64,000 bases of DNA from Xylogone sp. PMI_703 (Eukaryota; Ascomycota; Leotiomycetes): positions 372,001 through 436,000 of the forward strand of contig JAJTUQ010000001.1 of NCBI GenBank assembly GCA_021399445.1. Direction: 5' to 3'. The notes below the pieces were generated by a model. It was not told where the DNA came from, searched no databases, and worked only from the letters and a program-made list of their open reading frames with translations. The position numbers and the translations under genes were made by a program. Shown piece after piece: positions 1 through 64,000 of the stretch (its first letter is position 1; each line of letters begins with the position of its first letter).

Positions 1-500
1 GGAGAAGAGAGGTCTCCGGCCTGCGTGGACGGAGCCAAATTTCATGGTTGTTACGCTAAGGGCAGAAGACTCCATGCCCAGGTGTGCAGAGGTGAGATTT
101 ATCTTTCTTTTGGCTCAAATTGTGTTCTCACATGCGTTCTGTTTCCGTGTTACTTAAATGATAGAGGTATGATTTTATGCCAATCTGACCTCTGGATCTT
201 TTAGTATACCCTCCTTAACGCTAAGGATCACCGAAATATAATCTACAACTAAGGAGAGTGTAACATGGTGCTTCTGTCTATCTTTTACTATCGTGTTCAC
301 GATTGCGGCTAGCCCTTTAGGCGAATCCTCTTATAGATTAGTTCTTCAGTTGTTTGTTTCACTGGATAGCGTGCTGTACTGCAGCGATATAATAAAGAGC
401 TCATGAGGGTATCGATGAGTGAGTGGCCTGTAGTAGCTTATCCGTTTTCCCAATTTCTAGAGTCTATAACCTTCATAGTTAATACAAAACTCATTCTAGC
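1..500. other. Intergenic, no gene seen
   Basis: No convincing coding sequence, RNA gene or repeat is visible. It is the 3' flank of the minus-strand dehydrogenase that ends at 501. Confidence 0.5.
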
Positions 501-1681
501 TTACTCCTTCCCACCGAGGTATCTATAAACAACGCTAAAGTCTCGTCCTTTACAGTCATCCCTGGCCTCAGCATCATCATACACAGCCTTCGCCTTGCCC
601 GCTAGTTCTAATTTCGCACCTGCCTCTTCAGCAGCTTGTATGGCCAAACCGAGATCCTTCTTCATAAGACTAATACCAAACCCACCAGTGTAATCCCTCT
701 CTGCAGGTGCGCCAGATATGACACCAGGAACGGGATTGTTGATTTCGCTTGGCCAGCATCTTCCTGTACTGACATTGAGAATACCGGCGAGGACTTTTGG
801 ATCCAGTCCCCATTTGATACCAAGATTCATGGCTTCCGCCGTAGCTATGTTGTTGATGGCGAGAAGATAATTGTTAGCCAGCTTTCCTGATAACCCAGAG
901 CCTTGAGGTCCGCAATGCAATACCCGTTTGCCCATCTTTAGGAGGATAGGCTCTATGGTTGGGACTAGTTCGGCGGGGGAACCAAGCATGAATGTTAATG
1001 TACCTGCCTTGGCGCCTACCACGCCGCCTGACATTGGAGCATCGACAAAAGTTCCGGAGGAGGTGGACTGGACGGCACGTGCCACGGCTTGTGAGGTGGT
1101 AGGATCTATTGTGGAACAGTCGATGAAGAGACGGTCTGGATGTGGAGAGGGTGCTTCGGGTCGGAGGATTTGCGCGAACACGGCCTTGACATGCTGTGGC
1201 TCAGGAAGTACTGTGATGGTTGTCTCCTATAGTATTGCGGAAATAAATTAGTAATTGTACCAGTTGGGATAGGCATAAACGAGAATATTCAAAAAGCAGT
1301 GGAGAGTATAAAGATAAATGAGCACTCACAGCATCATCTGCCGCTTCCTTGACGTTACTGGCAATTACGACCTGAGCTCCCGATGAGGAAGACTTGGCCT
1401 CATTCACAAACTTATTGAGAGCGTCGCTGTTGACATCGTATATTCGAAGGGTGTCAGACAAAGGCAGCTTCGATTGAAGATTCTTTGCCATGTTATAGCC
1501 TGGATTTGGAGTCAACGTTGCGCCTCTTTGAGAGGGGGCCATTAAAGGATATACCCATCTGGCCGAGTCCAATGAACCCCCATTGTGCCTGGCTCTGTCT
1601 GGAGGAAGAGAATGCTCTTCTTTGCAGACTGTATGCGATCGCCCTGCTTGGGCGTAGAGTTCGCTGGAAGTGCACTCTCAT
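501..1681 (-). CDS. 3-hydroxyisobutyrate dehydrogenase-like, mitochondrial
   Basis: Spliced gene of about 340 aa. Exons are 1681-1555, 1499-1330 and 1226-501; phases agree at both joins. The N-terminus is Arg/Ser-rich and looks like a mitochondrial presequence. It is followed by the Rossmann motif GFIGLGQMG, interrupted by intron 1 so that GYNMAKNL follows. Further on are FVDAPMSGG (substrate loop) and GSGLSGKLANN, whose Lys matches the catalytic lysine of the beta-hydroxyacid dehydrogenase family. Family members oxidise 3-hydroxyisobutyrate to methylmalonate semialdehyde in valine breakdown, using NAD. The gene is full length and shows no damage. It is the last of three minus-strand genes with the NRPS-like reductase and the dehydratase upstream. 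It could instead act on another short beta-hydroxy acid, so the family is sure and the substrate is not. Confidence 0.88.
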
Positions 1682-1739
1682 GGTGATGTCGTTCCCGTAT
1701 ACTTTGATCGAAACAGGAACAAGAGCACAAGATGGTTAG

Positions 1740-2825
1740 CAGAAAAGTGGTGGCGGCCAGTAAATAACCACCGCAAGCAGCCCTAGACCGGAGGTGATCG
1801 CAGCTGTGCGGATGCGGGGTTTGGAGCTGGGGTCGGTTCGGCCAGGAACAGCCGACGCTGCCCGAGGATCTCGCGGCTCACTTGTGTTGTACTGCACATT
1901 GTCGTGGAATCTGTGGGTTCAAGAGATGAAGTATTTATAAGTAACCACATTATCGGCGGCACTGGGTACTTGATGAGCAAGAGGCTGAGAGATGAAGTTT
2001 AGGGTATAAGAGAAGAAATAGGCCCCATATTGCCCTTGCGATGGACTTTGATGCACCCACGACCTCTGAGCTCTTTTAGCCAGTGGAGAAACACTTGTCA
2101 AAGTGAATGACCGAATAGCCGCATACCTGAAGAGAAATCTATATGTAGTGTCAATATATGATTTGAAGAATGCGGTAGATATCAGTTGTTGAATCTAGGC
2201 AACTCCTGCTTGTTGACTGGGCGACCTTTTTTGAAGGCGATTATCTACAGCGAGGCGGTAAAAATCCAAGTGACTCTACTGCGAAGTATTTATTCGTGTT
2301 AACAACAAGAGTTAGCATGCCTGTATGGAGTGCAGAGAGCGGCATGAGCATGACTTTATTCCGGGGTGCAGCGTAATCGGCAGAGCATAACAGTATTCTG
2401 TAGCTATATTCTTTCGTAGGCTACGCTAAAACCAGGCTTACCGTTACAGACAACAGTATATAGATAATAGACATGTCATTTCTCTGCTTGTTACTCTCAT
2501 CTGACCTGAAGAATGACGTCAAGGGAGAAAGAGAAAACGGAAATTAAAAAGTGAAAAACTTAAAAAAGAGATTAAAGATGATAATGAGAGTTTTGGAAAT
2601 AAGTCTGTTTTATGGAGAGAATGGAATTCAGGTTATAACTCTCGGTGAAGAGGAAAGTGAGCAGAAGCCAGTAGTAGCATATTTCGGACTAAAGAATAAC
2701 GATATAAAAGTTAAGAATACTAAATGAATTTTGCTAGAGTAGAATTAAGAGTGATTAAGCTTTATATATATAAAGGCAATTCCGGAATTAATTACATACG
2801 GTTTACTACTAATTATTCCGAAACC
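1740..2825. other. AT-rich intergenic with a dispersed repeat copy
   Basis: No gene seen. It contains one copy of the dispersed repeat described at 2330-2421. The part from about 2500 to 2800 is purine-rich and of low complexity. Confidence 0.5.
2330..2421. repeat. Dispersed repeat, copy 1
   Basis: Shares the runs GACTTTATTCCGGGGTGC and CAGTATTCTGTAGCTATATT, followed by CTTTCGTAG, with copies near 18794-18897 and 39115-39205. The copies are not simple sequence and do not overlap a gene, which points to mobile-element ends or a MITE-like family. Confidence 0.7.
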
Positions 2826-5800
2826 TTAACCCTTTCGTGATAAGAAATCCTGTGCCCAAAAAATGATCTCATCGATCATATTGCTAATATAAGAAGTGGT
2901 ATCGAAATATAAAACATCAATATCTTTGTATAACTCTTTGGATACCTCGACTTTCTCAATCTCCCGTTTAGCTTCCAGGACCAAGAAGCGGATCTTGTAA
3001 GAGGGTATATCCCGAATCATATCATTTTCCACGACGGTAAGAATGGGACCGGTACCAGAGTTTGTTCCGGCACCATCTAAGCCGTCCACCCTATAATTTA
3101 CTGCCTGTGATGCGTCTCTATCAATAGCTTGACTAAACCCCACAGACTTTGCATCCGAGATAAGAATACCAAGTCGTGTAGAAACTACGGAAGCTACTAA
3201 TGGGACCGCGGGAACTTGACAATCACCAAGCTGAATCAATGCTGAGCCACTGAGAGCGACAACGCGACGTTTTTGTGCCTGCTGTAGGCTACAGCGCCAA
3301 CCTGTTGAAACGAAGTGTCGAACAATCTGCTGTATCAAAGCCCTATCAGGAGCTTGAAGGCTTGAAAAGGTTTTAGACCACCGTTGTGACTTCTCGGTCT
3401 TAAAATCAAGCACATGACGAGTCGTGGACGTGTCAAACTGACGCTTGAAGTATTCCAAAAGCTTTACCGGAGGATTCTTTACCGGATCATCAGAGGCCTC
3501 CAAGAGCTTTAGCCAAGATGCTGTATCACATAGCTCAAACTCGAGCCCTGCTTGTCGTAAGTACGGAATAATCTCCCGAGTCCAGTGCAGAGTACAAGGG
3601 TTGACAAGATTGAACACTCCCGCCGCCGCATTAGAATTGGAAATCTCAATGGCAGATTGTGCAGTCAAGTCAACCGGCATCCATCTGAACTCCTCGTCTA
3701 TGTCTGGTAAGTGGCCGATCGTCCTTGCCGTTTGGATCATAAGAGGAATTGCCTCGGAGCTATTCCAGATACCGTGTGTGGTATCGCCTATAATCTGGCC
3801 AACTCGAAGGATATAAACTGGAATTCCAACTTGGTCAGCAGCATTTATGCAGATGTGCTCGGTCACTAGTTTCGATCGGCCGTATCCGGAGGATTGTGCG
3901 TTTGAGAAGCTGGTAGGAAGAGATTCTGGAACGCTTTTATCTTGGGTTCGTAGCACTGTACCTACAGAGGAGAAGAACGTGAAAGTTGCAGGAGCTTCTC
4001 CGTGTGCTTGGAGGCATAGGTCAATGAGGTTCTTGACGCCAGCGACGCAATCTCGCTCGAAGCTATTTAGTCGTAGGTTGAAATTGACGTTCCATGCGCT
4101 GTGATAAAGGACTGTGATTTCACTTGCAATCTTCTCGAATAGTTCGGGTTGGAGACCGAGTGACGGTAATGACAGATCACAGGGTAAGCTAATGATCTTT
4201 GTTCTATGAATGAGAGAAAGATTTGAATAGAGCCTCCGCGTGTGTAATGATCGTATTACCCGATGTTGCGCTTCTACTTGGGATGATGCTCTGACAAGAC
4301 AATATACGGTTTTGACTTCGTCAGATTGGATCAGAGTTGCCAATAGATGAGCACCTAGGGATCCTGTGGCACCAGTGAGAACCTTTGAAAAGAGAATTAG
4401 TTGAATGTTCAATAATGATTGAGATTGCTTACAGCATGTTGGTTCTCAGATGTTCTTGGACGGGGTATGTGCTGCTTGAAACAGCTATATTTCGTAATCA
4501 TACTACTGATTTGATTCTCCTCTGGCTGCGATATAAGCCTAGAACCATGATGGATTGAATATAGGTATTTTGACAAGGAGCGAGCGGACGGATAGTCGAA
4601 CACGACATTGAAGCCCAGTTTTTGTCCGCCGACCTTCCCTACGATGAAACGTCGTAGACGGCTAGCCTGGAGCGAATCCATCCCCAGTTCAAAGAAATCC
4701 GAATCTTGGGCTATTTGAGCTGGATATAATATCTTTGCTGCTTCTGAGAGGACCAGATCGCGGAGTTCCTCTTCACCCACTGGATGTTCCTCTTTGATCG
4801 TATCATCGCTCCTGTAAAATTCTTCGATTTCATTCTTGAACTCATTATAGAATACTTTCCGGACAACAGTATCCTTGTCAGTTTTTGGATAAGCAGTTCC
4901 ATGCGGAAGTACAATCACCATCTCTTTACTAATTTTAGCATATGCAGGTGTTGTAGCTTGCGCAGCCGCAATCGTAGACCAGAGTTGATCAATCAAGTCA
5001 TCTTTGGGTACATCGGACGCCATTGGGGAAGGTATTATTAACATCCCAGGGTAAGGTCTTCCTGCGCCAAATACTATTGCGGCGGATACCAATTGATCCT
5101 GCGCTACAGCTCCTTCCATATCAATTGGATTTACCTTTTCTCCATTCTCTAGAACAATTACATCGTCGTTCCGGCCACAGTACTTCCATGCGTCCAACGT
5201 TGGGTGTTTTATGAAAAGGTCCTTCGTTGCGTAAGACCCGTCGTCACGATTTGAAGCGGACTTGGAAGGTAATCCGTCCAGGCAAATTAGCTCATATCTT
5301 CCTTCCCCTGTTGGCTCGAAAGTAAGGTATGGCTTTGCTTCCTCAGTTGGACGTAGGTAATTCCAGTGTTTATCCCCTTGTGGCCTGGTGGACATCATCA
5401 GTGGGCCTGTCTCACTCCTGGGTTTATCATTAGTACATGACAATTAGACTTTCATTAGTGCTTGCATACATTCCATAGACGCTGACCAGGTTTATACCGC
5501 TCTCAGTTAAGAAGTCTCCAAGTCTGTCCGGACAGGGTGACCCTCCAAACGTCACCAATCTCAGCCGTTTCAACAACTCGACTCCCTTGTTAGATTCTGA
5601 GAGAATTTTGAGCGCGTATGGAACAGCAGCAAAGAGCTCAAAGTTATTTTCCTCTAATATCTGAACCAAGTAATCCTTAGTCAACGGTAAAGAGGTGTTA
5701 TAGAAGTAGACAGGCTTGCCGGTAATGATGGCACGGAATAAACTACCAATGCCATGGGTATGAAAGAGAGGTAATGTTAATAAGCATCTCAAACTCAGCT

Positions 5801-6425
5801 TGCTAATGTTCCTTTGATAATTTGCGAGTGCTCCCCGGTGTGTAATTCGAACTGGCTTGGGAAGGCCGGTCGAGCCACTAGAATGAAAGATCCACGCTGT
5901 GTTTTGACTCTCTGTGCTCATATCGAAAGATGGAGTGAGATTTGTGTCATCTTGGGAAATTGGACCGTCATATGCTACTTGTTTCGCAATCGGAATGCGG
6001 ACTACATCAGGGAAATCATATATCTTATCCTCAAATGCTTGTTGAAAGACAATATGTTTTGCACCCGTGTCACTTAGAAGCCGCCGGTAGGCTGGCTTAG
6101 TTAATCGAGGTGAAAGCAGCATGACAGTATGGCCTAGTTTGGTCAAAGCCAATAGAGTGATAACATAATCGAAGTCAGAGACACCCAACAATGCGATTAC
6201 AGCAGGTTTTTCACCTGATGATTTCCTAGCTGGGATAGTGGGCATGTATAGTTGGGCAACTCGTAAAGCGTAAGTATCTAGTTGGAGTGCACTATAGCCG
6301 ACATAGTTGACGCCAGAGGAAGGATAGAACAGCACTGACTGGCCCGAGTCTCGGCCTCCCTGGGTTCGTAGAAGTTCATCAATTGTATGGTAGGAGTTTG
6401 AGGACATATTGCATCCACTATGCAT
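2826..6425 (-). CDS. NRPS-like A-T-R carboxylic acid reductase
   Basis: About 1165 aa from exons 6425-5470, 5417-4433 and 4382-2826 (introns 52 and 50 bp; phases fit). Adenylation domain (roughly residues 10-520): SSGSTGLPKP, VYGMSETGP built across intron 1, and YCGRNDDVIVLENGEKVNP. Thiolation domain near residue 570: DSDFFELGMDSLQ, with the phosphopantetheine serine. Thioester-reductase domain from about 648: VLTGATGSLGAHLL NADP-binding loop and the YGRSK short-chain-reductase Tyr/Lys pair. There is no condensation domain. Family members activate one carboxylic acid as AMP ester, load it on the carrier and release it as aldehyde or alcohol. The start could also be the Met six residues downstream. 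It lies between a dehydratase and a dehydrogenase on the same strand, which suggests a small metabolite locus. The substrate cannot be read from the sequence. Confidence 0.93.
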
Positions 6426-7140
6426 TTTATCTTGAAATATAGATAGATAGTTTCCGTTTCATATGGCTATGGTTTAAGAAACGGCAATGCAGTTAATCTC
6501 AAAACAAAAACAGCCACATTTACTCCAGAAGCAATGAATGTACTATATATTACAACAAAATAAAAGCAGTATTAGCATCGGGCAATCCTGTTGTAGAAGG
6601 TGTCACGATGAGACCTGCTGGGCAGCTGGAGTTCTACGTGTGCCACATCTGTAGCACGTAGTGGAGAGAGCTCGGGTGAGACCCGAACTGTGGATTGAAA
6701 ACTCCCCGAGACCCATTTAGAGCGCGGACAAACTACGCTCTCCTGCGGTACGTAGCTCGTTAATAAGCTACGTTATATTTTCGTGCATTAGTGGAGTTAG
6801 AAGTAATTTATTATGTTTGGAAATTTATTGATGCTCTTAGTGTCTCCAGTTTATGTGGTCTGGTAGAACAGCATGGGGAGGCAACGGTGAAATGTTTCTC
6901 AATAATCACCGAGTATAATTACTCGCGATAATATCATTATCGAAAGGTTACTCTAGATAGTTCAGCACATAGATGACCCCCAGGTAAATTGTAACTGGCT
7001 TCAACAGTTGATTGCACGGATGCTGTTGTGGGAGTGCTCGGTATAGCTTAGAGTGGTCAAAGTACTCCTATAGTTGCATTAACGTAGATGCGTTTGTTGA
7101 TTAGGACCACCTGATGAATAATTCCATATTCTATATTCTA
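6426..7140. other. Intergenic, no gene seen
   Basis: Holds the promoter of the NRPS-like gene and the 3' end region of the dehydratase. No RNA gene or repeat recognised. Confidence 0.5.
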
Positions 7141-9059
7141 TCATACACCATCAGAGGTAAGGAAGTCAAAATCAGCACCCTCGTCCGCTTGATTCACACA
7201 ACGCTCGTATAACCCTCTGTATCCACGTTTTCTAGCTTGGGCACTCTCTGTGTTTGCTTTTCCTGCTGATCCCTGCTCCACTATTCTTCTTTCAATCTCT
7301 TCTTGGCTCACTTTAAGCTCAAGATGACGCCCTTCGACATCACAAGTAATGATGTCGCCATCCCTCACCACCCCAAAAACTGAACCTGCCACCACAGATT
7401 CGGGTGCAATATGTAAAATAATAGTTCCTCCAGCAGTACCAGACATTCTGCCATCTGAGAGTCGAAGCATATCTGTCACCCCCTGGGCAGCTAGTTTCCG
7501 AGGAATGGGAATGAGTCCCGCTTCTGGCATGCCGGGATTGCCAATAGGCCCGATCCCTTGCAGGACTAAGACAGAGTCTCTGGTGACAGGAAGGTCTGGA
7601 TCGTCAATTCGTCGAGCCAGATCCGCCGAATTCCTAAAAACAACCGCAGGTCCAGAGTGCTGTAATAGACGGCGATCCTTAGATGCGGAGGCTTTCATAA
7701 CCGCTCCTTTAGGAGCTATATTCCCACGAAGGACCACCAACGATGAGCTTTGATATAAGGGGTTAGAGAGGGGACGAACGATCTCTGAAGAGAAAGGGAA
7801 CGTGCGAAAAGGTGAAGCATCAAGGACTGCCCCTAAAGTCTGACCAGTGATTGTCATAGCTTCGAGATGCAGTAGTGGCCGTAGGGTGTGTAATAAGGCA
7901 AGCATACCGCCTGCATTGTGGAAATCAGTCATGTAGTTATCTCCACTAGGCTTCAGATCAATTAGTAATGGCACGTTTCTACCAATCTCATCAAATGTAT
8001 CTAACGTGATCGCGCCTCGAAGCTTGGGGTGTCGGTTTGCAATGGCTAGGAGATGGACTACAGCATTCGTTGACCCACCGATCGCCTGAAGGACAGTGAT
8101 AGCATTGAAGAATGACTCCTTCGAGAGCATCTCCTGAGGGGTACGTTTCGCTGCCGCCACTGCAACCGCATTTGCCCCTGTTTCTTCTGCAATTCTAAGA
8201 CGCGCTGATGATACTGCAGGAGCGGATGCTCCTCGCAGTGGCATAAATCCTAAAGCGGCGGTAACACAGGCCATGGTGCTGGCGGTTCCCATGACTCCGC
8301 AGGTTCCAATCTATAAGAACCCTCAGTTAGCTTTCAAAGAGATAATGGCAATTGACCCACAGTTGGGGCTAGTTCCTCATTCAAGGCACTGATATCCTCT
8401 ATATCGAGTGTTCCTGCTCTATATGCAGCCCAATTGTTACGACAATCGGTGCATGCGCCAAGTCTACTTCCTCTATAACTCCCTGGCATCATAGGGCCAG
8501 TTACCAATGGTAGAACTGGCTTATTTGCTGAGATCCCGCCCATCAATTGAGCAGGTACAGTCTTGTCACAACCTATAGGGTTACGTTAGGATGATACTCG
8601 TTATCTAAGGTCAAGCTTTTAACACTCACCTCCAATCATAATACATGCGTCTATTGGTTGAGCCTTGATCATCTCCTCGGTATCCATGCTCATTAGATTC
8701 CGAAGGAACATGCTTGTAGGTGCTGAGAATGACTCAGCGACTGAGATCGTGGGAAAATCAACTGCAAGCCCACCACTCAGTTGTATACCTCGTTTGGCTG
8801 CTTCGATAAGTTGTGGTACATTTGCATGGCAGGGATTGAGAGCTGAATACGTATTAATGATGCCTATGATGGGTCGAGAAAGAGCGTCTTCGCTATAGCC
8901 AAGGGCTTTGATGAAGACTTTTCTAAGAAAGAGCGAGAAGTGAGCATCACCATAAGAAGTGAGTCCTTGACGAAGACCTGACGTTGAGTTGATAGGTTTG
9001 GACAAGTTATAGTCATCATTCAGCGAGCTATTAGCTGGTGTATCGTCGGTTTGAGCCAT
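7141..9059 (-). CDS. IlvD/Edd family dehydratase, sugar-acid clade
   Basis: About 603 aa from exons 9059-8630, 8572-8361 and 8310-7141; phases agree. The iron-sulfur cluster cysteines are in SALNPCHANVPQ, GGCDKTVPAQ (built across intron 1) and IGTCGVMGTAST. ACTDCRNNW also fits. Other family motifs are AIGGSTNAVVHL, DLKPSGDNYM, LRGNIAPKGAV and LSDGRMSGTAGG. The NPCHAN wording and the QADEGADFDFL ending match the arabonate/gluconate-type (sugar acid) dehydratases more than the ILV3 enzyme of valine synthesis. Such enzymes remove water from an aldonic acid to give a 2-keto-3-deoxy acid. It is complete and shows no presequence, so it is probably cytosolic. It is the upstream member of the three co-directional genes. 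Confidence 0.9.
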
Positions 9060-10435
9060 ATTGATGCGAAAGCTGAGGCGTCTTATACATTAATTGGCAC
9101 AATAGTATAAAATGCGATTAATCGTAAAAGAAGTAACAAACACCTGAAGTTTATTGCCTGAAGTACAACCGTCGAAGTGGGTCGTACCGTTGCGGGGAAA
9201 TAGTACTACGACCAGTGATTCCGCACCACAAAACGACGAGGTAGAGTTTATGACGCTTCAAAGATTCATGATAAGGTAATGTAGTATCTATAATGGTATG
9301 ATATGAAATTATCTACAAAGCACGTTTGTCCTCGCTTTACATATATTTCCACTAATGCAAAATACTTGGTTTGGGCTAGCTGTATGGCGACATCCAAACT
9401 TCAATCCACTTTACTTATTATTTTACCGAGGCGTTCTCAAGACAACTATGGTAGACAGGTCTGGTATTTTCAACTCATCTCAACCGAGAAATCTATAGTG
9501 TAGGCCCGGCCTTGACTTTATACTCTTACGAAAGCTAACATTTTTACTGTACGAATCCGTCTACAACTGAACCCTATTTGTAACTTTCCAGATATTTCTA
9601 AATATGCCCCATAAGTGGGGGATTATGGCCTCAAACCATATGTCTAATGAAGATCCTTTTATTGTCAATTATCTGTTCTTCCTCGCATTAGTAGACTGAA
9701 GTTTTAAAACTCCCTAACATAATAAAACCATTTCTACAATATCATTACTGTAATTAGATCAGACGTAAGTTGTTTACTCATCAAAAACTGTAATGATAAC
9801 AGTAAGCTCACAAATTTATTCAATGCTTTCCGATTCCCAAATTTCTCGTGGTTTCCGGCGATTAGATAAGTAACCTACATCTATAACAATAGATTAAGAC
9901 GTTATTCTTAAACATGAATATTAACGTATATGATATTATGAGAGCGTTTGTTATGTATCTGCGTCTTGGCATTGATTGGCGCTGGCGCCATTCGCTCCTT
10001 GTATCTTAGACATCCAAATTTCGATAGCTCTTTCAGCCTCAGGTATCTAGCTAACAATAGTGCTGCACACCTCTGAGTTCAGCATCCTCTCTTCTATCTC
10101 TCCATCACAACAATCATACGAATAGATTCGTATAATTGTATGTACAATGCGAGCATTTGGGCGCCAGCTCCCAGCCCAGCCTTGCCTCCGGTCCGGGTCG
10201 AGAATTTCACATCCGCGGACGAAGCCCAAATGCAACGGCTGAGCACAGAAAGACATTTACAGGTTGGTACCCTTTATTTTAAATTTACTATCCGAAAAGA
10301 TATGGTATACCACGCAAGCACATACATATGAAAACATCCCTGCTCCCAAGATGCATTCCTGACGGAAGAAATTTCCTTAAATCGTTTCGCCCTATTTCAT
10401 GCCCTTCTCACCCTTCATTAGACTACCAAGATTAT
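9060..10435. other. AT-rich intergenic, no gene seen
   Basis: About 1.4 kb with only short, composition-driven open frames. Nothing resembling an RNA gene or element was found. It separates the 5' end of the dehydratase from the 3' end of noxA. Confidence 0.45.
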
Positions 10436-12320
10436 TTAAAAGTGTTCCTTCCAGAATGAAAAGTTGACCTCCCGAGTCGTTGCAGCCTTGCATGCCTTCC
10501 TGATGTCTCTTGCTGCCGTGTTGGGACCTGGGATCGGAGTTAAGTACTTATCTACAAAAGTTTGGGCCCAATGGGTTAAGACTCACCACAGAAGTAAACA
10601 CCAACGTTTGTCCTCATGGTTCCCTCTAATCCGCTAAGATACGTTCGGTCAAGAATACCTTCTCTCATACCAATGAAAAGTCGGCTAAAATCGGGACGTC
10701 CGAAGTTGGTTCGCGATTTCAGCTCAGTCAATGGATCAACAGCGGCGCCGACACTGTTAAGCACAATGTTCTGTGCAGTATCGGCGTCCAGTTTTTGTGT
10801 AAGGTAGGTGTGAATGCGCAGGAATTCGGTTCCGTCGCTTCCAGGATATCCTGCGGCTTCTTGACTCTGGGCTTCCAGGGAGGCAAGGAGGGTCTGGAAC
10901 CATTCAAAGGAGGTGGTGTCCTTGCAGACCCAGATGAATTCCACACGGCGGAGACGAGTGGGTGGGTTGGGACCTTGGCGCATGTGCCAGATATTCTTGA
11001 GGATAGCGGCCCATGGGGTGACACCGATACCAGTACCGATGAGGACGGCGATTTCGTTTTCGAAGACATCCTCAGCAGGAGCTCCATAGGGTCCATCAAT
11101 ACGAAGCTCGGGCATTTGTTGGCCGTTCTGGAGAGCCACTTCGTACATGCCCATGGGATCAACATCGTCGTAGAGCTTGGATTGGGCGTTTCCAGCACCA
11201 AGAGCGTCACCAAGAGCACGGGTAAAGTCGCCAACTTGTCGGACGTGTACGGAGATATAAGGGTCAAACGGGCAAGAAGTAATGGTGAACGGATGCCACT
11301 GTTGTCTGGAGACTGAGGGGCAGTTCAAAAAGAGCCATTGGCCGGCTTTGTATTTCATCGAGGGCTTCACAAACTGAATCTCCATGGCATCTAAAGATAG
11401 TTAGAATATAACTAGCCTTGTATGGCGGGAAGGATCACTTATACATACCGTATGGATGTCGAACAACTCGAACAATCTTGGTGTCTCGTCGAGCGCGAAC
11501 CTCACGGTAGAGACGCTCAATGAGGTAGAGTCCACCAGCCCAGAGCTCCCAGCGCCAACCCTGATAACCGATGCAGTGATTCCAGAAGTTAGCACCAGCC
11601 AGCGGGGAGAAAGGCTGGGCCGTATCACGAACGAAGCAGCCAGTAGCATGGGTATACATTCCAAGCAGGAAAGGGATGAAGAGATGGTGAGTATACCAGA
11701 AGGTTTCGAACGATTGCTGGCGGATCTTGGCGTGCGCAGTGGTGTACATCAGTAGCATGCAGAGCAACATAGTGTGGCCAGTGATACCACCAGCTTGGGC
11801 ATAGTGGATTTGGATAGCCGTAACGGGACGGATTTGCGTCTTCTCGACGTTGAAGAAGCTGAGAACTATCAGCTGACGGGGTTCATCCAAACACGGGTTT
11901 ATTCGCAAACTTACTTCACATAATGAGCGGCAACATGAACCGCCGTCCAGAACAGCATTGCATATGCTACTTGACGATGGAACCAGATTGACTCATCCAG
12001 CGGCAACCACCGTATCTTGGGTCTGATATATCTGAGAATGGTGCGGCACATCGGGAGTAGAATCATGGTAGTGTCGACAGACAAGACAAGACCGGCACCT
12101 CGAGAAAGCCAGACGGAGTATTTGAGCGTATTCAATCCAGCGAGACGTGGATCTTCGGCCTGCTTCCACCTGTATTGAGTTTAGCATCTGCCATCACGGT
12201 TGCAAAGGACACCATCACGTACCATCCCAAAGCAAAGAGACCAATGTGGAGTCCATGGAAGAGGAAGTTGAAGAGCAACTTCGACCCCGTGAACTGAGCC
12301 TTGAACTTTGCGAAATCCAT
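10436..12320 (-). CDS. noxA: Superoxide-generating NADPH oxidase NoxA
   Basis: 551 aa from exons 12320-12219, 12162-11915, 11858-11449, 11390-10587 and 10527-10436; all phases close. The N-terminal half has six membrane segments. Heme-ligand histidines are in WFHRQVAYAMLFWTAVHVAAH and in FWYTHHLF...THATGCF. The C-terminal half has the FAD motif HPFTITSCP, the NADPH motifs IGTGIGVTPWA and FCGPNTAARDI, and ends in the typical FSFWKEHF. Length and order match fungal NoxA (gp91phox homologue), and no EF-hand is present, so it is not NoxC. In filamentous fungi NoxA makes superoxide at membranes and is needed for sexual development, hyphal fusion and, in pathogens, host entry. It needs NoxR and RacA, which are not in this window. 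The gene is intact. Confidence 0.96.
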
Positions 12321-14333
12321 GATGTATTCCTTTCCCTAATCGCCTCTTAAACCTTTTCGCTTCCAATTGTAAATTATAAAAAGTCGACCAGCGACGGTAC
12401 CCAACCACTCGCGCTCTCTTCAGGTAAAATCGAAGCAACCTCGTCGGCAAAGGAGAAATTGACGAGCGCGTCGAGTGAACTTCTTTCGTCCAGAATTAAA
12501 GAGAGGGAGAGAGTTAAAACTATGGTTAATACAAGCAAACGGTACCAAGAAACGAATGGACTCCCACCACGAAAGAAAGAACTGAACCAGCAGGACGAGA
12601 GTGGTGACGGTAAAGAAGTTCGCGGAGCCCAGGAGTTTTAATTTTTCTATCTCGCCGGGGAGCAAGAAGGGAGCGAGAAAGAAAGGAGATCAGGGGTCCG
12701 TGTAGGTGATAAGCGGGTTTGTCTCGACGGTCCGTCCGTTCGAGATTGACGACCCACCGTGGCCTAAAGCACCTTCCCGCAGCGACGGTCACAGAATAAA
12801 GCCTCGAAGCCGGATGCGACCGTTTTCCCTTGAAACCTAGGCGCGGATTGCCAGGTCGCCGTTCACCAGATCTTGCCTTGAACCACCTTGATTTTGGCAG
12901 GATCTTAGCTCATTCTGCCAAGGCGAGATGGATGAGGTCGCGGGCACTTGTCCCCAAGTGGATGGTGGATGTGTTGTCGCAGGCCGCTTCAGGATGAAAT
13001 AGACCCCGTGTCAGATCAATCGATTATAGTTCGACGATCAGACGACCGTAGCCTGGCTCGTAAGAATGATCTGAAGAGCAACAGAGGATGCTATGGGGAA
13101 ATTGGAGAGCTTGAGACGTGAGCTGTCGCAGGGCGTGTCCCGGCGTAGCGGTAGGCGAGCCTCAAACAGCCGAGCGGCGAGCCAGCCTATTCGGATCGAG
13201 GAGTGTTACAGAACGCGAGCGACTGTTTGGAGTCTTGGACGGCGTGGTGTAAGACGTATACGGTATGAGGAGCAACGTAAGAGTCGAGATGTGTGTGGTG
13301 TTATGAGATGGTTTTGAGTGTTCGGCAAAAAGGCTGGAAAGGTTCTGCGGCAACGTCTAGTTTTCTAGTTGAGCAGCATCAACAAGCTCTGCATAAGGGT
13401 ACCACAGTACAAGTAGCTTTAGCTGCTCTCTGTTGTGATCGGGGACGCCCCTGCCCAGTAGAATCGCTGGGAAGGGACCGTCCCAGGGGCGATGCAGGTG
13501 CCCCCAGCGTGCGTTGGACGGGCGGTTGCGCGGTAAACCCGCCCAGGGGATTCGCTGGCGATCTGTCTCAGCTACTACAGTAGTAGTAAGTAGAAGCTTG
13601 ATGCAGGTGACGGGGGCTGCTACACCGTGCGGTGCAAAGTTCCCACGGCAATCACAATCCCATCCCCCAGCACACTCCTTTCTACATTGAGCACTTCTAC
13701 CGATAACCTTCTTCATCTCGGGATGGTACATCCTTCTACGGTACTTCTTCTCTATGGAGTATTAATTTAAGCAGTCAGTTCTTCCATGACATCACTCAAG
13801 TCTTTCGCCTTGTCCGACCACCTGAACACGAACGGATCTAATCTGCTTGGCTGCGTTTCACCAGCCACTGTTGAGCCTCCTGTGGCGTGTGGTAAGTGCC
13901 TGCTGTTTCTTGTGATCCTGTTGAAACCTGTTGCTGGCCCCGTGGCCTTGTGGGATCTGTTGAGAACCGTCAATATCTTCTCTAGATGTGATCACATCCT
14001 GCGATTTCCAATAGCACCGGTACCGATAATAGTTCCATGTGTGGGTCATGCAGTGGTTGGACGGTTTGCTCGGTATTGCTGCAGGATCGAAATCTACAAG
14101 AGTTGCGGGTTTCTATTTTGGAGCCGGCGCTACGGCGCGCTCTCTGGTTGGCTGCCCCATGGTCGAGGAGGATGACTAATCGGAGGGACTCTTAAGTTAG
14201 TTACAGCCCGTCAACAGCAACTTGCACCAATTGCTGACCACCGTGGAAATTGTCACCTCTTCTATTGGAGTGTGTTCCTCGACTTTTTGGCATCCAACGG
14301 AAATACTAGTATCGTATTATTAGTATTTACAGT
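12321..14333. other. Long noxA upstream region and unassigned DNA
   Basis: The 12321-13100 part is the noxA promoter/leader region, with a purine-rich stretch at 12430-12700. Several open frames occur between 13290 and 14180 on both strands, but none shows a family motif, and I do not call a gene. The stretch next to the transposase-like remnant may belong to that element. Confidence 0.35.
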
Positions 14334-15120
14334 GTGGTAGGGAATCCACGCGCGGGTAATGGTAGTTCCACCGCCGAAACCTCCGAATCTTATATAGGGA
14401 GGTGTTCGTACGGTATTGCAATACAACAACGATTTGCACTCCTATTCTACAGATATACGAGTTCTGATTGTTTACCTTACGATTGCTATGATATCGCGAT
14501 ATTGGCGATTGTATTGTATGGTGTTGTTGTTCGTTGCGTGCCTACATACCTGCCACCGGAGATCACGCGCTCCCATAGCACCCACACCTTCCCTTTCACA
14601 TTACCAGAGTGTAATTACACGATTAAACGTACTTTAAGATTACCATGTCATCACATGATATGGAGAAGGCAAAGAGATGGCGGCGTGATTCCCCCTGAGG
14701 ATATACATGTTTACTGGTACTATATTAGGCCAAATGAAAGTATTCCTTTGCCTTTGAACATTTGTGAGCCTATTCTCAACTCACAGGTTATGAAAGGCAA
14801 AGGCAGGCCTAGAGGAGCTCTTAGTAGAGGTCAGAAATCAGATATCAGTACAATATCTGGTACTAGGCGGTTACCCTCTGCCTCTGAACTACCTTCTAGT
14901 TCAGCTCCACCAGCTCTAGAATCTTCAGCTTCAAGCTCTGGACATATAACAAGCAATGTACTCCGTAAGCCTACAGCGAATCGGAATCTTGAGATTACCA
15001 GCGTGGTATTTCATCAATTTACCATGCAGATTCTATTGAAGATACAGCTATATTAGCTGACGAGAGAATGATGGACTTGGAGGGGTGGGACGAGGAATAT
15101 TATGCCGTAGTTGAGTCTTA
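14334..15120 (+). mobile_element. Probable Mutator-like transposase C-terminal remnant
   Basis: The plus-strand reading includes CNYTIKRTLRLPCHHMIWRRQ. This resembles the C...LPC.H (SWIM-like) zinc motif at the end of fungal MULE/Hop transposases. It is followed by an acidic stretch with VYWYY and then by ICEPILNSQVMKGKGRPRGAL, the usual hydrophilic GRPRG tail. No DDE catalytic core is seen upstream in any frame, and the C-terminal frame breaks at about 15056. I read it as a decayed tail of an element. Assignment rests on remembered motif order only, so it is moderate. Confidence 0.5.
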
Positions 15121-16088
15121 AAAGACCCAAGAATATATAATAGTCTCGGCTGAAGTTGAGTCTCGATAGACTTAAGATTATATAGTAATCTCAATATAGC
15201 TTCACTATTACCGTATTAGGAAATGCATATTTTTTCGCTTAAATTATTATAAGGATAATTGGTTGCATGGCTGAGTCTCTTTGTGTAGTAATAAATTATA
15301 TGCTATTGCGAGGTGTAGTTACAGTATGCCGGGTGCATTCAGAAAATACGACCATGTATAGACGCTGATCTCGAGACCGGAGTAAACCTCTAGAGGCACC
15401 CCATTGAGAGCAAAGGCTCCTTCGAAAAGCAGCTATCATGCAGACATCCCAGGCATATTTGTCTTACGCGGTAGAAGAGATTCGGAGCGATAGGCAGGCT
15501 CTCAGCACAGTATCTTATTCGTTCACTCAGCAAGAACTGTTACACTACAGCAACTATCTCTAACTCCCCTCAGCCAGCCTCAAGAAAGCGGCAATATGAA
15601 TGTGGTTATAAGATATAATTAATTATTGTGATGACATAGGTAAGCCAAAATTGATCACTCGCACTCCCGTAGACATTCTATCATCTCCCAGAATGCAACA
15701 CAAAAGTCTATTGTTCAATCAAATTGTATCATGTGGCCAAATATAATAACCTATTTAGGGACATGAAAATGGGGAATATCAATTTGTAACTAACCTTAGA
15801 CATACCTCTGTATACCCTCAGGCTCATAGAAAGGATAGCTGGATTATTTGCAGAGCATAAGTGGTTTGCATAAAGCTTTTATTGCTACTAGTATTTGAGC
15901 TAGCAGCATCCTTAGTTCGATCTTGGCTTATCTTCTTCACATTTGGGATATAGAATGGTTAAGCACCACCAGATGAACATTTGCTTCACAATATTTTATC
16001 ATTAATGCATTGAATTATAGGACATGGCCGTTAAAGTAAAAGGTCTAAATCTTAAGTCTTAAGATGCTTTTTATAATTGAAACAGAGT
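15121..16088. other. AT-rich intergenic, no gene seen
   Basis: Contains two imperfect copies of a GTTGAGTCT...AAGA block at 15110-15185, right after the transposase remnant. No gene or RNA recognised. Confidence 0.4.
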
Positions 16089-18594
16089 CTAAAACCGCAG
16101 GTCCCATCCGATTTGCGGACCAAGCCTTGGTAACTCATCCGCTACACTCTGAACATCCTTATCTCCACGCCCACTCACACAGATAACAATATCTTGATCT
16201 TTAGGAAGCTTCTTCGCAAGCTCCATCGCTCCCCAAATCGCATGGCTCGTTTCAAGGGCGGGGAGAATGCCTTCCGTCTCGGCCAGGGTTTTAAAACCTA
16301 TTAAAGTCTGAGCGTCGGTGGCGGTTATAAACTCTGCCCGGCCGGCATCTTTCCAGGCAGCTAATTCAGGGCCAACAGCAGGATAATCTAGTCCAGCTGA
16401 GATGGAATGGGTGTCACTGATCTGACCATACTCATCCTGTAATACATAGGTTTTGACGCCATGAAGTACGCCCTTACTGCCGCCACTCAGAGTGGCCGCA
16501 TGCCTCTTTGAATCAAGGCCGTCACCTCCAGCTTCAACACCTAGAAGCTTGACACTTAAGTCTTTGGAAAAGGGGTAAAACATGCCAACCGCATTACTTC
16601 CTCCTCCTACACACGCCACGACTGCGTCAGGTAGCTTACCACGCAGCTTCTGCATCTGCTCTTTCGTCTCGTTACCGATAACGCTTTGGAAGGTCCTAAC
16701 TATCGTAGGAAAGGGATGTGGCCCTATAGCCGAGCCTAGATAAGTAGTTAGCACTAGCCATCACTCTTAGAACCCACAACATGTTCGTTGTTCCATAGCA
16801 GCTTATAAACTATGGCCTCAACAAATCCCGTTTGAAAGAGATAAGTAAAAGGGACATACCGATTATATAGTGTGTTGTCGAGAGTCTTGTAGTCCATGCG
16901 CGTAAAGCTTCATTGACTGCATCACGGAGAGTCCGGGAGCCTGCGTCGACGGCAATGACTTTTGCTCCAAGAAGCTTCATTCGAAAGACATTGAGTGCCT
17001 GGCGGCGAACATCTTCCGAGCCTTTGAACGTCAGTCAAGGACGGTATCTAAGGATAGAGGGATAGAGTGCTTACCCATGTACACAGTGCATTGCATGCCA
17101 AATTTAGCGCATACAGTAGCTGTAGCAACACCATGCTGTCCAGCTCCCGTCTCTGCAATGATTTCTGTCTTGCCGAGTCGTCTTGCGATCAGGATCTGTC
17201 CGATAGCATTATTGATCTTATGACTACCCTAATCCCAAAATTAGTCTCAAATTGAGCAGAGAGTTGCGGCTCTCGGATGCCTCACTGTATGGTTTAAATC
17301 TTCCCTTTTCAACCAGATTTTGGCGCCTCCAACATGTTCCGTCAAACGATCTGCGTACTGCAGATGGCCAGGGCGACCCATGTATGGATAATACGATCTA
17401 TACTCTTCCCAGAATTTAGGATCATTTATTGCCGATTTGAACCCTTCGTTCAGCTCGGAAAGGCAATCAACCAAAGACTCTGGGACATATTGACCCCCAT
17501 ACTCACCAAACCGCATGGGCAACGCATTGGGGTCAGTATCTTTAGCATTGAGTTCTTCAAGCTGACCTACAAGGTCATTCGTGTGGCTATTCGCATCCGA
17601 GGAGGTTATGACCTCGTCAGCTTGCGCGAGTGACCCGGCTGGTTCTTTTGCCTCAGCAACGGCTTCGACGATGCCGACCTCGCGCGTGAGATTATTGGCG
17701 GTACCATCGTTACCGGTAACCATCTGGCAGAACCTTTCTACAGTCTTACCTTCTGCCCCTGGCGCAGCTTTGGAAAGCTCTGTGATGATCTGGCTTCCAA
17801 TTACTACACCCTCGGCGATGCTCGCCACACTGAGGAAATGTTCCCGAGTACCCACGCCAAACCCAACTGCCGCAGGCACGCCTCCCGAATATTTATGAAC
17901 TCGTTCCAATAGATTAGGTAGATCGGCGTTCAGCGTTCCAGTATTGCCGGTGACACCCATACGGCTTACGACATAGATCCATGAATCTGCTATCTTGCAG
18001 AGTAGTTTCATACGGGAGTCTGATGTAGCTGGCGAAATCAATGGAATATAAGATAACCTAATAGAGGTAAGCATACATCCATATATGAGATAAACCCTAC
18101 TTACCCAACTTTAGTACAGTAGCTGCGGAGCCTGACAGCTTCCTCGGGAGGAAGATCAACGATGATGAAGCCGCCCACGCCAGCTTCTTTAGCATCGTTG
18201 AGCAGTTGTTCCTCTCCATAACGGAGAATTGGGTTATAGTAGCCCATCAACACAATTGGAGTGCGTAACCCGCGACTGCGAGCGTCTTTGACCATCTGAA
18301 GCGTTGTCTGGATGGTCACTCCATTCGCTAACGCTTGTGTATTGGCCTTTTGTATAGTCGGTCCATCTCCAATTGGATCTGTGAAAGGGAGCCCCTACGA
18401 AGAGTGTCAGCACATCCTAATTCTCTAGAAGACTTAAGGAGACTTACCAGTTCAATGATATCCGCGTAGACACCCAATCCCATCAGGATATCAACAGTCG
18501 CCCCTATGGTAGGATACCCCGCGGTGACATATGTGACCAATGCCGGCCGCTTTTCGGCCTTACATGTTGCAAAGGTCTTCTTGAGCTGTTCCAT
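16089..18594 (-). CDS. Bifunctional tryptophan synthase (alpha-beta fusion)
   Basis: 723 aa from six exons: 18594-18448, 18394-18105, 18057-17286, 17228-17075, 17021-16860 and 16735-16089; every phase closes. Alpha domain (about 1-270): [24 protein letters not shown] (catalytic Asp), [19 protein letters not shown]. Linker to about 325. Beta domain: [26 protein letters not shown] (PLP lysine, built across intron 3), [27 protein letters not shown], and the ending [11 protein letters not shown]. This is the fungal TRP5-type fusion that turns indole-3-glycerol phosphate plus serine into tryptophan. The start at 18594 gives the usual MEQLK opening; an in-frame Met lies 27 bp further upstream. The gene is intact although flanked by AT-rich DNA and element remnants. 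It may be the housekeeping gene or a second copy, and the window cannot tell which. Confidence 0.96.
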
Positions 18595-18621
18595 TTTCAA
18601 TTTCTCTCCGTAACGTTTCAA

Positions 18622-19827
18622 AGCAATGGGAGAAAAATGTGCTTGTCAAGAAAGTGAATAACAGTAGCTCCCATATATATATGGGGTATCGCTGGAAACT
18701 TGACTCATCGATGATTTTTAGCAGAAGTGGCGCCGCATCTGCAAAAACTTTTATCCATTATTGTTGGCACGCCTGTACCAGTAACTTATGGAGAGAGTGC
18801 GGAGGCGGAGCGGCATGACTTTATTCCGGGGTGCGGCGTAGGCGACAGGGCACGGCAGGGTCACGGCAGTATTCTGTAGCTATATTCTTTCGTAGACTGT
18901 TTTTAAGGAATCGAGTCCCATTAAGGTCGAACATATCTCTCGCAATAAAACGCTGTTGTGATGAGATGGATGTGCAGTGGTTGCCAGTCCAGGGAGGCTT
19001 GTCCGGTGCGGCATGTGGCACGGCTTTCCACCCATTCGAAGCAGAGCACAAAGAATTCCACTTTGAAGTAGCATATGAATTGAAAACAACACTAAGACCA
19101 GATCTATATTTTTCATTGTCATCAAGCGTGAAGTATATTCGCAATTAGGATAAGAAGTATGGCAACACTAGCGCGCGTATTGCTGAGTACTTGCAGAAAG
19201 AGCAAAAAACCTTCCAATCTAATAATGACAACTAAACCCCGTCAACTAGAAATCCCAGCAAGCTGTCTAAACATCAGTCTCAAAAAGAGCCTAATGTCTA
19301 TCCCTGCATGCCGAGACACATGAGGGGTACTTTGACTCCAAGCAACTTAAACTCTGTACACACATCGGCATCTATAATAGTTCTATATAGGCAGTCCTTA
19401 CTATAAGAATGCTTCCGTTTAGCTCATCAGCTATGTGCAGCCAACAATCACATCATACACCTACACAATGGAGTATCTACGTTAGTAGTAAATATCAGAT
19501 TTGGCAAGGATATTTATATGCTGATTAGTAGATTACGAATAGAATAAGCATATGTCGGAACAATGGTTTCTAATTATGATTTATAGTAAAGAATTAATTG
19601 AATAACTATCCTACTATGCAACTATATCACAATTTACAGCGACGGTCGCACTAGCGGATTCGAGAAGAAGATAGCCTTGTATGGTAGGCTTTTTGCAGAA
19701 TTTTACGTACTATTCTGGTTTTAGGATTATGGGAGCTCGTATTCATACCACATTTGCTCTGGAGCTTGAATGATCAGTCCTAATATACACTTCCCTCCCC
19801 CTATTACTGCCACTTATACCTATGCTC
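18622..19827. other. Intergenic with dispersed repeat copy
   Basis: Promoter region of the tryptophan synthase gene, then the dispersed repeat at about 18794-18897, then AT-rich DNA without a recognised gene. Confidence 0.45.
18794..18897. repeat. Dispersed repeat, copy 2
   Basis: Matches copy 1 (2330-2421) over the GACTTTATTCCGGGGTGC block and over the CAGTATTCTGTAGCTATATT plus CTTTCGTAG block, with a slightly longer GC-rich middle. Confidence 0.7.
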
Positions 19828-20325
19828 CTACGCAAACTGAGGACATTCATCGCTGCCTAAAACTAGGCAGAACGTAACAGTATTGATATATTCCATGAGG
19901 TTGGTAATGAGGCCCTCGTCATTCCAGTCGATACGGTAGATGTATCTTTGCTGGTACAAACCACCAGATTTAAGAACTTGGCGGCTTGTGCACTGCAGGA
20001 AAGTTGTTTTGCCACCTTCGGCCACTGTTATGTCCTCATCGCGGTAGTCAAAGGAGGAAACACCTGCGAATCCGTTTGCAAGGTACTGTATCATCGCATC
20101 GCTGCCATTCACCGTGACAGCAGGTGTCAGAGCGCCAGAGAACGAGAAAGGCACCGAGAAATGGAAATCTGGGGCTTGTAAAGAGGCGATGGTATTTAAA
20201 TCCATATTCTCTATGGCGGCAAAATAGTCTCTTGTTGATTCCGCAACCGAGTATTTTGATTCAATTCCGAGGCTTGCTAATACTACTCCACTTGCAGCCA
20301 ACAACTGCAAGATTTGCTTGAACAT
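19828..20325 (-). CDS. Secreted SnoaL-like (NTF2-fold) protein
   Basis: 165 aa, single exon. Residues 1-18 form a hydrophobic signal peptide (MFKQILQLLAASGVVLAS). The rest resembles small SnoaL/NTF2-fold proteins: an N-terminal helix with STRDYFAAIENMD, the loop LQAPDFHFSVPF, a central GSDAMIQYLANGFAGVSSFDY, and a C-terminal sheet with QRYIYRIDW and ITNLMEYINT. Three cysteines lie in the last 55 residues, fitting an extracellular protein. The role is unknown; the fold hosts cyclases and ligand binders. It is followed at 21.4 kb by an MFS pump, also on the minus strand. The fold call is from motif resemblance only. Confidence 0.7.
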   Translation of the reverse strand: MFKQILQLLAASGVVLASLGIESKYSVAESTRDYFAAIENMDLNTIASLQAPDFHFSVPFSFSGALTPAVTVNGSDAMIQYLANGFAGVSSFDYRDEDITVAEGGKTTFLQCTSRQVLKSGGLYQQRYIYRIDWNDEGLITNLMEYINTVTFCLVLGSDECPQFA

Positions 20326-21396
20326 GTTTGATGTCTCTCGGATTCCTCTGGAAGGCGGTTGAATGTTGCGTTCAGTTGAGTTGAGCTATGAACCTTTTTA
20401 TGTATTGGTAAAGAGCCTCGATATATTCTTTGCCCAATAAATCTGCTTAGGTCGAGGAAAGGTTTGCTGTGTCTATTGACAAGGATGTATAAGGAGTAAG
20501 GAAGAGAGGGAGAAGGAAGATTAGAGATTATTGCTAGTTTTTATATGTGACTCTTTGAGTCATCTACTGGCTCTACAATCTTTGCCATTTGGTCACTTTC
20601 CTATTGATTACCACCTGGACCACTGATTTCCAAGAGGACTTATGTTGTACAGGGTATTAATTCCATCCGCCTGCTGACAGTGCACGCGTAACTGCGATAA
20701 CATGCCCCCTTTCTTCTCCGCGAGGTCACTAAATCAGCGAAGGAGAAGTATCAATAGCATACTGCGTATGTGATAGATTGCATCAATTAATTAGTTGCTT
20801 GTTTGGGTAGAATTGTCATCACTAGCTAAGGTTACAATATGCACATGCACGCGCCTGGGCCAAGAGCCACTTAAAGGCGAGTCCATGTTTCAAATCGGGC
20901 CACACCATGTACGAAATACGTGAAAGATGTAAATTACATAGTGAAAGTTTCATAGCATACAGAAAGCTTATGCAGGACATATTTTCGAAATACGTGGAAC
21001 AGGGCTCTGGATAGAAGCCCGATGCACTGAGAGTACGTCATGTGTCAGAGACGGTTACATGAGCAAATTTGGCATAGATATCACGTGGGGTATCAAGTGT
21101 GATAGTACTAAAAAACAGATCTTAAATCAAAGAGGTCAAGAACAGATAGCTTCCTTCCTGTTGAAGGAAAGGCAAATTTTAAATTTGTAGTAGTCACGAG
21201 TGTATAGTTAACACTATGCATTTTCCGTGTCATATTCAGGCAAAAGTCATCAACAACTTTTTATATAAAAATCATCATCAAAGGGCTGCGTCGCCTTCCA
21301 ACCGAGGTATCATCCCCAACAGAGACAATTCATGAAATATTCATCGTCGAACACAAAGCTAACAGCTACATTTGCAAAGGACATTAACCCCATAGA
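20326..21396. other. AT-rich intergenic, no gene seen
   Basis: Contains CACGTG-like and CGATAA-type short motifs but nothing I can call a gene, RNA or element. Confidence 0.4.
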
Positions 21397-23396
21397 TTAC
21401 ACCTGCGCTGCCGGTTCAGTGGTTGGAGCAGCAGCTGGAGGTGGTGTAGATTCCTTCTCATCCTCGATAGACTTCGGCTCGTCATGACGACGACCACCGC
21501 CAATTTCTTTCTCAAGATGAACTTCAACATGGTTAGTGAAGTATTTAGATGGGTCAATGACGCAGGCTGCGCTTATTAATGCGATCACACCAAAAGGAAT
21601 CGAAGCTAGCCAAGTAATTCTGAACGCGTACGCATATCCATACCGTGAGGCACGGACAATCTGGTCGAATACCGAGGCCGGAACTGTGCTGAACTCCGCA
21701 GCTTGTCCTGGGACACCGAGAATAGTAAGTCTTGCTGCCTCGATGAGCTCAGGTACGAGAGTTGAGTTCGTGATGTGGTTCGCAACGGCTGTACGTGTGA
21801 CTCTCTTTGCAATCTCCTTTGTTGCAGTCTGAGTGAAGATACTGCTGAAAATAACGCTACCGATACTTCCTCCCAAACTTCTGAATGTTCCGATAAGACC
21901 GATGGCGATACCGAGGTCGCGCTGAGGGACGTTGAGGGATGCAGTGGTGTAGCAGTTAAGAGTGATCCAGCCGAAGGGAAGCATAGCCAAAAATTGCACA
22001 GCCATAAGCCAATTCAGATTTGTTGGCGTGATGAGCGCTGCAAGGCCGAAGAAAAGCGTTTGCATGAAGACAGCAAATGTGAGTTGGTAGTGCACGTATT
22101 TGATGTAGTGGACGAGAGCGGGGATGAAGACGCCTCCGACGAGTTGGCCAGCTCTGAATTACGGTCAGTAATTGGCCTTGAATGCTAAAACGCAAGGAAC
22201 ATGAATGAGAATAAGTATACTCACCCAGAAGGGATGGAGTAGACTCCAATCTTAATATTGTCGGCTGAGTGCAGGTAGAGAATCGTCTGAGCATTCAGAG
22301 CGCTGGCAGCAAAGAAGACCATACCAGCCACGAAAACCAACACCACCAAGGCGCTGAACTCACGGAAGTTCTTGAACAGATACCATGGGAACAATGGGTC
22401 AACGGGATAAATGAAGTCGTAGATGAAACTGCCCAAGAATACAATGCAGCCCAAAATTAGAGGTGCCAAGGTTCCCGCATGAGTCCAAGGGTACGTATTT
22501 CCACCACTGTTGAGGCCATACAAGAATACCGCGAGTCCAGAGACATAAAGGGCTGCGCCAAAGAAATCGAGATCTTTGAATGCTGCCCATTTGGACTTTC
22601 CATCAGGGCGAGGATGAGAGGGTGGGAAGTAGACGAAGAAAGTGCCGACAAAGGAAAATGCACTGTATCCAATAGCAAGATAAAACATCACGCGCCATGA
22701 TGCCTTTGTAAGTAATGCGTTGGAGAAGAGGGTTCCAGGAACAGCCCATGTGGCGAGGTTGAATTCAGTCCAGGCAAGGCCCATTCCGCGATACTTGTTA
22801 GGAAGAATTTCGGAGATACCTAGAACAAAGTAACGCATGTCAGATAACATTTCACAGTTGCCACTGACAGCGAAGATCGAAGACAACGAGTTATTTGCGA
22901 AGAGAGAATACTCACCCGCATATGCTACAGATACAAATCCGATACTGCCGCCAAGTAACACCTCTCCAGCGATCAATTGATTCATCGACTGCGCCGTGCA
23001 TGATACAATGCCTCCAATAACCGTCAAACACTGTCCAAAGAGAATAACACCTCTCCGACCAAAAACATCACTCAACCGCCCCGCAATTGTGAAGCTCACA
23101 GCCGCCGCAGCGCCCCAGCCTGAAGGAATCCAGAAGCTAATGTTCGCACCGCCAAGTTTCTCGCCTAGCTGCACCAGGATTGGGGTCGCGAGGATGAAGC
23201 CGAAGATGATGGGGCCGGTGAAAGATGTTCCTAGGAAGAGCGCCGACAGGATGACGGAGAGGGTGAGCTTCTCAGCATGTTCTGGATTGTCTTCCAGAGC
23301 GGCTCGGTGAGGATCTTCGTAGCCAAGCGGCACTTCACGGTGCTCGACCTGGGGCGCTGCGACATCGGGCTCCTTGTGTTCTTCGGCGCCGTGCAT
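21397..23396 (-). CDS. MFS efflux transporter, TRI12-like
   Basis: 610 aa from exons 23396-22916, 22819-22225 and 22153-21397; phases agree. A hydrophilic N-terminus of about 45 residues precedes about 14 membrane segments. Visible MFS motifs include AGRLSDVFGRRGVILFGQ (motif A) and GEVLLGGSIGFVSVAYAGISEILPNKYRGMG (motif C-like region, completed across intron 1). The C-terminal tail is charged and then Pro/Thr/Ala-rich (TPPPAAAPTTEPAAQV). This layout fits the fungal trichothecene-efflux/TRI12 and siderophore-transporter branch. Members export toxic metabolites or import iron chelates by proton antiport in the plasma membrane. Intron 1 happens to be in frame without stops, so an unspliced reading gives a falsely longer protein. 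No biosynthetic gene sits next to it, so the substrate is open. Confidence 0.88.
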
Positions 23397-26329
23397 TTTG
23401 AAGGCTTGTTTCGCGTCCTAGATAGGCCACAATCGAAACAGACAAGGCCGTTTGCTATTTGCCTTTACGTGGGCTCTATGAAATCGACACCGAGGTAGCA
23501 GCTACTGAGGAGTAGTTGCTCCTGTTCCTCACTGCCAGGTAACCACGCACTCAGATCGGAGATCGGAGAGCGAGAGAAGAGACAAAAGGCACAAGAAGGA
23601 AAAAAAGACAGAAGTAAAAAGAGACCAAAATGCAATGCAGGATACCAGGGCAGGATATATGTACGACCCACGTACAGCTCACCTTCGTAAGCTAGCTCAA
23701 TCGTTGCTAAACCCCCAGGGATGGGATATTCACTCTCGCCCCCAATGGACAATACCTAGAGGCCAACAAGCTCTGGGCTTCCGGACTCCGCCCCAGAAAC
23801 AGAGTTCTTGCAGGGAGCTGGATGCAACAGCAGCAAAATAGCAAGCAGCTACCCCTACGCCGATGCTACCTAGGGCTTATGCCGGTATTGCAGCAGAAGC
23901 CTGCCCAGGGGCCCTTTACCGCGTCTCTGCCGTGGTGAGCAGCATGCGGGGCCCCACGAAGACCCACGGCCAGAAGCCATTCTCAACGAAGTAAACTCAG
24001 AGAATCGTGGAATCTGGGGCAGTTATCGAGAAGGTGGGGAGAACATGGTTTAGAAGCTACTGCATCTATCTCGGGATAGAGCTGTGCTCTTGACGAGTTT
24101 GCACGCTTGTTATTTGTTCTTTTGTGGTTCACCGTTGAGTGAATGCCAAGAGCTCAATTGAACCAACATACGCACGCTGTTGGAAGTGGACGGGGGACAA
24201 GGACATGCTGCTCCCGGTGCTGTGCTGTTACATTCCTACATTATCCTACCTATTATGGATGTGCATGCATGTTGTGCGTCTTCTTACTGCATCGACTGGT
24301 GTTTACAGTGTGTTACACGTAAGATCGAGGGCAATTTGCGATCTCTCGAGGGCGCGCCTTCTCTCCGCCAAATCATCTCGCTTTCGCACTTCGTACACAC
24401 ACGGCAGACCTACCGTAAATAACAAGCATAGTACCCGTCAGCCAAGCACGGGCAATTAGAGCTCTCCAACCATCACTTCTGGGCTCTGCTCTTCAGTCCA
24501 GCGTCCCTCCAGCGAGAGTCCATGTGGGCTTGGTGGGGCAATGTGGGTTTCCAAGCCCCCTATTCCCCCAGGTATTGCGCTGTCCTAGGACCCTCTAGTC
24601 TCTTTGGGTCCCTGCCGCTCTGGCGCTCTTCTAGCCTGGTCGGTTTGAATGAACCGAGGCGGTGGTTCGTGGCCCAGAAAGGTACATCAATATCTGGCTG
24701 AGCAGTAAAATAGAGATCGTACCAATCAGCACTTCTTCATATGGCCGATGGAACCCTTTAACTCAACTCCAAGATACCAGTGGTTGGGAAGCAATTAAGC
24801 TATCCGCGGTGGAAATGAGTTGGTTGGACCCTGAGGTCTTCTCTCATCTGCCAGTCGGAGACGCCTCTTTTCTAGACCGCCTTAAAACAGGAGCGCCAAT
24901 ACAGCCAAGCTATATGGAAGCAAATATTGTGCCATTCATTCTGCTTTCATAAGCTCCGGTCTAAGGCGCTAGATGATATGCTAGTTGGTTCGCTCCCCGT
25001 ACCTCAGCTTGTGTGCCTGCTTCGGCTTCCCCGCGGGGTTGATCTGGGAATATTGCGATCAGTCATCTGGGGAAATGATTGCCGTGAGCAAGACAGTAAG
25101 CAGAACCGAAGAATCCGAAGCTTGAGTTTCTATGTCGGCTCAGCGCCGTACCGGATTACCACTGAGCCCAGGAATTGATTCCATCCACCCTCCACATGGA
25201 CTCTGGACCGAGGAAAGCTTGTGCTTGAAGGGACACGGCATACACGGACATCCGCCAGTCCTTGCACAAGTGTCTAGGGCTCCACGTGGCGGGCATTAAT
25301 CGCTTTCTTTCACTTATGCTTGTATTATGTCACCTGGCTACTTGTGTCTGAGAATGATTGCTTCTCTTATCGCTGGGTGATTGCCGTAGAAAGCTATTGA
25401 AGCTCACAGCAGGCCTCTTGGCGACCTCTTTCCTTCCCTTTAAAGCAGGAATACGGCGATGATCGTACCCAATATTGCGTCGTTATCGTCTAAAGGTTTG
25501 ATTGCCCTTTGTACCCCCCTTAGCTCAAACTAGGTTGATGGCATACGGTTGGCGCCTTCCTCCTGTACCCTCAGACCTATACTCTCAGACGTTTTACCAA
25601 CAGCGTGGCAGCGGTAGCATCCTTCCGCAAGTATTGGGTTGCTTTCGGCTGGTATCTCAGACTATTTGCTGGTTCTTAGCCTCTTGGGTGCGTCGCAGGC
25701 TTTGCTTCCCTGGATAACTTCCCGGTACTTGTCGCAACCCACATGCTCCACATACTCACCCAGATTGACGCAGATCACATTCTGGAAGACATGACTTGCC
25801 TACGGTATCCATCTAGAAGACTTGAGTGATCTGTATCTTTTGTATGCAGGCCCTTCGTACAAAATTGGACATCGATCGTAGTTGCACCGATATGTCGACG
25901 GATACATGATATGGAGAATGATGCGTGCTGCTACAATACGCCTTGTTGTGTTACGCTGGGCTTGTCTAACTGGCCAATCAGCTGATTTTATCCCTTGCCC
26001 CAGGATGTTTCGATATATGATGACTTTCATAGAGTGCAGTCGTAAGACAAGTTATCATAGGCATTAAAACTACACAGGCCATGAGAGAAACTACGAAGTT
26101 ATAAGAGCAGGGAACATTTTATGTCTCCGATATCTTCTACTCTGTATGAATTCTCGAGCATAATCAAACTTGATAAAAATGGATACTACCTCTCAACCAG
26201 ACATTGTCGGTGTTTACATTACAGTCTTCGTAGTCTAGACTAAGATAGCAATGTACTAGCAAGGAACAAGTACAATGTGTGATATCTAGTAGCTTGAATT
26301 TTCTCACGTCGATCTCTACTCTCACAGAA
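23397..26329. other. About 2.9 kb with no recognised gene
   Basis: The 23397-24100 part is the upstream region of the MFS gene. Open frames at 24662-25178 and 25502-25717 show no family motif, start context or splice pattern I can defend. An undescribed or decayed gene between 24.6 and 25.2 kb is possible but not shown. Confidence 0.35.
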
Positions 26330-26991
26330 CTATTCTTTCGAGGCCACGCCCGCATCCGACTTCGATTCCTCGTCCGAGCTCGTCGTGTTCCCACCGTCCC
26401 ATTCAACAACAGTCATGGCAAGCCCGACTTTTTCAATGACCTCCCTGGTCATGTCCCACGGTACTCCAAAATTTTCGCTGTTAAATCTGCACGCCCACAC
26501 TTCACCTGGTGACTGGTCTCCCTGTTTCCTCTGTTCCAACTGTGTCTTCAAATCCTCCAGGGCCCTCTCAGTAGCAGCAAGAATAGACTTGCGGGAGCCT
26601 CTTAGCGAACCAGCATTTCTACTTGTAAAAAGGCATGCAATCCAATGTCGTGACGAATCGCCTGGTTGAGGAGGGATGAGGAGAGCAGTACCGACCAATC
26701 TGCGGTGGGTTATGCAGTGCTCTTCGTATATTTGGCACGCTGCAGGATACTGAATACGATATTTAACCAGTGTTTCATTTATGTAGCATGAGGACTGATA
26801 TTAGAACATACAAGCCTGCTGAATCGTACTGCTATTCCTGCGCCCCAGGCCCCGAATGTATTACATGCATCTACCAACATTAGTAGAGCTATATCTAGAG
26901 CAGGAATCTCGCTAGGGACCATACGGACAAGAACGGCATTCTCAGGGCTCAAAGCGAAGAGATCGCCGGTTATTTCTGTAACATTAGCCAT
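26330..26991 (-). CDS. Macro-domain ADP-ribose 1''-phosphate phosphatase-like (POA1)
   Basis: About 181 aa from exons 26991-26925, 26870-26812 and 26749-26330. After splicing intron 1 the protein reads [33 protein letters not shown]. This is the macro-domain phosphate-binding pattern (GDLF ... HACN ... G.WGAGIA) of the yeast POA1 family. It continues with YPAACQIYEEHC and LVGTALLIPP, and a helix-rich middle ends in ENFGVPWDMTREVIEK. Enzymes of this family remove the 1''-phosphate from ADP-ribose 1''-phosphate formed in tRNA splicing. The acidic, Ser-rich tail (SSDEESKSD) looks disordered. The GWGAGIA loop, important for catalysis, is kept as GAWGAGIA. Exon 2 is only 59 bp and the intron-2 donor is my best choice rather than certain. 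Confidence 0.82.
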
Positions 26992-27788
26992 TGTCTTCTT
27001 TTTCATATGAAAACGAAAAGAGTAGAAAAGTGGGTTCATTGAAGACAATTCTTTAGGCACTATATGAAATATTATTTATGATACTAGTCATACTAACTTA
27101 ATTATGACACCGACTGCCCTGGTCTAAAAGCTAGAGCTGCGGTAATAATGTATTAGTTATAACATCAAGGTGCCTGAAACCTTGTTGTCTTTATCTGAAA
27201 ACTTTAACAAAAAAATGCGTAATGACGTTTGGCGAGCGTCAGCATTTCACTTCTAACAGATAGAATATTCGGCAACCGTCAATATGACTAGCTGGTTTAC
27301 TATGTAATCCGACTAGACTTTTAATTTAGCATATCGAGGGTTATAATGTAAGAACTACCTCCGAGCCTGACTTGCCACATAAGGGTCACGGGACAAACCA
27401 CGCATTAAGTAGACTTCGTACAGCTAGTGGATCAGGATTTAGATCCCATGTTTCTTAAGCCGTGCATGAAAATAGTATATTAAATGGCATTTGTTCAAAA
27501 TAGAGGGCTTGACGATGAAATTGTCACGACTACGCAAATATTGTATTATCTAGCTCATACTTTGAAAATAATTTACTATTTAATATTGTTTCACTTTTTA
27601 ACAACTCGGAGCAGATAAGCATTTTGAGAATACTTTCAGTTAATGAAAGTTTGCTAAAACGTCGTGAATAATGTGCCAAAATATGATTGAATATATATAA
27701 TTCTACTGGTTCTATGAGCCACGATTCATTTCAATGAACATTATAATTCTCTGTCCTTCAGCTCTGATAAAGCCCTCTTAAATCCACT
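26992..27788. other. AT-rich intergenic, no gene seen
   Basis: Between the macro-domain gene and the 3' end of the esterase. Nothing recognised. Confidence 0.45.
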
Positions 27789-28792
27789 TTAATTGAGAGG
27801 GTGAGAGTTGAAGAAATCTAATATCATAGGTGTGGCATCGAAATTTGCAACATGATGGCCGGATCTGGAGTTATCTGCGTTAGATTCTGTACTCGGCCAA
27901 TCGTGTCCGATATCCGACTCGAATACCAGCGACACCAATCCCGCATTACTTCCTGAACCAAAGCTATAGATCACTGTATTGGTGGCCAGAGGAGTAGTCA
28001 CATTTGTGCTACTCATCCCTTCTCGGGTGGCCCATCCTTGTATCCAATGCGTGATAGATGGGAGACAAGCATCCTTACGTTCTCCTCCTCCGAATTTAAT
28101 CGTAGTATCATCTCCGCCATGAAAAGCGAGAAGTGGTATGTTACTCCTACCTGGGGAACATGGAATCTGGACAGTCGTTGGCTTGCAGGGCAGCGTATCA
28201 ACATAGTAAGCCCCAGAAACAGGTGCAAATGCTGCTATGCGTTTCGAAGTATTCGGGTCACAAGCAAGGACATTAGTGAATCCTCCTCCGTCCGATTTAC
28301 CTGTTGAAAAAATACGGTTGGTGTCAAGGCAGTAGAGGCCTTCAACTCGATCAAGAAGGTCAGTCGTAAATAGGACATCATTTGTAGTGGCATCAGGAAC
28401 GCCTTGCCAGTTATTCTTTTACACCTTAGTATACCCGGAGTCATATACGAAGGTTATTAATAACTCACATCAATTCCCTGGGGATATATAACGATAGAAT
28501 TAGTATCAAATTCCCCGGTTGTGAATTCGTCAAGATTCAACTGGTCATTTGCAGTTCTACTACCCCCATGGAAAGAGAGAATTAGAGATGTCAGGGTATT
28601 CCTATCATAGCTGGGTGGTATCCAGACGAGGTACTTCCTCTGAATCCCATTACTCGTCATTGAAACAGTGGATACACCTCCTGCACTTTGTCCGTTGGGA
28701 AGGGCTTTTCCACATCCGGCCGTCGCATCCGCATTAATGCCAGCAAGGCACGAAGCAACCACGAGAGCTGCAATGAGGAGAGGTTGAACCAT
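27789..28792 (-). CDS. Secreted feruloyl esterase, FaeC/CE1-like
   Basis: 316 aa from exons 28792-28469 and 28415-27789, phase 0 at the join. A signal peptide of about 21 residues (MVQPLLIAALVVASCLAGINA) is followed by GCGKALPNGQS. Alpha/beta-hydrolase features: RKYLVWIPPSYD, SLILSFHGG (oxyanion strand), NNWQGVPDATTNDVLFTTDLLD, the nucleophile elbow STGKSDGGGF (G-x-S-x-G), LLAFHGGDDTTIKF (acid) and IGHDWPST (His). Layout and length match fungal FaeC-type feruloyl esterases and the PHB-depolymerase-like CE1 group, which release ferulate from plant cell-wall arabinoxylan. Cysteines are several, as expected for secretion. The gene is intact. Acetylxylan esterase of the same group is the main alternative. 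Confidence 0.88.
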
Positions 28793-31402
28793 TCTGAAAC
28801 TAACCTAAGAGCGTTTTGAAAATGATGTTAACTCCAAGACTTGTACTCTTCTGTGATGTAGCAAGAAGAAACTTATTAAAGTGAAGCTATGTGTGAGAAC
28901 CTTGGTTCTTTAAAAGTACTGGTAAGCATTGTCAAATCCTAATGTACGTAATATATGCCCAGTCGACAAAAGTAGTACCACTCGCATGTCATATACGAGA
29001 GTCTGAAATAAAGTTTCGACCACTCGCATTGCTACCTTCCGCATTATTCCATAGAACTCCCACGCTATAGGAGCCAATCACACGATATCTTTCAATCGTA
29101 ACGCACCATTTGCCAAGAAGCTTACTATAACCTCAGGTGCTTATTGGACATCTTACTTTGTATATTTGACCGACGTAATATCGATGAATTTTCGCCAAGA
29201 TATACTTAAAACATAAGCATAAGCCGAGGTCAGCGAGGTCAGCTGTGTAGCTGTAGCGATTACCGAACGAACTCCGGATACGTGTATCCTGTGCTTGATG
29301 CCTACCTATTACGGAAGCTATTTGACGAGCAAGCGTTTAGCTGAATAGGTAGAATTGTAGTGGGGGAGTATTAATATATAGATCAATCCACATCGGAGTT
29401 CTGAGCGTATAGCGTATCATATTAATTGCTAAGCGTTATAGGCTGTCATACAATGGTAAGATGATACAAGGGAAAACATATTTGTCTTCATTCTCATTGT
29501 TTAGAACAATATCCCTCTATCTACAATTTTTTTCATGAAAAATGGTTCATTAATTTCCAATAGATGTCAGTATGCTTCCACTTACTCCAAATACAGCGAC
29601 AAACTAAGTCATGGATCGTTACAGAAAATTAATCTCTACGCAGACGGATTATCTTATGTCATTTTCTACCTTTGTTAATTCAGCTGTATTCATTTTCCGA
29701 GGTTTTAAAGTTCTGGGCAAGGATCCATGCTTCCTCTCTCTTGGCCATGTGATACGCTGTGGGGTGGGGAAAAGAGCGTCACAGGTGAATGCTATTTTTT
29801 AATTCTAATATATAATTATATATTTTCGAATTGGTATCCAGAAGTACGAGCCCCGAGAAGTCCAAATCCAGTTCTATATCCGGCATGGTTATGATTGGCT
29901 ACTGGTAGAATCTGGAAACTTTATTGGCGGCAACAAAGTGCGGCGTATGCGTATATGAAAGGGCAGACTGGAATATTTGGGTCCGTACAAAAAAAATAGG
30001 AGTTATTCCAGCACAAAGTCTACTAATCAAACATCTAGGATACACTTAAATGCACAACAAATTGCCGATATCGGAGAACATACGCACAACACAAGTTACC
30101 AGTGTTTACACAAGTCTCTATTAACCAGAACAATCTGTACTTATTAATTATATTCCAGCGTTGAATCTAATTTCTAATATCTGATATAAGTGCGAGTTGC
30201 GCTATATAGTACAGGCCCTACAGGCTCAGGCCCTACAGTGGCTTCGCTTACAGGGCTCTAGGCCTGTACCGTACAGTGCAGTCCATACCGTACAGTATAC
30301 AGGTACTGTAAGGTGCATTACATTAGAGGTGATTAATACTATGGGAGTGATATTTCCAGGAGCATCAGGATTTATCGTATCGATAGGGCGCCTTATTGTT
30401 GCATCCAGGATATCGCCATTTCGCTACTTCGTGGAGAAGGGTTAGTGGGACCGAACTGGATACCCATATCGGTGTGCTTAAAAACGTGGTATCGCGGTGC
30501 TGCGCTGTGCGGACTTTTGTATCTTGTATCGATTCGTCTTCTGCTAGGCTTTAACTATTAATTGCTGTGCGTACGTAAGCTGGTGACTAGTTTTGATGGT
30601 GGGATATTGATCAGTAAAAGCACTCGATATTTATGCTGTATTAAACGGAGGTGCAAACTACAACATCGTCATCTAGTGGTTGAGCTAATACAATTACCGT
30701 AAATCAATTTGCCATGGCAGTCTGGGTGTTTGGCTCGATGCTCCCATAAGCACACCATTGGCGCTGCTTCAGCTTCTTCAGCCATTCAAAAAACGTTGCT
30801 CCATACCGTGCATTAATTCACTCTCTTTAGTATTGAATAACGGGGGAGGAGATTCTATAGCTGTAATAGTAAAGCTGTCAGTTATGTGTCTCCGGTGAAG
30901 ATGGTTACAGTTATGCAAACCCGCCTATTATGCATATATTTTGCAGGTGATAAGCCACCAATCAAATGTGACTACCATATCAGGGGCATAAATTACTCGA
31001 GTTACTGTATAAAGTTGCATGAATTGGCGAATTTGCATAACTGCAACCACTTTCACTGGCAGAGTGTGATGTCGAAAGCTAGGTAGCCACAACATCTGGG
31101 GTGCACATAATCATGAGATCCCGTTTATAGGTAAGATTGATTATACGTGGAGCTAGCGTACAGGAACGAAGATTTAAGAAAGCTGGATTACCGGTGGATG
31201 AGAAAAGTCATGTGATAGTCACATGATAACGAGACAGAGCCCATGAGGAGACATGCTACAGGATATTACAACAAGATCAATATACGCAATAACCCTCGAA
31301 TATTTAGAGAATTGCGTCTAATGAGCTATCACTCTCCCCAGTAAATCGACAGTTTCAAAAAAAAAAATAAAAACTGAGTAAATTTTATATCCACTATTAC
31401 TC
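28793..31402. other. 2.6 kb AT-rich region, no gene seen
   Basis: No coding gene recognised. The one structured part is at about 30215-30320, where CAGGCCCTACAG-type words recur in direct and inverted order (separate entry). Confidence 0.4.
30215..30320. repeat. Short-word repeat cluster (CAGGCCCTACAG)
   Basis: CAGGCCCTACAG occurs twice within 30 bp, followed by GGGCTCTAGGCCTGTACCG and several TACAGT words, so the stretch can fold on itself. The reverse complement CTGTAGGGCCTAC occurs near 37700 with AGCCTGTAGAGACTGGGCCTG, next to the Ty3/gypsy remnant. This may be the end of an unclassified element. Confidence 0.45.
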
Positions 31403-32978
31403 TCACATCTTGAGGATCTTCTCCATAGCATCAAGCAGGATGTCCGCATGATGCTTCTGGAAGATAAGCATCGGCCGTAATCGTACGGCGTTTTGTCCGC
31501 TTCCACCAATGTTAATTCCAACCTTCTTTGCGTTCTTCAAGAATTCATCGCGGCGAGGGCTATCAAAGGCAATAAATGTTCCCTGGCCCTTACCACGCAG
31601 GTTCTGAATCTCACCGGGGTACTTTTTGGCTAAGGATTCGATTCCACCGTAGAGGTATTCGCCAACATTCTTAGTATTATTGACCAAGTCTAAACGTTCG
31701 ATCTCCTCGATGATGGCACGGAAGAGAATAGCACGTGCTGGGTCACCCATCCAGGTGTTGAATTGACGGTAGGGCTTGTTAGGGCGGAGTTCGGGGTTGC
31801 CAAAGTAGTAGCCTGCGGTTTGTGCCTTCTTCGAGAAAGTCACCATGTCCGGTGGAGTATCCAAATTCCAGTGATCGTGTGCCCAGAATTTACCAGTTGC
31901 ACCAACACCAGTCTGGACTTCGTCTACGATGAAGAGAACGTTGTGCTTCTTTGTAAGTGCACGCAGCTTGCGGAAGAATTCTGGGGAAGCATGGTTGTCT
32001 CCTCCTTCAGATTGAATAGGCTCAACAACGACAGCGGCTGGTGGGTGGTGATATGTGGTGATTAACTTCTCGACTTCAGCAAGGGAAGCTTCTTCAATGG
32101 CCTTATTCTCCTCAACATGCTCTTCAAGGGGGTATTTCAGGAGGGGAAAAGTAGCCTGGGGCCAGTCGAAGGCCGGGATATCCAACTTATGGATTGGCTT
32201 GCTGCGAGTGGTGGAGAGGGATCCGAATAGACGGCCGTGGAAAGCGGTCTTGAAGGAGAGAATCGATAGGGCCGGCGACCCTGGAGATGTATTGTTCATG
32301 CTAGATTCCAGCTCTGCTTCGGTGAACTCCACGTTATATCCGCCACGCTCCTGCTGTCGCCTCCACATGAAAGCCGCCTTGTATGCAGTCTCGTTGGCAT
32401 CCGAACCCGCCATGGCGGTGAAGACTTGGTTCAAGCCTTTGGGGGCAACTTTGAGGATACCGGTCTCAAGGACCGAGGCCCAATCGTGAGAAGGAAAGTT
32501 TCCGAGCGCAGGACGATTGATGAGGGCTGAGACCATCTGTTCAGAACTCGCGGCCTTCTTGAGGGCGGGGTTGCTGTAGCCCACAGGAATGGAGGCGATC
32601 TGAGCATATCTTTCAAGAGCAATTGATTAGTTTCAGGTGCAAAACAACGGACGACGTTCAATTGAGCGAAAGGGATAGAATCTGGGAGACTTACACATCC
32701 AACAGCACATTTCCATCTGGATCAGCGATGTAGTTTCCGTAGCTCTTCTGGTAGCTGGCAAGCATGTTCAAGCTTCGCGTGTCAAAGACCTTGTTCAGCT
32801 CTGCAATTGCCTTCTGGCTTTGGGGCCCTGGAATCTCCGTCTTCAGGACTGGTCCCGATGGTTCATCTGGCAAAAAAGGCTTCTCAGCTGAGCTGGCATA
32901 GAACCTCTGGAGCTGAGCTCTGGGGGCGGCTCGGGCAACCATTGGCCTCAGCCGACCTGCAACTCGAAGAGAAGCCAT
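31403..32978 (-). CDS. gatA: 4-aminobutyrate aminotransferase (GABA transaminase), mitochondrial
   Basis: 496 aa from exons 32978-32695 and 32609-31403. The N-terminus (MASLRVAGRLRPMVARAAPRA) is an Arg-rich mitochondrial presequence. Class III aminotransferase motifs: FTAMAGSDANETAYKAA, FKTAFHGRLFGSLSTT, AVVVEPIQSEGGD, LFIVDEVQTGVGATGKFWAH (PLP Asp) and VTFSKKAQTAGY (PLP Lys). The C-terminus runs through GGSGQNAVRLRPML. The enzyme moves the amino group of GABA to 2-oxoglutarate, giving succinic semialdehyde, and lets fungi use GABA as nitrogen source; the Aspergillus nidulans gene is gatA. It is complete and has one phase-2 intron after LDV. The upstream reading frame continues to 33221 without a better start. 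Confidence 0.95.
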
Positions 32979-34137
32979 TCTGAACCGGATCTGATATGTG
33001 TTGAGACCAAGGTCCAAAGAACAGCAATTGGGGAATTGAAGAGTCAAGATCCGGTGATGTGCAAAAGAGGAGAAGCTATATATGTGGAGCTCGCTGTTGT
33101 CTCTCACCTGCTTGAGATGTCTTCCTGCGTGCGGAAGGGCGAGGCGGGGTTGGCAGTCACAGGAACGACCCACTAGCTTGCCGTGGCGCCTGCTGCGATA
33201 AGTGATTTTTAGTGATCTCATCCCTCTGTAAATCAGCGTAAACTAACGTTGTTTTTGCTTCAACTGACTCGACTGCCGAGCCAATTGTAATGCATGATTA
33301 CTGTTATTAATGCACGTAGATGTGTACTAGATTGTATTCCTCCGTTCTCATTGGAGATATTGTTGGAATACTGCGTAATCCCGCGAAACTCGTCACCACT
33401 CAATGCGTTCCCTCTTTTGGAAAGCTATCTAATCTACGGTACGGACGTACGCTTCGGTAAAACGGACAGGACAACACAGAAAGTCTAGATTAGCTTCTCC
33501 CCTTGAAATTCCTCGATGCTGCAATGCTGTGGATTGTAGTTGTATTGAAGAAGTATTTTCCTGGCAATTTGAGGGGCTAGAGGGGTAACTTCACCGCCTT
33601 GGGCTTGGTTACTTCAACGTAAGAGCATCGCGCTGGGCTGGTGGCGCTAGGTCCAATGCAGAAGTTCTATGCGATCATGTTGCCACCTCAGGCATGAATA
33701 GACAAGTGAAAAAGACCACGTGATAGAATCGGAGCCCATCACGTGCACGACGTAGTTAGCCAGATAGGTAGGGGCCTACCTCAAAATCGGAATGATGGTA
33801 GCTAAGCGGATACAAGGTTCCATTATTATGGGGCGTACTCTGTATTGCATTATTATGGGGTGTACTCTGTATTGCATATATTAATTGAGGTACGAAGACT
33901 CTAAGTGTACCTCCGTAGATGTGCTGCTTGGTTGCGCGCAGGATGTAGGGCTCTAGGGTGTTGCCGCACTCTACCGCCATCACCTCCGTACTTAAGGAAA
34001 TATCAACAACTAATAACTTGGAGACTTCTACAGAATGGTATTTCGTAATGATATGCCCGGTCTATTAGATAATGATGTAAAATATAAAGGCTTCAAACAT
34101 TCTAATACAGTGCAATATGCTGCACGCAATATTTTTC
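32979..34137. other. Intergenic with a 27-bp tandem duplication
   Basis: Promoter region of the GABA transaminase gene, then DNA without a gene. A perfect-to-one-mismatch tandem repeat lies at 33821-33874 (separate entry). Confidence 0.45.
33821..33874. repeat. 27-bp tandem duplication
   Basis: Two adjacent copies of a unit starting CATTATTATGGGG and ending TCTGTATTG. They differ only at GGGGCG versus GGGGTG, a C-to-T change. Confidence 0.85.
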
Positions 34138-36108
<1,971 letters not shown>

Positions 36109-37800
36109 CGTGATGCCGGGAGCTTCAAAGGGGGCGGAAGCAGCAAAACAGCGAACCACAACAAACAGCGGCAACAACAGCGAGGAGCGCGAATTAGCTA
36201 AGGGGAGAAGAGAGAGAACAGGTAAGGAGAGCAAGAGCAAGCACGCGGGCTTTTCATAGAAATTGATGCTTGCGACGGCAGTCCAGGAAGGCGCGTGGAG
36301 AGGGTGGCTTGTAGACTACGAGGCGGGATAAGTCTTTAGAGGCTAGAAGCTAGAAAGCTTCAGCAGGTCCCGAAGCTTCCTGGGTTCATGCCCCCCCTCA
36401 GTGGGGCTTTTTTCCGGAGCGCATTCGACGGGATTGGCGGTCATTGGTCTGACGGGCGGGCTTCGTCTTGGCTTTACTTATTGTGGAAAGTCCGTGGAGC
36501 AGAAGAAAATGAGATGTGATATGGGGGTAGTGAAGTGCAGTCGAGTCGGCAGTCGATGACCAACTGCATCATTTCTCGAACGTCTCCTTCGCTTTTGCTT
36601 CTTACCGCCCCCAACTTTCGACCGTTCCCAAGAGGAGGTCTGCCACATGGCGACCTTGTGGGATGCGGTGAGAGAGATGGCGTTGGTGTGGAGAAGGACC
36701 AATGGTCAGTGGCGTAAGGAGCGGCAGCCACGTGGGAACAGAACTGGCTGGTTATCAGGATCGCTTCGTTCATGGTCTGGAGGGTCTTCCTGGGCTATTC
36801 GTAGCTATTCTATTGTTCTGGAAGGGTTTACTGCTGTGTTGTATATAATGATATCAAACTATTAGGAGTGTCGCACTACAGTATCGCGCCCGACTTACAA
36901 GATTACCATCCAGAAATACCCAAGAGCCGAGGGGGAAGTGAGTACGGCACAGTACCGTAAGATTGTAAGGAAATATCCCAAGCGTAACTGCTTCCACAGG
37001 CCTGGCTTATTCCTGCTGTAATTATAGTAATTCATGTAATGAAAGGCGACCTGTCGAATTTCATGGCACGCATGGATCCGACGGAGGAGCTTCTCCTTAA
37101 TGTCGGTCAGCAATTCATCCCAGCCGACGTGGGTTGCTAAGGTGAGCGCCATTTCGCCAAGAGCTGGACAATTGGAGACAATTGAGGGCAGCGAGCGATC
37201 TGTGGCCTGAGAAGATGCTGATATTGCAGCGTTGAATATCTAGAAGCACAACTGGTATGGATGTTTGCTGACTCGCATCGTAACCTTCACAGTTCGGATG
37301 TCTCGAGGCAAAATGAAACATGATGATGAAGCTCTTCGCTAGCCACGGCTTCCAGCGGGGCCTTCACTGAGGGGCAATCTATAAGGCTAGCTGGTTATGG
37401 CACTTACGCCGCCCGTGTTTTGGAATAGCAAGAGCGATATCGCCTCTTAGCACGAATGCTTCTACGCGAATTCGGAGTAGAACCTCTTGACGAGTGGAGG
37501 ATCTTTGCTTGACCGTGCCGAGCTTGCGTAGCAAGGCGCAAGCGCAGCTTGTTGCAATAAAGCATATTAAACGCGTAACAGCCTATAATAAGATTGCGTC
37601 GCGTGATATGGTAATTACAAGCTGTGCTGTACAGTAGTTACAGGCTGTCAGCGACCTACGGCCGTTGGCTTCAGCCCTAGAGGTAAGCCTGTAGAGACTG
37701 GGCCTGTAGGGCCTACCGTTCTCCTCACCCTTATCAAATACTGACTAATTATTGAAGGAACTTATGCAAACTTTAGAAATTATGCGAATTATTCTCATTT
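36109..37800. other. About 1.7 kb with no recognised gene
   Basis: Upstream region of the esterase, then unassigned DNA. The end part (37440-37725) is element-like, with the CTGTAGGGCC word also present near 30.2 kb, and abuts the Ty3/gypsy remnant. Confidence 0.35.
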
Positions 37801-37899
37801 CGCGAAGATACCTCACGTTCATTGGCTCGTGTGATTATTTTACTTCCGTATATCGGCCCGGAGTCCCCCAAGTCCAACTCGTCGAGTGCCTTTAGCTCA

Positions 37900-38713
37900 A
37901 GCCAAAAATTAAGATTAAGCTATCTACTACAGATCATGCCCAGACCGACGGACAGATAGAGCTCGTCAACCAATATATTGACCAGCGGCTACGACCCTTT
38001 GTGAACTATTGGATTTCCAAGATAATTAGGACGAATTACTACTTATCATAAACCTAACACAGGCTTCGCTAGTGCATGAGTCTACAGGATAGTCTCCTTT
38101 TATAACAGAACTAAGATTTGAGCCTCGGACCTCTTTCGCCTGGACATCTCCGAAGCTTATAACCATGGCCCGGGAGAGATTTAACAGCGAAGAAGCTTTA
38201 GCGTTAACCGCCCGGCTGTACGAGACTTAGGACATTATGAAAAACAATATAAAGAAAACGTAAAAACAGATAATCTAATAGGCTAATAAACACCGAAAGT
38301 TTATCGATTTCGGGGTAAGTAACTTTATATAGATAATCATTAAGAACTAACAAACCGACAAACTTAGCCAGAAGTTCTTAGATCAGATGGCCAGCTCTTT
38401 TGAGATTATAAAACAAAAAGGTTATTCCTTTAAGTTAGACCTGCCAGACATTATTAAAGTATACTCTGTATTTCATGTTAAGGAGGTACATAAAACGAAT
38501 AATAATCCTTTACCAGGACAAAAGAACCCGGAGCTGGAGCTGTTGAAAGTTGTTAACAATGAAAAATAAAAGTTAAAGGAAGTTCTGGCATCTCAGTCAG
38601 TGTACAGAAACCTCAAATATCGCGTTAAATGGGTAGGGCATGATACTAACCTGAACGAATGCCTGGCTTTTAACCTTAGATGCGCCTCTGAAGCTCTTAA
38701 ACAATACCTATAG
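37900..38713 (+). mobile_element. Ty3/gypsy integrase and chromodomain remnant
   Basis: Plus-strand reading shows an integrase C-terminal part with STTDHAQTDGQIELVNQYI, where active elements have a similar HPQTDGQ.ERVN motif. It continues through a block resembling the ELRFEPRTSFAW region, FSVFHVKEVHK-like wording (VYSVFHVKEVHK, about 38458-38493), and a chromodomain-like end with YRVKWVGHD. Many TAA and TAG stops interrupt the frame, at places where homologues have Gln or other CA-containing codons. This is the pattern expected after RIP-type C-to-T mutation. No reverse transcriptase part or LTR was identified, so it is a 5'-truncated fossil. Confidence 0.8.
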
Positions 38714-38834
38714 TATCGGGTGATCCGACCTACCGGGAATTACGTTAATTCAGCGAAGCTTTACTTACAAATTCGTCTACATAACACCTAATCAGAGGCT
38801 TAACTTCAATAACTGTTTTAATTAATTTAGTAAA

Positions 38835-39115
38835 GTGATTAAGTGCACTATAGCGCACTTAACCTATAGTGCACTTCCTTACTATAATACCCTATAATTC
38901 CAGGGCACTTCCTCGTTGTAATACTTAACTGTTTAACGTACTTAGACTCTAACCGTTACACACTAGTCGTTATAGTGCACCTATCCACTATAATAGCCTA
39001 TAATTACGGGGCACCTAACTACTATAATAGCCTATAATTATAGCGTACCTAACCACTATAGCGCACTTAACCACTACAACGCACTTAATCACTACACTAC
39101 ACTTAACAGGACAAT
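38835..39115. repeat. Degenerate tandem array (ACTATA-GCACTTAAC words)
   Basis: Variants of the phrase ACTATAATAGCCTATAATTA and of ACTATAGCGCACTTAACC recur about every 18-35 bp for nearly 300 bp. No coding frame. It looks like a decayed minisatellite. Confidence 0.65.
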
Positions 39116-39205
39116 ATTCCGAGGCGTAAGTTAGGCAGCAAGGCACGGCAGTATTCTGTATTTAGCCATATTCTTTCGTAGGCTCGGTAGGCTACGCCTA
39201 CACTT
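39115..39205. repeat. Dispersed repeat, copy 3
   Basis: Shares TATTCCGAGGCG (variant), GGCACGGCAGTATTCTGTA, CATATTCTTTCGTAGGCT and a following TAGGCTACGC with copies 1 and 2. It sits directly after the minisatellite. Confidence 0.6.
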
Positions 39206-40073
39206 AAAATCTTCGTACCTCAACCAATACACGCAATACCCCCTAATATCGGGCGTACGTTGCGTACGATTAGTTACCACGTTCCCGTGTGAACCGACAC
39301 TAGCCATATTGTAGAATATTGTATAAAGGTATAATAGTTAAAACTGTATAGTATGTACGGAGTACTTGTGACTACACTCCCACCTGCTCACGGTATGTCG
39401 TACACGTACGTATGAACTTGGTGGTTTGGTAGTCAGATGGATAGTGTATTGAAGTGGGTGTGGGAAGGAGGAGTATATATAATCTCATTCCCTATTAGTA
39501 CTAGTGCCTAATTACACGTGACCTGGTTCCAACAGTACTGGTAGCCCCTATTAAGGGGTAAAGTGTTAATCGTGGTGAGCCTGATTACCTGGCTTCTTAA
39601 CTGTAATTGTGGATCGCATGAACCAATTAAAATTGACCTTTAGAGTGCAAATTACATAACCAATGTGTGATACGAAAGTCGAGTCGGAGGAGCTGACAGC
39701 AAAGCGCACGGAGATAGTTTCCCCGCACTCCAGAAAGTGATCCGCGTCATCCGGGGTAAATCCACCAGCCTCGGCAACAAGTTCAATACAGCGACCCCTA
39801 AGTCAAGATATAATGCTCTCATTACGATACTTGATCTCACGCCATGCCTGGTATAGGACTAACGCTCTAATAGATATTGCTGCGTCGGCACCGGTGGGGT
39901 GAGCACAACTTGCCAGAGCTTCCAATGGTCTGCAAGGACGGATTTCGGGCGCCGTGTGGAGCAGCTCGCTCCTCCCTATCCTTTATATACAAATAAACCG
40001 TATGAAGGATCCAATGCTGTATTACTCATCCTTCCAGAAGGAAATACCTCAGACAGCTCAATAAATAGCCACA

Positions 40074-42296
40074 ATGGATTGTAAGTACCCAAGCATAAGA
40101 GCCACTTGTAGCCTTTAGTAGACTGCCTAGTATTTCGTAGAGATGTCTAACAAGTTCAATCGCTGTAGTGGTCACCAAGGCAGTAGCAGCAACAGCAGGC
40201 GCTCTTGCTCTATCTGCCTATCTCGACGCAAAGCTCCATATCCGCCATGACGTCCGATCACTCACCGGCCATCGCAGCCCCTTAGACGCCCTCAGATACA
40301 TCACTGAAAGAATCAAGAAAGATCGTCTTTTACAATATCATATTCTGGAAGAGCATCTGCAAAATCCAGATTGCGCGGATAGAGTCTTCCTCATTTATCC
40401 GACTGATGGCAGAAAATGGACATACAAACAATTTTACGAGGATGTCAATCGAGCGGCTAACTGGTTATTAAAAGAATACGGGATCGAGAAGGGCGAGATG
40501 GTAGCCCTGGACGGCCCAAATAGCCCAGAGTATTTGATCCTTTGGTTTGCTCTAGATGCACTTGGGGCGTGCCCTAGCTATATTAACTGCAACTTGACTA
40601 AGGCGACTCTAACGCACTGCGTAAAGGCAAGTTCTCATCCGAGTATACTCGTCATGCTATTCAAATACTGGTCTCAGGCTAACCAGGGCATGTAATAATT
40701 TAGCTCTGCAAATGTCGCTACATACTCTACGATGACTGTATCACAAATCTCGTCGAACCTTCGTTGCCCGACTTCAAAGAGTCGAACATCACCCCGATAC
40801 CATACTCTGCTTCTTTTCTCGCATCACTCACCTACCCAACAACTTCTCCACCACCCGAATATCGAAGTGGAATCGATCCAACATCCGTTCGTGGTCTCAT
40901 TTATACGTCCGGAACGACTGGTACGTCAATCCATGTGCCAATTTACTCATAGAAAAAGGATAGCTGACATTTCTTCGTCCCAGGGCTACCGAAGGGTGTG
41001 ATAATGACCACTGGGCGTGAGTTATTAACCGGTTATTCAACCTCAAAGTTGCTGGGTATCAAGCCAGGAGACGTATTTTATACATGTCTACCACTATATC
41101 ACGCTGCGGCACACGCACTGTGCATTACTCCTACACTACACGCTGGCTCTACTGTTATTTTAGGGTACGTGTATCCGGCTTTCCCTATTTTGTGCGAGTA
41201 TAATCTGCCGAATCATGGCTGTGAACATATTATCTTGGCCATACTCTCCCCATCTACTTATCCAGGTGTCTAACCCGTGGTCAACAGTCGTAAATTCTCC
41301 CACTCTACCTTCTGGCCCGAAATTTCTCAAAACGGCGCAACACACCTCCAATATGTCGGCGAGCTCTGCCGCTACCTCATCAACTCACGCCCACATCCCC
41401 TAGAAAGAGAGCACAAACTTCAGCTAGCCTGGGGTAACGGCATCCGACCTGATGTCTGGGAGCCTTTTAGACAGAGATTTAATATTCCAGTCATCCATGA
41501 GCTCTATGCCGCCACCGATGGAATGGGACCATCGTTCAACTATAATAGAGGGGACTTTGGTAAACACGCTATTGGGATCCGCGGTCTTGGCTGGTACCTA
41601 TTGCGTGGCCCTTACGAGAAGCTTGTGAAAGTTGATGTCGACACTGATGAAATAATTCGTGATCCTCGGACCGGAAAGCCAATCGTATGCAAAGTAGGGG
41701 AACCAGGAGAAGCCATTCACAAAATCATGGATCCTACAAACCCAAAGGCTGCATTTGCGGGCTATTTTGGAAACGAAACTGCGGGGAACAAGCGCATGAT
41801 CAAGGATGTGTTCCAGAAAGGAGATCTCTGGTTTCGGTCGGGAGACATGATGCGGTGTGATTCTGATGGTCGAGTATATTTTGTTGACCGCCTCGGTGAT
41901 ACGTTTCGATGGAAATCGGAAAATGTTGCGACAAATGAAGTTGCCGACCTCTTGGGCACATTTCCTGGCATTGCTGAATGTGCGGTCTATGGCGTTCTCG
42001 TTCCACATGCTGACGGGCGCGCTGGATGTGCGGCTATCGTACTAAGCGAAGGCAAAAACGAGGAGAATTTCGATTTCAAGGGCTTAGGAAAGTTTGCGGT
42101 GGCATCTTTACCTCGATATGCCGTTCCTATATTCCTGCGGCTGACACCACAAATCTCATACACCGGCACGATGAAGATGCAGAAGGGTGGGCTTAAGAAG
42201 GAGGGCTTTGACGTTGAGCAGGTGGAAAAGAAAGGAGACAAGCTGTACTGGATGCCACCTGGAAGCGATGAATATGTTTCGTTCAAGAAGGCATAG
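40074..42296 (+). CDS. FAT1-type very-long-chain acyl-CoA synthetase/fatty acid transporter
   Basis: 623 aa from five exons: 40074-40080, 40169-40626, 40704-40920, 40984-41164 and 41288-42296; phases close throughout. Exon 1 is a 7-nt microexon (ATGGATT), giving MDLVTKAV, with a hydrophobic stretch at 8-25 as membrane anchor. Motifs: YTSGTTGLPKG (AMP/ATP loop, built across intron 3), CLPLYHAAAHAL, ELYAATDG, WFRSGDMMRCDSDGRVYFVDRLGDTFRWKSENV (ATP/FATP signature region), and FLRLTPQISYTGTMKMQK. Enzymes of this family couple uptake and CoA activation of long and very-long-chain fatty acids at the ER, lipid bodies or peroxisomes. Intron 2 starts with GC (AAG|GCAAGT), a known minor donor class. 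Intact. The C-terminus lacks an obvious peroxisomal SKL. Confidence 0.93.
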
Positions 42297-42631
42297 TATG
42301 AGCTTGTTCAATCCGGAAAGGCGAGGTTATAAGCAGATATATTAGAGCGAGTAGTAGACGGAGCCTCTCTGGGAGTATGATTAAAGAAAGAAAGTATACC
42401 AAGACAGAGTCTTTACTAATCCATCGATCTATATTAGTACATGCCTGAAATCACTACTTCTATGATAGTAATCGAATGTATAAATCCCCAGATAACTCCA
42501 AAAGACTAACTCTTATAGATATACAAAACAGGTGGTCAGAAACAACGCTTCTCTAAAAACACCAAATAAACCACGCAATTTACATCGTACTTCACATTAA
42601 GCCAAACTCACAAATAGCCCCAGTCACCTAT
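42297..42631. other. Convergent 3' intergenic
   Basis: Space between two convergent genes. No separate feature seen. Confidence 0.5.
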
Positions 42632-43411
42632 TCACCTATGGAAGACGGCGCTTCCCTCCACCCATCCCTTCTGCCTCACACAATACCAGCTATCAGTCTC
42701 ACTCGAGTCTTCCGATGCTTCATTCTGGTCAATACTAGCGTACAGGCTCCAGCCATGCTGCTCCAGCGTCTCGAGCATCTTCAGTACGAGCAGTCTAGTG
42801 CTCATGGTCTCTTCACCCGTCGCCAGCCAAGGGTAGCCTTTGATTTTGAACTCGAAGGCATTCCTCGCCTTGTCCTTCCACCCTTCGTCCTGGAGGGGAC
42901 GTATGGACGACAGCAGAGTCTTGAAAGCTGCGATCAGGACCGGATCGGCTCCAATCAAGCGCAGTCTGTCGTAGTGGTTGAAGCTGATTGAGATCCACTC
43001 GGACGGCGGCGGCGGGGACTGCTGCTTTCGGAACAAAAGCGTGTCCTTGTCGCATACCTTCTTGCTGACGTCTGTACTGCAGTGCAGGATCCAGCCGACG
43101 GAGTAGAGGTAGGCAAAGATGGAACGCATGAGGATCCGCGCTGGAATGGCATCGCTGGTCTGGCCCCACCACGGGTTTCCAAGAAGCTTGAACTCGTGCG
43201 ACATGGCGTATTGCTGCTCGGCTTGGATGCCGCGGTGCCAGCTTGTTTTGATCACGTTGCGGAGTGCATCGATGTCTTGCTGGGGGAATTGGAGTAGTCG
43301 TAGTCGATCTGAGCGATGCAGAGAGATGGATGCGAAGGAGGTGCGGAAAGGTGAGTAGGCGGGTGCGTATGTGTAGCTGGAGGAGGTGTTTTGGGCGAAC
43401 TTCTCAGACAT
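42632..43411 (-). CDS. Unknown protein with two internal ~105-residue repeats
   Basis: 259 aa, single exon, no signal peptide or membrane segment. I do not recognise a named family. It consists of two tandem homologous units, residues about 28-130 and 141-247. Each has SIS.....DRLRL near its start, then a helix with ...L...I, then EFK..G.PW (GNPWWG in unit 1, GYPWLA in unit 2). After that come ARILMRSIFAYLYSVGW versus TRLLVLKMLETLEQHGW, then an S..D stretch. Each ends in a strand with a basic residue pair (LLFRKQ and WYCVRQ). A short Pro-rich linker (QSPPPPSEW) joins the units. The frame is open and well coded, so it is likely a real gene of a fungus-specific family. Function unknown. Confidence 0.8.
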   Translation of the reverse strand: MSEKFAQNTSSSYTYAPAYSPFRTSFASISLHRSDRLRLLQFPQQDIDALRNVIKTSWHRGIQAEQQYAMSHEFKLLGNPWWGQTSDAIPARILMRSIFAYLYSVGWILHCSTDVSKKVCDKDTLLFRKQQSPPPPSEWISISFNHYDRLRLIGADPVLIAAFKTLLSSIRPLQDEGWKDKARNAFEFKIKGYPWLATGEETMSTRLLVLKMLETLEQHGWSLYASIDQNEASEDSSETDSWYCVRQKGWVEGSAVFHR

Positions 43412-44739
43412 GTTGGACGCTAGTAGAGCCCTTTCTTGATGATTAAGTATATATCTGAAGTAAAGCTACTTTTCTTCTCTGTTTAACAGTTCTGGCCCTC
43501 TCGTAGAGGCGATTTCGTAGTCTAATATTTGAGCCCGGTAAAAGGCGGCAAGAGCAAATGAGCACGCAAAACTGGTGGAACCGGACCGAAGTCAACTGAT
43601 GCAGACTATACAAACGCAGAACAAAAATTTGAACCTGGACATCGAACAGAAGAAGTATAAATCTCACCATTAAACAACGTAATACGTTGTGGACAGACCG
43701 AACTGGGAGTGTTGACTTGAGGCGATGCTGCCTTACACGTGTGGTAGGGCTGATTCGAGCGAGGCTGAGGGGCTGCGCGGAGAATCCGTCTCCTTGGCGA
43801 GTGGCAGAACAATTGGCCAGCTGTTTCTCCCAAGAGAACTTCCCTTGGCGGAGGATTCCCCCTCGTTTCTCAGCCTCGTAGTCATGGGCTCCCGTTCGCG
43901 AGATAGTTCCGTAAAGGGATCGCGGTGGGCAGTGATGCGGCTTTTAATGCGTATCTGCGTATCATGTGACAGGGTATTGCTGTAAGTCTCTTGACGTACG
44001 TGAGAATGGGCTCGAACCATTATGATACATGACTAAGGCCGAGGAGTGCTTATACATGCCTTAGGAGAGCCAGGTTAAAGTAGCGTATATGACAGTTAGA
44101 CGGGGTTGATCGACTATTTTTCTCCTTATGTGCAAATATTCAGTCGCTCTCTATTCTGTGTGTGAATAAGCAGATTAGATACCGTCGAGGTCTTAACCAT
44201 AACTATACCGACCAGGGATCAGGCGATGTTATCTTTTGGACCCGCTCAACACCTTACGAGAAACCAGAGTCTTTGGTTTGGTCACAAGGCTAGAACTTAA
44301 AGGATTGACAGATTGAGAGCTCTTTCTTGATTTTGTGGGTGGTGGTGCATGGCCGTTCTTAGTTAGTGGGTTGACCTGTCTACTTAATTGCCATAACGAA
44401 CGAGACCTTAACCTAATAAATAGCCAGGCTAGCTTTGGCTGGTCGCCGGCTTCTTAGAGGGACTGTCGTTTAGCCCCTAAGAGTCGGGCTCGAGAGCCTC
44501 GGTATAGAGCGCAGAATTGAAGAATCCTCAACGATATTTCCAGAAAGATGTGTGAATGACGTACCAATGGCACTGTTCGAAAGATTCAACTATCTATCCA
44601 GAATAACCTTAATGAATTTGGAATACAAATAATGCAGGCCTAACCAACAGATACCAACGCAAAAACACAATGCCTCACTATACATAAAGTCATGATATAT
44701 CATACCCATACCCATCCTCATAACAAAACTTTTCCCATC
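43412..44739. other. Intergenic, no gene seen
   Basis: Upstream of the repeat protein and downstream of the NmrA-like gene. A perfect 5-bp stem with a TTCGAGC loop near 44006-44022 (minus strand) looks like a tRNA T-arm, but the rest of a tRNA is missing. Confidence 0.45.
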
Positions 44740-45675
44740 CTACGATCGCTGAACAAAAGGACTCTGTTCCACCAACCACGTCCGGTAATCCACCAGTCCT
44801 GGCAAAATCTTCTTGCATTCAGCCACATCTCCACCGTATCCCACCTCCTCGAACCATTTAAACATATCCCCCACCGTGTCCTTCAAGAAATACTTCACCG
44901 CGGTGCCAATAGGACACGGCGCCATGGGCATCGGGTGGCCGACGACCTCCTGGAAGATAGCATTGGCAGCCGTGTGGTTCAGTTCGTCGCCCACGAGCGT
45001 GAGGCCGACGTTGCGGTACTCCTCCGGGTTCAGGAAGGCCTTCGCGGCGAACAAGCCGATGTCCTTCGTGGAGATAAGCTGCAATGGCTTCTTGGGCCCC
45101 ATCTGCTCCCACATGCGCGCGAATCCCTTGCCATGGATATCAGTCGTCATATTCTCGTAGAAGGTCACCGGTCGGAGAATCGTGTAGGTCATCTCCTGCG
45201 GACTCGAGGCTGCGAGTTTCTGCAGGTGCTTCTCGATGTGGAATTTGGCGGCGAAGTTCTTCACGAATGTGGGATCCTCTTCAGAGCGCTCCGGGCCGCC
45301 GCGGTCTCCGGAGGAGTACACGAAGTGCTGCACGCCGCGTGCGACGGCTGTGGTCACGAGAGCCTTGCCCTGCTTCTCTTCTTCGTCGGAGTTGATCAGG
45401 ACGGCGAAGACGCCCCAGACCTTGTGGCCGTCAACTGTAGCCTCGTCGAAGATGGCGTCGGGGTCGGAGAGGTCGCCTTGGATGACGGAGACATTGGGTT
45501 TGTTGTCAAGCACTTTTGCGCTGTGAGAAGTTCGGTCGCGAGTGACGGCGAGGATCTTGAAGGGACCCACGGCGTTGTTCGCAGCCTGAGCTGCGATCAG
45601 AGCGTCGATGAGGGCCGATCCCTGCTTGCCAGTTGCACCGGTGACAAGGATCGATTTGCTGTTCGCGAGGGCCAT
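44740..45675 (-). CDS. NmrA-like NAD(P)-binding protein
   Basis: 311 aa, single exon. It starts with the Rossmann motif ILVTGATGKQGSALIDAL, followed by FKILAVTRDRTS, VIQGDLSDPDAIF, KVWGVFAVL, GVQHFVYSSGDRGG and TILRPVTFYENM, all in the order of the NmrA/HSCARG family. The typical short-chain-dehydrogenase YxxxK is absent. NmrA itself restrains the nitrogen regulator AreA, and other members sense the NADPH/NADP ratio or act as reductases. Cellular role here is therefore open. Length is normal and the frame is undamaged. It has no functional link to its neighbours that I can see. Confidence 0.9.
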   Translation of the reverse strand: MALANSKSILVTGATGKQGSALIDALIAAQAANNAVGPFKILAVTRDRTSHSAKVLDNKPNVSVIQGDLSDPDAIFDEATVDGHKVWGVFAVLINSDEEEKQGKALVTTAVARGVQHFVYSSGDRGGPERSEEDPTFVKNFAAKFHIEKHLQKLAASSPQEMTYTILRPVTFYENMTTDIHGKGFARMWEQMGPKKPLQLISTKDIGLFAAKAFLNPEEYRNVGLTLVGDELNHTAANAIFQEVVGHPMPMAPCPIGTAVKYFLKDTVGDMFKWFEEVGYGGDVAECKKILPGLVDYRTWLVEQSPFVQRS

Positions 45676-47390
45676 ATTCGTCGACCGTTGGATGGATTGC
45701 TGAACGGAGGAGAGGTTGGAACTTAGATAGCTAGCTAGCCTTCTAGAGTGGAGTGGATGTTGGTTCTTCGCCTTGATGATTGGTAGTTGAATAGTTGAAT
45801 AGCTGCAGTGGATGATCGGTATGAGTATTATCTCGTGCGTAGAAGTCCTCGAGGCTTCATCGTGTTTTATCTGTACTCCCGATGTGACTTTCTTGCGTTA
45901 AGGTCATATATGACACGCAGCCCTATTCTTTCTTTGTGAGCAGTCGCGCCCGTTTTCGACCCCGCGTCGCATCCTGCCCCTTGGCGCGGACCAACTCTGG
46001 TAGGCGGTGGAGCGGGCAACTCCCCGACCCTTTGTCAGCTCTCGGCCGTAACTTAAACGTACTGACAGTGCGCGGTTGGACCATCGAAGGGGTTGATATT
46101 GTTATCGTCTTTCAGGTCGAATTATTCGAGCTATTTTGGGCATCTATTTGATCAATGCAGGTACAGATCGTGGTGAGAATTTCATCACATATTATTATTC
46201 GCGGTTATTGTAGAGTGTCCCTATCTGTATCTGTATTCAAAGCATCTCCACATTGTACAATCGAGCAACAGGGTTCATTTGCTAGATCACGTGACCGGTC
46301 AACGGTCCAAAGAGCATCCGATCCGATTGGGCTGATCAACTCCGGGCGCGTACCTCCGTAAGTACTTACGCACTTAAACTCTGTCAAACGCAGAGAGTTT
46401 CATCTCATCTCATTTCATGACTGCATCGGTCGGAACATGGGTCCGATAGTGGTCGGGGCAGAAGAATTGCTTAATAAATTACCGGTCCTGAAGTGCAATT
46501 ACCGTAGTCCATCTACTACCCCTTGGGGCGTTGCTCCGCCCGTACCCTACAGCATTCTGTAAGGTAATACGCCAGAGCAACCACTGACGTACTACAAGCT
46601 ATTTCCTTCTTCCATTTGGCTTCTGGCTGGGTTCTAGCGACCCAAAGCATTCTAAACTCCAAGCTATTTCCCAGAAAAACTATCTTCCCATTCCCTTTCT
46701 CATACGTTTCAGACGTCATTTGCCTTTTGTCCTGAGCGGGAGTGCCGAAAACGTCCCTGGACCAAAACATGACGGAAAACGGTTCATTTGTCACGATGCT
46801 GCATCGTCAGGGCGCGAGGAATCTGCCAGCCTCTAGACTCCTATTCCTTGGCGGTTAATTGCCCCAATCTCATTTTTCAAATGGTTTGTAGGAATACAGA
46901 AAGAGTGTAAAAATAGCAAAGAGTTTTGAGAATATTGAGCTGATCAAAGAGTTAAAATTAGAAATATATGAGGGTTTACAAAAGGTCTGCACTGTCCTTT
47001 TGACAAATAATATGTCTACTAAAGCAAATACTGGATAATTAATAACCAATATCATTCTAATAAAAACGCTCCCCTCCTCACTAGCGTTTAGATCTAGATT
47101 CTACCTCGGAGATCTCCAAGTCCACCTAGTCAGGAGCGTATAACTCACTCGGTCTAGACCTTTAGCAATTCTATGACGCAGGACATCGTCAATTACTCCG
47201 CGGGAGGAGTGCAGTGGCACGGAGGAAATGTATATCTAGAAGGTGTTTCTCTGGCCGTCCTTCCATCTTCCAGACAGCAGAGGCACCATATCCTTCGAGA
47301 CACCGGTCGACCTTAACTGCAGACAGCCAGACAATCAAAATTGAGACTCACAGCTCTACCATATACCACATACTTATCACCAGCTCGAAA
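45676..47390. other. Intergenic, no gene seen
   Basis: 1.7 kb between divergent promoters of the NmrA-like gene and the secreted barrel protein. Some GC-rich parts (about 45940-46100, 46500-46800) but no family motif in any frame. Confidence 0.4.
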
Positions 47391-47952
47391 ATGAATACCA
47401 AATACTTTGTTTCCTTTGGCCTGGTTGTTGTTTCAGGTTTAACAGATGCCTTTCCCACACTTCGTGTGGAGAAACGGCAAACGTAAGTAGCCGATTAGCC
47501 TCATATACGAATATCATCCGACTACAAGAGCTAAGCCAGACACAGTTATAACGGCGTTGCTACCGTGAACCCCAACCCGACTAACGCATATGGCTCCTGC
47601 GGAGTCATCAGCCCCGATTCATCTTTGACCGTCGCTATCAGCAACACATGGATGCAAGGCCAGTGGCCCAGTCCTTATTGTGGCCGTCAGATTCAACTTA
47701 CGAACACTGGCCCCACGACTGACGGATCCATTGGCGGCGAGGGAAACTCAGTTCTTGTCGCTGTTGAGGACACATGCATGGGCTGTAATCAGACCCACCT
47801 CGACCTCTCTGTGGCTGCCTGGGATGCCCTCACCAATGGTGCGTCTTACAGTGTGGTCGGTATTTCTTGGTATGTACTAGTTACAATGCTGTAATCTTTT
47901 CATAAAACTGCGTGTGATGTGAACTAATCGATAATATAGGCAATTTGTGTGA
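47391..47952 (+). CDS. Small secreted double-psi beta-barrel (RlpA/expansin-like) protein
   Basis: 142 aa from exons 47391-47482, 47546-47869 and 47940-47952. A signal peptide (MNTKYFVSFGLVVVSGLTDA) is followed by a short propeptide ending in KR (VEKRQTYNG), a Kex2-type site. The mature part has YGSCG, ISNTWM, YCGRQIQLTN, VLVAVEDTCMGCNQTHLDLSVAAWDAL and a short last exon giving GISWQFV. The D.C.GC....LDLS pattern is that of the double-psi beta-barrel shared by barwin, RlpA, expansin and fungal papain-inhibitor-like proteins. About six cysteines fit disulfides. Fungal relatives are secreted and often expressed in plant contact, but no activity can be assigned from sequence. Confidence 0.88.
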
Positions 47953-48281
47953 TATATATAACACACGCACTGGAGTTAAATATCCTCTTGTACTTTCATG
48001 TAAAGTTTAGTATGAAGTTACGAGTGATGAATTAACAGGGGGATTTCTGTCGTTGCATACTTATATATAGAGAACACATACTGGTGTATATAGAAATAAA
48101 AGCTGCTTGGAGCTACATTATGAATGTGGAGATTCCATGTGTACCGCATTACGGAGGATACTCTATGAACAATATTATGCTATTTCGGTTAGCATGTTTC
48201 CGTTTTCAAGCCAAACATATCGTAAATTTAATGTGATTAGTCCTCTCGTAAGTTGTCTATTTAATCCTGTTTCATATAGTT
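47953..48281. other. Convergent 3' intergenic, AT-rich
   Basis: No feature seen between the barrel protein and the membrane protein, which converge here. Confidence 0.5.
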
Positions 48282-49021
48282 CTAATTTTCTTTTCTAAGA
48301 GCTTTGACTCTGTTAGTTAGTCCATACACCCACTTTAAAGCTATAGTGCTACCGGTCATCAGGGAAGCTGAAATAATGCAAAGGAGTAACTTTTGCCAAG
48401 TGTGTAGTTGCATAAGGAGAGGATAAGGGTACCTGTGAACGTTGTTATTCATTGAGATAATACAACGCACAATTTTTATTGAGAAACCCACCATCCATTC
48501 TGCAAGAAACAGTACTCTACCCAACCCCAGTACGAGATGGCTAACACCAAGCCAAGCGATATAACACCGTAGACATCGATTGTCCACGGAGGACTCAGAA
48601 ACATCAGGTCCAGCGTCAGCACAATGGCTGGAACAGCGTGGAAGCCAAGATCTGGGATGAATGGAAGTTCATGACCAGGTGGTACGACGAACCTCCTATC
48701 AATGGTGTGAAGGGCCCAGTATAAGACAGTAACGAGAACTTCAAGAGGAGTCGCGCATATTGAGAGCCAGGATTTGAGATTATAAAGCGGCTTATAGGGT
48801 AGAACGTCCGCAAGGAGCCCAGTTCCGAAAGTTATTGTAGAAAGAGTTAGAGCGATGATGGTTAAGAACTGATACGATCCGCCAAATCCGCCATGAAGAG
48901 GGTTTGTAATATTAGGGAGCCACAAAAATGACGCCGTAAACGATAAAAGCCCAGCCAAGTGAAGGACAATAGAGAGGCTTCTGTGCGAAAGGGAAATATT
49001 ACGCAAATCGGTAGTTGTCAT
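48282..49021 (-). CDS. FAR-17a/AIG1-like integral membrane protein
   Basis: 226 aa from exons 49021-48492 and 48432-48282, phase 2 join giving NGWYPYP. Five or six hydrophobic segments, starting with SLSIVLHLAGLLSFTASFLW. The Thr in QFLTIIAL (about 54) and the His in LGFHAVPAIVL (about 128) sit where the human AIG1/ADTRP threonine hydrolases carry their catalytic Thr and His. The C-terminal YPYP motif is also a family mark. The animal proteins hydrolyse fatty-acid esters of hydroxy fatty acids, and fungal members are little studied. The gene is intact and short, as usual for the family. Confidence 0.82.
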
Positions 49022-50587
49022 GACCAGACCCTACAATTCAAAGATATCTGTGGAGCCCGTCTCGAACTACATGTAGCGAAGATGATAGATATGACGAGTA
49101 GATAAGGTTGAAAGACCGATAATATTGGAGACGGCTTCGACAGAACAAAAACAGTGAATTTGTATTCATGATTATAGTATTGGTTTAGAGGAGCCTTCTT
49201 ATTTCGCATTCGGCTATGTCAGGATCGGTTCGATATCACGCCGATCCTCTTTAATATCCGAATGTTGATTACTACAGCTAGATACAGGAGGACGGCACAC
49301 CTATGTTATGAGGAATAAGAGGAATATATATGATAATATGCCTTGAAAACATATGCGGAGAAGCTGACACTAAATGACTAACCACGGCACTTCGCTATAG
49401 GGTTTATATTTAAAGGTCTAATATAGTGCGGGTGTGACTATGTACCCAAGTGGACAAAACGATTCAAGCTTCGCAGCTAGGGTTACTACTCTAACGACTA
49501 GCAACGCAACTGTCTGAACAAAAGGAGAACTCTAGTTACCTAGCTACTTATACTGCTATATATCTGCGTTCTGACAGCAACATTGTTGAATAGGGAGCGA
49601 TCAGAGTTGTCTTGGCCTCTCTACAAGATACTATCTGAATAAGCTAGCATCTGTAGACATCCGTAAGACTCTGTTCCGACAAGAACACAGTCACCTGATA
49701 TAGGCTTACTTTGGTTCCAGCTTGTGTTACGCGTACGGTAAGATAACGAGATTCATTCCTACCCACCCCCGTAATACTTTGTCACCTACAAGGGCAAAAT
49801 TGGAGAATATTACAACGTCAATAAAACTCTCGTGCAAGATTGGGCAAGGATCGTGAGGACCCTATGAACTCAATTGGGAAATTTTATTATTTTTGGATTT
49901 CGCATACCAAGTTCGAGCAAATGGGAACGTCAGATTGGGGGTTTTCTGTGGATTGGTGGCAAGTATTAAGGGGGGAATAGTGCAGTAGTGTCATAAAATA
50001 GTAGCTTAGCAATTTCAATGTAGCCTTGGACGATTCAAGCGCTCTAATCATCGCCCGCGCGTGGTGTATGAAGAGGTTCAGATGCCGTAGTTAGCATGGA
50101 GACTTTATGATTATGGGGTTTCTGGTTACACGTCAGGGAGTTACTGTGGATTAAGCAGCCCTGTCTGGAAATCGCAAACGAAGTCGCTATCCTGTACCAG
50201 GTAAGACTCTCCGCCAAGTCAACCCCAGACCAGCTGATGATCCGTAATCTTACTCGCAGTACTAACTACACTCCTAATCCCCAATGTTAGAGTGTGATAC
50301 CTCCTAATAAGTATCCCATATCTCACTCTATCTACTGCAAGCATCAGCAATAACTATGGGCAGGTAGTCAGAATATAATATCCTATATTGTATATATTGT
50401 ATTTCGCACTTTAAACTGGAAGATCAACTACACCCCAATGCTTCCACCTCGTTGTTCGCTATACAGTCCGTTCAAGGGGCAACTTCCAGTAAGTCTCAGC
50501 AGTTCGACCACGAGGGAATTGCGTAATTCATTCCCACAAGCCATGACTTACTATCTCTGCTCTCGGATTAGTATATCCGCAATCTGT
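49022..50587. other. AT-rich intergenic, no gene seen
   Basis: 1.6 kb without a recognised gene or repeat, lying in front of the small repeat-peptide gene's 3' end. Confidence 0.4.
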
Positions 50588-50863
50588 TTAAATAACCTCG
50601 CGCTTCCAGTCAGGGTTGGAACCAGTTGAGCCGCGGCCTCCAAGAGCTTCACGTTTCCAGTCGGGGTTGGAACCGGTTGAACCACCACCTCCAAGCGGCT
50701 CGCGCTTCCAATCAGGATTAGATCCAGTAGACCCACCGCCTCCAAGAGGTTCACGCTCTACGAGTAAGTCGTGACGAGCCTGATTACCAGTTTCTGTCAC
50801 AGGCAGGGCGGACACGGGGACGGAGATTGCAAGACGCAATCCTAAAAGCTTGCTTCCCTTCAT
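50588..50863 (-). CDS. Kex2-type repeat peptide precursor (candidate secreted peptide/RiPP or pheromone-like)
   Basis: 91 aa, single exon. Residues 1-21 (MKGSKLLGLRLAISVPVSALP) form a modest signal-like segment. A leader follows to LLVER at 37. Residues 38-54, 55-71 and 72-88 are three tandem units: EPLGGGGSTGSNPDWKR twice and EALGGRGSTGSNPDWKR once. The last three residues are EVI. Each unit ends in the dibasic KR that Kex2 cleaves, so processing would free E-P/A-L-G...-N-P-D-W peptides of 15 residues. The three DNA repeats differ at many third positions while the peptide stays the same, as selection on the peptide would leave. The layout is that of fungal alpha-pheromone precursors and of ustiloxin-type (dikaritin) RiPP precursors. 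The core has no Tyr or Cys and only one Trp, and no UstY (DUF3328) gene was recognised nearby. Function unknown. Confidence 0.72.
   Translation of the reverse strand: MKGSKLLGLRLAISVPVSALPVTETGNQARHDLLVEREPLGGGGSTGSNPDWKREPLGGGGSTGSNPDWKREALGGRGSTGSNPDWKREVI
50600..50752 (-). repeat. Three 51-bp coding tandem repeats
   Basis: Units at 50752-50702, 50701-50651 and 50650-50600, in frame, each encoding one 17-residue peptide unit. Unit 3 has Ala for Pro at position 2 and Arg for the third Gly of the Gly run; other changes are synonymous. Confidence 0.9.
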
Positions 50864-51622
50864 GATAGATTGATAGCTGTTGGATTCAGAATAAAGAGGG
50901 AGTTTGATTTGCGCCTAAGTTTGTGTAGAGATTCTTTGGCTTATTGATTTACAGGAAACTGGAAAGTTACAATGGCAGTCTTCATGTATTACACTTTCTG
51001 ACCATGTAGACCAAGAATCAGGCCAGTATACTCAGTGTGATTCCAAATCTGAATATTGGAAGCATGTGCTTATGGAGTGAGCAAATTGTTCATTAGAGTA
51101 CGTCACAGCACGTAAATTCAATAGGACCGACTGCTAGGAAGGTAAAATCAAGTCTTGGCTGTTTATCGCTTTGCGCGTTTAACTTACCATATTCCTAATT
51201 AAGATTAATAGCGTAAGTGATATGGCAGATGTGAATGAAAACCTCAGCGTGCTGGGTAATGTTCATTTATGTTGACATATCTTCTACCATCCCTATAAAA
51301 ACACCCCTAACAATGTAATAACGAGGATGAAAGTGGATTTTAAAGTGGGTATTCGGTCAAATGTGACAAGCACTGCGCAAGCTTTGTATCCTTATTCAGG
51401 CAGTATTCATGCAGAAAGTATCCACAATATAAACGATTGGGCAATTAGAGCACTGAAACTCATAACATATTACTCTACCAACAGCAATTCCGTTAATTAA
51501 CCCTTAAAGTCTGGGATTACATCGATGTACACCGACGGACTAGATTTCTTCCAAATCATAGCAGCGTAATTTCTAGGTACCAAACATAACTGCCATTGAT
51601 TAATAAGTAAACATACTATGAG
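50864..51622. other. AT-rich intergenic, no gene seen
   Basis: Upstream region of the repeat-peptide gene and 3' flank of the amidohydrolase. Nothing recognised. Confidence 0.45.
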
Positions 51623-53089
51623 TTATTCTATTTTACCGTCTCTTCTAGATTTATCTTCGTCGAAGGCAGCCTTCATCTGCTGCGCCACTCCATCGTGGGC
51701 CAGCACTTTCCACCCGGTCATCGCCATCCCCTTTCCCACACCTATAGCGATATTACATGCGTCGGGGGTTCCGGCAGCTCGTGTAAAGTTTTGGTTATGA
51801 AGCGTTTCTCCCGGATCAGTCGGTATGCAGAAGCCCCCGTGAAAACTTGGACATACGTAAGACACATTTCCTAGAGGAGGGTCAGGAATCTGCATTTCAG
51901 CACAGTTTAAGTATGTGTCTCTTACCCATATCAGTACTATAAGGATCTGGTTGTTCTTTCTTTTTTTAAATCGAGGTTGAAGTCCAGTCCGTAGGCTTTC
52001 ATGGCTTGAGTAAATTCCTTGGCCAGGATTTCATTGGGTCTCAAATCCGCGTATGCAGCATGACTATTAACGAGTAACTAGATCTCAGCAATTTTCTCTA
52101 TCTAATATAAGGAAGGGGTGACTTGGTAGAGTACGGACAATTACCTTTTGTCGTAGTCAACGGAGCAACCGGTGGCAATTGCGGCGCCCTCTATACATTT
52201 GAGAGCCCGATCCTTGAGAGCCTGCAGTTCCTGGAGTGTGCGTGCTCGCACTGCGCACTCAATCTTTGCTCTATCGGCAATTACATTTTCTTTTGCGGTT
52301 TCATCAGTCCTTGTAATGACATTGATTCTCTCCGTCGGTTTTATATGTTGCCTTAACATGCCCAAGGCAGTGTATGCCAAAGTCGCAGCATCAAGTGCGT
52401 TGACTCCTGCCCAAGGTGCCATACCAGCATGTGCAGCCTTCCCTTTGAGAGTTGCTCCAAAATGCGAAATTGCAAGGCAGGTACTATAAGAGCTTCCGCT
52501 AATCCCATTTGGTAAGGAGGGCAATGGATGAATCATCAAAGCAGCGTCAGTATCATCAAATGCACCAGCTTCAATCAATTTGATTTTCCCACCACCACCT
52601 TCTTCAGCTGGAGTACCAAGTAGTCGAACTCGTCCGGGAATCGCTGATGCTTTAAGAGCAGCCATCAAACCAAAAAATGCCGCCACAGATGCAGTAGCAA
52701 TCAGATTGTGACCACACGCATGGCCGATGCCGGGAAGAGCGTCGTATTCTGCACAGAAGGTAACGAGCCGGCCTCCGCTACCATATTCTGCCAAGAAAGC
52801 AGTTGGAACTGCATAAGCATGAGACTGAGTGGTAATGTCATGTGAAAGAAGAAGTAGGACGATGTTGTCGTGTGCTTTGGTCTCTTGATAGCACAGCTCA
52901 GGATTATCATATATCTGCGCAACGGGTCATTCACATTTGTGAGCAGGTGGTCATATATCCTGGAAACTTTACCTTCTGGTTGATGTCAAACAGCTCCTCT
53001 CTCATACGGTCGACTTGTTCAGATATTTCTTGACCTATAAATCCATCATCCACTGATAGTGGAGCTACTGACTTTGTATTGTCATTCAT
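51623..53089 (-). CDS. M20-family amidohydrolase with one frameshift
   Basis: Four exons: 53089-52973, 52914-52145, 52063-51926 and 51870-51623. Motifs of the M20D group: FCAEYDALPGIGHACGHNL (metal ligands), LLGTPAEEGGGGK (catalytic Glu), AALMIHPLP, KGKAAHAGMAPWAGVNALDA (dimerisation domain), then STDMGNVSYVCPSFHGGF and the C-terminal metal region. About 423 aa would be expected. The summed exon length is one base too long: a run of seven T on the plus strand (51961-51967) puts exon 3 out of frame between LDLKK and EQPDPYS. Splice sites and all motifs are otherwise intact, so this is either a fresh null mutation or a sequencing error in a homopolymer. Family enzymes cleave N-acyl or aryl amides and small peptides. 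It opens the putative aromatic-catabolism stretch. Confidence 0.85.
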
Positions 53090-53918
53090 AACTTCGCAAA
53101 AATCTATGAAGGGTTTCTAAGAATCAAAATCCAGGTGGATACCAAAGTTTAAAGCATTATACGTTCTGATATATCTTCTCAGCTCGATAAAAGCTGCCTG
53201 AGGAGGGGTAGTAGAAATATCATATTCTGTGCATAATATGCATTGGAATATGTACTGATTACTAATTGACTATTCGTAATCACAAGTGAATATGATAATT
53301 AAAGCATAACTTCCACGACTTAGCATGTAGCTTCGCATATTCTTTCCTACAATGGTATTCTAACCAATCGTGGTCCTAATTCACAATATTATGGCTGATT
53401 GAAATTGCTACCGCATGTCTCCGTGTTTGTCGGTTCGGCAGGTAAGAATGAGAAGATTCACTGCATAAACAGTGTAGCTTGCTGGACGCGGGGATCTCAT
53501 TGGCCATTACGTAGAAACGTCACCTTACTTAGTTAGGGTTATCTCGATGAAGCCTTCAGTATTAACTTGACTTGCGCAGGTTGCGCTTCAAAAGCTGAGA
53601 TGGGCAAAACGTAAATAAAAAGTTAATCCCGCAAACCGGGCCCAGATATAAAGTTAATTAATTCGTGGGCACTTGTACGTGTCAGCTGAAATTTCATAAC
53701 CACTATGATCACATGTTTGACTTTAATTGATGTGGTATCTATCGACAGAAATAACCATTTGCTTTTAACGTATCCTCCTGGGACTCGGGGACTAGGATCA
53801 CAAATCAAAATAGCGACGCCTCTGACGGCTGATGATCTTCTAAATCGGAACAAGTAAGCCGTGTTTACCTTAAGAGTGGTGGCTGTACTGATTGACAAAA
53901 GAAAACATACTCGTCATC
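53090..53918. other. Intergenic, no gene seen
   Basis: Shared upstream region of the divergent amidohydrolase and carbonic anhydrase genes. AT-rich; nothing recognised. Confidence 0.45.
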
Positions 53919-54518
53919 ATGAACCACAGCCATTTCGCCGAGCGTGTCTCGTTGGGACTTTCGCCGCCGAAAACCTTTATTGTCACCTGCATTGATGCTA
54001 GGGTTGTTCCAGAAATGTTCTTCGATCTCAACTATGGAGGTTAGTTCCCGCTATGAGCATTCTCTCTTGAGTTGTTTCTAATGCCCAAATACCAAATGCA
54101 ATAGAGGCCCTAGTTCATAGAAATGCTGGAGGCTATGTCCGGAAGGCCGTGTCTGATATCTTAGCACTGGACTTGCTGCTGCTTAATCTTGATAACCTCT
54201 TCGTGATCCATCATACGGATTGCAGTACTACCCATTTTCAGGGTACCAAAATTCGTGCTATCTTCACAGCCCGTGTCCCCGAACAAGAAAAGGACATTCA
54301 AGGTATGGAGTTTGGCACAATCAGAGAGTAGGTAAAGCCAAGTTTTAACCACTGTTGCGCTTTGCTAATAGCAATTGCCTCTATATAGCTTAGAGGGCTC
54401 TATCAAGAATGATATCAGCTTTGTTAAGCAAAATGTTCTTATTCGCGAGGGACTACGAAATAATGCCAGAGGTTTTCTGTTTGATGTTAAGATGGGGAAA
54501 TTAAAACTAGTGGTGTAA
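53919..54518 (+). CDS. Beta-class carbonic anhydrase
   Basis: 157 aa from exons 53919-54039, 54105-54327 and 54389-54518; phases close. Zinc ligands and catalytic pair are in TCIDARVVPE (Cys24, Asp26, Arg28) and VIHHTDC (His77, Cys80). HRNAGG (about 45-50) and the C-terminal GFLFDVKMGKL are further family marks. The enzyme interconverts CO2 and bicarbonate. It lacks a presequence, so it is probably cytosolic, and belongs to the short form of fungal beta-CAs. It converges with a second beta-CA 180 bp away and lies next to a decayed salicylate-hydroxylase fusion, whose ancestral reaction would release CO2. Intact. A further upstream exon cannot be ruled out because the N-terminus is short. Confidence 0.9.
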
Positions 54519-54700
54519 GCAGGGAGTTAGCATCCTTGTGTCTTCCTCTGCAGAAGTACTTTGACCTTTTTAAGCAGAGCCGACAATATATATACATCTT
54601 TGAGTGTTTTGAGAATAGTGTTTGCGACGGATATATGTTATTACAGCAGACTTCTCCACAACAGACGTAGTATAAACTACACTAGGATTCGTTGGTAACA

Positions 54701-55592
54701 TTAAGAAACTCTCTCTACCTTTCCAGTTTTCACATCATAAATAAACCCATAAGTGTTTTGAAGCAACTCTTTTCTCACAAAGGGTGTTTTCTTCAGCCAC
54801 TCGAGATTGTCGCGTACACTCTGCTCAACACTGCCAAGAATTGTCAGTACCTAGAAAACCTAGAAACATAAAATGGAAAGAAATGTGATCTCCAGGAAAA
54901 GGGCGAATAGAGTTCTCTCGCAGCAGCATATTGGGGAAGGGTGAAGATAGTCCATACTCCGTAATTGCGCCAAAATCCATCGCGTCAATTTCCGCCCAAT
55001 GTCCAGCATCTACCGTTGCCTTCAATGATTCACGTAGATCGTCATCTGTAAACCGCAGTGTCCCGCAGTCAGTGTGATGGACAATGGCAATCTCCTTGAG
55101 TCCTAAAACTTTGTCCAGAATGATAATGTCACGGAGGGCATGACGAATGTTGCCACCGGCGTTACGATGAACAACTACTTCTGGATAATATCAACCATTT
55201 CTTAGCAAATGATCATTTTGATGGAATCTAAGTGATTAGATAAAAATATCAGTATATATACCTCCCGGCTTGATATCGAAAAACCGCTCTGGAATGCATC
55301 GACGGTCATTGCATGTTACTAAATTAGTGCACACCACATCATTAGGGAGTACAGCTTCAAATTGCTAGATTTAAACGAAGGGGGGACAAAATGCTAAGTC
55401 CTCAAAAACTTTACGAACCGATTAGACTCGGGTTTTCTCCATACCCAGGTTCTGTATGAAGTGGTGAGGGGTAATGATCTTGTGCTACGATTCTGTGTAC
55501 CTATGAGCCGATGATGTTTTGTTTTCGGGACAAGGTTAGAAACATGACCTGTTGCGCTCTAGGAGGTCCGCGATTGTCGGAGTTGGTGCCAT
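54701..55592 (-). CDS. Second beta-class carbonic anhydrase
   Basis: About five exons. The start MAPTPTIADLLERN (exon 1, 55592-55549) is the usual fungal beta-CA opening. Zinc and catalytic residues: VTCNDRRCIPERFF (Cys, Asp, Arg) and AIVHHTDCGTLRF (His, Cys). VVVHRNAGGNIRHAL lies between them, after an intron placed in GE|VVV. The end is FGAIT then DVEQSVRDNLEWLKKTPFVRKELLQ (joined by an intron near 54840-54990) and GFIYDVKTGKVERV. All motif exons are intact. The exon(s) between residue 14 and VTCNDRR (55549-55310) are my least certain part, since more than one splice path keeps a frame. It is tail-to-tail with the 53919 gene, and the proteins are clearly paralogous. Confidence 0.85.
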
Positions 55593-57191
55593 AATTCTTG
55601 GACAAGAGTTAAGATTCTACAGTTGCTTGAGTTGAGCTGGCATGGACAGGAATGATTTCACCGCGCATGTGGTGAAACTGAAGACCTTTTCAGCGGCACC
55701 CACTGGAATTTTCCTCTGATATAATCCCACCAATACATCGTGAATAGGCTAGCCCTACCTCTGAAAAGCCGGTGGTCTGGGCCATCAGCAAAGAGAAGTT
55801 TCACTTGATGACGCATCATGTGGGTCTCTCTCAAAGTAGCCATCGGCTGATAGAGAGCAGAACTCGTGGTCGTGGCTGTTGTTGTTGTCAGATATTGTCA
55901 GACTCAAAGTGCGAGAGGAGGGCCATTAAAATTATTGCGTGACAACACACTTTTCAAGTCAAGCTGGAACCTTTCTTCTCTTCTTGCCATGAGATAATTA
56001 ACCCATATTAATAACTAAAAGTCTACTTAACATCAGCGTATTTACCCACTGCGCAAGTCTCGGCATTTAAATTTATACACGGCAATATTGCGTGATTATC
56101 AGTATTCCGGCAACGCGAAGCAAATTGTCGAGTAGTAAGTCATTTTTGTAGAGGAACATGAGAAAACGAATAACTTTATCATAGCTAAAAAGTACGGGGG
56201 CAGAAAGTGGAGAGCTAAGAGTCTCTATTGACCATGCCTTTTGTTAAGATTGATCTCATTAAGGGATGACGAAGTCCGGACGACATCAGAAAGATCGGAG
56301 ATGTGAGTCAGCACGTACTGGTCGACACCTTCGCTGCTCCTGTGAGGGATCGGTATCGGGTACGTGGATTTCACCCATTATCCTGACAACAATATTTAGA
56401 GGGAGACAGGGCATCAAACTTACGTATTGTAACGTGTTTTTACATTGTCATCGAACACGAGCCATATGAAATCATGTGCCTGGACACTGGTTTAGGTATT
56501 GAGGGGACTGAAGATCTTTTCTTTATACAAGTTTCCCAGCAGGGAAGAAATCGGAATCAGAAGGAAGCCATGTTTGCAGCTCTCGGAGAGTGACTGAAAG
56601 AGCAGTGTGGTGTCCAAGTAAATGATCTGCTGATGTAGATCTCGGCAAACACTAATGAAGACTGGAGCTTCCAGGCCCTAATTTTAGCTTCAACCACTCC
56701 ATTAGCCTGCTCAATAGGCCGCCACAACCAACCCCTCCTAGTTGTAGTAAGATATTGGGCTAAGCTCAAAATTCTTGGAACAAGATCCTTCCACAATGAC
56801 CCCCAGAGACCATCTAGAAGCGAGCTACCGTTATTATCGGTTCACATTACACAAGAATATCTAGTAACTCAATCTAGAAGTGTTTTTACTCAATATACCA
56901 GAATCATAGATGAACGTTGGCAAGTTTCCTACCCGAGATCAGCCAAATCGTTGCAGAAAATGACTTTGATGTATTTTACAATGATATGTTATAAAAGGAG
57001 GGACTCTGCAAGTTAAATTCTTAGAGTTAGCTGATTACTCTACCTTGATTGTGAGAAAATCTACTGCTTAAAATATATTCAATAGCCTTATACAGCGGTT
57101 AAACTTATTTGAGACTACTCTTTGAATCTACCATTGCGAGAAGTTCTACAACTTGTTCTACATGAGTCAGTGGCCGGGGGTTTTTTTGACA
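55593..57191. other. 1.6 kb with no recognised gene
   Basis: Short open frames on the minus strand at 55658-55843 and 56557-56796 show no motif I can name. A decayed gene is possible (two minus-strand frames overlap around 56.5-56.8 kb), but I cannot support one. Confidence 0.35.
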
Positions 57192-59872
57192 CTAGCGATC
57201 TTTAACACAACTTTCTGCTAGCTGACGAAGGTTTTCTGCTCCAACAAATCCCACTTCACTAAGAGTTCGTGGCATTTCCATTTCCCTAAAGAGAGCATCC
57301 AATATGTCACTGAGATCCGCTGAAGGGCCAACGGACCGCGATTTAAGAATATTGCATACATCCTCCTCTTGAAGTAAAAGATCACGGACTCTTTGTTGTC
57401 GCTCTTGATTACTGGAGATGTTGTACTGACATACAGCAGGTAGCTAAATACAACTGGTTTCTCCATGTCCCACGCCTAGTGGTCCCAATTGATGCCCAAT
57501 TCTGTGGCTAGCGCCTAGAGATACTCCCTTAGTGGCTTTCATAGCACTAATAACGCCAATCTGGCATTGAAATCGCGCGTCAAGATCCTGAGAATCTCTC
57601 TTGCAGCGTATAATTCCACGTATGAGACGTTGCAATCCCTCTTCCGCATCCTTGTCATTTGTTGGACTACTATCCAGGCTACATAAGGTCTCGATGCAAT
57701 GGTCTATAGATCGTACACCAGTACTAAGCCATGTCGAGAGTGGAGTAAGGATGCATATCTGGGGATCTAGGATGACGTGTACCGGGGAGGCCTTTGCCTC
57801 CTTAGTGATGTCGAGGACTTCTGACCATAGAGTATGCGACTTTAGCCCCACTCGTAGACCAGCATATGCCTCTCCAACGGAACATTTGAGATCTTCTACA
57901 GATGTAGTCCTCTGTGCCATAGAAGCAGATGCAAGAATTAGGACTTTTGAGGCCTTCACAACTTCTGTTGCATATTTGATGCATTCTGCAACCCAGGGTA
58001 CATTGTAGATGACAGAGGGCGTAATGTGTGGCCCAAAAGGATAATCCGAGAGTTTGCAGTATTGAGAAAGTTTATTGCCACCCGTGACATTGTTATTGGA
58101 TTGTATCTGCACCCACTCCTCAAAACCATTTTCCGCATTCGAAAGCACATCAAATCCAAGCAGACTAGATTGATAATCTGCATCTCCCCAACTCCATTCG
58201 CAGCTAGCATCCCACTCTAAATTGGGCAGCTCAACCAGCAGGTTATCACGCTCGATCTGTATTTCTCCGTCAGATAAATGGTAAAACTCCTGGCTCTGCA
58301 CAGCACCGAGAACATTGGTTTCTGTTCTTTCTTTCCTTAAACTTTCGTATAATTTAAGCAGTGAAGCCATTTGACTATTTCTCTCGCTTAGGTCTAGTGC
58401 CAGCAGTCTTCTGTTGAGTAGCTTGGCCAAGAGTAAACCAATAACGGCGCCATCCTCAACCGCCATGGCAGCCCCTTGAGCCTGATATGGTAGCGTTGGA
58501 TGAGATGCATCTCCCAGTAAAGCTATTGTGTTCTGTTCATTGATTACTCGTTAAATAAGCATTTGGATAAGAATTTGGAGAGCTATGTCTTTACCTTTGT
58601 CCATCTATCGAGCTCTTTGTAATGGCAAAGCTTCCATTTCAATGCCGTTTTCAAACAAGAGATCATCCTAGTGAGTCTATTCAACTTAGTTGATGAGGAA
58701 TTAACTTTCGCGATACATACATACGCTGGGTCCCATCCCTTGAAATTATCTGTCATTTCTTCAAGTACCTTGCTGGGTTCGGACGCCATCGGGTAAATTA
58801 TTTCTGCAGCTATTTATGTAATTACTTTCCCATAATTATTTCATAAGTGAGTGGTGAAACCTGAGACTTACATTAAAACAAGATTGTATTCGGTTTTATT
58901 TCTCACCGGGTAAAATACCACATGCTGGTTTGGCCCCATCCATACTTGTATTTTGGACGCTTCGACTAATTCGAGAATTCTTTCATCCTGAAATGACATT
59001 AGTTGTTCTCGAGAAAACGTGCCTCTGTACGCTAGATCGCCAGTCTCGGAAGGGGGTGATGGTCTGTCTATCTAGGATGGATTCTCGCAGTCGCGACCAG
59101 AGTCCTACGCATCATAATCAACCACTGGATTAAGATATTCGAGAGAGGCTTGCTACCATCAGCTCCGATTATAATATCTGCTGCTTTGCGTCTTCCATCC
59201 TTCAGAAGGACAATGCAGCCTCCGCAGTTACCCCAGCATTAGACTCAGAACCAACACCAACGACCTCAGCATTCTTCAGCAGACAGGCACCAGCATTCAG
59301 AGCTTCTTCTAGTAGTAGATTCTGATACTCTGCTCTATGGATAACTCTAGTATCATTTATATTGTCAATTATCTACCCGCTCAAGATCTTTCACCATTGA
59401 AGATACCCATATGATCATGTTTCAAGATGATCGGGACCAATAAGAGAAATATTAAGATACTTACAGCCACTCTGCGCCATAGATTTCTCTCATTCTATCT
59501 CCTAGCGGCTTCTCAACAACTACTCTCCCGTCTGAATACCTTCTAAGGGTATACTGCTCCATGGTTATTGCGCCACTCTCCTTCATCTTTTCGAGTAGTC
59601 CAAGATGACTTATTATCCTAGTTGCATTCGGCGGAAGCTGAATGCCTGCCCCGACCGGGAGCATATCTGGAGCTCGTTCAAGGATTGTAACTGCGAGAAG
59701 TAGATTGCCCTGGCGACACGCGAGTGCACATGTCAACCCCCCGAGTTCGGCGCCGACAATAACGACATGTAGACTCTTATGGTCTTGCTATGGTTGAGAC
59801 GCTGAAGTAAGAATTTTGACTCATAAATACCACAATGATTGTACTAACAAGTTCTCCAGAAATATCAGCCAT
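57192..59872 (-). pseudogene. Salicylate hydroxylase - maleylacetate reductase fusion, multiply damaged
   Basis: The upstream part reads as an FAD salicylate-hydroxylase-type monooxygenase across several phase-consistent introns: LHVVIVGAELGG, AGIQLPPNATRI, VIHRAEYQ, GADGLWSRLRESILD, TGDLAYRGTF, LKWKLCH, ALLGDASHPTLPYQAQGAAMAVEDGAVIG. The same frame runs on without a stop into an iron-type alcohol dehydrogenase/maleylacetate reductase: VPWVAECIKYA, VILDPQICILTPLSTWLSTGVRSIDHCIE, GASHRIGHQLGPLGVGHGET. Lesions: GAELGG for the FAD-loop GAGLGG (59746-59748); frame breaks near 59211-59225, 59050-59076 and 58761-58772; loss of about 65-75 residues with the GGGS nucleotide loop near 57778-57795; and a TAG at 57444. 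After the TAG the frame stays open to a natural-looking C-terminus at 57192. The ancestor would hydroxylate an aryl acid with CO2 loss and reduce maleylacetate. Divergent from the dioxygenase gene. Confidence 0.82.
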
Positions 59873-60279
59873 GGCACCTATGAATAACTTGTTGAATTCA
59901 CAGGGAGCTTAGTTACTACGAAGAAAATAAATAAGCCGAGTGAAGTGAATTGAACAAGTTTGCAGCCAACGCTGAAAGCAGATTTCAAGTTATTAAACTA
60001 ATAAATGCATATCTTCGCCTCGCTATTGAAACTAAGGATGAATCTCGTCCTAGATATCCCCTTTCCGTTGCTTGGCCGATATCAATGACACATTCCGGAT
60101 ACCACCTTCCGACAACATATTCCGGGCTGTGGATATCAGCGGCGAACGAACAATAACATTTTCCAAACTCCTCTGTGTTAACCAATTTGATATGAACGAT
60201 CAATTCCATCATCAATTGTGTCGACAACAAATTCACCAAACCATTTGTTACAGCTCATCTATCCCTTTCATAAGCCAAA
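59873..60279. promoter_or_regulatory. Divergent intergenic between monooxygenase fusion and dioxygenase
   Basis: 407 bp between head-to-head start codons, probably a shared promoter region. No operator or TATA box stands out clearly enough to place. Confidence 0.45.
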
Positions 60280-61699
60280 ATGCCAACTACTAAATTCTCA
60301 GTCGCTGAGAAATATGAATACAAGAACGGATTTGGGTCATATCATGAGTAATATTCCATAATTTTGATCAGGTTTGTCCTATATCTAACTCTGTTGTTCT
60401 AGATCCGAGGCCATTAAAGGTGCCCTGCCAATCGGGGCTGCTTCACCTCAAAAGCCGCCATATGGCCTGTATGCAGAAAAGGTCTCTGGAACGCCATTTA
60501 CTGCTCCTAGGGCAGAAAATTTACAGTCATGGTTATATCGAATCATACCTGCATCTGCACATGAGCCTTTTATTCCGTATCAGAGCAAAAGTAAGACTCC
60601 CAGAGAACAAAAAATGCACTACATTCCCAATCAGCTTCGCTGGAGTCCTTTCAAAGTGGACAATGAGCTAGATTGGCCAAACTCAATACACCTGGTAGCT
60701 GGTGCTGGTGATGTAACACTGAAACAAGGCTTTGGGATTATGGTGTTTGTAATGGGGAAATCCATGGATCCAAACGAGGCATTCTCGTCTGCGGATGGTG
60801 ATTTCCTTATAGTACTCCAACAAGGCATCCTGGATATTCAGACTGAGTTTGGCCACTTATTAATTCGGCCAAACGAGATCTGCGTAATCCCTAGGGGCAT
60901 TCGTTATCGTGTTATGCTGCCGCAGAGCTATGCTAGAGGATACATTCTTGAACTTTACGAAGGCCACTTCAGGCTTCCGGAGTTAGGACCTATTGGATCC
61001 CAGTCTCTTGCAAATGCTCGTGATTTCCAAGCGCCGACCGCAGCATATGACCACGATACATCCAAGGAATGGCAGCACATTACGAAATTTAACAATAACT
61101 TTTTTGTAGCAAAACAGGATCATACTCCATTTGATGTTGTCGCTTGGCATGGAAGCTACTACCCCTATAAATATGACCTTGGAAGGTTCAACACCATCGG
61201 TAGCATCTCATACGATCATCCTGACCCTAGTATTTTTACCGTTTTAACAGCACCATCTGCTCACGTCGGCACGGCTATTACCGATTTTGTGATTTTTCCA
61301 CCAAGGTGGCTGGTCGCTGAGGACACATATCGCCCGCCTGAATTCCACCGAAATGTTATGTCCGAGTTCATGGGTTTGATCCACGGTGAATATGATGGTA
61401 AGGTCGGAGGAGGGTTCCAGCCATTTGGTGCAAGCCTACACAATATAATGAGTGCTCATGGCCCAGATTCGGAAACTCATCAGAAAGCAACTGCTGAGAT
61501 ATTGCAACCACGAAAGGTTGGTGGAGGAAGTATGGCATTCATGTTCGAAAGCTACTATATGATAGGCATTTCCGAATGGGGGCTCAACGAATGCAGTGCT
61601 ATCCAGGACGACTACATCATCCAGAGTTGGAAAGGTCTGAAGCCTTCGTTTACACCACTCAAAGATGTTGAGAATTACCGTGAAAGTAGTGATATCTAA
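60280..61699 (+). CDS. Homogentisate 1,2-dioxygenase
   Basis: 454 aa from exons 60280-60347 and 60403-61699. The N-terminus [21 protein letters not shown] is built across the intron. It continues with [79 protein letters not shown] and [23 protein letters not shown]. The iron ligands of the human enzyme (His335, Glu341, His371) correspond to the His and Glu in [11 protein letters not shown] and the His in SAHGPD; all are present. The enzyme opens the ring of homogentisate to maleylacetoacetate in tyrosine and phenylacetate breakdown. It is intact, unlike its divergent neighbour. The usual fungal partners fumarylacetoacetate hydrolase and maleylacetoacetate isomerase are not next to it; a copia remnant follows instead. 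It may be a paralogue used on another dihydroxyaryl acid. Confidence 0.94.
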
Positions 61700-62849
61700 A
61701 TAATGTACGCGAAAGAAAGAACTACAGGTATAAAGAAAATGCAACTAGTTCGATTTTCTAATTTCATAGGGCCTCAAAGGCGCTTACAGTCTGTTAATTA
61801 GTATAATATTTCACTTTTATGAAAGAGATCTAACGTATTAGACCATAACTCTAGCCAGGTTATAAGTACAGCCATCTCTTAAATATAACCAATTTTGTGA
61901 ATTTGTTTTTGCTTTTAAAATACAATTCAACCGTTTTTTGATATTTTCAACTTTTTATTGTATTTTTGATTCAAAACAAGAATCAAACAACAATAATATC
62001 GATCTCAAACGTTCAATTTATTGATATTTCGCGAAAACACTTGTTGTAGTATTTGGAGTTTACAGATGCCGCTTCACAGTGTTCTTACAGCTGCCTATGC
62101 TAAGGCCTACGGATAGGGTTTACGGTACCACAGCAACTATAGGCAGTGCGGCACCCTACGAGTGCCTGTACAACCATAACTGTTGACCATAACGGTTTTA
62201 CGGCTGTAACTCTCTGTATATATATAATCTGCTGTAGTTGTAGACTCCTTAAGCAATCAATATAATATAGTGGTTCTGTAGGCTAAGTTCAGCCGACCAC
62301 TTTAACACGGACGGAGGAATGCATCGTGGCTTCCGCACTTCCCCTCCCAAGCTAATCAAAGCCTCTTTCCAGACACTTGCTACCTTGTTCCGAGAGATAT
62401 ACCGTAACCATTAAGAATTCCGCGGTTCCAGCTAGTTGATTGTATTTAAGTCAGATCGAGCATATCTAGCGGAACCTCGCTTGCAAAATGCCCTCCCTGT
62501 CGGTATGCTCCGATAACGCGTAGCACGATCGTAAACCTTTAGTTACGGATATGCTAATTACGTTGTATGGAAGTTAATTCTCTCTATCTCCGTACAGAGG
62601 TGGGAGATATAGTAGAGCCTACTGTTGGGGACGTAGATGTATGATCTATTGGAGAGCTATTCTACGGCTACAACTATGGAAGGAAACCAGTGGTTGGCTG
62701 AGATGCTAACCGAGGTCACGTGCCTCCAACACACCCCCATCAGCCAACCAATCAAAACCCCCATTTCCGGCTTTCCGGCAATTACAATTCAGCTCTGAAA
62801 TCGCTCCAAAACCTCCGAATTCTTTATTGCTTCGAATTCCATGGCACTT
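61700..62849. other. AT-rich intergenic, LTR-like promoter words
   Basis: No gene. A TATATATAATC box at about 62215-62230 is followed by a CAATCAATATAATATA word, which is the look of a retroelement LTR, but I could not define LTR ends. Confidence 0.35.
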
Positions 62850-63969
62850 CCTGTGCAATCAGACCTAATTGTTTCACGAACTTTGCGTGTTTTTCCCTGT
62901 TGAATGGTTTCGTCAAGCCATCTGCCACCATATCGCTACCCGATATATACTAAACCTTCACCTTCTTCCGTTGAACCATCTCCATAATCCATTTATACCG
63001 AATATCGATACATCTAGTTCTGGCCGCGTTGAGGAGATTCATGACATTTATATAGACATTCGCGCTATCGGTGAATAATATAAGTGATATTGGTTGCTCA
63101 TAGCCAAATTCTTTAATAATTTGAGCTACCCATTAAGCTGAGAGAGCCACAGGCGTTAGATTCGTAAATTCCGCTTCTGTACTACTGAGAGCCACATAGG
63201 TCTGTTTCTTGCTTTTCCATAATACTGGTCCTCCCGCAATAAACACCACATACGCTCCTGTAGAATATCTCGTCAATAAATCGTCTGCGAAAGATGCGTC
63301 CACATACGTGCATAGATTCAAGTCCGTAAGACTGAATTTGCCTCCATACACTATACCCAAGGCAGCTATAGCACTTAGATATCTAAATAAATACTTTAAT
63401 AATATCAAGTGTTGCTCTGAAGGGCCGGAATTGGCTTCACAAAGACGAGAAACAGTATATATAATATCAGGACATGTTCCAACCGCAAAATAATTCACGG
63501 AGCCAATCTTTTTAATATAAAGTTTAGTTTTTGTAGTTATCGGTTCCCAGGTACATGACAACTCCAAGTTCGATGGCCATAATGTTTTAGCTTCGTTCAG
63601 ATCCTGATAACCGTATTTCAATAACATAGTCTTCGTATATGCCTCTTGGGAAAGGAAAACAGTACGTTTATCACGATCACGTATAATATCAATACCTAAG
63701 AATCTTTTCACCTCTCCCACTTCTTTCAATTCGTAATAACCACATAATAAATCTCTAATTTCCATGATATCTTCCTTTCTCAGAGCCACAATCAACAGAT
63801 CATCAACATACAAGATAACTAGTATGCCCTTCGCGTCATATCTAAATAAGCACAAGTCCGATTCGAATGAGCAGAATCCGAGCTCCTTCATCACCGGCAA
63901 TATCGTTAAAAACCAGTACAGTAAACTCTTTTTCAGACCATAAAATGCTCTTTTCAATTTCCACACCAT
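62850..63969 (-). mobile_element. Ty1/copia reverse transcriptase/RNase H remnant
   Basis: The minus strand encodes the end of a copia polyprotein, running in from beyond the window edge. RT motifs: KRAFYGLKKSLLYWF and LVILYVDDLLIV, where YVDD is the catalytic pair. LGIDIIRD, SVNYFAVGTCPDIIYTVSRL and the RNase H start (YVDASFADD, VALSSTEAEF) follow. Beyond a TAA at about 63133 the RNase H part goes on with EFGYEQPISLILFTDS. After another TAG the terminal SGSDMVADGLTKP motif is seen. Both stops are where relatives have Gln, fitting C-to-T damage. The element is therefore inactive. Confidence 0.88.
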
Positions 63970-64000
63970 ATTATCGCCTTCAATAAAGCCCTAGGGCTAT

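Follow-up and report, generated by a model that had tools for sequence, protein, structure and literature searches.

Coding potential of the repeat locus

What is made from a short frame that carries three near-identical units, and does it belong to a known kind of fungal secreted peptide? This was the question raised by positions 50588..50863 of the window (the whole 64,000-nucleotide stretch analysed here, from Xylogone sp. PMI_703), where a tiny precursor with three 17-residue units separated by Kex2 sites had been proposed. Translation of both strands gave an uninterrupted ORF (P0001; 91 codons and a stop) at exactly this place, on the minus strand from the ATG at 50863 to the stop at 50588; the same frame of the plus strand was closed across the interval. 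The P0001 protein consists of MKGSKLLGLRLAISVPVSALPVTETGNQARHDLLVER, two copies of EPLGGGGSTGSNPDWKR, EALGGRGSTGSNPDWKR, and a terminal EVI, and an independent Tandem Repeats Finder report placed an array at 50601-50757 with a period of 51 and 3.1 copies. A scan covered the window and stretches of 80, 40, and 40 kb elsewhere in the genome; among its 2,949 open frames with 40 or more codons, two had at least two similar fragments between dibasic sites, namely P0001 and a paralogue described below. No frame with such a repeat pattern occurred in 30 random windows generated by first-order Markov resampling of the window.

Each of the three 17-residue units ends in DWKR. The proposed layout stood in that KR closes all three units, but the boundary between the leader and unit 1 is VER, a monobasic junction with a single Arg, so that P0001 has three dibasic sites, and KR flanks units 2 and 3 on both sides but unit 1 only at its end. 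Unit 3 differs from units 1 and 2 by two replacements, P to A (EP to EA) and G to R (GGGG to GGRG). The units start with EP, EP, and EA, which are Ste13-type XP/XA dipeptides and follow KR in units 2 and 3; this signature was absent from the original prediction. At the signal-like start, whose cleavage site was placed by eye, the best 12-residue mean hydropathy was 1.96 compared with 2.38 in a paralogue (P0002), and Arg10 lies inside the h-region (LLGLRLAIS). Neither P0001 nor P0002 matched Pfam at E 0.001. The features are listed in Table 1.

Table 1 Features of the P0001 locus, its paralogue, and related loci in Xylogone sp. PMI_703. Positions are those of the window unless another stretch or contig is named.
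Feature	Position	Strand	Basis or remark
KEP-type precursor ORF P0001	50588..50863	-	end-to-end alignment with paralogue P0002
Putative signal peptide MKGSKLLGLRLAISVPVSA	50807..50863	-	cleavage after A19, placed by eye
Pro-leader LPVTETGNQARHDLLVER, single-Arg end (ER)	50753..50806	-	counterpart in paralogue, IPVTESGIQARDDALLER
Unit 1, EPLGGGGSTGSNPDWKR	50702..50752	-	translation, unit comparison
Unit 2, EPLGGGGSTGSNPDWKR	50651..50701	-	differs from unit 1 by 13 silent changes and no replacements
Unit 3, EALGGRGSTGSNPDWKR	50600..50650	-	translation, unit comparison
C-terminal tail EVI and stop	50588..50599	-	EVD in paralogue
Upstream block, 212-369 bp before ATG	51075..51232	-	blastn against upstream region of paralogue
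End of unit 3 and 3' flank	50529..50617	-	blastn against paralogue
DPBB/expansin-like ORF	47535-47894		near P0001
FAR-17a/AIG1-like protein	48476-49030		near P0001
M20-type peptidase	52141-52926		near P0001
Paralogue P0002	5,903,719-5,903,928, same contig as P0001	-	genome search
DPBB protein near paralogue	L006:6217-7254
Alpha-pheromone precursor candidate	L054 2227-2943, contig 12		frame from MRLASVLTVVTLTAAINAAAIP; found among the motif matches listed

A paralogue with a similar leader and different units

The genome comprises 25 contigs (50.1 Mb) and comes from a genus classed as Leotiomycetes incertae sedis; it contained one further matching locus, P0002. Searches of the same genome with the whole of P0002 and with its leader, at E up to 10, returned these two loci and no third. 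P0002 consists of MKAIKLLGLLLAISMPVSAIPVTESGIQARDDALLER, three copies of GSSNNADWKR, and EVD. Its three units are identical as peptides and have 10 residues (8 without KR), whereas those of P0001 have 17; the two leaders are 73% identical over 37 residues. N, one variable residue, D-W, and KR are common to all six units, and the expectation that homologues would keep the spacing of KR while varying the core was borne out within this genome. P0002 units have no Ste13-type dipeptide, indicating that the pair does not depend on Ste13 trimming.

Homology between the two loci extends through the 5' leader and into both flanks (blastn). The upstream blocks, which lie at equal distance from the ATG, are identical in 109 of 160 columns (E 9e-7), and the 3' flanks in 67 of 90 (E 2e-8). 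When the frames of the window were compared with 80 kb around the paralogue at E 0.001, only the precursors and a distant pair of DPBB proteins matched; one further plus-strand match was the opposite strand of the precursors. These results indicate that the gene was copied with its own promoter region and not as part of a large segment. The 68% identity of the upstream block is, by our judgement and not by computation, near that of neutral DNA at the synonymous divergence of the leaders (dS 0.48), and we therefore take it as a sign of flank duplication rather than of promoter conservation. The upstream block of the paralogue contains a CGG-N5-CCG palindrome, presumably a Zn2Cys6-type site, which is degenerate in the P0001 copy.

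Probable KEX2-processed repeat proteins and their predicted products

The name KEX2-processed repeat proteins (KEPs) was introduced in 2019 for secreted proteins in which three or more repeats, diverse in their cores, are set apart by KR (Le Marquer 2019, PMC6339444). A survey of 1461 strains followed in 2020, taking three or more tandem repeats with a minimum length of 8 residues as its criterion; it counted 7878 KEPs in 1345 strains, and 2560 of these KEPs had no homologue (Umemura 2020, PMC7329392). P0001 has three such repeats of 17 residues and P0002 three of 10. P0001 also resembles KEPs as those accounts describe them in its small size, its signal-like start, and KR at the end of each tandem unit; its core is unlike the ones described there, although a relative may be among the KEPs counted, and orphan status is frequent among KEPs. 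The KEP definition places the repeats between KR, RR, KK, or RK sites. In P0001 KR follows all three units, but a single Arg precedes the first, so that two units remain if a dibasic site is strictly required at either end. Taking these features together, we consider that P0001 is probably a KEP, a precursor of secreted and probably unmodified linear peptides. The suggestion that it might represent a new class is accordingly not upheld, since this kind of protein was already named in 2019 and counted in 2020.

By analogy with published KEPs, the P0001 product would be taken into the secretory pathway and cut by Kex2 after each KR, which Kex1 would then strip off. A Ste13-type dipeptidyl aminopeptidase could trim the N-terminal EP or EA. 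The predicted products are mainly LGGGGSTGSNPDW (13 residues) and one LGGRGSTGSNPDW, and GSSNNADW from the paralogue; their common C-terminal N-[P/A]-D-W is likely the functional, recognised end. Calculated MH+ values are 1204.5229 for LGGGGSTGSNPDW (1430.6182 if EP is retained), 1303.6025 for LGGRGSTGSNPDW, and 850.3326 for GSSNNADW. The genome gave one match to the Kex2 P-domain, a partial one (positions 1-57 of 86). Release of unit 1 would require a monobasic cut at ER, failing which unit 1 would remain on the leader. In the Coprinopsis study, a KEP whose cores have a C-terminal Trp (QYKAPSW) was expressed in Pichia and cut at RR, its Ste13 dipeptides were found trimmed by mass spectrometry, and several of its products apparently came from single-Arg cuts (PMC9769878), suggesting that unit 1 could be released at VER. 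C. cinerea KEP 490115 and the basidiomycete KEPs described in that source share with P0001 a Trp at the end of the core and a Ste13-type dipeptide that follows the dibasic site, and the "XSDW" motif of PMC6339444 has its DW end in common with P0001. The C-terminal-Trp KEPs are from Basidiomycota, and their likeness to P0001 may be convergent.

Alternative readings: modified or uncut products

Dikaritin precursors (ustiloxin, asperipin, and phomopsin type) have the same layout as P0001, a signal followed by Kex2-bounded repeats, and P0001 might therefore be the precursor of a dikaritin-like RiPP modified in trans by a UstY-type oxidase encoded elsewhere. At E ≤ 0.001 the genome contained 108 exon-level matches to UstY (PF11807), so candidate enzymes are plentiful. 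Nevertheless, the nearest one to P0001 was at 1,012,849 of contig 1, 590 kb away, and the nearest to the paralogue was at 6,851,520, 948 kb away, in agreement with the earlier remark that no UstY gene is recognisable nearby; the check for DUF3328 near a homologue likewise gave none within 948 kb of the paralogue. None of the six units of P0001 and P0002 contains Tyr, the residue used for cyclisation in dikaritin cores typically though not universally. For comparison, DUF3328 genes were counted near 22% of KEP genes at a mean distance of 3.09 genes (PMC7329392). A dikaritin-like product is thus unlikely, and because no UstY match lies nearby, unmodified linear peptides are the most likely products. 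Several of the UstY matches fell into tight groups, near 6.85 and 8.1 Mb of contig 1 and near 0.68 and 6.67 Mb of contig 20; these groups are possible RiPP clusters.

P0001 might also be a small secreted repeat protein that stays uncut and serves at the wall or surface, a role in keeping with its Gly/Ser/Asn-rich units and monobasic first junction. Against this, KR is kept at the ends of 6/6 units in two genes despite their different core sequence and length. An uncut protein is about as improbable as a dikaritin-like RiPP, and the KEP assignment remains our preferred reading.

Apparent selection on the units

The window copy might also be an unexpressed or decaying relic, with the paralogue as the working gene. 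Arg10 in the h-region, the lower hydropathy of the P0001 start, and the drift of unit 3 at two residues would fit such decay, whereas the frame of P0001 is intact and its substitution pattern points the other way. Silent to replacement differences among the unit pairs of P0001 were 13:0 (units 1/2), 7:2, and 9:2, and among those of P0002 5:0, 6:0, and 4:0. Were silent and replacement sites hit at random, all 13 differences between units 1 and 2 would be silent with a probability near 3e-8. The leaders of P0001 and P0002 gave dN 0.16 and dS 0.48 (dN/dS ~0.33). The excess of silent changes over replacements supports selection on the peptide in the P0001 units and makes a relic somewhat less credible still than the two readings above. 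Third-position change with an unaltered peptide, as originally pointed out, describes units 1 and 2 but not unit 3, which carries two replacements.

The silent differences also bear on the age of the units. Between P0001 units 1 and 2, 13 of 16 same-residue codons differed silently, compared with 7 of 26 between the two leaders (Fisher p 0.001), while the other five unit pairs, which like all these pairs are not independent, showed no clear difference from the leaders (p 0.05 to 0.48). If the excess is real, the units would predate the gene duplication, and their length would later have changed in all three together, a conclusion for which the sample is too small. Faster silent change in the units or gene conversion in the leader are alternatives that would produce the same excess.

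A candidate mating pheromone precursor of Xylogone sp. PMI_703

The reading of P0001 as an alpha-type mating pheromone precursor is very improbable, even though ppg1-type precursors share with it a signal-like start, a leader, KR-bounded repeats, and Ste13-type EP/EA after KR, because its core lacks Cys as well as a GQ or PG pair and a separate candidate is present on contig 12. In Leotiomycetes the vast majority of mature alpha-pheromone repeats contain a GQ or PG pair, and the examples given have two Cys (PMC10569646). Two narrow motif searches of the genome gave 14 and 6 matches (controls 5 and 5) with no KR-repeat ORF recognisable by eye, a lack of a canonical precursor that by itself favoured the pheromone reading of P0001. 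The wide motif C-x3-G-Q-x-C gave 234 matches (control 104), and among the ca. 100 listed was a cluster of four within 0.56 kb of contig 12; a further copy may lie among the remaining matches. The frame on contig 12 has five divergent C-x3-G[QE]-x-C units (CTRIGQNC, CTQVGQSC, CTRVGEGC, CTRFGQSC, and CIRIGQPC) with EP/EA-rich spacers. Ste2 was represented by two adjacent matches that constitute one gene on contig 23. The earlier exclusion of an alpha-pheromone therefore agrees with our results, and with a separate pheromone candidate and no UstY match nearby, P0001 is unlikely to be either the mating pheromone or a clustered dikaritin precursor.

Homologues and literature

A search of ca. 5.8 billion proteins with P0001, by a method that relies on shared short words, returned 156 candidates, none at E ≤ 1, and P0001 itself was absent. 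With a two-sequence profile of P0001 and P0002, 707 candidates were obtained from the same number of proteins and none reached E ≤ 10, P0001 and P0002 themselves included. Since Ste2 of Xylogone sp. PMI_703 is present in this collection, the absence of the precursor suggests that it is unannotated there in the form read here. The profile also gave 23 pattern stretches in prokaryote genome contigs and 13 in viral contigs, with none confirmed in either; fungal sequence is not expected in these collections. "DWKR" alongside Kex2 gave nothing in the open-access literature, in a search of text outside figures and supplements, and the name Xylogone sp. PMI_703 occurs in a paper on horizontal transfer. 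Within the protein collection searched the pair stands as an orphan, yet its kind has been known since 2019. The single-Arg leader junction and the missing annotation suggest that such genes could be hidden from published pipelines.

Possible role

Tentatively, the most likely role of the peptides is that of secreted signal or interaction peptides that would act outside the cell, distinct from mating. Six Coprinopsis KEPs were reported to have been knocked out with no detectable phenotype (PMC9769878), and hence a subtle or biotic role is likelier than a vital one. More speculatively, P0001 and P0002 might belong to a cassette family of unmodified signalling peptides in the Xylogone lineage, with a shared leader and promoter region and interchangeable cores ending in N-[P/A]-D-W, in which all three units of a gene were switched together between 17 and 10 residues; we hold this to be doubtful. 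If it were true, a filamentous ascomycete would possess a peptide hormone system outside mating, with a receptor proper to it. Most fungal KEPs are known as predictions only. With one leader and two cores, and with Ste2 and an alpha-pheromone candidate located in the same genome, the pair offers unambiguous masses to look for and a straightforward way, by knockout, of asking whether non-mating KEP peptides have any effect.

Genomic neighbourhood

Besides the neighbours in Table 1, an NmrA-like protein and homogentisate dioxygenase are encoded around P0001, and none of the ten frames scanned there resembled a peptide-modifying enzyme. The neighbours of the paralogue are a Dre2-like protein, a formyltransferase, a short-chain dehydrogenase, and a DPBB protein. 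DPBB_1 had four matches in the genome at E ≤ 0.001, two of which lie near the precursor genes, at distances of 2.8 and 6.3 kb; these two scored 25.5 and 26.1 bits, under the curated cut-off of 28.8 bits. The two precursor-adjacent DPBB proteins are 29% identical to each other over 69 residues. That of the window is 74% identical over 114 residues to a DPBB protein on contig 12, and the best match of that near the paralogue (36% over 109) is at 2.79 Mb of contig 1. Co-duplication of DPBB and precursor genes is unlikely, as each of the two DPBB proteins has a closer relative elsewhere in the genome. The 40-kb stretches around the DPBB genes of contig 12 and of contig 1 at 2.79 Mb contained no KR-repeat frame. 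We regard the proximity of DPBB genes to both precursors as a coincidence noticed after the fact, to which no probability is attached.

Elsewhere in the window, frames at 2826-6458 resemble, by eye, an NRPS-like adenylate-forming reductase (AMP-binding, carrier, and NAD-binding parts). At 57444-61699, the C-terminus of an iron-containing alcohol dehydrogenase (maleylacetate-reductase-like by eye) lies behind monooxygenase-like sequence; this group adjoins homogentisate 1,2-dioxygenase and is perhaps an aromatic-degradation group. A fragment of a Copia-type reverse transcriptase was recognised by eye at the end of the window (63133-63990).
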